Part shown: piece after piece, positions 1-64,000 of the stretch | How the letters are laid out: every line of letters begins with the position of its first letter | Numbering within the stretch: position 1 is the first letter of the stretch | NCBI RefSeq assembly: GCF_002831665.1 | Contig: NZ_CP025118.1 | Span: forward strand, 3,286,001-3,350,000 | Length of the DNA stretch: 64,000 nucleotides | Origin: Lacinutrix sp. Bg11-31 | GTDB taxonomy: Bacteria; Bacteroidota; Bacteroidia; Flavobacteriales; Flavobacteriaceae | Reading direction: 5' to 3' | Notes under the pieces: generated by a model | Told to the model about the DNA's origin: nothing | Database searches by the model: none | The model's input: only the letters and a program-made list of their open reading frames with translations | Made by a program: the position numbers and the translations under genes

Positions 1-1
1 T

Positions 2-550
2 CCGCAAACAGCAATGTTTGGTGCTATTTCTATCTTTTTATATACTTGTGCATACACACCATTAAAAACAAAAACACCTTTGGCTGTATTTGTTGGTGCT
101 ATTCCAGGAGCAATACCTTTTATGTTAGGTTGGGTAGCAGCTACTAACGAGTTTGGTATTGAGCCAGGAACCTTATTTGCATTACAATTTTTCTGGCAAT
201 TTCCTCACTTTTGGGCAATTGGATGGTTTTTATTTAACGATTATAAAAAAGGAGGCTTCTTCATGTTGCCAACTAAAAAACAGGATAAAGGCACAGCTGT
301 ACAAATAATTATGTATACTATTTGGACCATTATAATTTCAATTATTCCGGTTTTTGGAGTAACAGGAAAGCTAGAGCTATCTTATGTTGCTGCAACAATT
401 GTTTTTGGTTTAGGTCTGTTTATGCTGTATTACGCGATTCAGCTATTCAAAAAAATGACAGAAAAAGCTGCGAAGCAACTTATGTTAGCTAGTGTTTCAT
501 ACATCACATTAGTACAAATTATTTACGTAGTAGATAAGTTTATTAGATAA
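2..550 (+). CDS. ctaB: Heme O synthase (protoheme IX farnesyltransferase), C-terminal part
   Basis: The frame is already open at the window edge, so the N-terminal part of this UbiA-family membrane enzyme lies upstream. The visible 182 residues hold several membrane segments and the second conserved polar loop, with GAIPGAIPFMLGW followed by the QFFWQFPHFWAIGWF stretch that is typical of CtaB/CyoE. The family farnesylates heme B to heme O for heme-copper oxidases. It ends 2 bases before an oxidase subunit III gene, so it is translated from the same operon and serves that oxidase. The assignment rests on the conserved loop and the neighbours. Confidence 0.93.
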   Translation, partial: PQTAMFGAISIFLYTCAYTPLKTKTPLAVFVGAIPGAIPFMLGWVAATNEFGIEPGTLFALQFFWQFPHFWAIGWFLFNDYKKGGFFMLPTKKQDKGTAVQIIMYTIWTIIISIIPVFGVTGKLELSYVAATIVFGLGLFMLYYAIQLFKKMTEKAAKQLMLASVSYITLVQIIYVVDKFIR

Positions 551-552
551 TT

Positions 553-1134
553 ATGGATTTAACTCAAGGAACCCTAAAAGAAAAGAAAGAACGTGCTAAA
601 AAAATGATGCTTTGGTTTGGCCTTATTGCATTGTTTATGTCGTTTGCAGGTTTAACAAGTGCAGTAATAATTAGTCGTACACGTCCAGATTGGTCTAAAG
701 CCTTAGATTTACCGCAAGTGTTTTTAGTGAGTGTTTTTGTAATAATAGCAAGTAGTATTGCTTATGTTTTTGCGCAACGGGCTTTAACAAACAACAATAG
801 ACAATTAACAACTATTTTATTATTAACTACTTTTGTATTAGGAGTGTTGTTTATTGTACTTCAATTTCAGGGCTTTAGAGCGCTTATAGAAGCTGGTTAT
901 TATTTTACAGGAGAAACTAGTGATCCTAAAGCATCATTTATATTTTTAATTGCTTTTTTTCACATACTACACGTAGCTGTTGGACTAATTTGCTTGCTGG
1001 TCGTAATTTATAATCATTTTAAACAAAAGTATACGGCAGATAATATGTTAGGTATGGAATTAGCCGGAACATTCTGGCACTTTATTGATATACTGTGGGT
1101 ATTCTTGTATTTACTAATGTATTTTGTAGGTTAG
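553..1134 (+). CDS. Cytochrome c oxidase subunit III (short paralogue)
   Basis: A protein of 193 residues with five predicted membrane segments and the subunit III signatures: the W-F-G start of helix 1, FFHILHVAVGLICL in the middle, and a C-terminal FWHFIDILWVFLYLLMYF motif. Heme-copper oxidase subunit III stabilises the catalytic subunit in the inner membrane. It starts 2 bases after ctaB and is followed within 141 bases by a longer subunit III paralogue, the double subunit III arrangement of caa3/ACIII-linked oxidases in Bacteroidota. There is no obvious signal peptide and the length is normal for the bacterial short form. Confidence 0.92.
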   Translation: MDLTQGTLKEKKERAKKMMLWFGLIALFMSFAGLTSAVIISRTRPDWSKALDLPQVFLVSVFVIIASSIAYVFAQRALTNNNRQLTTILLLTTFVLGVLFIVLQFQGFRALIEAGYYFTGETSDPKASFIFLIAFFHILHVAVGLICLLVVIYNHFKQKYTADNMLGMELAGTFWHFIDILWVFLYLLMYFVG

Positions 1135-1274
1135 ATTTATACAATATAAGGGTAGACAAGAAACAGAATTTACTAATCAGACAAAACAAGGCTCAAAAAT
1201 TACAGTTTAACATTTCTTTAGTAGAAGAAAATGATTATTTTTGTGCAATATTTTAAATTAACGAACTCAACTAT

Positions 1275-2273
1275 ATGAATACTACAGTTGCAACTACTGG
1301 AACAGAAGGTAAAACTTGGGGAGGCGGAAATGCTCCATTAAAAGCCAGTTATGGTAAAATGATGATGTGGTTTTTTATCGTTTCCGATGCCTTAACATTC
1401 TCAGCATTTTTAGCTGCTTATGGTTTTTCTAGATTCAAATTTATTGATTCTTGGCCAATTGCAGACGAAGTTTTTACTCACGTACCTTTCTTTCATGGTA
1501 ATTATCCAATGATTTATGTTGCGTTCATGACCTTTGTACTTATTATGTCTTCGGTAACTATGGTATTAGCCGTAGATGCTGGACATCACATGAATCAGAA
1601 AAAAGTAACATGGTATATGTTCTTAACTGTTATTGGTGGTGTGATTTTTGTTGGTTCTCAAGCTTGGGAATGGAATACATTTATTAAAGGAGAATATGGA
1701 GCTGTACAAACTAAAGGTGGTAACATCTTACAATTTGGTGAGTATAAAACTGTAGACGGTGAGCAAAAATTTGAACGTGTAGCTATTGCAGACTTTGCAA
1801 AAGTAGTACATGGTGATAGAGCACAACACGAAAGCAAAAAAGGGTTATGGTTTGTAAGTGAAGGTTCACTACCAGAATATTCTGTAGACGAAGTTTACAA
1901 CGGTTTAGTTGCAAACGAAAATGTATTGATTAGAAACCAAATTATAAATGAGCACGGTCATAAAACAATACTTTCTCGTGAAGAGTCATTAAAGCAATTA
2001 AAAACAAACGGAAAAGCAGTAGTGCATGGCGCTAACTTAAAAACCAACGAATATGGTTCGCCATTATTTGCAGATTTCTTTTTCTTTATTACAGGTTTCC
2101 ACGGTTTCCACGTATTCTCTGGAGTTGTAATTAATATTATTGTTTTCTTTAACGTTATTATAGGTACTTACGAAAGACGTAAGAACTATGAAATGGTTGA
2201 GAAAGTAGGGTTGTATTGGCACTTTGTAGATTTAGTTTGGGTATTTGTATTCACATTCTTCTACTTAGTTTAA
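1275..2273 (+). CDS. Cytochrome c oxidase subunit III (long paralogue with an inserted domain)
   Basis: A protein of 332 residues. Membrane segments lie near residues 30-50, 78-100, 112-132, 262-290 and 311-331. Subunit III motifs are at the end (FITGFHGFHVFSGVVIN and LYWHFVDLVWVFVFTFFYLV). Between segments three and four there is a hydrophilic insertion of roughly 120 residues that the paralogue at 553 lacks. It is probably paired with the short subunit III in one oxidase. The upstream gap holds a possible TAnnTTTG -7 element near 1236-1243, so it may have its own promoter. Function by family is secure; the role of the insertion is unknown. Confidence 0.9.
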   Translation: MNTTVATTGTEGKTWGGGNAPLKASYGKMMMWFFIVSDALTFSAFLAAYGFSRFKFIDSWPIADEVFTHVPFFHGNYPMIYVAFMTFVLIMSSVTMVLAVDAGHHMNQKKVTWYMFLTVIGGVIFVGSQAWEWNTFIKGEYGAVQTKGGNILQFGEYKTVDGEQKFERVAIADFAKVVHGDRAQHESKKGLWFVSEGSLPEYSVDEVYNGLVANENVLIRNQIINEHGHKTILSREESLKQLKTNGKAVVHGANLKTNEYGSPLFADFFFFITGFHGFHVFSGVVINIIVFFNVIIGTYERRKNYEMVEKVGLYWHFVDLVWVFVFTFFYLV

Positions 2274-2326
2274 TAAAATAATATTATCATTTCCTGTAAA
2301 AGGAAAACTATTTAAAGCATATTATA

Positions 2327-2704
2327 ATGGCAGAACATAAATTAGCAATATTTCAAGGTTTAGTAAAGTTTAAATCGAATACTTCAAAAATTTGGGGCGT
2401 TTTAGCTTTCTTAACATTTATAACTTTAATAGAGGTGGTTTTAGGTATTTACAAACCAGAAATGTTAATGGGTAAAGTTTTAGGTATGAAATTACTTAAC
2501 TGGATTTTTATTATTCTAACCATAGTAAAAGCATACTATATTACTTGGGACTTTATGCACATGCGTGATGAAGTCAAAGCGTTAAGACGTATGGTAATAT
2601 GGACAGCAGTATTCTTGATTTGCTATTTAGTCTTTATCCTTCTACAAGAAGGAGGTTACATTGAAGGTGTTTACACTAACGGATTTGTTAAAAAAGATTT
2701 TTAA
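2327..2704 (+). CDS. Cytochrome c oxidase subunit IV (caa3 type)
   Basis: A small membrane protein of 125 residues with three predicted helices (about residues 22-42, 53-74 and 90-108). Its position directly after subunit III matches the caa3-type subunit IV (COX4_pro-like) of Bacteroidota. The middle helix contains the HMRDEVKALRRMV segment seen at the membrane boundary in this family. It is the last gene before a strong terminator, closing the oxidase structural operon. Similarity in such short membrane proteins is weak, so context carries much of the assignment. Confidence 0.82.
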   Translation: MAEHKLAIFQGLVKFKSNTSKIWGVLAFLTFITLIEVVLGIYKPEMLMGKVLGMKLLNWIFIILTIVKAYYITWDFMHMRDEVKALRRMVIWTAVFLICYLVFILLQEGGYIEGVYTNGFVKKDF

Positions 2705-2731
2705 TTAAAATGATTTAAGTTAAAAGATAGT

Positions 2732-2759
2732 AAAAGGTGGTTTTTTTAAACCACCTTTT
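2732..2759 (+). terminator. Rho-independent terminator after the oxidase subunit genes
   Basis: A 12-bp perfect stem (arms AAAAGGTGGTTT and AAACCACCTTTT) with a TTTT loop, followed by further T residues. It lies 28 bases after the subunit IV stop and before the SCO-like gene. Confidence 0.85.
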
Positions 2760-2793
2760 TTTATTTTTGTAATTCTAAACATAGAAAGCAATC

Positions 2794-3528
2794 ATGAGTA
2801 AAAAAGCTATTAAAAAATATTTGATTTTAATAATATTATTCTTCTTACCAGTTGTTTTCTTACTTATGTTGTATCCTGCAACAAATAACTATAATATTCT
2901 AGACGTTGTAAAAGAAGAGGTGCTTGATATTTCTAATTTATCTTCAATAACAAATTCAGAAGTTCTATTAAAAGACCACATAACAGTTTTAGGCTTTTTA
3001 GGAAGCGATCCAGAATCTAGAATAGTAGAGGCTTCAAACCTTAAAGAACTTGTTTATAATAAGTTTAAAGGCTTTAAGAAGTTTCAAATAGTAATGATGG
3101 TAACTAAAGAGTCTCAGGATAGAACGACTAGATTAACTCAAGAATTAACTAAATATAGCGTGCACAAGTATTGGCACTTTGTATATGCTAGCGATAGTGA
3201 TATTAATAAACTATTTAATAGTTTGCGAACAAGTCTACAACTTGATGCTAATTTGGGAACAAACGGTGTATTTGTTATAGATAAAGAACTAAGTCAAAGA
3301 GGGAGACTTGACGATAGGACTAAAAAAGAGATTGAAAAAGAAACCCAAATCTATCCACTAACAGCTTACGATTGTTCTAAGGTTTCAATTATCAAAAACA
3401 AATTAGCAGCCGAAGACATGCGCGTGCTATTAGAAGAATATAGAAAATCTGGAAGAAATAAAATAGATTCTTCAAACCGAAGAGCTAAAGATCTTAATCC
3501 TGATAAAGAAACAGATGAAAAAGAATAA
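2794..3528 (+). CDS. Membrane-anchored degenerate SCO/thioredoxin-like protein
   Basis: A protein of 244 residues with one N-terminal membrane anchor (about residues 9-27) and a periplasmic domain. Its spacing (a strand with GFLGSDPES, a long helix, VMMVT, then GVFVIDK) resembles the thioredoxin fold of SCO proteins. The CxxxC copper site is absent; only one cysteine is seen, in YDCSKVS. It overlaps the true SCO gene by 14 bases, so the two are translationally coupled. I infer a paralogue of SCO that lost metal binding and acts in oxidase assembly. The fold assignment is inference; the overlap and the missing motif are seen. Confidence 0.6.
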   Translation: MSKKAIKKYLILIILFFLPVVFLLMLYPATNNYNILDVVKEEVLDISNLSSITNSEVLLKDHITVLGFLGSDPESRIVEASNLKELVYNKFKGFKKFQIVMMVTKESQDRTTRLTQELTKYSVHKYWHFVYASDSDINKLFNSLRTSLQLDANLGTNGVFVIDKELSQRGRLDDRTKKEIEKETQIYPLTAYDCSKVSIIKNKLAAEDMRVLLEEYRKSGRNKIDSSNRRAKDLNPDKETDEKE

Positions 3529-4258
3529 TTACTCTTACATAAGTATTGCTTTTATTATTTTATTATTTGGAATAATATTCGTTCCAAAAATTGTTGATAG
3601 AATAAAAAACAACGACATCACTAGAAACGACAGAATAAGTGTTGGACAAGACAATAATTTTGAAGACAAAGGAGAACTAGCGTTTATAGAAATAAACGGA
3701 ACTCCTAAAAAAGTACCTGCGTTTAGCTTTACTAATCAAGATGGTAAAACAATAACGCAAGAAGATTATAAAGGTAAAGTGTATGTTGTAGAGTTCTTTT
3801 TTACAACATGCCCTACAATTTGTCCAAGAATGAATAGAAACTTGGTAGACATACAAAACGTATATAAACTTAATAACGATTTTGGTGTCGCTTCTTTTTC
3901 GATTACTCCAGAATTGGACACACCAGAAGTTTTAAAAGAATACGCTGAAAAATATGGTATTACCAATCCTAATTGGAATTTAATGACAGGTGACGAGACT
4001 GAAATCTACAAGTTAGCTAATGTTGGCTTTAATATTTTTGTAGGTAAAGTAGAAGACGATGAAGTAGGTTTTGAGCATTCTGGTGATTTTGCTTTAATAG
4101 ATAAAAATGGATTTATTCGCTCAAGGCTAGATGGTTTTGGTAACCCTAAAATATTTTACAAAGGTATTATTAGCGAGCAAGAGAAAATGGATGAAGATGG
4201 TAATGAACAGGAAATTACCATGCTAAAAGAAGATATTAAAAAACTTTTAAACGAGTAA
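3515..4258 (+). CDS. SCO1/SenC family copper chaperone for cytochrome c oxidase
   Basis: A protein of 247 residues: a membrane anchor at about residues 8-26, then a thioredoxin-like domain with the copper motif CPTIC (Cys99 and Cys103) and the conserved distal histidine in EHSGDFALID (His188). SCO proteins deliver copper to, or reduce cysteines of, the CuA site of oxidase subunit II. It overlaps the preceding SCO-like gene by 14 bases and is followed by a DUF420 gene, an assembly module common next to Bacteroidota oxidases. All three metal ligands are present, so it is probably active. Confidence 0.92.
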   Translation: MKKNNYSYISIAFIILLFGIIFVPKIVDRIKNNDITRNDRISVGQDNNFEDKGELAFIEINGTPKKVPAFSFTNQDGKTITQEDYKGKVYVVEFFFTTCPTICPRMNRNLVDIQNVYKLNNDFGVASFSITPELDTPEVLKEYAEKYGITNPNWNLMTGDETEIYKLANVGFNIFVGKVEDDEVGFEHSGDFALIDKNGFIRSRLDGFGNPKIFYKGIISEQEKMDEDGNEQEITMLKEDIKKLLNE

Positions 4259-4312
4259 GTTGTAGATTATTACTTCGATTGATTTTTAATGATTAAAACG
4301 GTATAAATAAAA

Positions 4313-4861
4313 ATGAATACATCAGAAAATATACAAAACGAAAAAAAATATAATAAATGGATTGTTGCACTTTCTGTTATTATTCCTATAGCTGTAGCAG
4401 CATTGTTTTTAATTAAATTAAAAGACTTTGGGATCGATGTAGAGCCTTTAACGTTCTTGCCACCAATCTACGCAACTATAAATGGATTAACAGCTATTGT
4501 GTTATTAGTAGCAGTGTCGGCAATAAAGAAAGGTAATCGTGTGCTTCATGAGCGATTAATGAAATTTGCAATCTCTTTATCTGTAATATTCTTGTTATTA
4601 TATATTGGATATCACATGACGAGCGATTCTACCAAATTTGGAGGAGAAGGAGTTATTGCATATGTTTATTACTTCATTTTAATAACACACATATTACTAT
4701 CTATTGTAGTAATACCTTTTGTGTTAATTACTTATGTAAGAGCTATTTCAAATAATTTCGAAAGACATAAAAAAATAGCACGCATCACATTTCCATTATG
4801 GTTATATGTTGCAGTAACAGGTGTTGTTGTCTATTTAATGATATCTCCATATTACGCGTAA
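4313..4861 (+). CDS. DUF420 family membrane protein (oxidase assembly, CtaM-like)
   Basis: A protein of 182 residues with five hydrophobic segments. It shows the DUF420 pattern: a first half ending in a charged HERLMKFA motif, then a histidine-containing YHMTSDS loop and a THILLSIVVIPFVL helix with conserved histidines. DUF420 members such as CtaM support maturation of heme-copper oxidases; the biochemical role is not settled. It follows the SCO gene after 54 bases, and a small CxxC membrane protein comes next. Family assignment is good; function is by context. Confidence 0.85.
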   Translation: MNTSENIQNEKKYNKWIVALSVIIPIAVAALFLIKLKDFGIDVEPLTFLPPIYATINGLTAIVLLVAVSAIKKGNRVLHERLMKFAISLSVIFLLLYIGYHMTSDSTKFGGEGVIAYVYYFILITHILLSIVVIPFVLITYVRAISNNFERHKKIARITFPLWLYVAVTGVVVYLMISPYYA

Positions 4862-4871
4862 TTTAATCTAT

Positions 4872-4917
4872 TGTCACTTCGAGTGATTTCGAAGCATGAG
4901 AAATTGTATCGAGAAGT
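4872..4917 (+). repeat. Intergenic TTCGAGTG...ATCGAGAA repeat, copy 1
   Basis: A 46-bp element running from TGTCACTTCGAGTG to TGTATCGAGAAGT. A nearly identical copy in the opposite orientation is at 31518-31565 and shorter relatives are at 31440-31482 and 31590-31636. It fills most of the gap between the DUF420 gene and the next small gene. Confidence 0.75.
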
Positions 4918-4929
4918 AATTCTATAAAA

Positions 4930-5148
4930 ATGAAAAACAAAGTAACCTTATTCCTTTTTTCTCTCCTCACTTTTATTGATACAAATGCGCAATGTGCCAT
5001 GTGTCGAGCAGTTTTGGAAAACGAGGAAGGTCAAGGTGTAGCAAAAGGTATAAACGATGGTATTATTTACTTAATGGCAATACCATATATTTTAGTTTTT
5101 GGTGTTGGATTTGCTATCTATTGGAAGTATTTTAGAGTTAAAAAGTAG
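4930..5148 (+). CDS. Small secreted or membrane protein with an N-terminal CAMC motif
   Basis: A protein of 72 residues: a signal peptide (about 1-20, ending in TNAQ), a CAMCRAVLE segment directly at the mature N-terminus, and one C-terminal membrane helix (about 45-66). The two closely spaced cysteines suggest metal binding or redox function outside the inner membrane. It is often seen beside DUF420 and SCO genes in flavobacteria, which suggests a part in oxidase assembly, but no function is established that I can name. Confidence 0.7.
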   Translation: MKNKVTLFLFSLLTFIDTNAQCAMCRAVLENEEGQGVAKGINDGIIYLMAIPYILVFGVGFAIYWKYFRVKK

Positions 5149-5229
5149 CAGTAATACTTTCTTTCATTTAGACTTGTAAGAGTGTTTAACACAAATATTC
5201 ATGTTTTAACATTTTTTTTACACAATTCC

Positions 5230-5258
5230 TGTAACAAATAAAGTCCTTTGCAGTCTAA
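5230..5258 (+). promoter_or_regulatory. Candidate ECF sigma factor promoter of the efflux operon
   Basis: TGTAACA (5230-5236) and GTCTAA (5253-5258) are separated by 16 bases, 42 bases before the ATPase start codon. AAC at -35 and GTC at -10 with 16-17 spacing is the general ECF pattern, unlike the TTTG/TAnnTTTG housekeeping promoters seen elsewhere in the window. It is a pattern match only. Confidence 0.45.
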
Positions 5259-5299
5259 TGGATATGATGTAGATAACATCAATCAAAAAATCAACCATT

Positions 5300-6001
5300 A
5301 TGCTCAAAATTAATAAGCTACACAAGTCTTATCCAATTGGAGACTCTAGTTTACATGTATTAAAAGGAATAGACCTATCTGTAGAAGCAGGAGAAATGGT
5401 AGCTATAATGGGTTCTTCGGGATCAGGAAAATCTACTTTGCTTAATATTATAGGAATGCTGGATGAAGCAGATGAAGGCGAATACATTTTAGATAATGTA
5501 CCTATTAAAAATCTTACCGAAAAAAAGGCAGCTATCTATAGAAATAAATTTTTAGGGTTTATTTTTCAGTCTTTCAACTTAATAAATTATAAAAATGCCT
5601 TAGATAATGTGGCTTTGCCATTATATTACCAAGGTTTAAAGCGTAAAGAGCGTATAGAAAAAGCCTTATTTCATTTAGAAAAAGTAGGTTTAAAAAACTG
5701 GGCACATCACTTACCAAACGAATTATCTGGAGGGCAAAAACAACGTGTAGCCATTGCAAGAGCATTAGCAGCAGATCCAAAATTATTATTGGCAGATGAG
5801 CCTACAGGAGCTCTAGATACCAAAACGTCTTACGAAATTATGGATTTTATACAGTCTTTAAACGACGAAGGTAAAACCATTTTAATGGTAACACACGAAG
5901 AGGATATTGCAAGCATGTGTAAACGTATAGTAAGACTAAAAGACGGTGTTATTATGGAGGATACATTTGTAGAACAAGTAAGAGCTTCGCAATATGTTTG
6001 A
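5300..6001 (+). CDS. ABC transporter ATP-binding protein (MacB/LolD class)
   Basis: A protein of 233 residues with a full set of ATPase motifs: Walker A GSSGSGKST (residues 38-46), Q-loop in FIFQSFNLI, signature LSGGQKQR near 145, Walker B LLLADEPTGALD near 165 and the switch histidine in MVTHEED. It energises the two permeases that follow; their overlap (8 bases with the first) shows one operon with adaptor and TolC genes. This class moves substrates from the periplasm or inner membrane leaflet outward. The substrate cannot be read from sequence. Confidence 0.93.
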   Translation: MLKINKLHKSYPIGDSSLHVLKGIDLSVEAGEMVAIMGSSGSGKSTLLNIIGMLDEADEGEYILDNVPIKNLTEKKAAIYRNKFLGFIFQSFNLINYKNALDNVALPLYYQGLKRKERIEKALFHLEKVGLKNWAHHLPNELSGGQKQRVAIARALAADPKLLLADEPTGALDTKTSYEIMDFIQSLNDEGKTILMVTHEEDIASMCKRIVRLKDGVIMEDTFVEQVRASQYV

Positions 6002-7223
6002 TAGAGATCTCTGGAGAGAAATTTTCCAAAGTATAAATATGAATAGAACCAGGTCTTTATTGTCTGGTTTTACGGTTGCATTTGCTATTTCCCTATTTGC
6101 AATATTATTTGGTATTGTAAACGGACTGGTAAATACATTTGATTCTGCATTTGTAGATGATGCATCCAATTCAATATTTGTACAATCTGGTATGACATCT
6201 AAAGCGAGTAATGGCTTACAAGCAGGACGACGCATTCAATTTAAAAATGAAGATCAAGCTTGGATTAAAGAAGAATTTGGAGATAAAGTACAGTATATTA
6301 CTTCAAGAGTGTACTTAAATGTTATTGCGACTTTTAGAAACGAAAAAAACAACTATAGTATTCGTGCAGTTAATCCAGATCATCAATATTTAGAGAATAC
6401 AAAAGTAACTTATGGACGTTATGTAAACGAGTCTGATATTAAAAACAAAACCAAAGTAGTAGTTATTGGGCGTTTGGTAGAAGAAGATTTGTTTTTAAAA
6501 ACAACAGCTATTGGAAAATATTTAAATTTAAATGGTATTCAATATAAGGTAGTAGGTGTGTTTAGTGATGATGGAGGGGATAATGAAGAACGTTTAATCT
6601 ACATGCCAATAAGTACAGCACAACAAATTTATGGGAATAACGATTATGTCGACCAAATAAATTTAACCTATAATCCTGAAATGAATTTCGATGCAGCTAT
6701 TGGTTTTAGTAATCTACTAACCAAAAAGATGAAAGACAGGTTTATGGTTTCGCAAAACGACCAGCGTGCTATTCGTGTTCGTAATTTAGCAAACGAATCT
6801 AAAGCAATTAATCAGTTTACATTTATTCTAGGTTTTCTAGTTTTAGTTATTGGTTTTGGAACTTTAATAGCCGGAATTGTAGGTATTAGTAACATGATGA
6901 TTTTTATAGTAAAAGAACGTACAAAGGAAATTGGTATTAGAAAAGCTTTAGGAGCGTCTCCAAAATCTATAGTATCTATTATTTTATTAGAATCTATATT
7001 GGTAACTATTATTGCTGGTTTTGTAGGTTTAGTAATTGGTATGGGAGTTGTAGAGTTTGCAGGTCCGTTTTTAGAGAAATATTTTATTAAAGATCCATCG
7101 GTAAGTTTAAGTATTGTAATTGGCGCAGCCATTACACTTATTTTGGCAGGAGCAATTGCAGGTTATTTACCAGCAAAAAAAGCTTCTAGAATTAAGCCTA
7201 TTGTAGCACTAAGAGACGATTAA
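5994..7223 (+). CDS. ABC transporter permease, MacB-like (first of two)
   Basis: A protein of 409 residues with the MacB/FtsX layout: an N-terminal helix (about 20-42), a large periplasmic MacB core domain (about 50-240), then three C-terminal helices (FtsX domain) containing the EIGIRKALGASPKSI coupling segment. It overlaps the ATPase gene by 8 bases. A second, clearly different permease follows, so the transporter is probably a heterodimer rather than the MacB homodimer, whose ATPase is fused. Exported substrate unknown. Confidence 0.9.
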   Translation: MFDRDLWREIFQSINMNRTRSLLSGFTVAFAISLFAILFGIVNGLVNTFDSAFVDDASNSIFVQSGMTSKASNGLQAGRRIQFKNEDQAWIKEEFGDKVQYITSRVYLNVIATFRNEKNNYSIRAVNPDHQYLENTKVTYGRYVNESDIKNKTKVVVIGRLVEEDLFLKTTAIGKYLNLNGIQYKVVGVFSDDGGDNEERLIYMPISTAQQIYGNNDYVDQINLTYNPEMNFDAAIGFSNLLTKKMKDRFMVSQNDQRAIRVRNLANESKAINQFTFILGFLVLVIGFGTLIAGIVGISNMMIFIVKERTKEIGIRKALGASPKSIVSIILLESILVTIIAGFVGLVIGMGVVEFAGPFLEKYFIKDPSVSLSIVIGAAITLILAGAIAGYLPAKKASRIKPIVALRDD

Positions 7224-7281
7224 TTATGATTAACAGAGCAACATTAATAGGTTTTCAGTTTGAATTAATAAAAATTAACAA

Positions 7282-8523
7282 ATGAAATTTTTATTCGAGA
7301 GAGATACGTGGCAAGAGGTCTACGATAGTTTAACCAAAAACAAACTACGTACTGCATTAACTATGGTTGGTGTTTGGTGGGGAATCTTATTGCTTATTGG
7401 ACTATTAGGATCTGCACGTGGTATCGAAAACTCATTTAATAGACTATTTGGAAGCTTTGCTACCAACAGTGTATTTGTTTGGGCGCAAAGTACAAGTAAA
7501 CCATTTAAAGGGTTTCAGGAAGGTAGACAGGTTCAGCTTAAAATAAGTGATGCTAAAAAGATAGAAGAAAACGTAGAAGGTATCGAGTTTGTTGTGCCTA
7601 GAAATCAAAGTCAGGCTTTAGTAGTACATAATTTCTTATCTGGAAATTTTGGCGTAAATGGAGATTACCCATTACTAGATCAGGTTCAGAAAAAGAAAAT
7701 GATTCAAGGACGTTTTATCAATCAAATAGACATCGATGAGAATAGAAAAGTAGTTGTAATTTCAGAAGAAATTTATAAACAACTCTTTGAAAAAGACGCC
7801 GAAATGATAGGTGAGTACATTCAGCTTAATGGCATGAACTTTAAAGTCGTTGGTATGTTTGAAACGGGAAATGCTAATATGGGACCATCAAGCGATATTC
7901 ATATTCCATTTACAACCTTTCAGCAAATATATAATATGGGCGAAAATATAGGTTGGATGATGATTACCGGAAAACCAGAATACGATATTTCGCAAATAGA
8001 AACAGATGCTAAGCTTATTTTAAGAAACTTAAACAAAGTACACCCAGAAGATAATCGTGCTTTTGGTAGTTTTAATTTAGGGAAAGAATTTGCAAAAATA
8101 ACAGGATTCTTAACAGGTATGCAGTTTTTAACATGGTTTGTAGGTATTGCTACGCTTGTTGCAGGTGTGTTTGCTATTGGTAATATTCTACTTATTACTG
8201 TAAAAGAAAGAACAAAAGAAATTGGAGTGCGTCGCGCACTTGGTGCTACACCATTCGAGATAAAAAGACAAGTTGTTTTAGAGGCTGTCTTTATTACTTT
8301 AATAGCAGGATTACTTGGTATAATTAGTGGAGGATCCTTACTTATACTTGTAGATTCTTTATATGGTCAAGGAACAGATGCTGTGTTAATAAATGCGTCA
8401 GTTTCTATTAGTGTCGTTTTTATAGCACTAGTAATATTAATAGTATTAGGAACATTAATAGGATTGATACCTGCTTTTAAAGCAACTAGTATAAAGCCAA
8501 TTGATGCCTTAAGAGAAGAATAA
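7282..8523 (+). CDS. ABC transporter permease, MacB-like (second of two)
   Basis: A protein of 413 residues with the same order as its neighbour: an N-terminal helix in LTMVGVWWGILLLIGLLG, a periplasmic core, and a C-terminal FtsX domain with EIGVRRALGATPFEIK. It begins with FLFERDTWQEVYDSL, parallel to FDRDLWREIFQSI of the first permease, which supports an old duplication. It lies 58 bases after the first permease and 62 before the adaptor. Predicted partner of the first permease in one complex. Confidence 0.9.
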   Translation: MKFLFERDTWQEVYDSLTKNKLRTALTMVGVWWGILLLIGLLGSARGIENSFNRLFGSFATNSVFVWAQSTSKPFKGFQEGRQVQLKISDAKKIEENVEGIEFVVPRNQSQALVVHNFLSGNFGVNGDYPLLDQVQKKKMIQGRFINQIDIDENRKVVVISEEIYKQLFEKDAEMIGEYIQLNGMNFKVVGMFETGNANMGPSSDIHIPFTTFQQIYNMGENIGWMMITGKPEYDISQIETDAKLILRNLNKVHPEDNRAFGSFNLGKEFAKITGFLTGMQFLTWFVGIATLVAGVFAIGNILLITVKERTKEIGVRRALGATPFEIKRQVVLEAVFITLIAGLLGIISGGSLLILVDSLYGQGTDAVLINASVSISVVFIALVILIVLGTLIGLIPAFKATSIKPIDALREE

Positions 8524-8585
8524 TAGTTAATCAAAATAAAGAAAGCACATCGCTTTTAAACCAACGAAGAAAATTAAATTTAAAA

Positions 8586-9701
8586 ATGAAAAAAGCATTA
8601 AAAATTATTGTAGGATTAGGATTGCTTATCGCACTTATATTTGTGCTGAAGTATTTTAAAGACTCTAATTCTAAATCTGTAGAAGATTTTAAAACAGCTG
8701 AGCCTTTTTACGATTCAATTAACATAAAAATAGTTGCTACAGGAAAATTAAACCCTGAAGAAGAAATTGAATTAAAGCCACAAATAGCTGGAATTATCGA
8801 TAAGATATTGGTAGAAGAAGGAGATATTGTTAAAAAAGGAGATGTAATAGCTAAAATTAGAGTAGTACCAAACGAGCAAAGTTTAGTTGGTGCAAATGGG
8901 CAAATATCGTCTGCAAAATTAGCTTACAACAATTCTAAAACAATTTACGATAGAAATAAATCGTTATTCGATAAAGGCGTTATTTCAAGACAGGATTTCG
9001 AAAACAGTGAGTTGGCTTTAAATCAATCTAACGAAACGCTACGTCAAGCACAAAATAATTACCAAATTATTAAAAGAGGATCACTTTCTGGAGGAGGTTC
9101 TGCAAACACAAATATTATTGCACTAATTCCTGGTACTATTTTAGAAATTCCTGTACGTGAAGGAGATCAAGTAATAGAAAGTAATAACTTTAATGCAGGT
9201 ACTACAATTGCTACAATTGCAGACATGAGTAAAATGATTTTTGAAGGAAAAGTAGACGAAGCAGAAGTTGGTAAACTTGAAGAAGGAAAAGATATTAAAG
9301 TTGTATTAGGTGCTATTGGAGAAAAAGAATTCCCTGCAAAATTAACTTTTGTTGCGCCAAAAGGTAACGAAGTAAATGGAGCTGTACAGTTTACAATTAA
9401 AGCAGATGTAGAAGTGGAATCTTCTACAAAAATTAGAGCAGGTTATAGTGCTAATGCAGAAATTGAAATGGAATCTAAAGATAGCATTATGGTTATTAAA
9501 GAGTCTTTACTTCAATTTAATAGAATTACAGAAAAGCCTTTTGTTGAAATTGAAAAAGGTGAAGGTGAATTTGAAAAAGTAAATGTTGAGTTAGGTCTTT
9601 CTGATGGTATTAATGTAGAAATTACAGATGGCGTTAAAGAAGGTGATAAAATCAAGGTTTGGAACAAAGCCTCTAAAGAAGATAACGATGATGAAGATTA
9701 A
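8586..9701 (+). CDS. Periplasmic adaptor (HlyD/RND membrane fusion family)
   Basis: A protein of 371 residues with one N-terminal membrane helix (about 5-22), a split biotinyl-lipoyl-like domain (around KPQIAGIIDKILVEEGDIVKKG and IPVREGDQV), an alpha-helical hairpin between about 105 and 165, and beta-barrel and membrane-proximal domains. It bridges the MacB-like permeases to the TolC protein encoded next. Its last bases overlap the TolC start, so translation is coupled. The C-terminus is acidic (KEDNDDED). Confidence 0.9.
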   Translation: MKKALKIIVGLGLLIALIFVLKYFKDSNSKSVEDFKTAEPFYDSINIKIVATGKLNPEEEIELKPQIAGIIDKILVEEGDIVKKGDVIAKIRVVPNEQSLVGANGQISSAKLAYNNSKTIYDRNKSLFDKGVISRQDFENSELALNQSNETLRQAQNNYQIIKRGSLSGGGSANTNIIALIPGTILEIPVREGDQVIESNNFNAGTTIATIADMSKMIFEGKVDEAEVGKLEEGKDIKVVLGAIGEKEFPAKLTFVAPKGNEVNGAVQFTIKADVEVESSTKIRAGYSANAEIEMESKDSIMVIKESLLQFNRITEKPFVEIEKGEGEFEKVNVELGLSDGINVEITDGVKEGDKIKVWNKASKEDNDDED

Positions 9702-11025
9702 TATAAAAAGTGTTTTAACAATTGTCTCTTTTGTATGTGTTGGTTCCTCGGCTTATGCTCAAGGCAAAGTATGGTCGTTACAAGAAAGTGTAAACCATGC
9801 TTTAGAAAATAATATTTCTATTGTACAAGCTCAAAATACGCTATTGTTAAACGAGCAAGATATTATAGCATCGAAAGGTTCTTTTTTACCTGCTGTAAGT
9901 GGTAGTGCAGGACATAGTTTATCGGTTGGGAATACAGAGTTGTTTCCAGGGCAATTTGCAGATAGAACATCTAACAGTACTAGTTTTAGTGTAGGAGCAA
10001 GCCAAACTATTTTTAATGGTTTTAGGTTAACTAATTTGCATAAGCAGTCTCAGTTAAATTTAGAGACTAACAAACTAGAGCTGCAACGTATTAAGGATGA
10101 TATTTCTCTTAATGTGGTAAATTCATATTTAAATATTTTATTTAATAAAGAGAATTTAGAGTCTGCAAAAGCACAATTCGAATTTTCAAAAAAACAACTC
10201 AACCAAGTTCAAGAATTAGTAGATGCTGGTGTACAACCAAAAGCTAATATCTATGATGCGCAAGCAACATTAAGTAGAGACGTACAGAGTGTTACAGTTG
10301 CAGAGAACAACTACGAGTTATCATTATTGTCTTTATCGCAATTATTACAAGTAGATTTTGCTGGTTTCGATGTTAAAGTTATTGATGTGGTTGATCCTTC
10401 AGCAGAATTGATGTACGATAATGTTACTCCTATTTTAAATTATGCTATTGAAAATAGAAGCGAAGTTAAAGTGGCTGAAAAAAATATTGAAAGCTCGAAA
10501 TTAAGTACAGAAATATCTAAAAGTGGATTTTATCCAACTGTTTCTGCAGGATATAGTTTTGGGTCTAATGTTTTCTTTACTAATTTAACCGATACTGAAG
10601 ATAGATTCTTTACACAGCTTAACGACCAAAAAGCACATAGTTTTAGGTTGAGTGTTAATGTTCCAATATTTTCTGGATACCAGAATAAAACAGCAGTTGC
10701 AAAATCGCAAATTCAAGAACAAAATGCATTATTAGGTTTAGAACAAACCAAGTTAACTTTAGAAGCAAATGTACAACGTGCTTTTACAGATGCAAAGTCT
10801 GCATTAAGAGCTTATGAAGCTGCAAAAGTGTCACTACAATCGCAAGAGTTAGCATTTAGTAATTCCGAAGAACGTTATAATATAGGAGTCATGAATGCAT
10901 TCGATTTAGAGCAATCTAGATTAAGACTTGTAAATGCAGAAGCTTCATTAATTAATGCTAAATATGATTTTGTTTTTAAAACAAAAGTTTTAGATTTCTA
11001 TCTTGGAAAACCAATTACAGAGTAA
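9688..11025 (+). CDS. TolC family outer membrane efflux protein
   Basis: The open frame extends back to 9628, but the signal peptide (MKINIKSVLTIVSFVCVGSSAYAQ) starts at the ATG pair at 9688/9691, inside the last codons of the adaptor gene; I use 9688. About 445 residues with the two TolC repeats of long coiled helices (conserved ENRSEVKVAEKNIESSKL in the middle and ERYNIGVMNAFDLEQSRLRL near the end). It forms the outer membrane exit duct for the ABC-type efflux system encoded upstream. Confidence 0.9.
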   Translation: MMKINIKSVLTIVSFVCVGSSAYAQGKVWSLQESVNHALENNISIVQAQNTLLLNEQDIIASKGSFLPAVSGSAGHSLSVGNTELFPGQFADRTSNSTSFSVGASQTIFNGFRLTNLHKQSQLNLETNKLELQRIKDDISLNVVNSYLNILFNKENLESAKAQFEFSKKQLNQVQELVDAGVQPKANIYDAQATLSRDVQSVTVAENNYELSLLSLSQLLQVDFAGFDVKVIDVVDPSAELMYDNVTPILNYAIENRSEVKVAEKNIESSKLSTEISKSGFYPTVSAGYSFGSNVFFTNLTDTEDRFFTQLNDQKAHSFRLSVNVPIFSGYQNKTAVAKSQIQEQNALLGLEQTKLTLEANVQRAFTDAKSALRAYEAAKVSLQSQELAFSNSEERYNIGVMNAFDLEQSRLRLVNAEASLINAKYDFVFKTKVLDFYLGKPITE

Positions 11026-11076
11026 AATATAAAAGATATTAGCAAATTGTTTTATATAAATTATAAAGAGTGAATT

Positions 11077-11114
11077 AAAACCTAAAGTAAAATGGTAATT
11101 TTACTTTAGGTTTT
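11077..11114 (+). terminator. Hairpin after the efflux operon
   Basis: A 16-bp perfect stem (arms AAAACCTAAAGTAAAA and TTTTACTTTAGGTTTT) around a 6-base loop, between the TolC stop and tsaB. The U-tract is part of the second arm. It is probably a terminator or strong attenuator. Confidence 0.75.
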
Positions 11115-11137
11115 ATGAATTCTAAAAAAATAAATTG

Positions 11138-11812
11138 ATGTACATATTAAGCATAGAAACGTCAACAACAAATTGTTCAGTCTCACTATCTAAGGATGGT
11201 GAGACTTTGCTTTTAAAAGAAGATTATAGCAATAACTATTCTCACGCAGAACGGTTACATGTTTTTATAGATGAAACGCTTCGCGAAGCAAAGATTGAGC
11301 GTACGCAATTAGAAGCAATAGCAGTTAGTAAAGGACCAGGCTCTTATACAGGATTACGTATTGGTGTTTCGGCAGCAAAAGGCTTGTGTTATGCTTTAGA
11401 TATTCCGTTAATTTCTATTTCTACTCTAGAGGCTTTAGCACATCAAGTAAAAGCAGAAAGTGGTGTTGTTGTTCCAATGTTAGATGCTAGACGAATGGAA
11501 GTGTACTCGGCTATTTTTTCTTCAGAATTAAAACAGATTAGAGCTATCGAGGCTCAAATTTTAGACGAAACTTCTTTTGCTGAAGAATTATCTAAAGGTA
11601 AAGTGTATTTTGTTGGAAATGGAGTAGAGAAAACAAAAGCGCTTCTAAGTCATGAAAACGCTGTGTTTGTTGAAGATAAATTACCATCTGCAGACCAAAT
11701 GAGTGCTTTGGCTTTTTTAAAGCATAAAAAAAGCGACACCGAAGATGTCGCTTATTTTGAACCTTATTATTTAAAAGACTTTGTGGCTTTAAAGCCTAAA
11801 CCTAAAAAGTAA
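11138..11812 (+). CDS. tsaB: tRNA threonylcarbamoyladenosine biosynthesis protein TsaB
   Basis: A protein of 224 residues from the ATG at 11138 (a TTG directly before it is less likely). It shows the ASKHA-type N-terminus with ILSIETSTTNCSVSL, the conserved SKGPGSYTGLRIGVSAAKGL motif and a DARRMEVYSA segment, all typical of TsaB. TsaB is an inactive paralogue of TsaD that scaffolds the TsaD-TsaE complex making t6A37 in ANN-decoding tRNAs in the cytoplasm. Its stop codon abuts the stop codon of the convergent mscS gene with no bases between. Confidence 0.93.
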   Translation: MYILSIETSTTNCSVSLSKDGETLLLKEDYSNNYSHAERLHVFIDETLREAKIERTQLEAIAVSKGPGSYTGLRIGVSAAKGLCYALDIPLISISTLEALAHQVKAESGVVVPMLDARRMEVYSAIFSSELKQIRAIEAQILDETSFAEELSKGKVYFVGNGVEKTKALLSHENAVFVEDKLPSADQMSALAFLKHKKSDTEDVAYFEPYYLKDFVALKPKPKK

Positions 11813-12625
11813 TTATCCTTGCTTTTGTATTTCTACTTGATGTGGATAAGGTATTTCTATTCCAGCAGTATCTAGCGCTTCTTTAGTTTGTTCTGTTACT
11901 TCAAAATATACAGCCCAGTAATCTTCAGCTTTACACCAAGGTCTTACAGCAAAGTTTATAGAGCTATCTGCTAATTCCATAACATTAACTTTAGGAGCTG
12001 GATCTTTTAATACTTTTGGATGATTTGTTAATACGTTAAGTAAAACCGCTTTTGCTTGTTTAATATCCGAATCGTAACCTACACCAAAAACAAGGTCAAC
12101 TCTTCGTGTACCTTCTGTAGTGTAATTAATAATATTTCCATTAGATAAAGCACCATTTGGAATTATAATTTCACGGTTGGATAAACCTGTAAGCTTAGTT
12201 GTGAAAATCTCAATTTCTTTAACAACACCTACCTCTCCTTGTGCTTCAATTAAATCACCAAGTTTTATAGGTTTAAAGATCATAAGTAAAACTCCTCCAG
12301 CAAAATTGCCTAAAGAACCTTGTAATGCTAAACCAATTGCCAAACCAGCTGCTGCAATTATAGCTGCAAATGATGCTGTTTGAATACCTAATGTACCTAA
12401 CACAACAATTATTAAAACTATTTTTAAGACCCAACCAATTAAATTAAGCAAGAATTTTTTAAGACTAGGGTCGTAGTCTGCCTTGTCCATTGTTTTACTT
12501 ATTCCTTTTCTAAGATATTTAATAACAAAAGCACCAACTATCCATATTACTATTGCTAGTAGTGTTTTAGGAGCATATTCAAGCATAAGTTCGTAACCTT
12601 TGTCAATCCATTTTTGTAAATCCAT
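11813..12625 (-). CDS. Small-conductance mechanosensitive channel (MscS family)
   Basis: A protein of 270 residues. Three membrane helices lie at about residues 15-35, 60-82 and 86-112; the pore helix is followed by GNFAGGVLLMIFKPIKLGDLIEAQGEVGVV, the MscS signature at the beta domain. The C-terminal alpha/beta domain is of normal length. Such channels open on membrane tension to release solutes in osmotic downshock. It is convergent with tsaB without a spacer, so termination must occur inside the opposite gene or is bidirectional. Confidence 0.93.
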   Translation of the reverse strand: MDLQKWIDKGYELMLEYAPKTLLAIVIWIVGAFVIKYLRKGISKTMDKADYDPSLKKFLLNLIGWVLKIVLIIVVLGTLGIQTASFAAIIAAAGLAIGLALQGSLGNFAGGVLLMIFKPIKLGDLIEAQGEVGVVKEIEIFTTKLTGLSNREIIIPNGALSNGNIINYTTEGTRRVDLVFGVGYDSDIKQAKAVLLNVLTNHPKVLKDPAPKVNVMELADSSINFAVRPWCKAEDYWAVYFEVTEQTKEALDTAGIEIPYPHQVEIQKQG

Positions 12626-12701
12626 TTCTTTATTTAATTAATTAAAATTTAATTTTGTGCAAAATTAAAAACTTTCTAAACGGTATTAAGTTAATCCTGT
12701 G

Positions 12702-13061
12702 TTATTTTAAAAATAAAACAGAGGCTAAAGCTAAAATTGCTGGAATAGATTGAAAATAAAATAAACGTATTTTTTTTGTAGAATAGGCTCCATAAATACT
12801 TGCAATTATAACACAGCTTAAAAAGAAAATGATAGTATTTGTGTTTTTTAATAACAACCCGAAAATTAAACCAGAAGCTAAAAAACCGTTATATAAACCT
12901 TGGTTGGCTGCTAGTACTTTAGTTTTTTCGGCAAATGCTTTGCTTTCTAACCCAAAGGTTTTTATGCCTTTTGGAGAAGTCCATAAAAACATTTCTAGTA
13001 TTAAAAAGTAAAAATGGAGCAGTGCTACAAAAGCTACTAGTATAGTGGTTAGTAAATTCAT
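12702..13061 (-). CDS. DUF1304 family membrane protein
   Basis: A protein of 119 residues with four hydrophobic helices. The first carries HFYFLILEMFLWTSPKG and the second loop NQGLYNGFLASGL, the two conserved stretches of DUF1304. Its start lies 1 base from the stop of the DUF255 gene upstream on the same strand, so the two are co-transcribed. Function is unknown. Confidence 0.85.
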   Translation of the reverse strand: MNLLTTILVAFVALLHFYFLILEMFLWTSPKGIKTFGLESKAFAEKTKVLAANQGLYNGFLASGLIFGLLLKNTNTIIFFLSCVIIASIYGAYSTKKIRLFYFQSIPAILALASVLFLK

Positions 13062-13062
13062 A

Positions 13063-15168
13063 TTAGTTGTTGTTTATTAAGTTAATAGCGCTTTTAACGT
13101 CTTTAACTGGTAGCTTACAAGCTTTATTAACACAAACGTATATAAACGTTTCGTCTTCTATAAATCTATTTTTAAGTAAAGGTAGCTTGCTTTCACCCTT
13201 ACTGCCAACTATTATTTTATTTGGAATGTAACGCTCGTTTAACGCTTTAATTTTGTTTTTATATTTATTACCAACAATAGCAACTTCGTAAAAAGGTTCT
13301 GTGTAATTTAGCATTAAATCTAACCAGTTTGAATAGCCAGAAGCGTATTCTTTAATTTCTGGTTTTACATTATTAAGCATTGTAGTTGCTGTGTTTAAAT
13401 AGTATTCATTATCAAAATAATGCGAGAGTTTAAATAAGTTTTTGGCAAAAATTGAGTTGCTTGCTGGAATTACATTATCGCGATACTCGATAGTTTTAGA
13501 AACTAATTTTTCATCTTTATTAGAAGTAAAATAAAACATTTTATTAGTGTCGTTTAAAAAAGCATCAAAACAATAATCGGTTAATGCTTTTGCTTTGTTT
13601 AGCCATTTTTCATCTAAAGTGATTTCATATAATGCAATAAAAGCATCGATAGTAGTGGTGTAATCTTCTAGAAAACCATTAATACTCGATTTTCCATCTT
13701 TATAATTATGGAACAAACTGCCATTCTCTTTTAATTGACTACTTAAAATGAATTGTCCATTTTTTAAAGCAACATCAAGATATTTTTTATCTTTTAAAAC
13801 ACGATAAGCATCAACATAGCCTTTTAACATTAAGGCATTCCAAGAGGTTAGAATCTTGTCATCTAAACGCGGGCGTTCTCTTTTTTCTCTTTCAGCTAAT
13901 AAAAGGGATTGCCATTTCGCTTTCTTTGTTTTTAGAGTTTCAAGTGAAATGTTTTCTTTTGCAATGAAATCATTATCATTTTTAGTTCTAATTAAAACGT
14001 AATTTTTGTGCTCCCAAAAACCATAATTATTAACGTTATAATAGTTAGAAAACAAGTTGAAATCTTCTTTTAAAATCAATTTTAGAACATCTTTTGTCCA
14101 AATATAAAAAGCACCTTCTTCAAGTTCTCCAGTTTCTGTTAAACTGTCTGCGTCCAACGAAGAGTAGAAAGCACCATTAGTAGCTGTGAGCTCTCTTTCT
14201 ATAAATTCAAGAGTTTCAACTACAACTTCTTTATATAATTCGTTTTTAGTTAGCAAGTAAGCATCAGCATATAAACTAACCAATTGCCCATTATCGTAAA
14301 GCATTTTTTCGAAATGTGGCACGTGCCATTTTACATCAACCGAATATCTAGAAAATCCACCGCCAATTTGATCGTAAATACCACCAAATGCCATGTTTGT
14401 TAACGTGTTATCAACAAATTTAGCAATATTTTCTTTTTTATTTTGAAACGCATAACGCATTAAAAAATGATAGTTATTAGGCATCATAAACTTTGGTGCA
14501 CGATTCATGCCTCCTTGTTTGTTATCGAAATGTTTTGACCAGTTTTCAACGGCTTCATTAATAAAAGAAGTTTCAAATTTTGGAGTTTCAGTATTCATAG
14601 AAACAACATCTACAGATTTCATGCCTTGCTCAAGTTTACTAGCATATTCTTCTAGTTTTTCAGGTTGTGTTTCGTATAACTCAGCAATTTGAGTTAAAGC
14701 ACTAACCCATTGGTCTTTTTTAAAATACGTTCCTCCCCAAACAGGCCTGCCATCCGGAAGTGTAATTACATTCATTGGCCAACCGCCTTGACCAGTCATT
14801 AGTTGGACAGCATTCATGTAGACTTGGTCAATATCTGGTCGTTCCTCTCGGTCAACTTTAATATTAACAAAGTTGCTATTCATTACTTGCGCAACAGCTT
14901 CGTCTTCAAAACTTTCATGTTCCATAACGTGGCACCAATGGCAGGCAGCATAACCAACACTAATAATTATAAGTTTGTTAGATTGTTTGGCTAGTTTTAA
15001 AGTAGTCGAATTCCATGCTTCCCAGTTTACAGGATTATGAGCATGTTGTAGCAAATAAGGACTTGTTTCGTTAATTAAATTATTGGTGAATTTGTGAGCC
15101 ACAGTTTCTTTTTTTTGTGCGTTACAGTTGTATAGTAAAAGAATAGATATAAATGTGAGTAGTTTCAT
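13063..15168 (-). CDS. DUF255 thioredoxin-like domain protein (YyaL/spermatogenesis-associated 20 family)
   Basis: A protein of 701 residues. The N-terminus looks like a signal or lipoprotein peptide with a cysteine at residue 15 (LLLYNCNAQ). Then comes the family motif NETSPYLLQHAHNPVNW and a thioredoxin-like active site AACHWCHVMEHESFED (CHWC at 76-79), followed by a six-hairpin glycosidase-like C-terminal domain. Related cytoplasmic proteins lack an export signal; here export to the periplasm or outer membrane is likely. Exact reaction unknown. The gene overlaps nothing and leads a two-gene unit with the DUF1304 protein. Confidence 0.88.
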   Translation of the reverse strand: MKLLTFISILLLYNCNAQKKETVAHKFTNNLINETSPYLLQHAHNPVNWEAWNSTTLKLAKQSNKLIIISVGYAACHWCHVMEHESFEDEAVAQVMNSNFVNIKVDREERPDIDQVYMNAVQLMTGQGGWPMNVITLPDGRPVWGGTYFKKDQWVSALTQIAELYETQPEKLEEYASKLEQGMKSVDVVSMNTETPKFETSFINEAVENWSKHFDNKQGGMNRAPKFMMPNNYHFLMRYAFQNKKENIAKFVDNTLTNMAFGGIYDQIGGGFSRYSVDVKWHVPHFEKMLYDNGQLVSLYADAYLLTKNELYKEVVVETLEFIERELTATNGAFYSSLDADSLTETGELEEGAFYIWTKDVLKLILKEDFNLFSNYYNVNNYGFWEHKNYVLIRTKNDNDFIAKENISLETLKTKKAKWQSLLLAEREKRERPRLDDKILTSWNALMLKGYVDAYRVLKDKKYLDVALKNGQFILSSQLKENGSLFHNYKDGKSSINGFLEDYTTTIDAFIALYEITLDEKWLNKAKALTDYCFDAFLNDTNKMFYFTSNKDEKLVSKTIEYRDNVIPASNSIFAKNLFKLSHYFDNEYYLNTATTMLNNVKPEIKEYASGYSNWLDLMLNYTEPFYEVAIVGNKYKNKIKALNERYIPNKIIVGSKGESKLPLLKNRFIEDETFIYVCVNKACKLPVKDVKSAINLINNN

Positions 15169-15244
15169 CTTTATTGATTTTAAGCAACGATTGTATAACT
15201 GTATTATACATTAAATTTTAGAAAAGGTAGGAATAATTTAATAA

Positions 15245-15270
15245 TGATTGTTATATTAATATAACAATCA
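15245..15270. promoter_or_regulatory. Perfect 26-bp palindrome between divergent genes
   Basis: Both strands read the same over 26 bases, starting TGATTGTTATAT and centred between 15257 and 15258. It lies in the 234-bp gap between the divergent DUF255 and adhesin genes. There is no T-tract after it, so it is more likely an operator for a dimeric regulator than a terminator. The regulator is unknown. Confidence 0.5.
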
Positions 15271-15402
15271 AACGATATATAAGTATCAACATATAGATGA
15301 AAGTACAATTTTAAGGTTGTTTGACCTCTTGAATACTTTATAATTTCAGTATTTATTAGTATTATTGTACACTACCTATATATGAAGTAAAAACCAACCA
15401 TA

Positions 15403-18400
15403 ATGAAGCACTTTACGCTAATCCTAGTTTTATTTTTTTGTTCATCAAGTCTTTTTGCACAAGATGTGTTAATGCAGAATGGAACTGTTAATCAATGTTC
15501 TGGTACTCTCTACGATTCAGGAGGAGCATCATCAAATTATTCTAGTGATGAGAATTTTGTATTAACAATTTGTCCAGACACAATAGATCAATTTATTCAA
15601 TTAGATTTTACTTTATTTAATACTCAAGATATCTTTAATGGTGCACCAGGAGACGAATTAACAGTCTATGATGGAGATGATACTTCTGCTGCTGTAATTG
15701 GAGTTTATTATGGAGGTGGAGCTGGAGCAAATAGTAATCCACAAACTATATCTGCATCACCAACAAGCACAACAGGATGTATTACGCTTCAATTTATTAG
15801 TAATAGTTCTGGTAACACTACAGGCTGGGCAGCAGATATTTCATGTTTACAAACATGTCAAACTATTACACCTTCAATAGACACTACTAATCCAGTAGCA
15901 AATGGAGGAGGAGTGGTTCAAATTCCAGTTGGAGGTTCAGTAGATTTTACTGGTAGTGCTACATTTTCAGAAGATGCAACAGGAGCAGTTTATTCATGGA
16001 ATTATGGAGATGGGTCTGCAACCGATAACGGACAGGCTGTTAGTCATCAATTTAATAATATTGGTACGTTTACAACAACATTTACAGTAACAGACATTAA
16101 TCCTACGGGATGTTCAGAATCTGTAACAATTACCGTTGAGGTTTTAACACCATATATAGACGTAGATGTAACAACATATAATGCTCAACAGCTAGTAGAA
16201 GATGTTTTAATAGATAGTCCGTGTGCAGCAGTGTCAAATATTGTTTCTAGTTCTGGAAACGATTTTGGATCTGTAAACGGTATTGGTTCTTTTACAGCAA
16301 TACCAGGTGCATTTGGATTTGAAGCAGGAATAGTGCTGTCTTCTGGAAGTGCTTTGGATGCTGAAGGACCAGAAGATAGTAACCAGAGTGCAGGTGGTGG
16401 AACATGGCCAGGAGATGCAGATTTAGAAGCTCAAATTGGTGGTACAAATACTAATAACGCGTCGTATCTTCAATTCGATTTTACACCAACTGTAAGCCAA
16501 ATTAGTTTCGATTTCATTTTTGCCTCGGAAGAATATGGAACATTTCAATGTGGTTTTACAGATGCATTTGCATTTTTATTAACAGACCAAACCACAGGTA
16601 TTACAACAAATTTAGCTTTAGTACCTGGGACTACAGATGTAGTAACGGTTTTTACAGTTAGAGATAATACTTGGAATGGTGGTTGTCCATCGGCAAATCC
16701 TACTTTTTTCGATGCTTATTATGGAGCTGGAGGATTACCTGGAAATAATAGTCCAATAAATTTTCTTGGCTACACAGTACCAATGACTGCTATTTCTAAC
16801 GTAACACCAGATAACCCTTATACTATTAAATTAGTAATAGCCGATGCTTTGGATACAGCCTACGATGCTGCTGTGTTTTTAGGAGCTGGTTCTTTTGATT
16901 TAGGTGGAGATTTAGGAGATGATATAACTATTAATGCAGGTACTGCAGAATGTCAAGGTACAGCAATTGTACTAGATACAGCATTACCAACAGCAATACA
17001 TACTTGGTATTTAGATGGCGTAGTAATTCCTGGAGAAACAGGATCTATTCTTAATGCAACACAAGAAGGAACTTATTCTGTAGATATTGTTTTTTCTGTA
17101 ACTTGTCAAACTTCAGATTCTATTTTTGTAGAATTTATTCCTGGCCCTACAGTTGAGGCTGTTACTAATATAACGGAATGTAATAGTGGAGGAGCTGTAA
17201 TTTTTGATTTAACCCAAAATGAAACTTCTGCAATCGGTACTCAAGATCCTGCAGCAGTTGTTGTAAGTTTTCATAGCTCTCAAGCAGATGCAGATGCTGA
17301 TGCAAACCCTATAGGTAATCCAGCAACTTACACAGGAACTGATGGGGAAATGGTATATATTAGAGTAGATGATACGCAATCTGGAATGTGTTACTCTACA
17401 GATGTGTTTTTATTACAGTATTTAAATATCGTTTTAAATCCTGCGCCAGATATGGTGGTTTGTGATGATATTTCTAACGATGGAGAAGAGTCTTTTGATT
17501 TAACGAGTCAAGATCTAGTAATTCTTGGAACTCAAGCAGCAGCAGATTTTAATGTAACATATTATTTAGATTTTGTAAATGCAGATGCTGGAACAAATGC
17601 TTTAACAAGTCCATATTTAAACACTTTAAGTCCTCAGCCTATTTTTGTTAGAATTGAAAGTATCCAAGATGCTGCATGTTACATAGCTTCGCCAACTGAA
17701 GTTTTTAATTTAGTTGTAAATCTAAATGCAACAGCTACACAGCCTTCTAATATTGCTGTTTGTGATGACTCTACAAACGATGGTGTTGAGATTTTCGATT
17801 TAACGACTTTAGAATCTGATATTCTAAATGGTCAAGATCCTGCAAATTTTACAGTTAGTTTTTATGAATTGCAAACAGATGTTGCTACATCTACAAATCC
17901 TATAACTAATCCAATAACATATTCTAATACAGCTAGTCCTCAAACTATTTATGTTAGAGTAGATGACAACTCAAATCCAACATGTTTTGGAGAAACTAGT
18001 TTTACTATTACTGTTAATCCTAATGATGATTCTACATTTACAATGATGCCTTTATGCGATGGAGCAACAGTAGATTCAGTAGTTACGCCAGGAGGAACCT
18101 ACGTTTTTAATGTAATGCCAACAGATGGAGCTACAATAGATCCAGCAACAGGAACAATTACCAACGGTATTTCAACAGTAAGTTATACAGTAGATTATAC
18201 AACAAGTGGTACTTGTCCTACAACAAGCTCGTTTACCGTAACAGTAGATGAAACATTTGATGCCACTTTTACAATGACACCAAACTGTGATGGAGGAATA
18301 GTAACAACAGAAGCTAATACAGGAGGAACGTATACTTTTAATCCAGTACCAACAGATGGCGCAAATATAAATCCAGCAACAGGAACTGTAACAGGAGGAA

Positions 18401-18753
18401 CTTCTGCTACAACTTATTTTGTTGAATATTCATTTGGAGGAGCTTGCTCATCATCATCAATATTTCCATTAACTGTTGAAACAACAGATGATGCTTCATT
18501 TATTATGATACCAACATGTGATGGAGCAATAGTCGATTCTGAAGTAACACCAGGTGGAACCTACTCTTTTAGTACTGTGCCAACTGATGCTGCTATAATA
18601 GATTCTGCAACTGGAGCAATAACAGGAGGAACACCAGGAGCTACCTATACAGTAGATTACCTTACTAATGGAACGTGTAGAGCAACAGGTACGGTAACAG
18701 TTACAGCCAACCCACTCCCAACTAGTTGTACCAACACCACTAGAAGTTTGTGA
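15403..18753 (+). CDS. Giant T9SS-type surface adhesin, N-terminal part (ends at a frameshift)
   Basis: A 1116-residue frame. Order: signal peptide (1-20, ending LFAQ), CUB-like domain (about 30-150), PKD domain (WNYGDGSATDNG, about 160-255), choice-of-anchor L domain (about 265-510, with FDFIFASEEYGTF), an Ig-like domain, then about three repeats of the CDD..NDG..FDLT type and three CDG repeats (about 870-1110). The reading is lost after VTANPLP at about 18720; the frame continuing from 18722 resumes the same repeat pattern up to a type B sorting domain. A single base insertion (or a 2-base deletion) therefore splits one gene of about 2470 codons. It may be a sequence error or a real mutation. 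Confidence 0.88.
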   Translation: MKHFTLILVLFFCSSSLFAQDVLMQNGTVNQCSGTLYDSGGASSNYSSDENFVLTICPDTIDQFIQLDFTLFNTQDIFNGAPGDELTVYDGDDTSAAVIGVYYGGGAGANSNPQTISASPTSTTGCITLQFISNSSGNTTGWAADISCLQTCQTITPSIDTTNPVANGGGVVQIPVGGSVDFTGSATFSEDATGAVYSWNYGDGSATDNGQAVSHQFNNIGTFTTTFTVTDINPTGCSESVTITVEVLTPYIDVDVTTYNAQQLVEDVLIDSPCAAVSNIVSSSGNDFGSVNGIGSFTAIPGAFGFEAGIVLSSGSALDAEGPEDSNQSAGGGTWPGDADLEAQIGGTNTNNASYLQFDFTPTVSQISFDFIFASEEYGTFQCGFTDAFAFLLTDQTTGITTNLALVPGTTDVVTVFTVRDNTWNGGCPSANPTFFDAYYGAGGLPGNNSPINFLGYTVPMTAISNVTPDNPYTIKLVIADALDTAYDAAVFLGAGSFDLGGDLGDDITINAGTAECQGTAIVLDTALPTAIHTWYLDGVVIPGETGSILNATQEGTYSVDIVFSVTCQTSDSIFVEFIPGPTVEAVTNITECNSGGAVIFDLTQNETSAIGTQDPAAVVVSFHSSQADADADANPIGNPATYTGTDGEMVYIRVDDTQSGMCYSTDVFLLQYLNIVLNPAPDMVVCDDISNDGEESFDLTSQDLVILGTQAAADFNVTYYLDFVNADAGTNALTSPYLNTLSPQPIFVRIESIQDAACYIASPTEVFNLVVNLNATATQPSNIAVCDDSTNDGVEIFDLTTLESDILNGQDPANFTVSFYELQTDVATSTNPITNPITYSNTASPQTIYVRVDDNSNPTCFGETSFTITVNPNDDSTFTMMPLCDGATVDSVVTPGGTYVFNVMPTDGATIDPATGTITNGISTVSYTVDYTTSGTCPTTSSFTVTVDETFDATFTMTPNCDGGIVTTEANTGGTYTFNPVPTDGANINPATGTVTGGTSATTYFVEYSFGGACSSSSIFPLTVETTDDASFIMIPTCDGAIVDSEVTPGGTYSFSTVPTDAAIIDSATGAITGGTPGATYTVDYLTNGTCRATGTVTVTANPLPTSCTNTTRSL

Positions 18754-21700
18754 TGATGGCACACCAGATGGAATAACAGAAATAGAGCTAACCATAAAAA
18801 ACAACGAAATTTCAGGCGGTAATCCAGCATACGCTGTAACGTATTACTTTTCACAAGCAGATGCAGATGCACAAGCTAATCCATTAGCGAGCCCGTACAC
18901 TAACGTTGTGCCTAACATGCAAACTATTTTTGTAGGCGTACAAGATGTAAATACAGGATGCTACGACACAACAACATTAGATCTAGTAGTAGAGCAAGCA
19001 CCAGTAGCTTTTACACCAGCGAATTTAGAATATTGCGATCCAGACAGTGATGGATTTGGCGTCTTTACACTTACCGATTCGGAAGCAGAAATCACAGGAG
19101 GCGCACCAGGACTTACGGTAACTTACCATGAAACGATGTCAGATGCAGACAACAATGTTAATGCATTAGCAAGTCCTTATAATAACATTGTAGTCAACAT
19201 GCAAACCATTTACGTGCGTGTAGAAAGTTCTACAATTGCAACCGACTGTGCAACATTTGTAGACTTAGTACTTATTGTCAATCCAACACCACAAATAACA
19301 ACAGCATTAGTATTAACACCACTAGAAGTTTGTGATGATAATGCCGATGGTTTTGCTACGTTCGATTTACCAACCAAAGATCCAGAAATTCTAAACCTAT
19401 TAGATGCAGATACTTCTAACGATTTAGACCCAACATTATACACTATTACGTATTACACCTCAGAAGCTAATGCTGAAGCACCAACCAATGCTATTGCAAC
19501 ACCAAACGCCTATGTAAATACAACGGCAAACATGCAAACCATTTGGGTACGAGTAGAAGATAATGCTACAGCTTGTTATAAAACAGTAGCCTTAGAATTA
19601 ATAGTAAATCCATTGCCAGTATTAGTACAGCCAACACCACTAAGTTTATGCGATGTTAATAATCCAGGCGATGAAGTAGAAGCCTTCAACTTAGAAGATG
19701 CTAATGCACAAATACTAGCCGGACAAACAGGTATTACTTTAACTTACTTTAGCACACAAGCAGGAGCAGACACTAACGACGCAACAGTAGAAATCGTTAG
19801 TCCATATTCTAACACAAGCAATGCACAAACGGTTTACGTTAGAGCAACAAACAATGTTACAGGATGTGTAAGTACGATTACTCTAGATTTAAGAGTAAAC
19901 CCATTACCATCACCAGTAGCAATGCCGTTACCATCAGACGAATGTGATGACGATAACGATGGTTTTTACGATATGTTCGATCTAGACGGTCAATCTGCAA
20001 TAATAGCCAATGGCGAGCCAGACATCACTATTAGCTACTACGAAACAGAAGCCGATGCGATGAGCATGACAAATCCATTAGTAAGTCCATACGCAAACAT
20101 CGTTGCTAATCTGCAAACTATTTATGTATTAGCAGAAAACGATATTACCGGTTGTTTTACCATTGTAACTATGGATTTAGTAGTATTACCTTCACCAGTA
20201 GTACCAATTGCAATCGACGACTATATTATTTGTGATGATGATAACGATGGTGTTAACCAGTTTGATTTTGATGCCGTAATCACACCACAAATTTTTACAG
20301 GAGGACAAACAGCAGCAGATTTCACGCTAAGCTACCACACAACACAAGCACTAGCAGACTCAGGAAACAACCCAATAGTAAACACAAGTAACTATACTAA
20401 TGTCGCTAATCCACAAACGATATATATACGTTTAGTAAGCAATGCTAACGGTTGTGTAACTACAGGAAGCTTTATTATAAGGGTAGAATTCCCACCAGTA
20501 ATCGCTGCTAATTATGATAATGAATTAACCCAATGTGACGATTTAGATGCCAATTACATGGAAGCTAACGATGGCATTACATTTTTCGATTTAACGGTTG
20601 AAGACATCGAAATCACAGGTGTTACAAACGTGAGTTGGATAGTTACTTATTACGAAGCATTAGCCGATGCTCAAGCAGATATTAATGCCATAGCAGATCC
20701 AACAGCGTATGAAAATACGATGACAGGACCACAAACCCTATACGTAAGAGTAACCGATAGCGACACAGGCTGCTTTAGCTTTACAACCGTAACTATTAGA
20801 GTGATCCCAAACCCATCACCAAGTCCAAATCCAGTAGATTTAGAATTGTGTGACGATATAGACATTGTAGGACCAAACGATTTATTAGAAACATTCGATT
20901 TAACACAAAACGAAGGCTTCATTATCAATGGAGAAGTAGGTGTAACAGCAAGTTACTACATTACACAAGACGATGCTGTAATGGGTAACAATGCGATAGC
21001 AGACCCAACCATGCATATTAACGAAGATCCTGGAAATCCAAACGTAGCAGTAACACCACAAACTATTTTTGTACGTCTTACCAATGGTACAGATGCTACA
21101 GGATTAAATGGAACAGGCTGTTACAGTTTAGTAAGCTTCGATGTTATTGTAAACCCATTACCAGTAGTTACACCAGTAAACGACTATGTTATTTGTGAGC
21201 TGAATACAGACAACGTTGCAGACTTCGATTTAACAACGATGACAGCAGCGATATTAAACGGACAAGATCCAGCAATATTTACAGTCACTTACCATGAAAC
21301 GCAAGGCGAAGCAGATGCTTCAATGAACGATTTAACAGCAAGTGGCGATTACACGAATACTAGTGATCCACAAACTATTTACGTAAACATTACAAACACA
21401 GTAACAGGATGTGATACCACAGCATTAACCTTCAATTTAGTAGTAGACGAAGCAGCACAAGCCAATCCAGATGGTGTTGCAATACTTTACCAAGTATGTG
21501 ACGATACTATGGAGTTTGATAACGATACAACAAACGACATGGTTGAGTTTGATTTAGCAACACAAAATCCTTTTGTATTAGATGGCCAAGACCCATTAAA
21601 TTACACGGTAACGTATTACGATAATCAAGTCGATGCAGATGCAGGTACAAATCCGCTACCATTTACATATACCAATACAGTAAACCCACAAGTAATTATT

Positions 21701-22807
21701 GTAAGAGTAGATAATGATATTCCAGGCACACTAAATTTAGATCTTACTACATTAACTGTAGGATTAGATGTTAATGGCGATGGCACAATAGATACAATCG
21801 ACACCACTGTACCAGCAGATGGCATATTTGATATTGTAGATATTAATGGTGATGGAGTAGCAGAAGGATTTGATACCAATGCAGATGGCATTATAGATTA
21901 CATCGACTTAGATGGTGATGGTCTTGGTGATTTAGTAGATTTAAACAACGATGGAGAAGTAGATAACGATACGTCTGCTTGTTATGAAACAGCAGAAATC
22001 ACTTTACAAGTAAACCCAATGCCATCATTTACTTTAGAAGCAGAGTATTTATTATGTATCAACACAAATGGTACAGAAGTAATTAACTCACCAGTAATAG
22101 ACACAGGGTTAGATCCAGCATTCTATACTTTTGTATGGAACTTAAATGGCACAGATATAGCAGGCCAAACAGCAGAATTCTTAGAGCCAACCGAAGGCGG
22201 AACTTATGGTGTTATAGCAACAGATATCGCAACAGGATGTCCAAGTATTGAAGTTAACACTTTCGTAACAGTAAGCGAGCCACCAGCAGTAGCTTATGAG
22301 ATAACAAGCTTAGCTTTTGCAGATCAACACGATATATTAGTAACAGCAACAGGTACAGCAACCACCTCAATAGCAGTATACGAGTTTAGTATCGATGGCG
22401 GTAGTTGGGAACTAGGAACGTTAAATGCAGCAGGAGCATATGTGTATACCTTTACAGATGTTGCAGCAGGAGAGCATATGGTAACAGTAAGAGACACGAT
22501 AGGTTGTGGAGAAACAACAATCCCAGTTATGGTTATGGATTACCCATTATACTTTACACCAAATGGCGATGGTTACCACGACACATGGAATGTTTACGAT
22601 ATTGGAAGACAGCCAGATGCTGTTATTTATATCTTCGATCGTTACGGTAAACTATTAAAACAGTTAAGCCCAACAGGAATAGGATGGGATGGTACTTACA
22701 ACGGTAACCCAATGCCTACAAGTGATTACTGGTTTACTTTAGAATATAGAGAACCAAGTACAGATGAGAAAAAATCTATTCGTAGACACTTTACGTTGAA
22801 GCGATAG
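18722..22807 (+). CDS. Giant T9SS-type surface adhesin, C-terminal part with type B sorting domain
   Basis: This continues the adhesin in the next frame. The frame is open and meaningful from 18722 (LVVPTPLEVCDDGTPDG); the first ATG is only at 18908. Ten repeats of about 85-130 residues follow, each with a CDD.NDG start, FDL, VTYY, QADAD-like and PQTIYVRV.N..TGC motifs and an NPLP linker. Repeat ten contains an insertion of DxDxDG calcium-type motifs (21766-21972). The end (YFTPNGDGYHDTWNVY ... GWDGTYNGNPMPTSDYWF) is the CHU_C / T9SS type B sorting domain. Function: cell surface or secreted adhesin linked to gliding or attachment. Without its signal peptide this half cannot be exported. Confidence 0.88.
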   Translation, partial: LVVPTPLEVCDDGTPDGITEIELTIKNNEISGGNPAYAVTYYFSQADADAQANPLASPYTNVVPNMQTIFVGVQDVNTGCYDTTTLDLVVEQAPVAFTPANLEYCDPDSDGFGVFTLTDSEAEITGGAPGLTVTYHETMSDADNNVNALASPYNNIVVNMQTIYVRVESSTIATDCATFVDLVLIVNPTPQITTALVLTPLEVCDDNADGFATFDLPTKDPEILNLLDADTSNDLDPTLYTITYYTSEANAEAPTNAIATPNAYVNTTANMQTIWVRVEDNATACYKTVALELIVNPLPVLVQPTPLSLCDVNNPGDEVEAFNLEDANAQILAGQTGITLTYFSTQAGADTNDATVEIVSPYSNTSNAQTVYVRATNNVTGCVSTITLDLRVNPLPSPVAMPLPSDECDDDNDGFYDMFDLDGQSAIIANGEPDITISYYETEADAMSMTNPLVSPYANIVANLQTIYVLAENDITGCFTIVTMDLVVLPSPVVPIAIDDYIICDDDNDGVNQFDFDAVITPQIFTGGQTAADFTLSYHTTQALADSGNNPIVNTSNYTNVANPQTIYIRLVSNANGCVTTGSFIIRVEFPPVIAANYDNELTQCDDLDANYMEANDGITFFDLTVEDIEITGVTNVSWIVTYYEALADAQADINAIADPTAYENTMTGPQTLYVRVTDSDTGCFSFTTVTIRVIPNPSPSPNPVDLELCDDIDIVGPNDLLETFDLTQNEGFIINGEVGVTASYYITQDDAVMGNNAIADPTMHINEDPGNPNVAVTPQTIFVRLTNGTDATGLNGTGCYSLVSFDVIVNPLPVVTPVNDYVICELNTDNVADFDLTTMTAAILNGQDPAIFTVTYHETQGEADASMNDLTASGDYTNTSDPQTIYVNITNTVTGCDTTALTFNLVVDEAAQANPDGVAILYQVCDDTMEFDNDTTNDMVEFDLATQNPFVLDGQDPLNYTVTYYDNQVDADAGTNPLPFTYTNTVNPQVIIVRVDNDIPGTLNLDLTTLTVGLDVNGDGTIDTIDTTVPADGIFDIVDINGDGVAEGFDTNADGIIDYIDLDGDGLGDLVDLNNDGEVDNDTSACYETAEITLQVNPMPSFTLEAEYLLCINTNGTEVINSPVIDTGLDPAFYTFVWNLNGTDIAGQTAEFLEPTEGGTYGVIATDIATGCPSIEVNTFVTVSEPPAVAYEITSLAFADQHDILVTATGTATTSIAVYEFSIDGGSWELGTLNAAGAYVYTFTDVAAGEHMVTVRDTIGCGETTIPVMVMDYPLYFTPNGDGYHDTWNVYDIGRQPDAVIYIFDRYGKLLKQLSPTGIGWDGTYNGNPMPTSDYWFTLEYREPSTDEKKSIRRHFTLKR

Positions 22808-22833
22808 AAAATATAGAATAAGTATTTAAAACA

Positions 22834-22866
22834 AAAAAACGCCTGAACTAATGTTCAGGCGTTTTT
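22834..22866. terminator. Bidirectional terminator between the adhesin and dodecin genes
   Basis: Stem arms AAAAAACGCCTGAAC and GTTCAGGCGTTTTTT with a TAAT loop. T-tracts on both strands serve the converging genes. Confidence 0.9.
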
Positions 22867-22887
22867 TGTAAGTATATTAAAATGTGA

Positions 22888-23088
22888 TTAATTTACTTCA
22901 AAAGTAATTTTTAAGTTTACTCTAAAATCAGATACTTCTCCATCTTTAACGCTTGCGCTTTGATCTTGAACGTATACTGAACGTATATTTTTTACACTTT
23001 TTGAAGCATGCTTTACTGCTTTTTTAGTTGCGTCTTCCCAACTTTTTTCAGAATTTGATAATACTTCAATAACTTTTAATACAGCCAT
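22888..23088 (-). CDS. Dodecin family flavin-binding protein
   Basis: A protein of 66 residues that matches dodecin over its full length: VLKVIEVLSNSEKSWEDATKKAV, then the alpha helix and ending in a DFRVNLKITFEVN strand. Dodecins form hollow dodecamers that bind FMN, riboflavin or lumichrome in the cytoplasm and buffer free flavin. The gene stands alone between the adhesin terminator and the nfu gene. Confidence 0.92.
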   Translation of the reverse strand: MAVLKVIEVLSNSEKSWEDATKKAVKHASKSVKNIRSVYVQDQSASVKDGEVSDFRVNLKITFEVN

Positions 23089-23197
23089 AATTTTGAGTTT
23101 TAAATTAATATTGACTCTAAATTACAGGTTTTTATAAAATTTACAAATGGAGTTATTTAAAAAAAAAGCTAAACCGATGAAAGGTTTATTTGTAAGA

Positions 23198-24100
23198 TTA
23201 ACCGTTTATAGCTTCAACCGTGTTCACTTTGCCTTTTAGCATTTCTTTTAGCATATTTTCTATACCATTTTTTAAAGTGAACGTAGAAGAAGGACAACCA
23301 CTACAAGCACCTTGTAGGATAACTTTAACGGTTTTTGTTGCTTCATCATAAGAATCGAACTGAATATTACCTCCATCACTAGCAACGGCAGGTTTTACAT
23401 ATTCTTCAAGTATGTTTATTATTTCTTTTGAGGTGTCGTCTAAGGTTTCAAAATGTGCTTCAACTTTTTCAGTAGATTTTTCTATTACTTCTGGTGCATT
23501 AGCAGAAATAACTTCCTTTCCAGTTTCAATATAACCTCTAATAAACTCACGTAATTCATTTGTAATATCATTCCATTCAGCAACATCATATTTAGTAACA
23601 GAAACATAATTTTCATCTATAAAGACTCCTTTAACAAAAGGGAAATGAAATAATTCTGTAGCTAAAAGTGAAGATTTAGCAGTATCTATTGAAGTAAATT
23701 CGAAAGCACCATTGGCAATCTTTTTATTCGCAACAAATTTTATAACACTAGGATTAGGAGTGCTCTCTGCGTATACAGTTACTGGTGTCTTCTTTGGTGC
23801 GATGTCTTGGTTTATTACCAAGTTGCCTTCGTTTAAGTAGTTTTCAATTTGTTCAGAAACTTCATTTTGCACCTCTTTCCATTCAACAATATTAAAACGT
23901 TCAATAGCAACAAAATTACTAGTTACGTAGACTTTTTTTACAAATGGCAGATAGAATAATTGTTGAGCTAAAGGAGATGCTTTAGCTTCATCTATATTAT
24001 TAAACTCGAAGCTTTGGTGCTGAGTTATAAATTGATTGACTTCAAATTTTAATATCGTAGAATTGGAAGTTTCTTGTGTTGTAACTTTAAAAGTATTCAT
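23198..24100 (-). CDS. Nfu-type iron-sulfur scaffold protein with two Nfu_N domains
   Basis: I start at the ATG at 24100 (MNTFKVTTQE); the open frame reaches 24121. Of 300 residues, two consecutive Nfu_N-like domains (about 5-90 and 100-190) share the pattern ILKF/VIKF..., ...PLAQQLFYLPFVKKVYV and LLATELFHFPFVKGVFI. A C-terminal NifU domain carries the cluster-binding GACSGCPSS motif (near 260-268). Nfu proteins carry Fe-S clusters to apo-proteins in the cytoplasm. Most members have a single N-domain; this duplication is seen directly in the sequence. Confidence 0.9.
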   Translation of the reverse strand: MNTFKVTTQETSNSTILKFEVNQFITQHQSFEFNNIDEAKASPLAQQLFYLPFVKKVYVTSNFVAIERFNIVEWKEVQNEVSEQIENYLNEGNLVINQDIAPKKTPVTVYAESTPNPSVIKFVANKKIANGAFEFTSIDTAKSSLLATELFHFPFVKGVFIDENYVSVTKYDVAEWNDITNELREFIRGYIETGKEVISANAPEVIEKSTEKVEAHFETLDDTSKEIINILEEYVKPAVASDGGNIQFDSYDEATKTVKVILQGACSGCPSSTFTLKNGIENMLKEMLKGKVNTVEAING

Positions 24101-24359
24101 TTTGCAACAATTTTTATGCAAAAATACTAAAAGTAAGTAGAGATATCGATATATTTGATACTTAAAGACGGCGTTAATATGTCTAAAAATTTAGCTTTTT
24201 TGTTAAATCCTTTTTATATTGGTAGCTTTAACTTTTGAGAGTCTAAATATTCCAAAGTAAATTTATATATTTGGCTCAATATAATTTATTCGACAAACGA
24301 GAGTTATTTTAGCGTGAGCTATACATTTTGAACCAACATCTACCTTGAAAAAAGATATT

Positions 24360-25370
24360 ATGAGATTACAAAGGTTATTTACATTAGTAGTTATTGTGTT
24401 TTTTAGCACTCAATTTGCTAAGGCACAAGAAGGACTTCCTGTATATTCAGATTACTTAACAGATAATTATTATCTTATCCATCCATCTATGGCTGGAGTT
24501 GCTAATTGTTCTAAAATTAGAATTACTGGTCGCCAACAATGGTTTGGGGACGATGATGCTCCTGCATTATTAACAGCAAGTGTTAATGGTAGAGTTGGAG
24601 AGTCTCAATCTGGAATTGGAGCAATAGTATATTCTGATAAAAACGGTTTTCATTCACAAACAGGAGCGTATTTTACATATGCTCACCACATTATGTTTTC
24701 TAGAAATGAAATAGATTTAAATATGTTATCCTTTGGTTTAAGCCTTGGAGCTATTCAATATAAATTAGACGAAACATCATTTTTGTTTGATGGTCCTGAT
24801 CCAATTATAGCAGGAATAGAACAATCTGCAACAAACTTTAATGTTGATTTTGGTTTTTCTTACCACTTATATGATTTTTACGCGCATGCAACAGTAAAAA
24901 ATCTTTTAGAAAATGATGGTGTAAACTTTAACGAACAAGGTTTAAGCTACCAAAATTTACGTACATACTTGATTTCTGTAGGTAATACATTTAGTAGCTA
25001 CAACAATGATTGGAGTTTTGAACCTTCGGTTATGTTTATGTATAGAGATGCAACAGAAGAAGCTTCTTTTGATGTAAACCTTAAAGCATATAAAACACTA
25101 GATTTCGGAAAGGTTTGGGGAGGAATCTCTTACAGAAGAAGTTTAGATGGTGCAGAGTTTGTTGATGGTTCTGGAGTAAGTAGCCAGAAATTACAATACA
25201 TAACGCCACTTTTAGGTGTTAATTTAAACGACTTTATGTTTGCTTATACTTATAGTTACCAAGCAAATTCGGTAGTATTTAATAATGGTGGTTTTCACCA
25301 AATAACTTTAGGTTATAATTTTGGTTGTTCTAAAGAGCGTTACAGTTGTAATTGTCCAGCGATTAACTAA
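24360..25370 (+). CDS. PorP/SprF family type IX secretion-associated outer membrane protein
   Basis: From the ATG at 24360 (a TTG at 24345 is also possible) it encodes 336 residues: a signal peptide ending in FAKAQE, the family start GLPVYSDYLTDNYYLIHPSMAGVANCSKIRITGRQQW, and a beta-rich barrel with a C-terminal ITLGYNFGC segment. PorP/SprF proteins help export or surface attachment of T9SS substrates and are usually encoded beside the large adhesin they serve. Here the adhesin lies 1.5 kb upstream, separated by dodecin and nfu on the other strand. Confidence 0.9.
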   Translation: MRLQRLFTLVVIVFFSTQFAKAQEGLPVYSDYLTDNYYLIHPSMAGVANCSKIRITGRQQWFGDDDAPALLTASVNGRVGESQSGIGAIVYSDKNGFHSQTGAYFTYAHHIMFSRNEIDLNMLSFGLSLGAIQYKLDETSFLFDGPDPIIAGIEQSATNFNVDFGFSYHLYDFYAHATVKNLLENDGVNFNEQGLSYQNLRTYLISVGNTFSSYNNDWSFEPSVMFMYRDATEEASFDVNLKAYKTLDFGKVWGGISYRRSLDGAEFVDGSGVSSQKLQYITPLLGVNLNDFMFAYTYSYQANSVVFNNGGFHQITLGYNFGCSKERYSCNCPAIN

Positions 25371-25390
25371 AACAAAATATATTTATATAA

Positions 25391-25418
25391 AAAAGGCCTC
25401 GATATATCGAGGCCTTTT
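25391..25418. terminator. Bidirectional terminator after the PorP/SprF gene
   Basis: A perfect palindrome with arms AAAAGGCCTCGATA and TATCGAGGCCTTTT, followed by more T, between two converging genes. Confidence 0.9.
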
Positions 25419-25465
25419 TTTTTGCTTGATTTTTAATACCAATTCTGTATTTAAATAAGTTTAAG

Positions 25466-26647
25466 CTATTTCCATGTATAGTTTTTAACTTTCGCTTGAG
25501 ATTTTATTGCTTTTATCATGGCATTCTCTAATCCATTACTGTTGTCTTTATTAGCTTTTAAAATATAATCCTTTCGTTTGTTATTTAATTCTTGAATTTC
25601 CTTCTGAATCGTTTTACGCTCTTTCGTTTTGTTTGAAACATAAGTTTTAATTTCTGAAGCACTTTTATTTTTTAGCTCCTGCGGTAATTCACTTTCATCT
25701 AAAGTTTCATATTTAAAAGTTTCGTCTTTTGATGCATCCACCAAATCCCAAGAAGAATTTTTATATAAATGAGAGCTTTTACTAACGGTTCTACTTACTG
25801 CATTTGCGCTACTATAACCTTCAGCATTATCATCTTGTTCTGCCTGTAATTGCATTTTTATCCTGCCTTGAGAACCATAGGCGATATAGGTTTTATTTAG
25901 CTTGTTGTTTTGTTTTAAAATAGCATCATCATAAGGCGTAGCAATATAAATAGTTTCTTGGTTATGGTTAATAGCCATATAGTCTCCATGTGTTAAATCG
26001 GCTCCTTCTTTCCAGTAACTAGAAATTCCTAGATTGTAGTTTCCGCAAAAAATAGTATTTACGGTTACATCTTTATTATGCGCACGTTTAGATGCGTTTT
26101 TGTAGTCTACCTCGCCTTGAGTAAAAGGCTCGTTTCCTGCAATAAAAATAAGCTTTAAATCGCCTGGATTTGCATTCCACTTTAATTGGTCTAATGCAGT
26201 ATTTATTACATAACCACAATACTCGTTACCTCCTTTTGTGGTTAAGGAAAAGAGTTGTTTTGAGATTTCATCTAAATCATCACTAAAGGCTAAAACCTGT
26301 CTAATGTAGCCTTCCTCGCTATTTAAGTTGTCGTTTCCATATTCGTAAAGTGCTATTTCTAGATTGGGCTTATCGTCTTTACATTTCGCATAAGACAACT
26401 CGTTTACAATTTCCCAAAGTTGCGCTTTTGCTTGATCTATTAAACCATCCATACTGTTACTTGTGTCTAGTAACAATGCAACTTTAATGTATTTCTTGTC
26501 TAGTTTTGGAGTAGTTGAAACTGGATCTGCTGTTACAATAGTTTCGTTTAAAGCATAACTTTTAGTTTGCTTTTTGTTGTTAGCATTACAGGCTAAAAAG
26601 AAAAAGGCTGTTAAAGCTACTAAGCTAAATTTAATTGTTGTTTTCAT
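25466..26647 (-). CDS. VWA domain lipoprotein
   Basis: A protein of 393 residues. The lipobox FFFLAC places the lipidated cysteine at residue 20. A von Willebrand A domain follows (about 55-230) with a complete MIDAS start DTSNS (61-65), and a coiled, charged C-terminal region (about 320-393). VWA domains bind metal ions and protein partners; exposure at the periplasmic or outer face is likely. Together with the SIMPL protein gene 96 bases upstream it may form a pair. Specific function is not known. Confidence 0.82.
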   Translation of the reverse strand: MKTTIKFSLVALTAFFFLACNANNKKQTKSYALNETIVTADPVSTTPKLDKKYIKVALLLDTSNSMDGLIDQAKAQLWEIVNELSYAKCKDDKPNLEIALYEYGNDNLNSEEGYIRQVLAFSDDLDEISKQLFSLTTKGGNEYCGYVINTALDQLKWNANPGDLKLIFIAGNEPFTQGEVDYKNASKRAHNKDVTVNTIFCGNYNLGISSYWKEGADLTHGDYMAINHNQETIYIATPYDDAILKQNNKLNKTYIAYGSQGRIKMQLQAEQDDNAEGYSSANAVSRTVSKSSHLYKNSSWDLVDASKDETFKYETLDESELPQELKNKSASEIKTYVSNKTKERKTIQKEIQELNNKRKDYILKANKDNSNGLENAMIKAIKSQAKVKNYTWK

Positions 26648-26743
26648 GTGTTTAGATTTATTGATTTTTTTAAGGTTACATGCAGTTCGCTATTAATCAT
26701 TCTAATAGATGATTAAGCTTTTGGCATGCTCGTGTCATAATTT

Positions 26744-27766
26744 TTAATTTTCTAATTTTAATTCTTTTACTGTAAGCTCTCCATCTTTAGACAGAATGAA
26801 ATACTTATTTTTTATTACTTCTTTTACTTTTTCTATAGGTTTTGGTGTTTCAGGTTTTTCTCTATACTGTAGTTTTATTTCCATTCCTATTTGGATTACA
26901 GGTTCTACAATAGATGGGTTTATAATAATATCATATTCTTTAAAAGACAATGGGTCGTAATAGTAAGAGGTTTGTTTTTTTGCTTTTACTATGCCTTTGT
27001 TCTTTTTTATAGCTTCTAAAGAAATACTATTGAAAGCTTGATAGTTTTTGTAGAATTCTCTTGGAAAATGACAGTATTTAGTGTCTGCCATTGTTGGTTT
27101 GTAGTTTGTTAAATCGAAACCTAAGTCTAAATAAAATTGCTTTTTTTCTTTAAGTGTTTTTAAAATTTCGGCTCTTAGCTTTGTGTAAACAGCTTCAATA
27201 TTATTTATAAAATAATCCACTTTTACTAAATTGTAAATTTCGTTTTTTGCACAAGCTGCTAATACCTTTTCAAACTGATTAACCTTAGTGAACTTAATAT
27301 GTAAGTTTTGCTGTAACTCGAAGCCTTTGGGAACTTCAGTATAAGTTTTACTAAATAATTTTTTTTCAACTACAGTTTCGTAAACAGGAACAAAAGAAAT
27401 AACATCTATAATAATATCCTTGTTAAATATACCTTGAGTCGTTAAAGCGCTTTTTACGCTATTAACACGCGCGTTCATTAATCTATTGGTGTCTTCTGCC
27501 GTTTCACCAATTTGAACCAAGTTAAAAACAGCTGTGTAAGAATCTGCTACAATATTGTTAAGTGCTTTTACATCTATTGTAATTACTGGATTTGGCACTA
27601 GATTTCGCTGCCTAAAAGTATTCAAGTTGTTACCATAAGTATTAGCATTGCCAAGCGATTCTGCATGTATAACATTTTGCCTAGAAATAGTAGTTGCATT
27701 ACCTCTAATTTGTGCAGATGTAAAAGAAGCGTATAATAATAAGGCTAAGTAAATTGAGTGTTTCAT
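26744..27766 (-). CDS. SIMPL (DUF541) domain periplasmic protein
   Basis: A protein of 340 residues with a signal peptide (ending SFTSAQ). The pattern AVFNLVQIGETAEDTNRLMNARVNSVKSALTTQGIFNKDI followed by VPVYETVVEKK...QQNLHIKF is that of SIMPL/DUF541 proteins, which form periplasmic or surface oligomers of uncertain function. The C-terminal part has an unusual KPETPKPIEKVKEVIKNKY linker. The gene is on the same strand as the VWA lipoprotein and divergent from the sensor kinase gene. Confidence 0.75.
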   Translation of the reverse strand: MKHSIYLALLLYASFTSAQIRGNATTISRQNVIHAESLGNANTYGNNLNTFRQRNLVPNPVITIDVKALNNIVADSYTAVFNLVQIGETAEDTNRLMNARVNSVKSALTTQGIFNKDIIIDVISFVPVYETVVEKKLFSKTYTEVPKGFELQQNLHIKFTKVNQFEKVLAACAKNEIYNLVKVDYFINNIEAVYTKLRAEILKTLKEKKQFYLDLGFDLTNYKPTMADTKYCHFPREFYKNYQAFNSISLEAIKKNKGIVKAKKQTSYYYDPLSFKEYDIIINPSIVEPVIQIGMEIKLQYREKPETPKPIEKVKEVIKNKYFILSKDGELTVKELKLEN

Positions 27767-27973
27767 GTGTTTGTGTATTAATTAGAGTGTAAACTTATGC
27801 TCAACTTTTTTTTAATAAAAATAGCAATGAGTGAATGCTACTTTGTAATGAGTGACTTGCGTTTTTAAATGAGTAAACAAGGCGATTTTATCTGTGTGTT
27901 GCTTCAGTTTCGAGGAAACTGATTTTATTATGCCAATTAAAGTGTGTAAGTTTATCTTTTAGTAATTATAAAA

Positions 27974-30166
27974 ATGAAGCACATTAAATTATATATAAGT
28001 TATATTCTATTCATTATTTGCTCGTGTACATTGTATGGACAGCAAAGCGATGCTATAGAAACAGAAGGTCAAATTAAAAACGAAGCTTTTTTCTACATTC
28101 GTGGTCTAGTAAAGGAAGAAGAATCTAGTGAAGCTATTAAAGATGTTAATGTCGAAATAAATGGAGGCGCGTACACATCGTCTAATGGAGCTGGCGAATT
28201 TAGAGTACGAGCAAAAATTGGAGACGAACTTATTATTAGTCACAAAGACTTTGAAACCATTTATTACACCGTAAAAAGTGATGAGCGTATTACTGTAAAT
28301 GTATTACCAAAAACGTCGTATTCAAGTAGTAAGTTATTTAAAAGAACGCAAAATAACTCATTTAACAATTTAATAGATTCGGCATTAGTTTACAAGAAAA
28401 AATCTGCCAATAAAAGTATACAATTTGTAACAGAAAGCATTAAAAAGAGTGAGTCTGTAAAGCAAAATGCTGAAGCCTTCGAAGTGCTTGCCGACATTTA
28501 TATGCATTGGAAACAATACGATTTAGCAGTTTCTAATTATAGAATAAGCCTTAATAGTTACAATTCTAACGAAGTAAAATTGAAGTTAGGAGAAGCATAC
28601 ATGCTTAATAGTAATTATCAAGAAAGTGTTTCGGTTTTAGAAGAATTAAATCAGAAGGAATTATCCAATTATCAATTAGTTGAGTTAAACGAAGGACTTG
28701 GTGATGTTTTTTATAAAATGAAAGACTATACAAAGTCTGTCGCTTCGTACAATAAAGGATTAAGTATTGCTCAAAAACACTTAATTGCACCTAAAGTAAC
28801 CGACTTAAATTCTAAAATAGCCCAATCGTTTGATGCTAGCGGAAGCACTGATAAAGCAAAAAAATATTATAGTAATTCGCTAGATTTAGCAACGCAAGAG
28901 AATAAAACACGAGCAATAAAAGAGAAAGTGAAAGTTGCAGATTTTAATAACTCTAATAGAAATTTTGATGACGAAATTCGCCTTAGACAAGAGGCTATTT
29001 TAGATATTAAAGATATTGAAAAAGATTCTATAATAGATATTGAAAGCAGTTACACCATTCAAAAACAAAACTATAAAATTGGTAATGCATTATATATGCA
29101 AAAAAACTATGCTGAAGCGATACCATATTTAGAAAAAAGTATAGTAGAGGCAGGCGAGCGAGAGGATTTAGTGGTTGAAAAAGATGCCAATAGGAAGCTG
29201 TCGGAAGTTTTTGAAGAATCTGGAGATTATGAAAGTGCTAGAAAAACTTACGACGAATATATTAAGTCTGTTGAAGCACTTTTTGTAAAAAAAGAGCAGC
29301 AAATAACACAAGCTGCGCGTTTTAATAAAAGTATTGCCGAAAAACAAAACCGCATCACCTCTCTAGAAAGCGATCGAGAACTATCGGAAAGTAGATATCA
29401 ATTAAACCAGGAACAAAATAAGAGCCAGAAAATAATAATTTATTCACTTATTGGTGGATTGTTACTATTACTTTTTGCAGCTTATTTAATGTATAAGTAT
29501 ATTAAACAACAACGCTTGGCAAATAATTTATTGGCTTTAAAATCTTTACGAAGCCAAATGAATCCTCATTTTATATTTAACGCATTAAATTCTGTCAATA
29601 GCTTTATTGCCACAAACGATGAGCGCACAGCAAATAAATATTTAAGCGATTTTTCTAAGCTAATGCGAGCCGTTTTAGAAAATAGTGAGCAAGATTTTAT
29701 TCCTTTAGCAAAAGAAGTAGAGTTATTGCAATTATATACAAAACTGGAACATTTTAGATTTCAAGATAAGTTCGATTATAATATTACAGTAGACGAAGCC
29801 ATAAATGTGGAAGATTACCAAATTCCGCCAATGTTATTGCAGCCTTATATAGAAAATGCGGTTTGGCATGGCTTACGATATAAAGAAGAAAAAGGGCAGC
29901 TTGATATTTCTATAACAAAAAAGAGTAAAGATGAAATTACTATAACCATTACAGATAATGGTATTGGTCGAGAAAAATCTAAGTCACTTAAAACCGAAAA
30001 CCAGCAGAAACAGAATTCTAAAGGCATGGGAAATATAAAAAAGCGAGTTGCTATTTTAAATGAAATGTATAAAGATAAAGTTGATGTTTTTATAGACGAA
30101 TTATATAAAGGACAAACTGAAGGAGATATTGGAACTAAGGTTGTTGTTACTTTGAAACGAGATTAG
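27974..30166 (+). CDS. Sensor histidine kinase, LytS type, with CarboxypepD_reg and TPR input
   Basis: A protein of 730 residues: a signal peptide, a CarboxypepD_reg-like beta-sandwich (about 40-115), a TPR array (about 135-450), a membrane helix (about 487-507), then the His_kinase domain with SLRSQMNPHFIFNALNSVNSFI (phospho-accepting His near 532) and an ATPase domain with ITDNGIG near 659. This is the two-component kinase layout common in Bacteroidota, sensing in the periplasm and phosphorylating a LytTR regulator. The regulator gene is two genes downstream in the same operon. Confidence 0.92.
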   Translation: MKHIKLYISYILFIICSCTLYGQQSDAIETEGQIKNEAFFYIRGLVKEEESSEAIKDVNVEINGGAYTSSNGAGEFRVRAKIGDELIISHKDFETIYYTVKSDERITVNVLPKTSYSSSKLFKRTQNNSFNNLIDSALVYKKKSANKSIQFVTESIKKSESVKQNAEAFEVLADIYMHWKQYDLAVSNYRISLNSYNSNEVKLKLGEAYMLNSNYQESVSVLEELNQKELSNYQLVELNEGLGDVFYKMKDYTKSVASYNKGLSIAQKHLIAPKVTDLNSKIAQSFDASGSTDKAKKYYSNSLDLATQENKTRAIKEKVKVADFNNSNRNFDDEIRLRQEAILDIKDIEKDSIIDIESSYTIQKQNYKIGNALYMQKNYAEAIPYLEKSIVEAGEREDLVVEKDANRKLSEVFEESGDYESARKTYDEYIKSVEALFVKKEQQITQAARFNKSIAEKQNRITSLESDRELSESRYQLNQEQNKSQKIIIYSLIGGLLLLLFAAYLMYKYIKQQRLANNLLALKSLRSQMNPHFIFNALNSVNSFIATNDERTANKYLSDFSKLMRAVLENSEQDFIPLAKEVELLQLYTKLEHFRFQDKFDYNITVDEAINVEDYQIPPMLLQPYIENAVWHGLRYKEEKGQLDISITKKSKDEITITITDNGIGREKSKSLKTENQQKQNSKGMGNIKKRVAILNEMYKDKVDVFIDELYKGQTEGDIGTKVVVTLKRD

Positions 30167-30168
30167 TT

Positions 30169-30699
30169 ATGTGGAGTAGAGTTTTTGCTTTATTATTTGT
30201 GTCAATGGTTTTAAGTTGTAAATCAACTTCATATAAGCCAAATAAAATGATTGAATTATCTGATTTTGTTGATTTAAATATAAAGAAAAATCAAATTAAT
30301 AGTGATCCAATGATTTTGTTGAATGGAAAGCCTTATAAAAGATTGAGTCAATTAAATGACTCTGATGATAAATTAAAGAAAAGGCCTTATTCATCTTATA
30401 ATTATATTTATAAAGATTCAAAATATTTCTCTAATCATTTAGGTAAAGAAGCAAAAGAAGGAGTAATTATTATAGATACTATAATTTCTATTTATTGTAA
30501 ACGATACCCTAAAATCGTCTACCTAATAAATGATAAAGAAGTAGATAGCGATCAATATTTGAAAAAACTTAAAAATTTAACAGAATCAAAAAATGAGATA
30601 ATGACTTATTGGAATGAAATAAGAAATATTCCTTCTAAAAATAATGAGAGAATGAGTATTAGTATAATAAACACAAAACTCAGAACCAACAGCAAATGA
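30169..30699 (+). CDS. Putative lipoprotein of unknown function between kinase and regulator genes
   Basis: A protein of 176 residues with a lipoprotein signal (VSMVLSC, Cys17) and no domain I recognise. A KPYKRLSQLND segment, IIIDTIISIY and YLINDKEVD suggest a small mixed fold. It begins 2 bases after the kinase stop and overlaps the regulator start by 4 bases (ATGA), so it is translated in the middle of a two-component operon. I infer a periplasmic accessory or readout protein for the sensor; there is no direct evidence. Confidence 0.7.
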   Translation: MWSRVFALLFVSMVLSCKSTSYKPNKMIELSDFVDLNIKKNQINSDPMILLNGKPYKRLSQLNDSDDKLKKRPYSSYNYIYKDSKYFSNHLGKEAKEGVIIIDTIISIYCKRYPKIVYLINDKEVDSDQYLKKLKNLTESKNEIMTYWNEIRNIPSKNNERMSISIINTKLRTNSK

Positions 30700-31433
30700 A
30701 ACTAAACTCAATAATAGTAGAAGACGAAGAAACAAGTAGAGAGATTCTTAAAAACTATCTCAAAAAATACTGTCCAAACGTAAATGTTGTTGGTGAAGCA
30801 GCAAACATAAACGAAGGCTTAGAGTTAATAAGAAACAACGAGTTAGATTTGGTTTTTTTAGATGTAGAAATGCCTTATGGTAATGCCTTCGATTTACTAG
30901 ATAAGGTGGGAGACAGAGATTTTGAAACCGTTTTTGTAACTGCATACAACAATTATGCAATTGAGGCTTTAAATGCACACGCAAGCTATTATTTAATGAA
31001 ACCTATTGCAATAGACGATTTAATAAAGGCAGTAGATTATGTAGTAGAAATTAAAACAAAAGAAGATGCACTACAAGATCAAGTTTTAGTACCAAAAACC
31101 AATAATAATGTAGCTGGAAAAATAACCATTCCACAACAAAATGGATTCGAAGTTATAAGTACTGCAGATATTCTATTTTGTAAAGCCGATGACAATTATA
31201 CCGAAATCCATTTAAACAACAACAAAAAGAAAGTAGTAAGCAAAACACTTAAGTATTTTGAGCAGGCCTTAGAAGATTCTAATTTTGCGCGTGTGCATAA
31301 AAGTTACTTAGTTAATGTAAACGAAGTTGTAAAATATGTAAAAGGAAAAGGAGGAAGCGTAATTTTAAGTAACGGAAAAGAAGTGATGGTTTCGCCATCT
31401 AGAAAATCTGAATTATTATCTTATTTTAAATAA
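30696..31433 (+). CDS. LytTR family response regulator
   Basis: A protein of 245 residues. The receiver domain (1-120) has acidic pocket EDE (9-12), phospho-acceptor Asp56 in FLDVEMP, and the conserved Lys in LMKPIAIDD. A LytTR DNA-binding domain (about 142-245) contains ILFCKADDNYTEIHL and ARVHKSYLVNVNEV. It overlaps the upstream lipoprotein gene by 4 bases and is the cognate regulator of the kinase at 27974. Targets are not visible. Confidence 0.94.
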   Translation: MKLNSIIVEDEETSREILKNYLKKYCPNVNVVGEAANINEGLELIRNNELDLVFLDVEMPYGNAFDLLDKVGDRDFETVFVTAYNNYAIEALNAHASYYLMKPIAIDDLIKAVDYVVEIKTKEDALQDQVLVPKTNNNVAGKITIPQQNGFEVISTADILFCKADDNYTEIHLNNNKKKVVSKTLKYFEQALEDSNFARVHKSYLVNVNEVVKYVKGKGGSVILSNGKEVMVSPSRKSELLSYFK

Positions 31434-31439
31434 TAATTC

Positions 31440-31482
31440 GTCAGTTCGAGTGATGCGACCAAAGGAGCATTGTATCGAGAAC
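31440..31482 (+). repeat. Intergenic TTCGAGTG...ATCGAGAA repeat, copy 2
   Basis: Runs from GTCAGTTCGAGTG to TGTATCGAGAAC. It forms, with the inverted copy 3, an 11-bp perfect inverted repeat (TGTATCGAGAA at 31470-31480 against 31520-31530). Confidence 0.7.
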
Positions 31483-31517
31483 AATTTAGAACAATAATCA
31501 GGTTAACAAAAAAAAAC

Positions 31518-31565
31518 ACTTCTCGATACAATTTTCTCATGCTTCAAAAATCACTCGAAGTGACA
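31518..31565 (-). repeat. Intergenic TTCGAGTG...ATCGAGAA repeat, copy 3 (inverted)
   Basis: On the minus strand it is almost identical to copy 1 at 4872-4917, differing by small changes in the central GATTTCGAAGCATGAG part. Confidence 0.75.
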
Positions 31566-31589
31566 CCAAAGTATTAAATTGCATCACGT

Positions 31590-31636
31590 TGTCAGTTCGA
31601 GTGTTCCGATTTTTTTTATCGGAATGTATCGAGAAC
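31590..31636 (+). repeat. Intergenic TTCGAGTG...ATCGAGAA repeat, copy 4
   Basis: It starts TGTCAGTTCGAGTG and ends GTATCGAGAAC. The centre differs from the other copies and contains its own hairpin (TTCCGAT, T-run, ATCGGAA). Confidence 0.7.
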
Positions 31637-31674
31637 CAATAAACAAATTAGCGAATTAACAAATTAACTAAACC

Positions 31675-32187
31675 ATGCCAATAATAAAACCAGTAAACGG
31701 AAAAAGCCCACAATTACCAGAAGACTGCTACATTGCAGAAAACGCAACTATTGTTGGAGATGTACAAGTAGGAAAACAATGTAGTATCTGGTTTAATGCT
31801 GTGTTACGAGGCGATGTAAATTATATAAAACTGGGTAATAAGGTAAATGTACAAGATGGAGCAATTGTGCATTGCACATACCAAAAATACCCAACAATTA
31901 TTGGGAATAATGTGTCTATTGGACACAATGCCATAGTGCATGGTTGTACCATTCAAGATAATGTACTTATAGGAATGGGAAGTATAGTTATGGATAACTG
32001 CGTTATAGAAAGTAATAGTATAGTTGCGGCAGGAGCAGTAGTTACACAAAACACTACAGTAGAATCTGGAAGTATTTACGCAGGAGTTCCAGCGAAAAAA
32101 GTTAAAGACATTAGTAAAGAATTAATTAATGGAGAAATAAACCGCATTGCTGAGAATTATGTGAAATATTCTAGTTGGTTTAAGTAA
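31675..32187 (+). CDS. Gamma carbonic anhydrase family protein (left-handed beta helix)
   Basis: A protein of 170 residues made of hexapeptide repeats (IVGDVQVGKQCSIWFNAVLRGDVN and IGNNVSIGHNAIVHGCTIQDNVLIGMGS). The histidines in IVHC and IGHNAIVHG correspond to the three zinc ligands of the gamma-class trimer. The C-terminal helix ends YVKYSSWFK. It could be a carbonic anhydrase or a related acyltransferase-like protein (YrdA/PaaY group). The gene stands alone after the repeat-rich gap and before the cassette-like region. Confidence 0.85.
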   Translation: MPIIKPVNGKSPQLPEDCYIAENATIVGDVQVGKQCSIWFNAVLRGDVNYIKLGNKVNVQDGAIVHCTYQKYPTIIGNNVSIGHNAIVHGCTIQDNVLIGMGSIVMDNCVIESNSIVAAGAVVTQNTTVESGSIYAGVPAKKVKDISKELINGEINRIAENYVKYSSWFK

Positions 32188-32192
32188 TAAAA

Positions 32193-32323
32193 GTTGCCTG
32201 TATAAATTAATTTAAATGTCAAAAAACACATTTTCTTAAATTCGTAAACTAATAAGATTATTTTTAAATAGTAGGTAGTGTTTTTCGTCGATTTCTATTT
32301 GTTATATACGGATGTTACAAAAC
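32193..32323 (-). repeat. Possible divergent cassette-type site at the downstream end of the array
   Basis: 131 bp, close in length to the two clear repeats. Read on the minus strand it begins GTTTTGTAAC (partner of 32929-32938) and ATCCGTATATAAC, and ends TTTATACAGGCAAC. Inside there is an AAAAACAC / GTGTTTTT stem. The inner sequence is unrelated to the other two copies and no GTT core follows, so this is weaker. Confidence 0.4.
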
Positions 32324-32326
32324 TTA

Positions 32327-32926
32327 TTATTTTTTAGCTTTCTTTTTCATTGATAAAACAGCATATCTTGAAAGTTCACTGTTTTCTAAAATCAAATTAT
32401 GACTAAATGTTGTATAATTATTAATTCCATTTGACGCGCTTTTTTCACCTAATTTCCCTTTAATATAATATGTCTTTCCAGTTTCGGCTTTAATTTCTAC
32501 TAGGCTATCATCTCCAGAACTAAAAAAAGAATGTAATTCGTTACTCTTAATTTTTAGTAGAAAATAACTATTTCCTTTAATCTTAACTAACTCTTTACCA
32601 TTGTGATAAACTTTGAAAGCAGTTGTTTGACCATTATAGATATATACATTAGCAAATCCTAAATCCGGTTTTAGAATTTTAGTTCCTAAAGAGTTTTTTA
32701 CTTTACTAGAATCGGATAAGTAACCGTTTTCAAATTCAACAATTCGTTTTGTTATTATTGATGAATTTCCATTAACATAGTATTTAATCTTACCATTTTT
32801 AATCTCTCTAATTTCGCAAGAAAATTGAAAACCATTTTCGTCTACTAAATAATCTGGAAACTCCTGTGAATAGACTAAACTCGAAAATAGTATCAAAAGA
32901 AGAATAATCGGTGATTTCTGTTTCAT
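32327..32926 (-). CDS. Secreted protein of unknown function (cassette C)
   Basis: A protein of 199 residues with a signal peptide (ending SLVYSQ) and a beta-rich mature part: EIREIKNGKIKYYVNG, then a GQTTAFKVYHNGKELVKIKGNSYFLLKI stretch that recalls DUF2846-like lipoproteins handling short beta hairpins, though I cannot assign a family. It ends in a KKKAKK tail. It is bounded by GTTTTGTAAC three bases upstream of the start codon and GTTACAAAAC just after the stop. It is the last of three cassette genes in transcription order. Confidence 0.72.
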   Translation of the reverse strand: MKQKSPIILLLILFSSLVYSQEFPDYLVDENGFQFSCEIREIKNGKIKYYVNGNSSIITKRIVEFENGYLSDSSKVKNSLGTKILKPDLGFANVYIYNGQTTAFKVYHNGKELVKIKGNSYFLLKIKSNELHSFFSSGDDSLVEIKAETGKTYYIKGKLGEKSASNGINNYTTFSHNLILENSELSRYAVLSMKKKAKK

Positions 32927-32928
32927 AT

Positions 32929-33066
32929 GTTTTGTAACGTTTATGTATATGGAAAGTTGCGGTTTTGTGTGCGAGGATTTTCCGCAGGAAAATCAGATGT
33001 AACAAAAATGCACGAACTCTTGATTAAGCACTAAACTACGCATTATTTTTATGCGATGTTGGCAAC
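32929..33066 (-). repeat. Structured 138-bp attC-like repeat between cassettes B and C
   Basis: About 80 percent identical by eye to the repeat at 33748-33884. Shared parts include GTTGCGGTTTTGTGTGCGAG, the perfect hairpin GATTTTCC / GGAAAATC with a 3-base loop, and CAGATGTAACAAAA. The outer ends (GTTTTGTAAC and GTTGGCAAC) do not match each other but match the far ends of their own cassettes. The right end encodes the last codons of the gene at 33049. Confidence 0.75.
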
Positions 33067-33732
33067 AGTTTTTAGTTTTTTTGTTAATTCAGATATTGTC
33101 ATTTTCTGAATAATATTATTTGTGTTTGCACTTAAAATATCGTCATTTTCCAATTTTAAAATCATCAATTCCGATTGTTCTTTTAACTCAAGTAAAGATT
33201 CGTTTTTCTGTATTTCTACAAGTTTTGTGTCAAATCTTTTTTTCAGAGTTATTGTTCCATTATTATTTAGCAATTCAAAACCAGCATAGTCAATTAAGCT
33301 CTTAATTCCGCTTAAAAATTTAACTCCTAAAACTCCGATTGCTATCATTCCGACAGTTGTGATTAGCGATAAAATACTAAATTCGCCTTCGCTCGAAAAT
33401 GAACCAATAAGACCTAAAATTCCAAAAAATCCAATTAGACAAAATATTATTCCCAAAACAATTGCAACAATATCCATTAAAACAGCTTTGTCAGTTCGGG
33501 TAACTTTAATTGAGTCGCCGAATTTGTCGGCTTTAAATCCAAGATTCTTTAAATAATCAAGATTTTCAATTTCAGAAATTTTTTCGTTAAGAGTGTTTTC
33601 CAAACCTGCGATATTCTCTTGAATATTTCGGTGATTTAATTCCGTTTTTAAATTCAGTTGAGATTGGAATGTCAACTTTTTATGAATTGCTAAAAGTTCA
33701 ATTAATTCTCTATCAGTTTTTCCTTTGTACAT
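33049..33732 (-). CDS. Membrane protein of unknown function (cassette B)
   Basis: A protein of 227 residues: a helical, probably coiled-coil cytoplasmic part (1-75), two membrane segments (about 85-108 and 119-139) and a C-terminal soluble part rich in leucine and glutamate. The last residues (TVANIA) and the TAA stop are read from the attC-like repeat itself, so the end of the protein depends on what site the cassette sits next to. No family recognised. It may be an orphan cassette product. Confidence 0.72.
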   Translation of the reverse strand: MYKGKTDRELIELLAIHKKLTFQSQLNLKTELNHRNIQENIAGLENTLNEKISEIENLDYLKNLGFKADKFGDSIKVTRTDKAVLMDIVAIVLGIIFCLIGFFGILGLIGSFSSEGEFSILSLITTVGMIAIGVLGVKFLSGIKSLIDYAGFELLNNNGTITLKKRFDTKLVEIQKNESLLELKEQSELMILKLENDDILSANTNNIIQKMTISELTKKLKTVANIA

Positions 33733-33747
33733 AGTTTCTCTTAAATT

Positions 33748-33884
33748 GTTGCCAACGTTTATGTATAAGAATAGTTGCGGTTTTGTGTGCGAGGATTTTC
33801 CGAAGGAAAATCAGATGTAACAAAAGCGCAACGACCTTTGATTAAGCACAATGTAGCAATTATTTTTATACGGTGTTACCCAAC
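33748..33884 (-). repeat. Structured 137-bp attC-like repeat between cassettes A and B
   Basis: Read on the minus strand: GTTGGGTAAC, then an outer arm GTATAAAAATAATTGC that pairs at 14 of 16 positions with GCAACTATTCTTATAC near the other end, an inner arm GTTGCGCTTTTG against CAAAACCGCAAC (11 of 12), and a central GATTTTCC TTC GGAAAATC hairpin. It ends AAAC|GTTGGCAAC. Size and nested imperfect arms are like long attC sites such as VCRs. Confidence 0.75.
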
Positions 33885-34411
33885 GTTTTTTCTTTTCTAT
33901 TTAACCATTTAGTAATTCGGTCGTAATTAGTTAGCAAAATATAGCCAACAATTAAATTCATTCCAGAAATTACCCAATTGAAGTAATCCGTTATTTTTCC
34001 AAAACTAAAATCTTCCAATTGATTCAGTCCGTTTGGTGAAACCTCTTTTTTAAATGCTAAATAAGTATATTGTAAAAAGTCAGGTAAATAGTCGATAATC
34101 AAAAATCCGCCAATTAATATCAGGGCAAGTTGCATTATTTTTTGACTATTAAAATTCTTAAATTCAATTCGTTCGTCATCAAATCCTTTGTCTAATTTTA
34201 GAAAGTCAATTATTAAGTCAGTTTTACGAATTAGAAGTATATAAACCAAAACTGTTAAAGCCACAGCTCCAAAAATCCAAAGTAACACAATCGGTTCGAA
34301 TTGAAAAGTTACATAGCTTATATTGGTCGGAATGTATGTGAAAACAGTTAGAATTAATGAGTAAAGTCCGAAAAGTTTTATTATAATTCTAAAAAAATCT
34401 CTTTTTGTCAT
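33866..34411 (-). CDS. Four-helix membrane protein of unknown function (cassette A)
   Basis: A protein of 181 residues with membrane segments at about 9-27, 40-61, 91-110 and 145-162 and a basic C-terminus. Its last codons (TLGNTV) and the TAA stop lie within the attC-like repeat. It starts 17 bases from the GTTGGGTAAC end. There are no recognised motifs; the layout is like many small integral membrane proteins carried by cassettes. Transcription probably depends on a promoter upstream at about 34430-34580 or read-through. Confidence 0.72.
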   Translation of the reverse strand: MTKRDFFRIIIKLFGLYSLILTVFTYIPTNISYVTFQFEPIVLLWIFGAVALTVLVYILLIRKTDLIIDFLKLDKGFDDERIEFKNFNSQKIMQLALILIGGFLIIDYLPDFLQYTYLAFKKEVSPNGLNQLEDFSFGKITDYFNWVISGMNLIVGYILLTNYDRITKWLNRKEKTLGNTV

Positions 34412-34427
34412 AAGTTGGTTTTCAAAT

Positions 34428-34452
34428 GTTGGGTAACGTGTTATATCAACAC
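34428..34452 (-). repeat. Upstream boundary site of the cassette array
   Basis: GTTGGGTAAC (34428-34437) is the complement of the distal end of cassette A. It is followed by GTGTTATATCAACAC, itself a 5-bp hairpin. Beyond it the sequence does not resemble the 137-bp repeats, so this may be a different (attI-like or diverged) site. Confidence 0.4.
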
Positions 34453-34582
34453 TTTTATTAACGATATCCCGTAAATATATCAGATTATAGTCAGTTTTGT
34501 GTTAATGCTATCCTATAAAGATAATTTATTAATATTAGCATATAAGTAGTTTTTTTTATTAGAAGTACACTAAAAAATCAAA

Positions 34583-35365
34583 TTAAAACTCTAAATAATC
34601 AACATAAAACGTATCTCCCAAAAGAGATTGCATTACTTCGGTGTTCTTCAAATTAATATAAAACTTATTCTTTGGTTTTAGTGTTTCGGCATTTAATAAA
34701 TTATGTTGCTCTAAAACAGCTTTAGTTTGTTTAGCAACTGCCAAACCAGAATCTATAATTTTAACATGATTAGGAAGTAATTTAGTAAGCATAGGAATAA
34801 GATATGGATAATGCGTGCAACCAAGTACTAGATAATCTATATTGGCTTCAAGCATTGGTTTTAAATAGCTTTTAAGCAGCATTTCCATCTCAATAGACTC
34901 ATAGTTTCCAGTTTCAATTAATTCTACAATACCTTGGCCAACTTGCTCTACAATGGTTATGCCATTTGAATATAAGTTAGATGTATTGTGAAACAACGCA
35001 CTAGATAGCGTGCCTTTAGTGGCTAAAATACCAATAGCTTTTGTTTGCGTATTTAATGCAGCTGGTTTAATTGCTGGTTCAATGCCAATAATTGGAACAT
35101 TATATTTTTCTCTTAAAACACTAATAGCATTTGTTGTTGCAGTATTACAAGCAATAACAATAAGTTTACAGTTTTTATTTAAAAGGAACTCGGTGTTTTT
35201 TATACTAAGCTCAATAATTTTGTCTTTACCTTTTTGCCCATAAGGCGCATTTAAACTATCGGCTAAATAAATAGAACTTTCGAGAGGCAAACACAAGTGC
35301 ATTTCTTTCCATATGGAAGTGCCACCAACGCCAGAATCGAATATGCCAATAGGTTGTTTACTCAT
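34583..35365 (-). CDS. murI: Glutamate racemase
   Basis: A protein of 260 residues with the racemase motifs GIFDSGVGGTSIW at the N-terminus, the catalytic cysteine regions ACNTATTNAI and GCTHYPYL, and GIEPAIKPA. It converts L- to D-glutamate for peptidoglycan in the cytoplasm. It is the last gene of the envelope group but is separated from the ompH gene by a terminator-like hairpin, so it may also be transcribed alone. Confidence 0.95.
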   Translation of the reverse strand: MSKQPIGIFDSGVGGTSIWKEMHLCLPLESSIYLADSLNAPYGQKGKDKIIELSIKNTEFLLNKNCKLIVIACNTATTNAISVLREKYNVPIIGIEPAIKPAALNTQTKAIGILATKGTLSSALFHNTSNLYSNGITIVEQVGQGIVELIETGNYESIEMEMLLKSYLKPMLEANIDYLVLGCTHYPYLIPMLTKLLPNHVKIIDSGLAVAKQTKAVLEQHNLLNAETLKPKNKFYINLKNTEVMQSLLGDTFYVDYLEF

Positions 35366-35403
35366 AAAAATTTAGTCTAAGATTACTCACTTTATAAAAA
35401 TAC

Positions 35404-35430
35404 AAAAGCCGACTTAATAAGTCGGCTTTT
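35404..35430 (-). terminator. Terminator between ompH and murI
   Basis: Arms AAAAGCCGACTT and AAGTCGGCTTTT around a 3-base loop. On the minus strand it is followed by a T-rich run. Confidence 0.8.
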
Positions 35431-35457
35431 AGTACTATTTGTTTTGGTTAGGTCTTC

Positions 35458-35967
35458 TTAGAATCCTAATTCTCTCTTTACATCTGCAAGTAAATCTTTA
35501 CCTTCAGCCATAATTACTCCACCTTGAGGAGAAGAATCTAATACATAGTCAAAACCTTGAGCTTTAGCTACTTTTAAGATTGCTGCTTTAGCTTTTTCAG
35601 TAATAGGCTTTAAAAGCTCCATTTCTTTCTTTTGTAATTGCTGTTGAGCATTAGCTGCATATTGTTGCATAGATTGTTGATCTGTCTGTACTTCAACATA
35701 ACGCTTTTCGTTCTCTTCTTGAGTTTTTGTAGTAGCTTCTGCTTCAAAACGTTCAGTTTTAGTTTTTAATTCTAGTTTCATAGCTTCAATATCAGATTGG
35801 TAAGTTTTACCAATACGTTCCATATCTGCTTGAGCAACTTTCATATCAGGCATTGCTTGAATTAAGTCTGTTGTATTAATGTGGGCAACCTTAGATTGAG
35901 CGTTTGTAAAGCTAGTAGCTCCAAAAAATAATGTTGCTGCAATTAGTAATGTTTTAATTTGTTTCAT
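35458..35967 (-). CDS. OmpH/Skp family periplasmic chaperone
   Basis: A protein of 169 residues: a signal peptide (ending SFTNAQ), then the OmpH pattern KVAHINTTDLIQAMPDMKVAQADMERIGKTYQ, a long coiled-coil hairpin, and KAKAAILKVAKAQGFDYVLDSSPQGGV near the end. Skp-type trimers hold unfolded outer membrane proteins in the periplasm on their way to the BAM complex. It is the second of two OmpH genes downstream of bamA, at a distance of 37 bases. Confidence 0.92.
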   Translation of the reverse strand: MKQIKTLLIAATLFFGATSFTNAQSKVAHINTTDLIQAMPDMKVAQADMERIGKTYQSDIEAMKLELKTKTERFEAEATTKTQEENEKRYVEVQTDQQSMQQYAANAQQQLQKKEMELLKPITEKAKAAILKVAKAQGFDYVLDSSPQGGVIMAEGKDLLADVKRELGF

Positions 35968-36004
35968 TTTTAAAATAGTATTTGTGTGTTATAGTTATTA
36001 ATTT

Positions 36005-36994
36005 TTAATCGTCTTGATTCTCGTCTTCTGGAGCACTGTCTTTTTCTTCTTTTGCTTTCTTACGATCCTCTAAGGTTTTTTGTCTTTTATCTTCAAGCAT
36101 TTTTTTTCTAGCTGCTCTATCTGCTAGTTTCTTCTGTTTACGTGCTTCTAAAATTTGTTCTTTAGTTTTAGGAGCATCTCCAGTTTCTGCTTTATTATCT
36201 TCGGTACCTTCTTCTTTATTGTTCTCTGTACCTTCTTTAGTTTTATTTCTTGCGTCTAGCTTATCTTGTTTTGCTTTTTCTCTTGCTGCAATTGCTGCTG
36301 CTCTTTTATCTGCAATCTCTTTTTTTCTAGCTTCTTGTAACGCTGCTCTATCTGCTTTTTTCTTATCTAAAGCGAGTTGTCTTGCGTCTTTGCTTTCGTC
36401 TATTTCTACAGTTACATCCTCATCTTTAGCTTCTTTTTTATCTTTCTTAGACTTTAGCTGCTTTCTTTTAGAAGAGCGTGTAATAGTTCTTAAAACTTGC
36501 TCGCTCATATCAAAACGCTCTGCTGAATATAGCATTACTAGATCTGCGGACTTGTCGAAAACAAAATCGTATTTTTTTGCTTTAGCAATATCTTGAACTG
36601 CTTGAAAAATTTGATCTTGAACGGGCTGCATTAATTGTCTCTTTTGGATCATTAAATCTCCATTAGGTCCAAATCGCTTTTGCTGATAATCTAATACTTC
36701 CTTTTCTTCAAAAGTGATATCTTCTTCGCGTTCTTCAATTAATTCTTTAGTTAAAAGTGCCTTCTCGTTATTTAAGTCGGTTCTCTTTTGTTCTACAATT
36801 TTTAATTTTGTTTCTATCTCACCTTTCCATTTCTGAACTTTTGAATCTAACTGTGAAGTTGCCTCAGTATATTCAGGTACGTTTTGTAAAATATATTCGG
36901 TATCTATATATCCAACTCTCACTCCACGTTGCGCGTTTGCTTGAAAGGATAGCATTGATACTATGGTCAATAAAAAAAGAACTTTAATTTTCAT
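36005..36994 (-). CDS. OmpH/Skp family protein with a long charged C-terminal tail
   Basis: A protein of 329 residues: a signal peptide (ending FQANAQ), the OmpH core (about 23-175, RVGYIDTEYILQNVPEYTEA ... AKAKKYDFVFDKSADLVML), then about 150 residues of almost pure Lys/Arg/Glu/Asp/Ala coiled coil (KKADRAALQEARKKEIADKR and similar). A normal Skp stops near 170 residues. The tail is probably a long helix; its role is unknown. It lies between bamA and the short ompH gene. Confidence 0.9.
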   Translation of the reverse strand: MKIKVLFLLTIVSMLSFQANAQRGVRVGYIDTEYILQNVPEYTEATSQLDSKVQKWKGEIETKLKIVEQKRTDLNNEKALLTKELIEEREEDITFEEKEVLDYQQKRFGPNGDLMIQKRQLMQPVQDQIFQAVQDIAKAKKYDFVFDKSADLVMLYSAERFDMSEQVLRTITRSSKRKQLKSKKDKKEAKDEDVTVEIDESKDARQLALDKKKADRAALQEARKKEIADKRAAAIAAREKAKQDKLDARNKTKEGTENNKEEGTEDNKAETGDAPKTKEQILEARKQKKLADRAARKKMLEDKRQKTLEDRKKAKEEKDSAPEDENQDD

Positions 36995-37191
36995 CTGGTT
37001 ATATTTTTATATTTAATAACATAAATTCAAAAAAACAGACAGTTTGGATATTGATTCTGTCTTATTTTGAATCACTTAGTTTTCAAAATAACGAATTTTA
37101 ATTGTAAAAATTTTAATTCTTGAATCAAATCCTCAAAGTAATCATTGAAAATATCGTGCCAAAAATAATAAATTGTTGAAATTTTTACATT

Positions 37192-37229
37192 AATAAAGGC
37201 CTTTTTTTATACAAAAAAGACCTTTATTT
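37192..37229 (-). terminator. Hairpin between bamA and ompH
   Basis: Arms AATAAAGGCCTTTTTT and AAAAAAGACCTTTATT with one mismatch, just after the bamA stop. Possible terminator or attenuator, so the ompH genes may have their own promoter in 36995-37190. Confidence 0.65.
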
Positions 37230-37231
37230 TA

Positions 37232-39832
37232 TTAAAATTGTTGTCCGATAATAAAGTGAGTTTCCCATCCATGCTTTATTGTATTTCCTGGAAGTGGATC
37301 GAAACCATGTCCGAAATCAATACCTAATAAACCAAAGGCAGGCATAAATATTCTAACTCCTAAACCTGCAGAACGTTTTACGTTAAACGGGTTGTAGTCT
37401 TTAAAACTGTCGTATGATGCTCCAGCGTCTAAGAAACCTAAGGCATATATTTTTGCTGATTGCTTTAGTGTAATTGGATAACGTAATTCTAAAGAGAATT
37501 TATTAAAGACTGTTCCTCCATCGTTATCTGATAGTCCTTGGTTTGGGTAGCCTCTTAAAGCAACGGCTTCTCTACCATCTAAACTATAACTTCCTAGTCC
37601 ATCACCTCCAAGAAAGAAACGCTCGAAAGGAATAATACCTCTATCTTGATTATATGCACCTAAATAACCAAATTCTAAACTTGATTTAAAAACGAATTTA
37701 TCTACTAATTTTGTGTACCAATCTCCTTTAAATTTTAATTTATAAAATTCTAACCATTTAAAACGTTCTTGGTCAATTTCAGAAATTCTATTTGATGCAA
37801 CAGTTCTATCATCAATATCTAGAGTAGCATCGTTTACAATCTCTTGATTTGTTTCTCGCTCTACGCGTAAAGATTCGTAGTCTGTGCCATTAAGCATAGA
37901 ATATGGTAGGGATAATTTTGCTGTTGCTGAGAAACTAGATCCTCCTGTTGGGAAAACGGGATCGTTAAAGGTGTTATTTCTACTTAGTCCTATTGTGTAA
38001 GATAAATTGTTAGAATAACCATCACCAAAAGTAAATAATCCTGTGTTGTAGTTTTTTAAATTGTAGTGTTGAAAACTCAACGCTTGAGATAGCGTAAAGT
38101 AATCGTCTGGTACAGATAAACGTTTAGCTAAACCCAATGTAAGACCTGTAATATTAAAACGTTTGTCTTTATCAGCTTTTCCGGTTTGCGCATTATATAA
38201 AAACTGCTTAGTATGCGATAACGATGTTGAAAATTGTACTGGTTTTTTTCCACCCATCCAAGGCTCTGAAAACTGAAAACTATAGGTTTGGTAAAAACGA
38301 CTTGCTTGTAAACGTAATGCTAATTTTTGACCATCTCCAGAAGGAATTGGTTTGTATGCATCCTTTTTAAGAATATCTTTTAATGAGAAGTTGTTAAATG
38401 ATAAACCTAATGTACCAATAAAACCACCACCACCATAACCACCTTGTAGTTCTATTTGGCTAGATCCAGACTCTACAACACCATATTCTATATCTATAGT
38501 TCCATCATCTGGGTTTGCGTTTTTAAACTGAGGATCAATTTGTTCTGCATCAAAGAAACCTAACTGACTTAATTCACGAACTGTACGTACAACGTTAGAT
38601 TTACTATATAATTCGCCTGGTCGTGTTCTTATTTCTCTATAAATAACATGATCGTTAGTTTTCTCGTTTCCAACTACAGTAATTTTGTTAAAATAAGTTG
38701 GTTTACCTTCCGAAATTCTAATTTCCATGTCTATTACATTGCCATCTGCACTTACCTCAACTGGATTAATAGTAGAGAATAAATAACCATGATCTTGGTA
38801 AAGATTTGTAATATCGTCTGCATCTGGACTTGAATTGTCTGCAATTCGTTTTTCTAATAAAACACCATTATAAGTATCTCCATTTTCAATTCTTAACTTA
38901 CGTCTTAAAAATTGGTCTGTATAAACGGTGTTACCAATAAATGTAATTTCTCCAAAGGTATATTTTTCTCCTTCTTCTACTTTAATGTTTAAGCTTACTG
39001 TTTTAGCATTATTAACAATTAAAGTATCTGAAATAATACGAGCATCTCTGTATCCATTTTCCTTATACTTGTTTATAACACTATTTATGTCTTCTTTAAA
39101 ATCGGCTTCTATATATTTAGAACGCTTTAATATACGAATAGGGTTTTTTTGCTTAGTGTTTTTCATGGCTTTTCTAAGCTTTTTATCGCTTAAAACAGTA
39201 TTCCCTTCAAAGTTGATTTTGCTAATTTTAACCTTTTCACCTCTATCTACAGTTAATACCATATTTACTCTGGCATTATCTAGTGAGTCTACTACAGGAA
39301 TGGTATTGATGTTTACTTTTGTATTTAAAAAACCTGCTTTTCTGTTTGTATTCTGAATATAGTTTTTTGTAGTAGTAATAAGGTTTTCAGTGATTTTTAC
39401 ACCTTGTTGAAGCTTGCTTTCTTTAATTAAGGCTTCTTTTTTGCTTTTCTTAACACCAACAATTTTTAATTCGTTTAAAGCTGGTAAATCGGCAAGTCTT
39501 ATTTCAAGGTATGCAGCATTGCCTTCAATTTTAGAAAGGTATACTTCAATATCGCTAAAGAGGTTTGTTTTCCATAGTTTTTTAATAGCAGTACTTATTT
39601 CTTCACCAGGAATTAGTATTTCATCTCCTTTTTTAAGTTTAGAAAACGTAATAATGGTTTGCTCACTAAAGCTTGTGTTACCAACAACTTTTATGTCTGC
39701 AATTGTGTATGTTTTACTGTCCTCATAAGAGAGGTCTTGCGCTTGAGTTAAAAAACTAGATAGCGCAAATAGTATTGCTAATGTGGATTGTAAAAATGTT
39801 TTCAATTGTTTGTTTTTAACTAATTTGTTCAC
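37232..39832 (-). CDS. bamA: Outer membrane protein assembly factor BamA
   Basis: The open frame runs to 39940, inside uppS, but the signal peptide (KTFLQSTLAILFALSSFLTQAQ) shows that the start is GTG 39832 (overlapping the uppS end by 17 bases) or TTG 39805 (10 bases after the uppS stop). About 860 residues: five POTRA repeats (about 30-430, with KVVGNTSFSEQTI, INFEGNTVLSDKKL and ITFIGNTVYTDQFL) and a 16-strand Omp85 barrel ending in an HFIIGQQF C-terminal strand. It inserts beta-barrel proteins into the outer membrane and is essential. Confidence 0.93.
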   Translation of the reverse strand: MNKLVKNKQLKTFLQSTLAILFALSSFLTQAQDLSYEDSKTYTIADIKVVGNTSFSEQTIITFSKLKKGDEILIPGEEISTAIKKLWKTNLFSDIEVYLSKIEGNAAYLEIRLADLPALNELKIVGVKKSKKEALIKESKLQQGVKITENLITTTKNYIQNTNRKAGFLNTKVNINTIPVVDSLDNARVNMVLTVDRGEKVKISKINFEGNTVLSDKKLRKAMKNTKQKNPIRILKRSKYIEADFKEDINSVINKYKENGYRDARIISDTLIVNNAKTVSLNIKVEEGEKYTFGEITFIGNTVYTDQFLRRKLRIENGDTYNGVLLEKRIADNSSPDADDITNLYQDHGYLFSTINPVEVSADGNVIDMEIRISEGKPTYFNKITVVGNEKTNDHVIYREIRTRPGELYSKSNVVRTVRELSQLGFFDAEQIDPQFKNANPDDGTIDIEYGVVESGSSQIELQGGYGGGGFIGTLGLSFNNFSLKDILKKDAYKPIPSGDGQKLALRLQASRFYQTYSFQFSEPWMGGKKPVQFSTSLSHTKQFLYNAQTGKADKDKRFNITGLTLGLAKRLSVPDDYFTLSQALSFQHYNLKNYNTGLFTFGDGYSNNLSYTIGLSRNNTFNDPVFPTGGSSFSATAKLSLPYSMLNGTDYESLRVERETNQEIVNDATLDIDDRTVASNRISEIDQERFKWLEFYKLKFKGDWYTKLVDKFVFKSSLEFGYLGAYNQDRGIIPFERFFLGGDGLGSYSLDGREAVALRGYPNQGLSDNDGGTVFNKFSLELRYPITLKQSAKIYALGFLDAGASYDSFKDYNPFNVKRSAGLGVRIFMPAFGLLGIDFGHGFDPLPGNTIKHGWETHFIIGQQF

Positions 39833-40553
39833 TTGTTTTCCCAAAGCGTCTTTCTCTATTTTGATATTCGATGATAGCATCACAAAGGTGTTGCTGTGTA
39901 AAATCTGGCCATAATACTTTTGTAAAGTATAATTCAGCATAAGCTATTTGCCAGAGTAAAAAATTACTGATGCGTTGTTCTCCACTGGTTCTAATAAGTA
40001 GGTCTACATCTGGTAAATTTTGCGTGTAAAGATGCTCATTAATAATCGATTCGTCAATATTTTCAGAAGAAATTATATTATTTTTAACTTTATCGCTTAT
40101 TTCTTTAATGGCATTTAGTAATTCATCACGAGAACCATAGCTTAATGCTAAGGTTAATGTCATGCGTGTATTGCTTTTAGTATTCTCTATTACCTCATTA
40201 AGTTCTTTAAAGACCTTTTTAGGTAAGTTAGAGAGATTACCAATAGCATTAAGTTTTATGTTGTTTTTTTGAAGTGTCTTAATTTCTTTCTTTAAAGAAG
40301 ATACTAAAAGCCTCATTAAAGTATCTACTTCTAACTTTGGCCTGTTCCAGTTTTCTGTAGAGAATGCGTATAATGTTAGGTTTTCTATACCTAGTTCTGC
40401 ACTCGCTTCAACGGTTTGGCGTACGGATTTTGTGCCATTTTCGTGACCAATAGCACGAAGAAAGCCTTTTTGTTTAGCCCAACGACCATTGCCATCCATA
40501 ATAATGGCAACATGTTTTGGTAATTTACTTGTATTTATCTTGCTTGTATCCAA
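39816..40553 (-). CDS. uppS: Undecaprenyl diphosphate synthase
   Basis: I place the start at TTG 40553 (MDTSKINTSKLPKHV), five bases after an AGGAGG that ends the upstream gene. This gives 245 residues, the usual length; the longer frame to 40589 would overlap. The IMDGNGRWAKQKG motif holds the catalytic Asp, with GHENGTKSVR, LTLYAFSTENW and a C-terminal DLLIRTSGEQRISNFLLWQ region. It makes the C55 lipid carrier for peptidoglycan. The bamA gene starts at its end, so the two are coupled. Confidence 0.94.
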   Translation of the reverse strand: MDTSKINTSKLPKHVAIIMDGNGRWAKQKGFLRAIGHENGTKSVRQTVEASAELGIENLTLYAFSTENWNRPKLEVDTLMRLLVSSLKKEIKTLQKNNIKLNAIGNLSNLPKKVFKELNEVIENTKSNTRMTLTLALSYGSRDELLNAIKEISDKVKNNIISSENIDESIINEHLYTQNLPDVDLLIRTSGEQRISNFLLWQIAYAELYFTKVLWPDFTQQHLCDAIIEYQNRERRFGKTSEQIS

Positions 40554-40554
40554 A

Positions 40555-41256
40555 TTATCCTCCTGGGCAAAAACATGGGTTTCTACCAAATGTATAGGTT
40601 AGTGTAATACCTGTAAAGGTATACCAATCATTATTATTAGTGTTTCCAAAGCTAACAGATGCATCTGCTCCACCATAATCTGAGACACTCCCGTCTAATT
40701 TATCCGAAAACGTATAACGAGCTCCAATTTCTAAAGCTAAAATAAAATCTGTTGAAACCGCTACTTTATATCCTAAAACCATAGGAATACCAAAAGCATA
40801 GTTCGTAGTTTCTTCGTCTACAATAGCACCAGTGCCATCAGGATTAAAAAAAAAATTATCGTGTTTTGCTACACTAATTCCAGAGTATAAATAAGGAGTA
40901 GAAACCGTTCCTCCATTATGCAAATCGAAATCGAAAAAAGTAAATTCCATTCCAGCAGAAAGTTCTAAAATGTTATTATTAAACTTATAATCTCTTATTT
41001 GTCTGCTAGGATCATCAGAATCATTATCGTCTCCTTCTAACTCTGTAAAGGTTAAAGAGATTCTATAAGAATGCCTTTTGCTTCTGTTCCATTTATAGAT
41101 TGCTCCAAAAGCTAATTGCTTAGGTGCTATATAGTCTGTTGCACCTACATCTCCAATAAAGTTACTGCCACCAACGAAAATTCCAAATTCGTTAATTTGA
41201 GCGCTACTTATTTGTGTGCCAAAAAATATTATTAGTAAAAGCGTTAAATACTTCAT
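40555..41256 (-). CDS. DUF6089 family outer membrane beta-barrel protein
   Basis: A protein of 233 residues with a signal peptide (ending QISSAQ), followed by INEFGIFVGGSNFIGDVGATDYI and a beta-barrel pattern ending in the unusual GRNPCFCPGG tail. This family sits directly upstream of uppS-bamA in flavobacteria. It is probably an envelope protein of unknown function. Its last codons (PGG) supply a Shine-Dalgarno-like AGGAGG for uppS. Confidence 0.85.
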   Translation of the reverse strand: MKYLTLLLIIFFGTQISSAQINEFGIFVGGSNFIGDVGATDYIAPKQLAFGAIYKWNRSKRHSYRISLTFTELEGDDNDSDDPSRQIRDYKFNNNILELSAGMEFTFFDFDLHNGGTVSTPYLYSGISVAKHDNFFFNPDGTGAIVDEETTNYAFGIPMVLGYKVAVSTDFILALEIGARYTFSDKLDGSVSDYGGADASVSFGNTNNNDWYTFTGITLTYTFGRNPCFCPGG

Positions 41257-41272
41257 AAATCTTCAAAGTTTG

Positions 41273-41280
41273 CAAATATA
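41273..41280 (-). promoter_or_regulatory. Candidate -7 element of the DUF6089-uppS-bamA operon
   Basis: On the minus strand this reads TATATTTG, matching TAnnTTTG, 16 bases before the start codon of the DUF6089 gene. The -33 TTTG is not clear. Confidence 0.5.
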
Positions 41281-41397
41281 ATAAATAAGATTAGCCTATT
41301 GTGATTTCAGCTAAATAGTTACAGTTTAAAACAGTGATTACTTATAATTATTGTAAAAATGAATGTTTTGGAAGTTTTTTTGCTAAAAAATAAGCTG

Positions 41398-42273
41398 TTA
41401 ATTTCTCTTGTCTTCTCCCCAAAGTAGTTTTTTTCTCAAGGTTGCTAGAAAACTTTCAGAGTTTAACTCTATCATATTAATAGTAAAAGGTGCTTTTTTT
41501 ATGGTAATAATGGTGTCGTTAGATAAAGTTGCTATTCTAGAATCTAAAGAGACTAAGTAATTGTCTTCACGACCACTTACTTTAAGTTCTATTGTAAAAG
41601 AATCTTCTATAACTAATGGCCTTGCGCTTAAATTATGAGGTGCAATGGGTGTTAGAACAAAACTTGTAGTGTCTGGAGTAATAACTGGTCCTGCACAACT
41701 TAAAGAATAACCTGTAGAGCCTGTTGGTGTTGCAATTATTAAACCATCGCTCCAATACGATGTTAAAAATTCACCATTTAATTTGGTCTCCACAGTAATC
41801 ATAGAGGTTGTGTTTTTTCTACTGACTGCGATCTCGTTTAAAGCAAAATTTAAATCTTTTATATCATTGTTCTCTGGTGAAGTTTCTATAGATAATAAGG
41901 TGCGTTTACTTAACGTGTACTTTTTATTATAAATATCTATGATAGCTTCTTTTATATCTTCTGGTTGTATTGTTGCTAAAAAACCTAGCCTTCCAGTATT
42001 TATGCCAATTATTGGAATGTTTAAATCTTTTACAAAGGTAATAGCTCTTAAAATGGTGCCGTCTCCACCAATGCTTACAAATAAATCGAAGCTTTTGTCT
42101 AAAGTTTTAAAAGTGTTATATACTGAAGGTTTGGAAAGTTCAGTTTTAATATCGTTATAAAATTCACTTTCTAGAAAAAGCGAAGCGTTTAAATTTAGCA
42201 GTTCTTTTGTAAGTACTTTTAAAGAATCTTTAGATTGTTTTTTTGGGTACTGACTGTAAATGGCGACCTTCAT
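41398..42273 (-). CDS. nadK: NAD kinase
   Basis: A protein of 291 residues with the GGDGTILRA motif, NTGRLGFLA, and the YWSDGLIIATPTGSTGYSLSCAGP region. It phosphorylates NAD to NADP in the cytoplasm, using ATP or polyphosphate. It begins 2 bases after the CBS-domain gene, so the two form one transcript. Confidence 0.95.
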   Translation of the reverse strand: MKVAIYSQYPKKQSKDSLKVLTKELLNLNASLFLESEFYNDIKTELSKPSVYNTFKTLDKSFDLFVSIGGDGTILRAITFVKDLNIPIIGINTGRLGFLATIQPEDIKEAIIDIYNKKYTLSKRTLLSIETSPENNDIKDLNFALNEIAVSRKNTTSMITVETKLNGEFLTSYWSDGLIIATPTGSTGYSLSCAGPVITPDTTSFVLTPIAPHNLSARPLVIEDSFTIELKVSGREDNYLVSLDSRIATLSNDTIITIKKAPFTINMIELNSESFLATLRKKLLWGEDKRN

Positions 42274-42275
42274 AA

Positions 42276-42935
42276 TTATATGTTTAGGTATCTGTTTAAA
42301 TAATCAGAACGTTCTTTAAGCCCTATCAAATAGCTGTCGTCTTCATGTCCAGATAATATATTATAACTATAACGTCTAAAAGTTTGCATGATTTCATTGA
42401 GATTAGCATTCCCTATTTTTAAAGTAATTTGAGTGATGTCATTTTCAAATTTCGAAATAAATGCGCCTAGAATTTTGCCGTCGTTAGACTCTACAATTTG
42501 GCTTACTTCACTAAAAGAATAATCTGCCATTCCTTTTTCTATAATTAATACAGCTCCAGCTTCAGAAAAGAAAGGTGTTTCATTAAACAGGGTAATGATG
42601 TCATTTAACTCATAATAACCTAAATACACGTTTTTATTACTTAAAACAGGCATGATGTTGGCTGAGTTTTGAGCAAATGCTTCAAGTACATCTAACCAAT
42701 CAGTATCTTCTCTAACAAAAAAGCCTTCACCAGAATAACGATAGTCTTGAATTGGTTTTTCGCTATCAAAACAATGTGCATCGTTTTCAGAGATACAACC
42801 TAAATAAACACCTTCAGCATTTACAATAGGAATATGAGAATACGTTAACTGATTAAAAAGCAGCTGAATCTCTTTAACTTTGTCAGTATTTAATAATGGT
42901 TTAATATCGTTTATTATGTAATCTAGAAGATTCAT
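42276..42935 (-). CDS. CBS domain protein
   Basis: I start at ATG 42935 (MNLLDYIINDIKPL); the longer frame to 42980 has no support. About 219 residues: two CBS motifs (about 15-60 and 70-125, HIPIVNAEGVYLGCI and IMPVLSNKNVYLGYY) followed by an ACT-like C-terminal part. CBS pairs bind adenosine nucleotides. The fixed position before nadK suggests a part in sensing or regulating NAD(P), but this is inference. Confidence 0.85.
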   Translation of the reverse strand: MNLLDYIINDIKPLLNTDKVKEIQLLFNQLTYSHIPIVNAEGVYLGCISENDAHCFDSEKPIQDYRYSGEGFFVREDTDWLDVLEAFAQNSANIMPVLSNKNVYLGYYELNDIITLFNETPFFSEAGAVLIIEKGMADYSFSEVSQIVESNDGKILGAFISKFENDITQITLKIGNANLNEIMQTFRRYSYNILSGHEDDSYLIGLKERSDYLNRYLNI

Positions 42936-43038
42936 TGTGCGTCTTTCAATTTTATGCAAATTAATTAAAAATAAGAACAATCTCGTGCATCTACTTTGTA
43001 TTTTTGTATTGTAAACAATAATAAAAAACTAAAAACAG

Positions 43039-43560
43039 TTGATAAAAATTATTTTAAATCCATTACAAGGAATTGAAATTGTAAATGGAAAAGTTATTAC
43101 GTTGGGTGATTCAAAAACTGAATTGTTAAATAAACTGGGGAAACCTTCAGAAGTTAATGATGATAGTCTTTTTTATGACGAGTTTGAACTAAGAGTAGAT
43201 ATAGATAGTTCTGGAAATATTGAGTTTATTGAATTTATATGTGGTCCCTTTCCGGAAAAAACAGAAATTGAAATATATGGAATCAACCCTTTTAAATCTC
43301 AAAGCTTAGATTTAATTGAGTTGTTAACTATAGAAAATGATGGAGTTGTTGATTCTAGCGAAGCACCTTACTGTTACACTTTTCTTGAGTCGTCAATTGG
43401 TGTTTATAGAGATGCTTTTGAAGAAGAGATTGATGAGTTGATAGAAGGAATGAAAGAAATGGGAGTGTATCTTGAAAATAAAGAATGGGTTTTAGATGAT
43501 AAAGAAAAAGCAAAATATTTTTGGACAATAGGATTAGGTGTAAAAGATTACTATAAATAG
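43039..43560 (+). CDS. Orphan protein of unknown function, probable TTG start
   Basis: A protein of 173 residues read from TTG 43039 (no in-frame ATG near the N-terminus). It is acidic, with KVITLGDSKTELLNKLGKPSEVNDDSLFYDEFELRVDID, a fold seen in small cytoplasmic proteins next to toxins or of immunity type, but I cannot assign a family. No toxin gene is next to it. It sits between the CBS-nadK operon (divergent) and pdxJ (26 bases downstream). Confidence 0.65.
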   Translation: MIKIILNPLQGIEIVNGKVITLGDSKTELLNKLGKPSEVNDDSLFYDEFELRVDIDSSGNIEFIEFICGPFPEKTEIEIYGINPFKSQSLDLIELLTIENDGVVDSSEAPYCYTFLESSIGVYRDAFEEEIDELIEGMKEMGVYLENKEWVLDDKEKAKYFWTIGLGVKDYYK

Positions 43561-43586
43561 TAAGTATTAAATTTAAGCAATAAAAA

Positions 43587-44300
43587 ATGGCGAAATTAAG
43601 CGTAAATATAAATAAAATAGCAACTTTAAGAAATTCTAGAGGAGGAGATACGCCAAATGTGGTGCAATTTGCAAAAGACGTGCAACGTTTTGGAGCAGAA
43701 GGAGTAACTATACATCCAAGACCAGACGAAAGGCATATTCGCTACCAAGATGCTTACGATTTAAAACCAATTGTACATACAGAGTATAATATAGAAGGAA
43801 ATCCAATCTCGAAATTTGTAGATATGGTTCTTGAAATTAAGCCAACACAAGTAACATTAGTTCCCGATAGTATAGATGCTTTAACTAGCAATGCGGGTTG
43901 GGATACTATTAAACATAAAGATTTTTTAATTGAAGTTATTGCCGAGTTTAAAAGGAACAATATTCGTACATCTATTTTTGTAGATCCAGATATAAAGCAA
44001 ATTGAAGGTGCAAAAGAAACAGGAGCAGATAGAATAGAATTGTATACTGAAGGTTTTGCAGATCAATATCGTTTAGGGAATAAAAAAGCAATAAAGCCTT
44101 ATGCAGAATGTGCAGAGATTGCAAATAAAATAGGATTAGGAATAAATGCTGGACATGATTTGTCTTTGGATAATATTCAGTTTTTTAAACAAAATATCCC
44201 AGGATTGTTAGAGGTTTCTATTGGTCATGCTTTAATTTCCGAAAGCTTATATTTAGGTATAGAAAATGTAGTTAACATGTATTTGAATAAGCTGAAGTAG
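43587..44300 (+). CDS. pdxJ: Pyridoxine 5'-phosphate synthase
   Basis: A protein of 237 residues matching PdxJ over its full length: LSVNINKIATLRNSRGGDTPNVVQFAKDVQRFGAEGVTIHPRPDERHIRYQD, EGNPISKFVDMVLEIKPTQVTLVPD, and NAGHDLSLDNI. It condenses 1-deoxyxylulose 5-phosphate with 3-amino-2-oxopropyl phosphate in the last step of DXP-dependent vitamin B6 synthesis. It may be the second gene of a unit with the orphan at 43039. Confidence 0.95.
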   Translation: MAKLSVNINKIATLRNSRGGDTPNVVQFAKDVQRFGAEGVTIHPRPDERHIRYQDAYDLKPIVHTEYNIEGNPISKFVDMVLEIKPTQVTLVPDSIDALTSNAGWDTIKHKDFLIEVIAEFKRNNIRTSIFVDPDIKQIEGAKETGADRIELYTEGFADQYRLGNKKAIKPYAECAEIANKIGLGINAGHDLSLDNIQFFKQNIPGLLEVSIGHALISESLYLGIENVVNMYLNKLK

Positions 44301-44500
44301 AGTTTGAACTTTAGCTCTAAGTTGAGGTTAAATTTATAATCAATTCATATTCAGAAAAAAAAACAGTAAAAGAATTAGTAAGAGTAAGCACATCCGGAAT
44401 CGTGAAAATTAGTGCAATTCGTGTCAAAAAAATATTCGAGTAAAAACAATATAATTAATATTACAATTTCCTCTTTTTGGAGGATTTAAGGAAGAATAAA

Positions 44501-45265
44501 ATGCAATTACACTCAAACATAATAGGAGAAGGTAAGCCATTTATTATCCTTCATGGCTTTTTAGGCATGAGCGATAATTGGAAAACATTAGGAAAGGAAT
44601 TTGCTAAAGCAGGATTTCAGGTTCATTTGGTAGATCAACGAAATCACGGAAGAAGTTTTCATAGCGATAACTTTAATTACGATCTATTATCTCAAGATTT
44701 AAAAGACTATTGCGACACGCATAATTTAAAAGATATTGTTTTACTTGGTCATTCTATGGGAGGAAAAACAGCAATGTTATTTTCATCGCAATTTCCCGAT
44801 TATGTAAGTAAGTTAATAATTGCAGATATTTCTCCGCGTTTTTATCCTATTCATCACGATGCTATTTTAGAAGGTTTAGCGAATTTAGATTTTAATACAT
44901 TAAAAACAAGAGGAGAGGCAGAAGAGCAATTGTCTAATTATGTTAGCGATTACGGAACAAGACTGTTCCTTTTAAAAAATCTATATTGGGTAGAAAAAGG
45001 AGTTTTAGGACTTAGAATAAATTTAGATGTTTTAACTAAAAACGTTAGTGAAGTTGGAGAAGTATTACCAATACATTCTAAATTTGAAGGTGAAACGTTA
45101 TTTTTAAAAGGAGATAAAAGCGAATACATTGCAGCGCAAGACGAAGCAATTATAAAGGCTCATTTTACAAACGCTAAAATCGAAACCATTGCAAACGCAG
45201 GACATTGGTTGCATGCAGAGAATCCTAAAGATTTTTATAACGCAGTAATTAATTTTGTATATTGA
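44501..45265 (+). CDS. Alpha/beta hydrolase (YbfF-like esterase)
   Basis: The ATG at 44501 (MQLHSNIIGEGKPFIILHGFLG) is the probable start; the frame opens at TTG 44477. Of 254 residues, the oxyanion motif LHGFLG, the nucleophile elbow GHSMGGKTAM, an acidic DKSEYI near 215 and a terminal His in AGHWLHAENP complete the triad. The family hydrolyses short acyl or thioester bonds in the cytoplasm. Substrate not known. Confidence 0.88.
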   Translation: MQLHSNIIGEGKPFIILHGFLGMSDNWKTLGKEFAKAGFQVHLVDQRNHGRSFHSDNFNYDLLSQDLKDYCDTHNLKDIVLLGHSMGGKTAMLFSSQFPDYVSKLIIADISPRFYPIHHDAILEGLANLDFNTLKTRGEAEEQLSNYVSDYGTRLFLLKNLYWVEKGVLGLRINLDVLTKNVSEVGEVLPIHSKFEGETLFLKGDKSEYIAAQDEAIIKAHFTNAKIETIANAGHWLHAENPKDFYNAVINFVY

Positions 45266-45286
45266 AAAGCATATAAAACAAAAATT

Positions 45287-45634
45287 ATGAACTTAATAAT
45301 TAGACTTCTTTTAAACGCAATAGCAGTATTTGTGTTGGCCAACGTATTAAATGGCGTGCAAGTAGATGGCTATGTATCTGCAATAATTGTAGCAGTTGTA
45401 TTGTCAATTTTAAATTTATTAGTAAAACCGTTATTGGTGATATTAACATTGCCAATAACTATAATTACATTAGGGTTATTTCTAATTGTAATAAATGCGC
45501 TAATCATTTTACTTGCAGATAAATTAATCGATGGTTTTTCTGTAGATAATATCTGGTGGGCAATTTTATTTAGTGTGCTATTGTCAATACTACAATCGTT
45601 ATTGCAATCATTTATGAAAACAGAGAAAAAGTAA
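45287..45634 (+). CDS. Phage holin family 4-like membrane protein (YvlD type)
   Basis: A protein of 115 residues with four hydrophobic helices; the pattern ILNLLVKPLLVILTLPITIITLGLFLIVINALII is that of PF04020. Despite the family name it is a chromosomal housekeeping membrane protein in many bacteria. It starts 21 bases after the hydrolase gene. Function is unknown. Confidence 0.85.
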   Translation: MNLIIRLLLNAIAVFVLANVLNGVQVDGYVSAIIVAVVLSILNLLVKPLLVILTLPITIITLGLFLIVINALIILLADKLIDGFSVDNIWWAILFSVLLSILQSLLQSFMKTEKK

Positions 45635-45743
45635 GCAGTAATAAGTCAAAGAATAATGGGCAGCAGCAAACTTTACAGCTTAACAACTTTGCGAGAACAT
45701 TCTTTGTTATTAGATTTCGTCTAAAATTCAACAAATCAAAAAC

Positions 45744-45774
45744 TTTGATGGAGAGTAAAAAATTAGTATTTTTG
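45744..45774 (+). promoter_or_regulatory. Flavobacterial housekeeping promoter of tig
   Basis: TTTG at 45744-45747 and TATTTTTG at 45767-45774 with 19 bases between match the Bacteroidota -33/-7 consensus. The transcript would start near 45781, about 30 bases before the tig start codon. Confidence 0.75.
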
Positions 45775-45811
45775 CACTCCATTTTTGGTTACATTAAACA
45801 GATTATTCAAG

Positions 45812-47140
45812 ATGAATATTACAAGAGAAAATAAAGATGCATTAAATGCTGTAGTAACAGTATTAATCGAGAAAGAGGATTACACAGCTAAAGTTGATAA
45901 AATCTTAGTAGATTACAGAAAAACTGCAAACATTCCTGGATTTAGAAAAGGTCAAGTGCCAATGGGAATGGTTAAAAAACAATACGGTAAAGCTGTATTA
46001 GCCGATGAGGTTAATAAGTTAATTCAAGAAGGATTAAATAAGTATTTAGCTGAAGAAAAGTTAGATGTTTTAGGTCAGCCATTACCAAAAACTCAAGACG
46101 AAATCAATTGGGATTCAGATAGTTTTTCTTTTGAATTTGAATTAGGTCTTGCGCCAGAATTCGAAGTTGATTTAAAAGGAAAAAAAGATATAATACATTA
46201 CAATATCGTTGCAGACGATAAATTGATTGATGGTCAAGTTGAAAATATCCAGAAGCAATATGGTAAATTAGTAGCTTTAAAAGAAGTTGCTAAAGACAGT
46301 GAAATTACTGGTGTTTATAAAAATGAAGCTGAAGAAATAGAAAATACTGTAACTTTAACTTTAGATAAGTTTAAAGGTAAAGCAACAGAAAAGAAATTTG
46401 TTGGAGCTAAAGTTGGAGATGTTATTACATTAAAAACAAAAGGACTTTACGAAGATGACCACGAATTAATGCAAGCATTAAAAGTGGAAGATGATAAAGC
46501 ACATGGTTTAGATATTGAAGTTGCTTTTGAAGTAACCGAAATTAATAAACGCGAACCAGCAGATTTAGATCAAGAGTTGTTCGATAAGTTATTTGGAAAA
46601 GATGGTGTAAAATCGGTTTTAGAATTAAAAGAGAAGATTAAAGAAGATGCTGAAAAGCAATTCGTACAGCAATCAGATCAGAAATTCTTAAACGATGTTA
46701 CTGAAGATTTAGTAGCAAATACTAAATTCGATTTACCAGCAGAATTTTTAACAAAATGGATGCAGTCAGCAGGAGAAAACCCTATGGATGAGGCTACAGC
46801 GAAAGAAGAGTACCAGAAGTCTGAGAAAAGCTTACGTTACCAACTTATCGAAGCTAAATTAATGCAAGCTAACGACATTAAGGTAGATTTCGAAGACGTA
46901 AAAGAGAGTGCTAAGACAATGATTAAAGTGCAAATGGCACAATTTGGTCAAATGAATCCTAGTGACAAAGAACTTGACGATATTGCTGCAAGAGTATTAT
47001 CTAACCAAGAAGAAGTAAAACGTTTAAGCGAGCAAGTAGTAAGCCAAAAACTATTAGGTCTTTATAAAGAAAAAGCAAACGTAAAAACTAAAGAATTATC
47101 TTACGATAAATTTGTTAAAGAAGTTTACGGAGACAAATAA
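45812..47140 (+). CDS. tig: Trigger factor
   Basis: The start is ATG 45812 (MNITRENKDALN), not the TTG 27 bases earlier. 442 residues: ribosome-binding domain (1-115) with the signature GFRKGQVPMGMVKKQYG, a degenerate PPIase-like middle domain (about 150-240) and the long helical C-terminal chaperone domain. It binds nascent chains at the ribosome exit. It is followed by clpP and clpX, the usual order. Confidence 0.94.
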   Translation: MNITRENKDALNAVVTVLIEKEDYTAKVDKILVDYRKTANIPGFRKGQVPMGMVKKQYGKAVLADEVNKLIQEGLNKYLAEEKLDVLGQPLPKTQDEINWDSDSFSFEFELGLAPEFEVDLKGKKDIIHYNIVADDKLIDGQVENIQKQYGKLVALKEVAKDSEITGVYKNEAEEIENTVTLTLDKFKGKATEKKFVGAKVGDVITLKTKGLYEDDHELMQALKVEDDKAHGLDIEVAFEVTEINKREPADLDQELFDKLFGKDGVKSVLELKEKIKEDAEKQFVQQSDQKFLNDVTEDLVANTKFDLPAEFLTKWMQSAGENPMDEATAKEEYQKSEKSLRYQLIEAKLMQANDIKVDFEDVKESAKTMIKVQMAQFGQMNPSDKELDDIAARVLSNQEEVKRLSEQVVSQKLLGLYKEKANVKTKELSYDKFVKEVYGDK

Positions 47141-47357
47141 TTTTATTAAAATGTCTTACTAAGTGCAGTTGTAGTACTTGTGAAATTTAATTATAATATC
47201 ATTATATTTAGGCATTGAATTATTTACAATTCAGTGCCTATTTTATTAGCGTTAAATTCAACATAAAAAGTTTGAGAACTGTTGATTTAGCCATACATTT
47301 AAATGTTTCTGAAGTAATTTAGAAACTTAACTAAAATATCAAATTCAAAACACACAT

Positions 47358-48032
47358 ATGGATTACGGAAAAGAATTCGAAAAATTTGCTATAAAAGACC
47401 AAGGAATAAGCAGTACATACTACGACAAAATCATTAGTAGTGTTACACCTCAAAACATGACGCCTTATATTATAGAAGAACGTCAATTAAACATCTCTCA
47501 GCTAGATGTGTTTTCAAGATTAATGATGGATCGTATCCTTTTCTTAGGAACAGGAATTAACGATAATGTTGCAAATATTGTACAAGCACAACTTTTGTTT
47601 TTAGAAAGTGTGGATGCTAATAAAGATATTCAAATGTACATTAACTCTCCAGGAGGAAGTGTATATGCAGGATTAGGTATTTACGATACTATGCAGTTTA
47701 TTAAACCAGATGTAGCAACTATTTGTACAGGAATGGCAGCCTCAATGGGAGCCGTTTTATTATGCGCAGGAGCAAAAGGAAAGCGTAGTGGTTTAACACA
47801 TTCTCGTGTAATGATTCACCAACCGTTAGGTGGTGCACAAGGTCAAGCAAGTGATATTGAAATTACAGCTCGCGAAATATTAATTTTAAAAGAAGAACTT
47901 TATAAAATTATAAGTAAGCACTCTGGTCAAGATTACGACAAAGTTTACGAAGACAGTGATCGTGATTATTGGATGAAATCAGATAAAGCTAAAGAATACG
48001 GAATGATTGACGAGATTTTAGCTCGTAATTAG
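47358..48032 (+). CDS. clpP: ATP-dependent Clp protease proteolytic subunit
   Basis: A protein of 224 residues with the catalytic serine in [13 protein letters not shown], histidine in [17 protein letters not shown] and an aspartate in DSDRDYWM. Together with ClpX, encoded 92 bases downstream, it forms the cytoplasmic degradation machine. The first 25 residues form a propeptide-like extension. Confidence 0.96.
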
Positions 48033-48124
48033 AAATTATATAATACAATAGTGATTGCAGTTGTACTAGAAAGGTTTGAGTAAGAACTTTTTATTTTCAA
48101 CTTTTTACTTTTAATTATTAAAGA

Positions 48125-49357
48125 ATGGCAAAGGAAGAATTAGAATGTTCGTTTTGTGGTAGGAAAAAGCCAGAAACAAGTTTATTAATCGCAGGTTTAG
48201 ATGCGCATATTTGTGATCGCTGTATAGAGCAAGCACATGGTATTGTAATTGAAGAATCTAAGGAGAGTGATAGTGAAGATTTGTCTGCAGAACTTATGTT
48301 GCGTAAACCGCAGCAAATAAAGACGTTTTTAGACGAATATATTATTGGGCAAGAGTCTACTAAAAAAGTAATGTCTGTAGCGGTTTATAACCATTATAAA
48401 CGTTTATTGCAGCCACCATCAAATGATGATATCGAGATTCAAAAATCGAATATTATTATGGTTGGTGAAACTGGAACTGGTAAAACGTTAATGGCAAAAA
48501 CAATTGCTAAAATGCTTAACGTACCTTTAGCTATTGTAGATGCCACAGTATTAACTGAAGCAGGTTATGTAGGTGAAGATGTAGAAAGTATCTTAACACG
48601 TTTATTACAAGCAGCAGATTACAGTTTAGAGAAAGCCGAAAAAGGTATCGTTTTTATAGATGAGATAGATAAAATTGCTCGTAAGAGTGATAATCCTTCT
48701 ATAACTAGAGATGTATCTGGAGAAGGTGTGCAACAAGCATTGCTTAAATTATTAGAAGGAACGGTTGTAAATGTACCACCAAAAGGAGGTAGAAAACATC
48801 CAGATCAAAAATTTATAGAAGTAAATACAGAGAATATTTTGTTTATTGCTGGTGGAGCTTTCGATGGTATAAATCGTGTAATCTCTAAAAGATTAAACAT
48901 GCAAGCTGTTGGTTATAGCGCCTCAATAAGTGATGACGTTGTAGATAATAATAACTTATTGCAATATATTATTCCTAAAGATTTAAAAGACTTTGGGTTA
49001 ATTCCTGAGATTATTGGAAGGTTACCTGTATTAACATACATGGATCCTTTAGATGGTGCTACGCTTAGAGCTATTTTAACAGAGCCTAAAAATGCTATTA
49101 TAAAGCAATACAAAAAACTTTTCTCTATGGACGAGATAGAGTTTAGTATTACAGATGGTGCTTTAGAGTTTATAGTTGGTAAAGCTATAGAATATAAGTT
49201 AGGAGCTAGAGGGTTGCGTTCTTTATGTGAAGAGATTTTAACAGATGCCATGTTCGAATTACCAGGAAGTGATATTAAGAAATTAAATGTCACTAAGGCT
49301 TACGCCGAACAAAAAATATCTAAAAACACTATTAAGAAATTAAAGGCAGTTTCTTAA
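48125..49357 (+). CDS. clpX: ATP-dependent Clp protease ATP-binding subunit ClpX
   Basis: A protein of 410 residues: an N-terminal zinc-binding domain with CSFCGRKK and CDRC, Walker A GETGTGKT, Walker B FIDEIDKI, the pore-loop region VTSGYVGED-like (seen as [14 protein letters not shown]), and sensor motifs in [10 protein letters not shown] (seen as [15 protein letters not shown]). It unfolds tagged proteins and feeds ClpP. Confidence 0.96.
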
Positions 49358-49380
49358 TAACATAATAATAGTACAAATTG

Positions 49381-49410
49381 AAGCCTACTTTATTATAAAG
49401 TAGGCTTTTT
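49381..49410 (+). terminator. Terminator after clpX
   Basis: Arms AAGCCTACTTT and AAAGTAGGCTT with a 5-base loop and a T-run, 24 bases after the clpX stop. Confidence 0.88.
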
Positions 49411-49422
49411 TATTTTTTATAA

Positions 49423-49944
49423 ATGAAGCTGTCAAGATTTAAAAATCCAGAAACAGAAAGACTTGTTTTTACCAATACAAACCTGGAAGATGTTGCTCTT
49501 GTTTTTGCTTCTCGATCTAGCCCAATTGTAAGAAAGTATATTATACAACCTTTGTATACAAAGGAAGAAGAAGCTGTGGCACATATTAATAAACTGATTA
49601 GTTATTTAGAAGAAGACAAATCTATAAGTTGGACTTTAATCAATAAAGTTACAAATGAAAAAATAGGTAGTATATGCTTGTGGAATTTTTCTCAAGACAG
49701 GAAAACTGCTGAAGTTGGTTACGATTTATTGCCTGAGTATTTTAGAAAAGGTTACATGTCTGAAGCACTACAAGCAGTTATAAAATTTGGTTTAAACGAT
49801 CTTAACTTAAGTATAATTGAAGCCTTTACGCATATTGAAAACGAAAGCTCAAAGAAGTTGTTAGTTACTAATGGATTTGTCTTACAGCCTGAGAGAGAAG
49901 ATCCCGGTTTTCCTAAAAACAGTATATATATTTTATGTAAATAA
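49423..49944 (+). CDS. GNAT family N-acetyltransferase (RimJ/RimL-like)
   Basis: A protein of 173 residues with the ETERLVFTNTNLEDV start, a central NEKIGSICLWNF strand, and the acetyl-CoA loop around EVGYDLLPEYFRKGYMSEALQAVI. RimJ-like enzymes acetylate N-termini or amines. It follows the clpX terminator closely, so its promoter must lie in or before the hairpin. Substrate unknown. Confidence 0.87.
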   Translation: MKLSRFKNPETERLVFTNTNLEDVALVFASRSSPIVRKYIIQPLYTKEEEAVAHINKLISYLEEDKSISWTLINKVTNEKIGSICLWNFSQDRKTAEVGYDLLPEYFRKGYMSEALQAVIKFGLNDLNLSIIEAFTHIENESSKKLLVTNGFVLQPEREDPGFPKNSIYILCK

Positions 49945-49978
49945 AAAACCACTCATAAAAAAGTTAGGAGTGGTTTTT
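49944..49978 (+). terminator. Terminator after the acetyltransferase gene
   Basis: Arms AAAAACCACTC and GAGTGGTTTTT with a 13-base loop, starting at the stop codon. Confidence 0.8.
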
Positions 49979-50108
49979 CTTGAATCTGAATTAACTAATT
50001 AACACATCTTCAACTAGGATAGAATTTAATAATAGCAAGTTAAATATAAATATAATTATTTGATTACCAATAATTTATTTAAATTATTTTTATTTTGTGC
50101 ATCTAGTT

Positions 50109-51623
50109 TTAATCATTTAACTTTAATAGCTCATCTATATAATCTCTTGTATTAGATAAACGCGGTACTTTATGTTGTCCTCCAAGTTTGTTGTTTTGTT
50201 TCAGCCAATCATAAAATAGTTTTGTTCTGGCTACATTAATTTTCGGCTTATTTAATGTCATGTTATTATAACGTTTGGCTTCGTAATCTGAGTTTATAGA
50301 TTTTAGTGCATTGTCAAACAATTCATTAAAATAATCGATATCTTTTGGAGGTGTTTTAAATTCTATAAGCCACTCGTGTGCACCTTTCTCTTTACCTTTC
50401 ATAAATATTGGGGCAGCAGTATAATCTACAATTTCACTTTTTGTTTTTTTACATACTTTTTTTAAAGCATCTTCCGCGTTTTCAATAATAAGTTCTTCTC
50501 CAAAAGCATTAATATGGTGCTTTGTTCTTCCAGAAACTTTAATTCTGTAAGGTGAAACAGATGTAAAACGAACAGTGTCACCAATTTTATAGCGCCATAA
50601 TCCAGCGTTTGTAGTAATTATTACTGCGTAGTTTTTACCTTTTTCTACTTCGCTTAAAGGAATAACGCGTTCGTTTGGTGTACCATGAGTGTCCATTGGA
50701 ATAAACTCGTAGAAAATTCCGTAATCTAACATTAATAGTAATTCGTTAGAATGGTTTAGGTCTTGAATAGCAAAAAATCCTTCCGAAGCATTATAAATTT
50801 CATAATACTTAAAATCTTTCTTTGGTAAAATATTTTTATACTGCTGTTGGTAAGGATTAAAACTTACACCTCCATGAAAGTAAACTTCCAGATTTGGCCA
50901 AATATCAAACAATGAATCTTTTCCAGTTTTGTCTAAAACATTATTAAGCAACACAAGCATCCAAGAAGGTACACCTGCCAAACTAGTAACATTTTCATTT
51001 ATAGTTTCGTTTACAATAGCAGCCATTTTGGTCTCCCAATCGCTCATTAAAGAGACTTTGTTGCTTGGCGTGCTACTAAATTCTGCCCAAAAAGGCATGT
51101 TATCTATTAAAATAGCACTTAAATCTCCAAAGGCAGTTCCGTTTTCTTTGTATAATTCTTTACTTCCACCAAGTCTTAAACCTTTCCCTGTAAAGAGTTG
51201 AGAGTTTTCATTATTGTTTAAATACATACAGAGTAAATCTTTACTTGCAGCATAATGGCAATCTTCTAAAGAGTCTTGACTTACTGGAATAAATTTACTT
51301 TTAGCACTAGTTGTTCCGCTGGACTTTGCAAACCATTTTATTGGTGAAGGCCAAAAAATATTGTGTTCTCCTAATCGAGAACGTTCAAATAAATCTTGAT
51401 AACCTTCGTAGTTTTTTACAGGAACTCTATTTGCAAATTCTGCGTAGGTTTTAATAGAAGAATAGTCGTATTTCTTACCAATTTCAGTATCCTTAGCTGT
51501 TTCAATTAAATTAAAAAGCAGTTCTTCTTGCACTTCGTTTGGGTATTTTAGAAATAAATCGATTTGGTGAAACCGTTTCTTTAAAAACCATGAAGCGATA
51601 GAGTTTACTAAAGTAATTGGCAT
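50109..51623 (-). CDS. GH3 family (auxin-responsive promoter-like) adenylate-forming protein
   Basis: A protein of 504 residues with the three GH3 motifs: phosphate loop FAKSSGTTSAKSKFIPVS, YNASEGFFAI and LWRYKIGDTVRF. Members adenylate a carboxylic acid and in plants conjugate it to amino acids; bacterial substrates are not established. The gene is common in Bacteroidota. It is divergent from the DUF2797 gene and 43 bases apart. Confidence 0.9.
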   Translation of the reverse strand: MPITLVNSIASWFLKKRFHQIDLFLKYPNEVQEELLFNLIETAKDTEIGKKYDYSSIKTYAEFANRVPVKNYEGYQDLFERSRLGEHNIFWPSPIKWFAKSSGTTSAKSKFIPVSQDSLEDCHYAASKDLLCMYLNNNENSQLFTGKGLRLGGSKELYKENGTAFGDLSAILIDNMPFWAEFSSTPSNKVSLMSDWETKMAAIVNETINENVTSLAGVPSWMLVLLNNVLDKTGKDSLFDIWPNLEVYFHGGVSFNPYQQQYKNILPKKDFKYYEIYNASEGFFAIQDLNHSNELLLMLDYGIFYEFIPMDTHGTPNERVIPLSEVEKGKNYAVIITTNAGLWRYKIGDTVRFTSVSPYRIKVSGRTKHHINAFGEELIIENAEDALKKVCKKTKSEIVDYTAAPIFMKGKEKGAHEWLIEFKTPPKDIDYFNELFDNALKSINSDYEAKRYNNMTLNKPKINVARTKLFYDWLKQNNKLGGQHKVPRLSNTRDYIDELLKLND

Positions 51624-51666
51624 ATATTTATGGTATATTTAGACACTAAAAATAACACTTTTTTTT

Positions 51667-52461
51667 ATGACTTACCAAGGCGTGCTAACAAAAATGACAA
51701 CGGAGTTTTCTAGCCCAATTCAATATTATTTAGTTTTCGAAAACGATTTCATTAATATGAATCAACTACTAGATAAAACCTTGAGAATTAAATTTGTTAA
51801 GCATCAATGTTTAAACTGTGGCTTAGACAAGCCAATCTTTAGGCAAGGCTTTTGTAAAAATTGCTTTTTCGATATGCCTCAAGCAGGAGATTGGATTATG
51901 CGACCAGAATTAAGTACTGCGCATTTAGATAAAGAAGATCGCGATTTAGAATACGAAAAGAAAGTACAGCTAAAACCACATATTGTATATCTCGCTAATT
52001 CTAGCAATGTAAAGGTTGGTGTTACTAGAAAAACCCAAGTGCCAACACGTTGGATAGATCAAGGAGCACATGAAGCTATAGAGATTGTAGAAGTGCCTAA
52101 TCGTTATTTAGCAGGTATTACAGAAGTTGCTTTAAAAGATTATGTAGCAGATAAAACCAATTGGCGAACCATGCTTAAAAACGATGTAGTCGACGAGAGT
52201 TTAGTAGAGTGGAAAAACAAGCTAAAACAATACATTCCTGATGAAGCTCAAGAATATTTTATTGAAAATAATAATGAAATTAATATAGATTTTCCTGTAT
52301 TGTCTTATCCCGTTAAGCCTAAAAGTTTAAATATTGAAAAAGTAGGTAGCTTTGAAGGTGTTTTAAAAGGTATAAAAGGACAGTATCTTATTTTTGAAGA
52401 TGATACCGTTTGTAATATTCGTGGAAATGAAGGTAAAGTGGTTACTATTGAGATCGTTTAG
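51667..52461 (+). CDS. DUF2797 domain protein
   Basis: A protein of 264 residues with two zinc-type pairs, CLNCGLDKPIFRQGFCKNC, early on, and VYLANSSNVKVGVTRKTQVPTRWIDQGAHEAI, a GIY-YIG-like segment conserved in DUF2797. The C-terminus (about 225-264) is a small beta domain. Function is unknown; the fold suggests nucleic acid contact. Confidence 0.85.
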   Translation: MTYQGVLTKMTTEFSSPIQYYLVFENDFINMNQLLDKTLRIKFVKHQCLNCGLDKPIFRQGFCKNCFFDMPQAGDWIMRPELSTAHLDKEDRDLEYEKKVQLKPHIVYLANSSNVKVGVTRKTQVPTRWIDQGAHEAIEIVEVPNRYLAGITEVALKDYVADKTNWRTMLKNDVVDESLVEWKNKLKQYIPDEAQEYFIENNNEINIDFPVLSYPVKPKSLNIEKVGSFEGVLKGIKGQYLIFEDDTVCNIRGNEGKVVTIEIV

Positions 52462-52485
52462 TAAATAGGCTTATTAGTTTTGCCG

Positions 52486-52507
52486 CTGTTGGTGTTTTTA
52501 CCAACAG
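52486..52507 (+). terminator. Hairpin downstream of the DUF2797 gene
   Basis: Stem CTGTTGGT / ACCAACAG around six bases, enclosed by AAATAG / CTATTT. A T-run is absent right after it, so termination is uncertain. Confidence 0.45.
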
Positions 52508-52545
52508 TCTATTTAGTTATCAATGTTTTTAAACGAGTGAAGCTA

Positions 52546-52566
52546 TTTTTTTTTTTTTTTTTTTTT
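52546..52566. repeat. Homopolymer tract of 21 T
   Basis: An uninterrupted run of T in the gap between the DUF2797 gene and rpsU. Such tracts vary in length by slippage or sequencing error; nothing coding is affected. Confidence 0.9.
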
Positions 52567-52655
52567 GAGTTTGGGAGGTGTTATAAAATTCAGCACAAAC
52601 CCAGTTCAATCCCTAAATATAAAATTTCTAAACATTCCAATAACTAGAAACCAAA

Positions 52656-52687
52656 AAAACCTCGCATTCTAATAGAATGCAAGGTTT
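52656..52687 (-). terminator. Terminator of rpsU
   Basis: On the minus strand AAACCTTGCATTCT ... AGAATGCGAGGTTT with a 3-base loop and one mismatch, followed by T residues. Confidence 0.8.
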
Positions 52688-52713
52688 ATATATTATAAAA
52701 GAAAAAGTATGTA

Positions 52714-52908
52714 TTATACGTTTTCTGCGTCTCTTAATCCTTGGATGTAAGCTGCTTTTTGAATTTGACGACGACGTGTTACAGAAGGCTTAGTGAAGTG
52801 TTGACCTTCTCTTAAGTTCTGCATTACTTTAATGTTACGGTGTTTTCTTTTGTAACGTTTTAAAGCTCTTTCTATATTTTCTCCGTCTTTAATTTCTATT
52901 CTTAACAT
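52714..52908 (-). CDS. rpsU: 30S ribosomal protein S21
   Basis: A protein of 64 residues with the S21 pattern IEIKDGENIERALKRYKRKHRN and a basic RRRQIQKAAYI end. S21 sits at the 30S platform near the anti-Shine-Dalgarno region. A TAnnTTTG -7 element lies 37-44 bases before the start, and a strong terminator follows the gene, so it is monocistronic. Confidence 0.95.
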   Translation of the reverse strand: MLRIEIKDGENIERALKRYKRKHRNIKVMQNLREGQHFTKPSVTRRRQIQKAAYIQGLRDAENV

Positions 52909-52944
52909 ATCTTTATATTATGTGTATTCTTAAATTTCAGGTTG

Positions 52945-52952
52945 CAAATATA
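52945..52952 (-). promoter_or_regulatory. Candidate -7 element of rpsU
   Basis: Minus strand TATATTTG (TAnnTTTG), 37-44 bases before the start codon. A TTG-like -33 element is about 18-20 bases further up. Confidence 0.55.
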
Positions 52953-53157
52953 AGTTTATCTTTTAATTTAAACAATAGACTTATACAATTTTTGCATTTT
53001 ATTTTATTAATGCTCTGTTTTAATCATTTAGATATTAGAAAAGTCTAATAAATCTAGGCTTTTTAAGCCTCTTTTAAAGGTTTAATAATTTAGTTAAAGT
53101 CAGTTATTTGCTCTATGTTCTAACAGTTCAGAAATTTCGAAACGTTCTTGTTTCTTT

Positions 53158-55851
53158 TTACTGTTTAATTGTGTCTTTTTTCTTCTTACTTTTCCCAAAC
53201 AATCCACCTAAAACATCTTTTACTACATTAACAGGTTGCTTAGTTGAATCTGTTGGTGCGCTTGGGTTCGTGCTTGGTGTATTCCCGCTTGAGAAAATAT
53301 CATTTATAACATTTTTAACAGGAGATCCGGTTTGAGTGTTAGTACTGCCGTTTGTCGTTTGGTTGCCTCCATTAATGCCTAACAAATCTTTAATTTTATC
53401 TTTTCCGTTATTAAGAAGTTTTTGTTTTTCAATTTCTATTAATTGTGTTGTTAAATTTTTTACTCCACTTGTTAAATCGGTTTGCACTTTAGGGCTTGTA
53501 AACGATCCTGTTAAATTTGCGGTTATAGGAATGCTTATTTTGTTAACTTCATTGTCGTTTATTTTTCCAATAAGTCTATTTACTTCACCTCCTAAGTATT
53601 TTGCAGGCACATTAAAAATAACATTGTAATCCATAGATTTATCGAATCCATGATTTCCAGCAACTGTAACGTCAATGTCTTTATAGTTTATATTAAAAGG
53701 AGAAAGTGTTACGCGACCATTTTCAAATTTTAAAGCTGTTTTTAAATCTTTTAAATCTAGCTTATCAAAATCTATAAAGCTTAATTTACTAGTTAAAGCA
53801 TCAAATAAAGGAGCGTTTTTGGGCTCCACTTTAGTGGTTAATAATTCGGCTAAAGCACCACCGGAAATCGAACTCATTAGAGGTGTAAAATCGTCTCCTA
53901 AAGTTCCGCTTAATGTAATTGCGCTATTTAGTTTTCCTTGTAATACTTTTGCAATTGGAGCTAAATTTTCAAGCATATCTAAATCTTTAAAAGATTGAGA
54001 GATATCAAAATTACTCATGCCTAAATCCATATTAAAAGTTGGTGTTTTGCTTTTAGTATCGACTAAGCCTGTCATGTTAAGTTTTCCGCCTAACAAATCA
54101 GAAGTTACGTTTTGTAAATTCGCAGTTTCATCTTTAATTAATAATTTTCCTTTTACGTTTGTAAGCGTTAGATTATCGTAAACTACCGTTTTTGCATCAA
54201 CTGTAATAGAGCAGTCCATAAATGCAGGAATTTTAAGAGCATCGTTTGGTTCTGTACTTTGGTTTACAGGTCTGTCGCTTCCACCTTCTACCATAAAGTC
54301 GCTAACTAAGAAATTATTAGAAATCACATTAAAATCACCTTTTAGCTTCTTGTCACTCAATAAAAAACCTAGTAAATTATTAATGGTTCCTGTAGCATTT
54401 AAATCTGTTTTGCCAGTTGTGGCTTTAAAGTTTTCTAAAGTTACAGTGCCAGGTTTAAAACTAACATTAGCTTGAGAAATGTTTAACGGATTGACAATAT
54501 CTACAGATGAAAACACAAAATCGTTTACGCTTATGTTACCATTGTTTTTTATGCGATCGTAGGCATTGGTTTCAATGGCATTCATATCGAAATTAGTATT
54601 TAGCTTTGTTTTAATAATTCCGCTTAATTCGTTTTTTAAAGTTACAGGATATGCTTTCGTAATGTTAGCTAAATTTAAAACACCATCAATATTAGCATTT
54701 ACAAGCATGTTTTTGGTAAGGTTTTTTATAACTACTGAAGACTTAAATTCGTCTTCGTCAATTTTAAAGTTAAGTGTTTTTAAGTCTAAAAAAGTGTCAT
54801 CTACATTACCAGTCGTGTTTTTTATGGCCGCATTAATGCTAATGTTTTCAACACGTTTTGGTAAATCGGGATATTTAAACGATGCATTGTTAGATACAAT
54901 GTTAATATCTAAAGTTGGAATCGTTTTTTCGGTTACCAACCCTTTAATTTTTCCACTTACTTTAAAGTTTCCACTAGTTTCAACATCGCTAATGTTTTTA
55001 GAATATACTTTAGGGATAACTGCTAGAAAATCTTTAAAACTTGAACCAGGGTTCTCAAAAGCAATATCAATATTTTGTCCGCCTTCTACCAGTTGTACAT
55101 AGCCTGAGAACTCTAAAGGCAAATCGTTTATAAGACCTTTGTTTTCTTTAAAAGTGTATTTGCTGTTTTTTAAATCAAGATCTATTAAAGCATCTAATTT
55201 TACGCTGTTATTGCTTAAATATTCAGTATTGTCAAGACTTAATGTAACGTTAGCTTCACTTTTTGTGTTTAATTTTGAAACACTTTCCGAAAACGTTCCG
55301 CTTCCAGAATGATCTAATTCCGTAACATGAAGTTTGGTGTTTGATCCTTCATCTAAATAGGTTAAGACACTTTTTGTTATAGCGTAATCTTCAATGTTTA
55401 GCGTAAAACCTTCGCTTTTTTCAGTGTTTATATCTATATTTTCCTTTGTTTTAGTAATATCATAATTAGCATCTCCAAATTTGTTTATTTTTAGATTAAT
55501 AAGTGCTTCATTTATATAAATTGAATTAACAACAATAGGTCCTTCATCTGCCTTTTTAAAGAGTTCTTTAATAGACATATCGAAAGATAGCGATTTTACG
55601 CTCGCTAGAGTTTCATCTTTAAAAGGTTCGAAATTGGTGATTTTAAGATCGTCGACTGTAACATTGGCTTGTGGAAAGCTGCTTAAAAAGCTTAAGCTAA
55701 CATCTGCAAATTCAACATTAGCATTTACGCTATTATTAATAAAGTTGCGAACCATGTCTTTTATCTGACTTTGAAAAATAAAAGGAGCAACTAATAAAAG
55801 TATAACTATAATTAATAGAGAGATACCTGTAATCTTTAATATTTTTTTCAT
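53158..55851 (-). CDS. AsmA-like family inner membrane-anchored protein
   Basis: Start at ATG 55851 (MKKILKITG). 897 residues: an N-terminal membrane helix (about 8-27), an AsmA N-terminal region (ANVTVDDLKITNFEPF) and a long periplasmic beta-groove domain with an AsmA_2-type C-terminus (ISIPITANLTGSFTSPKVQTDL), ending in a serine/threonine/asparagine-rich linker and a basic tail (GKSKKKKDTIKQ). Related proteins (TamB, YhdP) carry phospholipids to the outer membrane. This gene probably does the same, by family only. Confidence 0.85.
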   Translation of the reverse strand: MKKILKITGISLLIIVILLLVAPFIFQSQIKDMVRNFINNSVNANVEFADVSLSFLSSFPQANVTVDDLKITNFEPFKDETLASVKSLSFDMSIKELFKKADEGPIVVNSIYINEALINLKINKFGDANYDITKTKENIDINTEKSEGFTLNIEDYAITKSVLTYLDEGSNTKLHVTELDHSGSGTFSESVSKLNTKSEANVTLSLDNTEYLSNNSVKLDALIDLDLKNSKYTFKENKGLINDLPLEFSGYVQLVEGGQNIDIAFENPGSSFKDFLAVIPKVYSKNISDVETSGNFKVSGKIKGLVTEKTIPTLDINIVSNNASFKYPDLPKRVENISINAAIKNTTGNVDDTFLDLKTLNFKIDEDEFKSSVVIKNLTKNMLVNANIDGVLNLANITKAYPVTLKNELSGIIKTKLNTNFDMNAIETNAYDRIKNNGNISVNDFVFSSVDIVNPLNISQANVSFKPGTVTLENFKATTGKTDLNATGTINNLLGFLLSDKKLKGDFNVISNNFLVSDFMVEGGSDRPVNQSTEPNDALKIPAFMDCSITVDAKTVVYDNLTLTNVKGKLLIKDETANLQNVTSDLLGGKLNMTGLVDTKSKTPTFNMDLGMSNFDISQSFKDLDMLENLAPIAKVLQGKLNSAITLSGTLGDDFTPLMSSISGGALAELLTTKVEPKNAPLFDALTSKLSFIDFDKLDLKDLKTALKFENGRVTLSPFNINYKDIDVTVAGNHGFDKSMDYNVIFNVPAKYLGGEVNRLIGKINDNEVNKISIPITANLTGSFTSPKVQTDLTSGVKNLTTQLIEIEKQKLLNNGKDKIKDLLGINGGNQTTNGSTNTQTGSPVKNVINDIFSSGNTPSTNPSAPTDSTKQPVNVVKDVLGGLFGKSKKKKDTIKQ

Positions 55852-56208
55852 GTTTAAACCCAAGTTTAGGGATAGATTTAGTTTTGTTAAGTATTGTATT
55901 TACGTACAATCTAAGTATTTAGATGTGTTATCAAAGGTTTTAATAAAAGTTTAGCATTTATTACAAAAGGTAAATTTCTTCATTTGCTTTTAAATTGAAA
56001 AATTTACTTAAAAAATAATAAACAAGCAAATATAAAAAACACGTTAAACTTTATGTTTGTTTTTTTTAGTGTCATTTTTGTGTTAAAGAGTCTTGCTGAA
56101 CGCTGTCGAGACACCTTCGAAAGGCTTTCTTTAAATTCGTTAATAAGTTCTTTAACTAAATTTAAAGGAAACCATTTACTTTTAGTTATTTTGCTTTCTC
56201 AATTAAAA
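55852..56208. other. Gap of 357 bases between asmA-like gene and folK
   Basis: AT-rich intergenic sequence. It holds the divergent start regions and, at 56091-56124, a GCTGAACGCTGTCGAGACAC element of the kind often repeated in flavobacterial gaps (one copy here). The open frame through it from 56053 has no coding character. No RNA gene or recognisable promoter. Confidence 0.6.
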
Positions 56209-57339
56209 ATGGATTCACAAAAAATTTACATATCTATAGGAAGCAATAAAGGCGACAAATTTAAGAATTTGCAAGCTGCTGTGGACGCTATTCATTTAAA
56301 AATTGGGACTATTAAAATAATATCGAAAGTTTTTAAAACACCAGCTTTGGGTTTTGATGGTGATGATTTTTTTAATGCATGTTTGTTAGTCGAAAGTTAT
56401 TTGAAACCGAATAAGATTCTAAAGGAATTATTAGCAATAGAAACGGATTTAGGAAGGGTTAGAACTATAAAACAAGGTTATGAGTCTAGAACTATAGATT
56501 TAGATGTTTTATTTATAGATGAAACATTAATTGATACTAAATCTCTTAAAGTACCACATCCAGAATTGCACAACCGTAAGTTTGTTTTAGAACCTCTACA
56601 CCATATCGCATCTAAGTTTAAGCATCCAGTTTTAGGAAAACAAATTTCTGTTTTGTTAGCCGAGTGTGAAGATAAGAGTGTCTTAGAACCAATAAATATT
56701 TGGTTAAAAAATCCAAGTAAGCAACACGATTTTTCGAAGTATAACTACATTGCAATTGAAGGAAATATTGGAGCAGGAAAAACAAGTTTGGTTACAAAAA
56801 TTGCTCAAGATTATAATGCTAAACTTATTTTAGAGCGTTTTGCAGATAATCCATTCTTGCCTAAGTTTTATGAAGATGCGCAACGTTATGCCTTTACTTT
56901 AGAGATGTCTTTTCTTGCAGATCGTTACCAGCAAATAAGTGACGACTTATCGCAACTCGATTTATTTAAAGATTTTATTGTAAGTGATTACGATATTTTT
57001 AAATCGTTAATTTTCTCTAAAATCACACTAAATCAAGACGAGTTTAAATTATATAGAAAGTTGTTTTACTTAATGTATAAAGATATTGCGAAACCAGAAC
57101 TCTATGTTTATCTCTATCAAAATACCGAAAGACTTAAAGAGAACATTAAAAAACGTGGTAGAAAATACGAGCAAAATATTGATAGTGATTATCTTGATAA
57201 AATTAACTCTGGTTATTTAGATTTTTTAAAAACTCAAACGGACTTTAATGTAAAGATAATAGATATTTCTAATCGTGATTTTGTGAAGAATCGTGAAGAT
57301 TATTTATTTGTTTTAGATGCTATTTGTGGAGATAATTAA
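56209..57339 (+). CDS. folK: Bifunctional HPPK (FolK) fused to deoxynucleoside kinase
   Basis: Start ATG 56209 (MDSQKIYISIGSNKGDKF). 376 residues: residues 1-165 are 6-hydroxymethyl-7,8-dihydropterin pyrophosphokinase (ISIGSNKGDKFKNLQAAVD, RTIDLDVLFID, VPHPELHNRKFVLEPL), which makes a folate precursor. Residues 175-376 are a deoxynucleoside kinase of the dGK/dCK type with P-loop GNIGAGKTS and an ERFADNPFL region. This fusion links folate synthesis and nucleotide salvage and is found in Bacteroidota. Confidence 0.9.
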   Translation: MDSQKIYISIGSNKGDKFKNLQAAVDAIHLKIGTIKIISKVFKTPALGFDGDDFFNACLLVESYLKPNKILKELLAIETDLGRVRTIKQGYESRTIDLDVLFIDETLIDTKSLKVPHPELHNRKFVLEPLHHIASKFKHPVLGKQISVLLAECEDKSVLEPINIWLKNPSKQHDFSKYNYIAIEGNIGAGKTSLVTKIAQDYNAKLILERFADNPFLPKFYEDAQRYAFTLEMSFLADRYQQISDDLSQLDLFKDFIVSDYDIFKSLIFSKITLNQDEFKLYRKLFYLMYKDIAKPELYVYLYQNTERLKENIKKRGRKYEQNIDSDYLDKINSGYLDFLKTQTDFNVKIIDISNRDFVKNREDYLFVLDAICGDN

Positions 57340-57396
57340 TATTTCGCCCTTATTTATTGTAGATTTTATTTAAACTTAATGTAAATCAATCAAATC

Positions 57397-57978
57397 ATGA
57401 AGTGTGTTTTTAAGGTTTTTATTTTTTTATTTTTTGCACAATTCTTAGTTGCACAAAATAAACCGATAGACTCTATCGTATCTGCTTTGCAAAAAGATCA
57501 GTTGTTTTTCGAAAAAGTGTTTATTCATACTAATAAATCAAATTATGCTAAAGAGGATGTTATTTGGTTTAAAGCCTATGTTTCTTCAAATGAAAACAAA
57601 CCTTCTCTAAAAACCACATTACTTTATGTTAGCTTATTTTCTGAAGAAGGAGAATTAATTAAAACGGAAAACGTATTTATAAATGAAGGCGTTGGAATAG
57701 GTCAATTTGAGTTATTCGATTCTATTAAATATGGAGATTACTATATTCAAGCCTGTACCAATTTTATGAAAAATTTTGGGGAAGCAAATGTGTTTGTTTC
57801 TAAAATTAGTATTGGTAACGCTGGAGCTAAGACTGTTAATAAGAATGATTTTTTTTACGATGTATAGCTCTTTCCGGAAGGAGGTAATTTGCTAAAAAAT
57901 GTAATAGATGTAAAAGTGTTGGTAAATGGGAAAGGGTACCCTTTTTCAGGGAAATTAATAAATAGTACTATTATGTAG
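57397..57978 (+). pseudogene. Remnant of a large MG2/CarboxypepD_reg-type outer membrane protein
   Basis: An intact start (signal peptide ending FLVAQN) and 156 residues (PIDSIVSALQKDQLFFEKVFIHTNKSNYAKEDVIWFKAY...) are followed by a TAG at 57865-57867. The same frame continues with LFPEGGNLLKNVIDVKVLVN up to a second stop at 57976. Members of this family are several hundred residues longer, with Gln before FPEGGN (DVQFFPEGGN-like), so TAG is probably a C-to-T change in CAG. The rest is deleted; the end overlaps the convergent methyltransferase gene by 24 bases. Confidence 0.75.
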
Positions 57979-58512
57979 AGTAATATTTTTTAATTTACTA
58001 AAGATGTCCCAAACAACAACACCACAACTAACAGAAATATTAAGAGAATGTTTTGTTCCAAACTGAGGAATTTCAATAACCACATCACTAGCATTTACTA
58101 CATCTTGTGCAACGCCTTTAACTTCGTTACCAAAAACTAAAGCATATTTGTTGTCGTCTTCTACTTTAAAAGTGTCAAGCATAGTTGAATCTTCAGCTTG
58201 CTCGATAGCGCAAATTTTCACATTTTCAGTTTTTAGTTTTTTAATAACATCTAACGTGCTTTCGGCATATTCCCAAGTTACAGTATCTGTGCTGCCTAAT
58301 GCTGTTTTATGAATATCTTTATGCGGTGGAGTAGCGGTTATGCCACAGAGATAAATTTTTTCAACCAAAAAAGCATCACTCGTTCTAAAAACAGAACCAA
58401 TGTTGTTTAAACTTCTAATGTTGTCTAAAACTATAATAATAGGTGTTTTGTTGGCTTGTTTAAAGTCATCAACACTTAATCTGTCGAGTTCACTATTTTT
58501 TAGTTTACGCAT
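57955..58512 (-). CDS. TrmH/SpoU family RNA 2'-O-methyltransferase
   Basis: A protein of 185 residues with the SPOUT motifs: NNIGSVFRTSDAF (motif 1), YALVFGNEVKGVAQDVV (motif 2) and IPQFGTKHSLNISVSCGVVVWD (motif 3). It methylates a ribose 2'-OH in tRNA or rRNA. The C-terminal tail (ITLHNSTIY) is read from the region where the pseudogene remnant ends, so the last residues may be new, made by the deletion there. Confidence 0.9.
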   Translation of the reverse strand: MRKLKNSELDRLSVDDFKQANKTPIIIVLDNIRSLNNIGSVFRTSDAFLVEKIYLCGITATPPHKDIHKTALGSTDTVTWEYAESTLDVIKKLKTENVKICAIEQAEDSTMLDTFKVEDDNKYALVFGNEVKGVAQDVVNASDVVIEIPQFGTKHSLNISVSCGVVVWDIFSKLKNITLHNSTIY

Positions 58513-58669
58513 AAATCAATCGGTATATTGAGAGGAGAATACGATGCGGTAATCTCTTCTGTAGAATTGTGAATAATTATAAATAACTAAAGTAAAATTG
58601 ATTTCTAAAAAAATCAATATTTAGTTACATTGCAAACTTATATCCAATAACATTCAAAACAAAATTTCT

Positions 58670-61282
58670 TTGGCAGCAAAAACGAAAAAAGTAACACCTT
58701 TAATGAAGCAGTATAACGCTATAAAAGCAAAATATCCTGATGCTTTATTGTTATTTCGTGTTGGGGATTTTTACGAAACTTTTGGAAGCGACGCTATAAA
58801 AGCAGCTGGTATCTTGGGTATTACTTTAACCAAAAGAGGAGCAGGAAGCGAAAGCGAAATAGAACTTGCTGGTTTTCCACACCATTCTATAAACACCTAT
58901 TTGCCTAAGTTAGTAAAAGCAGGAGAGCGTGTTGCTATTTGCGATCAACTAGAAGATCCAAAACAAACAAAGAACATTGTAAAAAGAGGTGTTACAGAGT
59001 TAGTAACTCCTGGAGTTGCTTTTAATGATGAAGTATTACAGTCTAAAACTAATAATTTTTTATGTTCTGTTTACTTCGGAAAAACTACAATTGGAGTTTC
59101 GTTTTTAGATATCTCTACAGGTGAATTTTTAACAAGTCAAGGAAATCAAGAGTATATAGACAAGCTACTTCAAAATTTTAATCCTAGTGAAGTGTTGGTG
59201 TCTAAACAAAAACGATTACAGTTTAACAATAGTTTTGGTAGCGATTTTCATACCTTTAATTTAGAAGATTGGGTATACCAAACCGATTATGCTAACGAAA
59301 CACTACTAAAACACTTTAATACAAAATCGTTAAAAGGTTTTGGGATTGAAGATTTAAACGAAGGGATTATTGCTTCGGGTTCTATACTTCATTATTTAGC
59401 TGAAACCCAACATAACAAATTACAACATATTACTTCGGTTTCAAGAATAGCCGAAGATGAGTATGTTTGGATGGATAGATTCACAATTAGAAATTTAGAA
59501 TTATACAATTCAACAAACAATAATGCTGTAACCTTACTTAATGTTATCGATAAAACGAGTTCAGCAATGGGTGGGCGTTTATTAAAACGTTGGTTAGCAT
59601 TACCATTAAAGAATGTCGAAAAAATAAAACAACGTCACGAAGTGGTGTCTTTTTTAAAGGGTAATAAAAATGTACATCAAAAAATTCAAGATCATATTAA
59701 AAGCATTGGTGATATTGAAAGGTTAATTTCTAAGGTAGCTACAGGAAAGGTGAGTCCTAGAGAAGTGATTCAGCTTAAGAATTCTTTAGAAGCTATAACT
59801 CCAATAAAGGAGCTATCATCAAAAAGTAAAAATGAATCTCTAAAAATTATTGGAGATACTTTGCAAAGTTGCGATGTGCTTCGGGATAAAATTAAGCTAA
59901 CACTTAATGAAGAGGCTCCTGTAAATGTTTTAAAAGGAAATACTATAGCTGAAGGCTTTTCTATTGAGTTAGATGAACTTAGAGGCTTGTCGACTTCAGG
60001 CAAGAACTATCTTGATCAAATGCTTAAAAGAGAAAGTGAACGCACAGGAATCACTTCTTTAAAAATAGCATCTAACAACGTTTTTGGTTATTATATAGAA
60101 GTACGTAACACACATAAAGATAAGGTTCCAGAAGAGTGGATTAGAAAACAAACCTTAGTAAATGCAGAGCGCTATATTACAGAAGAGTTAAAAGAATATG
60201 AAGGTAAAATTCTAGGAGCAGAAGAAAGAATATTAGCAATCGAACAACAATTATTTTCAGAGTTAGTAACTTGGATGCATCAATATATAAAGCCTGTTCA
60301 GCAAAATGCGCATTTAATTGGGCAACTAGATTGCTTATGTGGTTTTGCGCAATTAGCAAAAGATAATAAATATGTATATCCAACACTAGACGATTCTCAC
60401 GATTTAGAAATAAAAGAAGGGCGACATCCAGTAATAGAAAAACAACTACCAATTGGTGAAGCGTATATTGCCAACGATGTGTTCTTAGATAGAACAACAC
60501 AACAAATAATAATGATTACTGGACCAAACATGTCTGGTAAATCTGCAATACTACGTCAAACAGCACTTATTGTTCTATTAGCCCAAATAGGAAGTTTTGT
60601 GCCAGCAAAAAGCGCAAGAATAGGTTTGGTGGATAAAATTTTTACTAGAGTAGGAGCAAGCGATAACATTTCTATGGGAGAATCTACTTTTATGGTAGAG
60701 ATGAATGAGACAGCATCTATTCTTAATAATATATCAGAAAGAAGTTTAGTGTTGTTAGACGAAATAGGAAGAGGAACAAGTACTTATGATGGTATTTCGA
60801 TAGCTTGGGCAATTAGCGAGTACTTACATGAGCATCCTGCAAAAGCTAAAACGCTATTTGCGACACATTACCATGAACTTAATGAAATGACTGAAACATT
60901 TGGTCGTATTAAAAATTTCAATGTTTCAGTAAAAGAATTAAAAGACAATGTTCTTTTTTTAAGAAAACTAGTTGAAGGAGGAAGCGAACATAGTTTTGGA
61001 ATTCATGTAGCAAAATTAGCAGGCATGCCACAGCAGGTTTTACATCGTGCAAATGCCATTTTAAAGAAGTTAGAGCGATCGCATTCAAGTGATGAACTAA
61101 CAGATAAGGTGAAATCGATAAAAGATGAGATGCAATTAAGTTTCTTTAATTTAGACGACCCATTGCTATTACAAATTAAAGAAGAGATATTATCGACTGA
61201 TATTGATACCCTTACACCTGTTGAAGCGCTAATGAAATTAAACGAAATTAAGCGTATGTTGGTGAAGACTGAAAAAACTTAA
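58670..61282 (+). CDS. mutS: DNA mismatch repair protein MutS
   Basis: 870 residues from TTG 58670 ([15 protein letters not shown]); no ATG gives the conserved N-terminus. Mismatch-binding F-x-E is in [12 protein letters not shown], then connector, lever, clamp and ATPase domains with Walker [30 protein letters not shown] and [10 protein letters not shown]. It detects mismatches and starts repair with MutL. Length and all motifs are normal. Confidence 0.96.
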
Positions 61283-61311
61283 AAAAAAATCAATAATTTT
61301 TGCCAAAACAC

Positions 61312-61341
61312 TTTGGTATTTGTAAAAAAGACTTAAATTTG
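61312..61341 (+). promoter_or_regulatory. Promoter of the tRNA-Gly / tRNA-Leu unit
   Basis: TTTG at 61312-61315 and TAAATTTG at 61334-61341, separated by 18 bases, match the Bacteroidota consensus. The transcript would start about 30 bases before the first tRNA. Confidence 0.8.
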
Positions 61342-61380
61342 CAACCGCAATAGCAATATTGTTTGTTCATATTAAAGACT

Positions 61381-61452
61381 GCGAAAGTAGCTCAGGGGTA
61401 GAGCATCACCTTGCCAAGGTGGGGGTCGCGAGTTCAAATCTCGTCTTTCGCT
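61381..61452 (+). tRNA. tRNA-Gly (anticodon GCC)
   Basis: A 72-base cloverleaf. The acceptor arms are GCGAAAG and CTTTCGC; the anticodon loop TTGCCAA holds GCC, and the T-arm GCGAG-TTCAAAT-CTCGT follows. CCA is not encoded. Confidence 0.95.
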
Positions 61453-61482
61453 CTGAGACATTTTCTTACAATAAATTCCAAT

Positions 61483-61566
61483 GCTGAAGTGGTGGAATTG
61501 GTAGACACGTTGGACTTAAAATCCAATGTCCTCTGGGACGTACGGGTTCAAGTCCCGTCTTCAGTA
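61483..61566 (+). tRNA. tRNA-Leu (anticodon TAA)
   Basis: 84 bases with a long variable arm (TGTCCTCTGGGACGT). Acceptor arms are GCTGAAG and CTTCAGT (first pair G-U), the anticodon loop CTTAAAA contains TAA, and the T-arm is ACGGG-TTCAAGT-CCCGT. CCA not encoded. Confidence 0.95.
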
Positions 61567-61572
61567 CAAATG

Positions 61573-61602
61573 AAAAGCCGAAACGAAAGTTTCGGCTTTT
61601 TT
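61573..61602 (+). terminator. Terminator of the tRNA unit
   Basis: Arms AAAAGCCGAAAC and GTTTCGGCTTTT with a GAAA loop, then T residues. Confidence 0.9.
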
Positions 61603-61843
61603 GTTTTATAAATGTTAGCAAACACTATTGTTTAAGGAGGTTTTTTTTGACTGACTTTTCTCAACTTGTTAATATGCGACTCGACAAACTCAATCCCTAA
61701 TTGTAGTTAGATTATTTTCTAAAAGGTATTGAATAACAAAACCTTGTATGGTATTAAATATCATTACTAAGTAGTAGTGTCTCTAGGTGGTTTATTCATG
61801 TTGAGTGTTTTTGCTATAAGTAATTTCAAAAAATAGAGCACAA

Positions 61844-61875
61844 AAAAAATCGCCTAAATAAATTTAGACGATTTT
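61844..61875 (-). terminator. Terminator of the lipoprotein gene at 61903
   Basis: Arms AAAATCGCCTAAAT and ATTTAGACGATTTT (one mismatch) with a T-run on the minus strand. Confidence 0.8.
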
Positions 61876-61902
61876 AGTAAATAATAATTTTAAGATAAAA
61901 AA

Positions 61903-62292
61903 TTATAGTTTATCTGCTTCTTTTTTAATTGCATTCGCAGCATCTTTAACACCATCTTTTGTAGCATCAACTGCTTTTTTAGCACCATCTTCTACTTTGT
62001 TAGCAGCATCTTTAGCTCCATCTTTTACAGCGTTAGCTCCATCTTTAATAGCTTCTCCAGTTGCATCAACTGCGTTTCCAGCAGCATCAACAGCATCACT
62101 TGCAGCATCTCCAACAGCTTCTCCAGCGTTTTCAATTGCATCACCTGTAGCATCTACAGCATCTCCAGTAGCATCTGCAGCATTTTCTACAGCGTCTCCT
62201 ACAGAATCAGCTCCTTCTTTAACTTCTCTACAAGAAGTAAACGTTACGCTTAATGCTAATAATAAAGCAGCGCTTAGTAATAATTTTTTCAT
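61903..62292 (-). CDS. Small lipoprotein with amphipathic Ala/Asp repeats
   Basis: A protein of 129 residues. The signal ends in FTSC, so Cys21 is probably lipidated. The rest is a low-complexity array of DAVDATGDAIENAGEA-like units with a period near 7 to 11, shifting to DGAKDAANKVEDG-like units, which suggests one long amphipathic helix as in LEA or apolipoprotein-like proteins. Location is probably the outer membrane inner leaflet. Function unknown; similar alanine-rich lipoproteins occur in flavobacteria. Confidence 0.75.
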   Translation of the reverse strand: MKKLLLSAALLLALSVTFTSCREVKEGADSVGDAVENAADATGDAVDATGDAIENAGEAVGDAASDAVDAAGNAVDATGEAIKDGANAVKDGAKDAANKVEDGAKKAVDATKDGVKDAANAIKKEADKL

Positions 62293-62405
62293 TTGTTTTA
62301 GTGTTTAAATTAAATTAGGTTGTGAAATTACTATTTTGAAAATTAATTTTAACATTTTCAAATCATATTTTTAACATTTTTTTGACAAAATACACGAACT
62401 TCAGT

Positions 62406-63641
62406 TTAAATACGTAAAAAATCGAGTATTTGGACTACGGCACCTTTATTTTTATTTATATAATTAAAATTATTCTCTCCATATTTGGTTCTTTGCGCTT
62501 TGTTTTCAACGAATAAATTTAGCGCAGTAGTAAGTTCTTTTTCATTAGAAATAGAAGCCATACCAACATTGTTAATCATAGTTTGAGCCTCAGGGAATTT
62601 TATGTGATTTTTTCCTATTATTATTGGTACTCCAAAAACGGCTGCCTCTAGTGTGTTGTGTAAACCTGTTGTTCCCATTGCTCCACCAACATATGCGATA
62701 TCAGCATAATTATAGACTTTAGTTAATAAACCAATAGTATCTAATATTAGAACTTGATAGTTATTAAGTTTTTTTCCTTCTTTCTCAGAAAATAAGACAC
62801 AATCCTTAGAGATGCTCCTTTTTAAAGCCTCAATTTGTGTCGTCTTTATATTATGTGGAGCAATAATAAATTTTAGGTGTTTATTTGCTTCAGTGTTAAT
62901 ATAATTCACAATTAGTTTTTCATCATCTGGCCAAGAGCTTCCTATTACTACGCATAAATGATCTCCTTTAAATTCTGAAACAAAACCTAAAGTATTGTCT
63001 TGTTTTAATTGGTTTGATACACGATCAAACCTCGTGTCACCAGAAACGGTTATATTATTGTAACCAATTTTTTCTAGTAGTTTTTTGGAAGTTTCATTTT
63101 GAGTAAAAATATGTTCAAAAGCGAATAAAGCTTCTTTGGTGTGTTTGCCATACCATTTAAAAAAGGATTGATTTTCTCTAAACACAGCCGAAATCAATAC
63201 AGCCTTTAATTGTCTTCTTTTTAATTCATTTAGTAGGTTTGGCCATATTTCGTATTTTACAAAAATGGTTAACTCAGGATTCACGATGTCTAAAAAGTGT
63301 TTAGCATTCGTTTTGCTGTCTAACGGAAGATAAACCACAACATCTGCAAAAGGAGTGTTTTTTCTTATCTCGTAACCAGAAGGCGAGAAAAAAGATAAAA
63401 CAATTTTATGCTTTGGGTAATCTTTTCGTAATTCTGTAAAAACTGGCAAGCCTTGCTCATATTCACCTAAAGATGCGCAATGAAACCATAATGTTTTATC
63501 ATCTGTAGCAATAGTTGCCTTTAATTTATTAAATGTTTGCGCGCGACCTTGTACACCAAGTTTTATTTTAGTGTTAAAATTCGCGATAATTTTTAGTAAA
63601 AAATCAGCAATTAAGATTCCAAAAGAGTACAATAAATTCAA
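62406..63641 (-). CDS. waaA: 3-deoxy-D-manno-octulosonic acid transferase
   Basis: A protein of 411 residues with the WaaA/KdtA N-terminal part (LWFHCASLGEYEQGLPV and the acid in this loop, IVLSFFSPSGYEI) and the C-terminal glycosyltransferase half (VGGAMGTTGLHNTLEAAVFGVPIIIG). It adds Kdo from CMP-Kdo to lipid A precursor at the inner membrane. The gene is divergent from a sugar aminotransferase gene, fitting a lipopolysaccharide or polysaccharide area. Confidence 0.94.
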   Translation of the reverse strand: MNLLYSFGILIADFLLKIIANFNTKIKLGVQGRAQTFNKLKATIATDDKTLWFHCASLGEYEQGLPVFTELRKDYPKHKIVLSFFSPSGYEIRKNTPFADVVVYLPLDSKTNAKHFLDIVNPELTIFVKYEIWPNLLNELKRRQLKAVLISAVFRENQSFFKWYGKHTKEALFAFEHIFTQNETSKKLLEKIGYNNITVSGDTRFDRVSNQLKQDNTLGFVSEFKGDHLCVVIGSSWPDDEKLIVNYINTEANKHLKFIIAPHNIKTTQIEALKRSISKDCVLFSEKEGKKLNNYQVLILDTIGLLTKVYNYADIAYVGGAMGTTGLHNTLEAAVFGVPIIIGKNHIKFPEAQTMINNVGMASISNEKELTTALNLFVENKAQRTKYGENNFNYINKNKGAVVQILDFLRI

Positions 63642-63773
63642 TTTAAAAAATGCTTTGTGCTAAAATACATAATTCATTGTTTAGCATTTACGAATTTTGT
63701 AATTTCGTTAACTTAATCAGCAGGTGTAAACATTATTTTGAGAATGTTTATTTCAATCTTAGATACTATTCCA

Positions 63774-64000
63774 ATGAAAAAAATACAAATGGTTGACTTA
63801 AAAGGTCAATACGCCGAAATAAAAAAAGAGGTTAACGACTCTATACAAGAAGTTTTAGAAACTACAGCCTTTGTAAATGGACCTATGGTTCACGAATTTC
63901 AAAAAAACTTAGAAGAATATTTAGGTGTTAAGCATGTAATACCATGTGCAAACGGAACAGATGCATTGCAAATTGCAATGATGGGATTAGGTCTGAAACC
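63774..64000 (+). CDS. DegT/DnrJ/EryC1/StrS aminotransferase, N-terminal part
   Basis: The gene starts at ATG 63774 and runs off the window after 75 codons. MKKIQMVDLKGQYAEIKKEV followed by VNGPMVHEFQKNLEEYLGVKHVIPCANGTDALQIAMMGLG is the family's N-terminus with the CANGTDAL loop that contacts PLP phosphate. Members transaminate sugar nucleotides for O-antigen or capsule sugars. The remainder and its operon lie outside. Confidence 0.9.
   Translation, partial: MKKIQMVDLKGQYAEIKKEVNDSIQEVLETTAFVNGPMVHEFQKNLEEYLGVKHVIPCANGTDALQIAMMGLGLK

Follow-up and report, generated by a model that had tools for sequence, protein, structure and literature searches.

The probable gene cassettes of the window

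In Lacinutrix sp. Bg11-31, three orphan genes follow one another on the minus strand beside murI, and complementary ends of 9-10 nt frame each of them. They lie in the stretch of DNA that was analysed, 64,000 nt long and here called the window. Which kind of element are they, and which enzyme could have moved them? We consider it about 85% probable that they are gene cassettes belonging to a chromosomal integron-like system of Flavobacteriaceae whose integrase lacks the IntI-specific I2 region.

An earlier, sequence-only reading had located six such ends, and all six were confirmed in place. In all three cassettes (3/3), R' and R'' are perfect reverse complements with one gene between them, and the ends of a single repeat are mismatched (Table 1). 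The repeat, which had been described as shared and structured, is indeed both, but its length needed correction: the site measures ~125 nt instead of 137 bp. Two whole R1-type sites and one truncated copy are present, and the site profile gave no match at the truncated one. The 181-aa and 227-aa proteins matched no Pfam family above cut-off. None of the seven PF00589 matches of the genome (0/7) falls in the window, which had rightly been said to contain no integrase; an integrase heads a large array elsewhere in the same genome.

Table 1. Features of the three cassettes in the window.
Feature	Coordinates	Strand	Description
First cassette in reading direction	33757..34437	-	R' 34437-34428 (sense GTTACCCAAC), gene 33866-34411, site to 33757; adjoins murI
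First-cassette orphan gene, 181 aa	33866..34411	-	ORF; 3' end overlaps site
Complete attC-like site, gene 1/gene 2 gap	33754..33877	- (bottom strand reads on +)	CM R1 123.6 bits, E 8.1e-23
R'' box, first cassette	33875..33884	-	Pairs with 34428-34437
Second cassette	32939..33756	-	R' 33756-33748 (sense GTTGGCAAC), gene 33049-33732, site to 32939
Second-cassette orphan gene, 227 aa	33049..33732	-	ORF; stop codon within site
Complete attC-like site, gene 2/gene 3 gap	32936..33060	-	CM R1 96.5 bits, E 3.5e-17; belongs to the CM R1 alignment
R'' box, second cassette	33058..33066	-	Pairs with 33748-33756
Third cassette	32314..32938	-	R' 32938-32929 (sense GTTACAAAAC), gene 32327-32926, R'' 32314-32323
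Third-cassette orphan gene, 199 aa	32327..32926	-	ORF; weak DUF2846 match, below cut-off
Third-site remnant	32295..32323	-	R'' box and first ~20 left-arm bases, then unrelated sequence; by eye

Within 1.5 kb on each side of murI, an R1-type site occurred only in Lacinutrix sp. Bg11-31 and in none of 12 same-genus relatives (0/12). A gene order fixed among relatives, which had been named beforehand as evidence against cassettes, was rejected on these loci. In 11 of the 12 relatives, the distance from the murI stop to the end of a gamma-carbonic-anhydrase-like gene is 65-510 nt; the twelfth locus was unparsed. Because the trio lies far from the array and the relatives have no such site there, it is best read as an insertion at a secondary site, or a fragment of an array, whose distal site was later lost in part. 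Since no integrase lies near the trio, this insertion route is one that we infer.

Pairing of ends across genes

End pairs were counted in four arrays from three species and in the window, leaving out 11 of 156 sites with an unreadable box. The sites are kin to each other, as are the recombinases, so the counts are not independent: of 77 distinct neighbouring end pairs, 57 were complementary over a run of 5 or more of the 7 variable bases (shuffles: mean 2.5, maximum 9; n=2000), and 42 were so at all 7. Within single sites, such runs occurred in 11 of 139 pairs (shuffled mean 5.7, maximum 14). Complementarity within each repeat, the pattern that the sequence-only reading had said would overturn it, was thus at chance level and was rejected, and the pairing across genes stood out against the shuffles. 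The base eighth after GTT was A in all 66 distinct R' boxes, and was complementary in ~1% of distinct pairs. The R boxes take the form GTT+7; the consensus GTTRRRY fits 5 of the 66 distinct R' boxes, so the cores mostly fall outside it, as had been remarked.

Runs of 0-2 bases were found in 13/77 distinct neighbour pairs (0: 9, 1: 3, 2: 1), and longer spacings between sites went with poorer end pairing. Some failing pairs therefore probably reflect missed sites, and others perhaps decay. As in integrons, the cross-gene pairing means that the arms of a site complete their stem only in the cassette circle. This is consistent with the proposed origin of each unit as an integron-like cassette that would once have been a circle with a complete folded site.

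Fold of the sites

The predicted fold of the bottom strand is attC-like, with an R-box, an unpaired spacer in the form of an internal loop of 5 versus 2 nt, and an L-box stem, an arrangement shared with integron sites. In an alignment of 25 sites, filtered at 85% identity, 97.2% of the cells were paired, and compensatory changes on both sides occurred in 49 cells, against 17.1 +/- 2.7 in 500 shuffles and at most 12 in slid controls. The G.T pairs of the bottom-strand stem were nearly invariant; their top-strand counterparts are A.C mismatches. The bottom strand was the stabler one in 88/88 reconstituted distinct sites, with no ties.

The 5/2 loop was present in 24 of the 25 sites. None of these sites shared a conserved bulge in the L-box stem: within that helix, 2/25 had an inserted base and 1/25 a one-base gap, neither of them conserved. 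The three extra bases of the loop could be a stand-in for the extrahelical bases that I2 reads. By eye, many repeat copies also have a central hairpin.

The array and its cargo

The genome of Lacinutrix sp. Bg11-31 carries a ~31 kb array of the same site type with a tyrosine recombinase at its head. The boundaries of a cassette unit are exact: GTT on one side, the end of the ~125 nt site on the other. In nine pairs of cassettes from different contexts, identity was 100% between these two boundaries, with downstream flanks 0.28-0.50 identical, and a 651-nt cassette was 99.85% identical between two species whose MurI share 83% identity. Among 103 distinct cassettes, 79 were in sense orientation, 2 were antisense and 22 had no ORF of 60 aa. 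The arrays have the one-orientation, single-ORF cassettes and the variable content of an integron, and shared cassettes recur in new contexts. Most cargo genes encode small unknown proteins, and some are anti-phage-defence-like.

Copies so many and so scattered, many with a central hairpin by eye, might suggest MITE- or REP-like dispersed repeats, or structured RNAs, spread by homologous recombination. We find this hardly credible, since it is contradicted both by the covariation of ends across genes and by identical units that start and stop exactly at GTT. At gathering thresholds, moreover, Rfam placed no family on the sites of the window, L032 and L033, finding only a tmRNA and two tRNAs, and a structured-RNA family was rejected on these three sources.

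The array-head recombinase

The sequence-only reading had proposed to look for a tyrosine recombinase with the integron additional domain. The recombinase was found, at the head of the array; the additional domain is absent. The enzyme has no counterpart of the 42-residue IntI insertion (I2 region), and in a phmmer alignment with 2a3v, IntI residues 179-246 (68 residues) were left unaligned opposite 25 query residues. By alignment, the R-to-H spacing was 89-90 in 29/29 I2-less enzymes, 131 in 15/15 IntI and 94-96 in 10/10 Xer proteins; it was likewise 89-90 in 28/28 clade-A proteins. The catalytic R, HxxR, H and Y were kept in 28/28 recombinases. The recombinase of Lacinutrix sp. Bg11-31 itself scored 208.8 bits against the IntI model TIGR02249, under the cut-off of 265, and 225 bits against NCBIfam recomb_XerA_Arch, over the cut-off of 220. 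The nearest solved relatives were the archaeal XerA-type 4a8e and 5hxy and the Vibrio integrase 2a3v. A passage of PMC9668308 gives the IntI-specific additional domain/I2 as a defining characteristic, and the array-head enzyme is without it. The suggestion of a cassette system distinct from the classical one holds in this respect.

In a tree with flavobacterial XerC/D as the only Xer outgroup, the I2-less recombinases split from these Xer proteins (99.4/100). With this limited outgroup as root, IntI and the I2-less integrases were sister groups. An earlier tree supported the matching split less well (78), and in it two long-branch outgroup integrases fell within the ingroup. XerC/XerD and archaeal XerA resemble the enzyme in having core-binding and catalytic domains without I2, and recomb_XerA_Arch is matched. 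However, the flavobacterial enzyme heads cassette arrays, and by its spacing (89-90 versus 94-96) and its separate clade it does not belong to XerC/XerD, as sampled in flavobacteria. On balance, we favour a second great integron lineage, sister to IntI and widespread in Bacteroidota, which would recombine folded single-stranded sites that have no conserved L-box bulge, and would do so without I2. The array-head enzymes may belong to the 'Integron-like subgroup' of simple tyrosine recombinases (PMC8138268); what differs is that the relevant passages of that paper describe no cassette arrays for members without the insertion.

A ~105-residue N-terminal domain marks the long form of the integrase, whose transcription runs into the array. 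That this domain replaces I2 was rejected, because recombinases too short for it also head arrays, so it is not needed. Against the PDB, a model of the domain gave nothing significant (best XPB 2fwr, E 0.1; SMARCAL1 HARP domain 4o66, E 1.4); the whole-model structure list hardly probes this domain. Its profile matched 21/395 phylum genomes; some of the matches were weak and lay outside the family, where array content was judged by eye. A search of viral contigs with six short patterns, a weak test of a phage origin of the integrase, found nothing.

attI

A stretch ending at GTT, usually a palindrome, abuts the recombinase gene and is taken as attI. Downstream of the integrase, attI and the end of the first site paired in 31/47 entries (shuffled control mean 3.1, maximum 8), or in 29/46 codirectional long-form loci once one duplicate and one spurious match were removed; the tally includes L062, whose partner has no site-like sequence after it, and 7 of the 16 misses offered no more than 210 nt of sequence. 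In divergent loci, the pair lay upstream in 6/7 (control mean 0.2, maximum 2; 300 shuffles). An attI thus lies beside the integrase gene, as in integrons, in both arrangements. L168 had no site-like partner for an attI, and L169-L171 held R1 sites with no recombinase in the stretch fetched. Further named loci were covered for 39 of 80, the 41 left out including Sphingobium and other distant relatives; a loose pattern flagged a site-like first partner in 9/39, L214 among them being doubtful, and no divergent pair was flagged in these 39, many with short flanks. Recombinases of the array-head type lay beside an attI-like stretch in the 30 genera inspected.

The palindromic attI with its two inverted arms, the missing I2 region and the XerA folds among the nearest structures also fit sites that act as double strands, in the manner of Xer or phage integrases, the stem being two inverted binding sites and the cassettes double-stranded circles. 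We regard this as improbable: R'' and R' of one arrayed site match no better than chance, leaving no matching R-box pair in the duplex, and a duplex site would need neither near-invariant G.T pairs nor a stabler bottom strand (88/88).

Comparison with integrons and proposed mechanism

IntI integrons (class 1, Vibrio superintegrons, archaeal) resemble the I2-less system in the integrase beside attI, the array of mostly one-gene cassettes in a single orientation, the inverted-repeat sites with arms matching across the gene, and the bottom-strand fold of R box, unpaired spacer and L box, with a crossover in or next to GTT that is predicted here from sequence. They differ in the ~42-residue insertion holding I2 (R-to-H 131 versus 89-90). 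The present system, in turn, has R boxes of GTT+7, rarely GTTRRRY, an L-box stem without a conserved bulge, and a long integrase form with the ~105-residue N-terminal domain, transcribed into the array.

In the mechanism that we propose, the array-head recombinase, linked to these sites by neighbourhood, would excise cassettes as circles by joining the GTT of adjacent sites. In the closed circle, the ends complementary across the gene would complete the stem. The folded bottom-strand site of the circle would then insert at attI, or occasionally at a chromosomal GTT site, with the strand chosen through the asymmetry of the loop and the nearly invariant G.T pairs. Such a system would work like an integron, yet it lies outside IntI by its enzyme, and would thus represent a new, I2-less integron lineage.

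Judged by sequence signs, an integrase that lost or never had I2 drives a cassette system whose folded sites are attC-like. This bears on published views: passages of Smyshlyaev et al. 2021 (PMC8138268) call the insertion essential for integron function, and passages of PMC7790495 state that cassette capture needs I2, that I2 confers single-strand recombination and that no other protein has it, noting that causality has no direct proof because I2 deletion abolishes IntI1 function. With a recombinase that is without a part thought essential for cassette movement, the accepted account of integron function and origin may need revision. With IntI and the I2-less integrases as sister groups under an Xer root of limited outgroup, the origin of integrons becomes testable. 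If the second lineage is real, folded-DNA cassette recombination either predates I2 or has two origins, and most integrons of the phylum have escaped the standard integron finders. Searches of open-licence PMC papers, without preprints, turned up no description of an I2-less cassette system.

Distribution and canonical IntI

The host phylum had been thought unusual for integrons. This is not so: canonical IntI occurred above cut-off in 84/296 phylum genomes, though in none of this family. A passage on IntegronFinder 2.0 reports one complete integron new for Bacteroidetes proper, that of Salinibacter ruber; flavobacteria go unmentioned there.

These IntI genes leave room for ordinary CALINs, in which a canonical IntI, located elsewhere or lost, made and moved the cassettes and the adjoining I2-less recombinase is unrelated. 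According to passages of PMC9892861, class 1 IntI1 recombined one attC of the Polaribacter phage P12002L through its bottom strand, and the top strand gave no recombinants. Some sites of flavobacterial phages, at least, are thus open to an IntI-type enzyme, and an unseen source of IntI may stand behind past events. That phage also carries an R1 site (E 1.5e-9), which may differ from the assayed attC. The CALIN attCs of P12002L resemble our sites in the flavobacterial host and in the bottom-strand use of one of them, which is predicted for ours; they differ in being reported, in the same passages, as canonical and without integrase. We nevertheless hold ordinary CALINs made by IntI to be very unlikely. 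An IntI match reached E <= 1e-50 in 86 phylum genomes, none from Flavobacteriaceae and Lacinutrix sp. Bg11-31 not among them; its own recombinase, with 208.8 bits against the same model, did not surface in that scan. In many genera, arrays adjoin the I2-less recombinase and the attI that belongs to it. G259 and G274, two genomes from another family, encode both enzymes; there the R1 sites adjoin the I2-less one, and the four canonical IntI loci fetched had no R1 site.

The I2-less system, by contrast with IntI in this family, appears as a broad gene-capture platform with some anti-phage-defence-like cargo: R1-type sites were present in 129/149 Flavobacteriaceae genomes, covering 128/148 sampled genera.

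Pairing of cassette ends across genes

The three minus-strand genes of the trio in the window encode proteins of 181, 227 and 199 aa, none of which matched a Pfam family above the cut-off in a Pfam search. In the reading direction, each unit starts with GTT followed by seven variable bases. Its end is the reverse complement of this start (...AAC) and opens a site of about 125 nt (R1), which the GTT of the next unit closes. The sequence-only reading had proposed integron-like cassettes with ends complementary across genes, and its coordinates for these ends proved exact when the sequence was read again. The trio is flanked by murI and a gamma-carbonic-anhydrase-like gene (named by eye, not from a family search). 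The stops of these two genes lie 65-510 nt apart in 11 of 12 same-genus relatives, the twelfth not being parsed, and all 12 lack R1 sites in the 1.5 kb to either side of murI.

The pairing was examined in 156 sites, drawn from the window plus four arrays belonging to three species, with 11 dropped for an unreadable box; these comprised 131 adjacent site pairs, 77 of them distinct. A complementary run of at least five of the seven variable bases was found in 57 of the 77 distinct pairs (all seven in 42), while in 2000 shuffles such a run turned up 2.5 times on average and never more than 9 times. Between R'' and R', the end boxes, within one site, a run of five was reached in 11 of 139, for a shuffled mean of 5.7 and maximum of 14. 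Short-spaced pairs (<1100 nt; 57 distinct) complemented better than long-spaced ones (28 distinct), as expected if intervening sites were missed.

Folding of the rebuilt circular site

Circular sites were reconstituted by joining R'' of a site to the R' that belongs to its own cassette. This was done for the 97 pairs whose complementary run spans six bases or more, and yielded 88 distinct sequences. With DNA parameters, the bottom strand was more stable in all 88 distinct sites, which are related and not independent; the mean folding energy was -26.6 kcal/mol for the bottom strand versus -22.0 kcal/mol for the top. Among 25 sites filtered at 85% identity, 97.2% of the stem cells were paired, a value inflated by deriving the structure from the same sites. 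Eight stem pairs had changed on both sides. The cells changed on both sides numbered 49, whereas 500 shuffles gave 17.1 ± 2.7 and none reached 49; with the partner slid along, the number fell to 12 or fewer. Three stem pairs were near-invariant G.T (25, 25 and 24 of the 25 sites), corresponding to A.C mismatches on the top strand. In 24 sites, the R and L boxes are separated by a loop of 5 versus 2 nt. The 16-bp L-box stem carried an irregularity of some kind in 10 sites, and no bulge was common to the L-box stems of the 25 (inserted base in two, gap in one).

Distribution of the site

With the window repeat as query and up to 21 matches counted per genome, the site turned up in 20 of 40 genomes; these include the own genome and all belong to its family, Flavobacteriaceae. 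The Lacinutrix genome itself carries a long array of the site (Table) plus scattered copies. When the window was searched by profile together with 18 fetched stretches, the first pass yielded 90 matches, and iteration added more diverged copies. The R1 covariance model gave 50 matches at E ≤ 0.01 on the window and ten own-genome stretches, the last two being opposite-strand echoes. It matched 129 of 149 family genomes, or 128 of 148 genera (E ≤ 0.001, up to 23 matches counted per genome), and 52 of 198 genomes of the phylum Bacteroidota. An R1-type site was also seen in Polaribacter phage P12002L (E 1.5e-9), and because of this site phages may ferry R1-type cassettes from host to host.

Table. 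Coordinates of the features discussed (G, genome; C, contig; L, fetched locus; G000, Lacinutrix sp. Bg11-31)
Feature	Location	Coordinates	Strand
Cassette trio	window	32314..34437	-
Long R1 array	G000:C1	151919-183443	
Array-head recombinase	G000:C1	184784-185911	
Second long integrase	G000:C1	2539248-2540357	
Integrase near the array (L119)	G008:C1	834901-835345	
tmRNA gene	L033	9470-9864	
Arm-binding-domain integrase	L033	7983-9221	
R1-type site, phage P12002L	L272	14503-14624	
IS110-type stretches	L039	6881-7991; 10289-11399	
IS110-like junction	L045	14051-14172	

The array-head recombinase and attI

A 376-aa tyrosine recombinase is encoded directly upstream of the Lacinutrix array and transcribed into it. 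It narrowly passed the NCBIfam model recomb_XerA_Arch (225 bits, cut-off 220), described as 'site-specific tyrosine recombinase/integron integrase', and fell below the cut-off of the integron integrase model TIGR02249 (208.8 bits, cut-off 265). In an alignment with the Vibrio integrase 2a3v, 68 residues of the latter and the 25 of the recombinase that face them stay unaligned. The first catalytic Arg and the His of HxxR are separated by 89-90 residues in all 29 I2-less enzymes (those without the 42-residue IntI-specific insertion), by 131 in all 15 IntI and by 94-96 in all 10 XerC/D of a 54-sequence tree alignment. Catalytic residues were unchanged in 28 of 28 close relatives. Relatives at 53% identity or more occurred in 34 of 199 genomes in a family search, one with a stop and one partial. 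Separately, the named relatives of the long integrase, at least 80 in number, include those from Maribacter, Winogradskyella ursingii, Seonamhaeicola aphaedonensis, Algibacter onchidii and Flavobacterium enshiense. For the predicted model (mean pLDDT 81, pTM 0.56), the nearest folds include 2a3v and archaeal XerA. The N-terminal ~105 residues are confidently predicted as a small alpha/beta domain (mean pLDDT 84), for which no recognised family was found.

A second long integrase in the same genome is 39% identical and has one in-frame stop; a few sites adjoin it (L039), and together they are likely a dead second platform. In G008, the array-side integrase appears to be fragmented, with an in-frame stop in one of its parts, and the sites are scattered across ~160 kb, likely a decaying platform. 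Since a tmRNA gene and an arm-binding-domain integrase lie upstream of the array integrase (L033), an integrative element at the tmRNA gene may contain or adjoin the entire array.

By eye, a stretch ending at GTT, usually a palindrome, directly follows the stop codon in all 30 long integrases inspected, from 30 genera. For 31 of 47 entries, the GTT 9-mer of this attI has a reverse-complement copy downstream; the figure becomes 29 of 46 because L059 and L033 are the same locus and the L085 hit looks spurious (shuffled mean 3.1, maximum 8). At L062, the downstream partner has no site-like sequence after it. On the upstream side, tested for seven recombinases, attI and the first site were found in six, divergent from the gene as in classical integrons (control mean 0.2, maximum 2). 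Six of the seven enzymes are 272-306 aa, too short for the N-terminal domain.

Relation to IntI and Xer

Of 296 genomes of the phylum, 84 have a canonical IntI match above the cut-off. No Flavobacteriaceae were among the 86 genomes with an IntI match at E ≤ 1e-50, the 296-genome sample containing at least 20 from this family. Two genomes of another family (G259, G274) carry both IntI and I2-less enzymes, and only the I2-less kind was seen in G267. In these three genomes R1 sites cluster by the I2-less recombinases, and none was found in four fetched IntI loci. In the 54-sequence tree, IntI formed a single clade (99.8/100), Xer was split off by a branch of 99.4/100, and the I2-less enzymes were split from IntI plus Xer at 92.9/99. 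With Xer as root, these splits make IntI and the I2-less enzymes sisters; the outgroup was flavobacterial XerC/D only, and support in an earlier tree was lower, 78 at the corresponding split.

Judged from sequence, the system would function as integrons do. It is best classified as a new kind of integron that lacks I2, placed outside the IntI family because of the defining domain and the core consensus. Excision, insertion and single-strand use of the sites are predictions. The portions covered of related papers contain no description of this system (PMC7790495, PMC8138268, PMC8618304, PMC9668308, PMC8352920, PMC9892861, PMC9024848, PMC8565304, PMC7370490). PMC9892861 reports Polaribacter phage attC sites, one of which was recombined by IntI1 as the bottom strand, with no top-strand recombinants; this is partial prior art, the tested site being not necessarily of R1 type.

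Cassette mobility and cargo

The comparison covered 124 cassettes of up to 2500 nt; 66 pairs shared ≥85% identity across ≥85% of their length. Nine pairs were 100% identical from GTT to site end. Their downstream flanks showed no relation, with 0.28-0.50 identity across 60 nt; the upstream flanks differed in seven (0.43-0.68) and were alike in two (0.90-0.93). A 651-nt cassette was 99.85% identical between two species whose MurI are 83% identical. Because identity between copies begins at C/GTT, the crossover would lie in or adjoining GTT; the base before GTT at attI junctions is T, C or A.

Removal of shared starts reduced 79 cassette proteins to 72, at least 47 of which lacked a Pfam match at E ≤ 1e-5. 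Of 75 PADLOC families matching at E ≤ 1e-10, the 25 listed include one defence reverse transcriptase (DRT4/6-like), one bSEFIR and two AbiLi/Old/AriA-like ATPases among the cassette proteins.

Two identical 1111-nt stretches of the Lacinutrix genome (near C1:2541000) encode an IS110-type transposase (PF01548, PF02371) and start at the R' end of R1 sites, in place of GTT; similar junctions occur at L045 and in the Lacinutrix array. IS110 elements targeting attC of classical integrons are known, and by analogy these elements may handle the R1 site as attC. In L041-L044 (G004:C43), near-identical cassettes of ~320 nt recur in many copies through one array. Several units of about this length have no ORF of 60 aa, and the repeated cassette is possibly a carrier of a regulatory element only.
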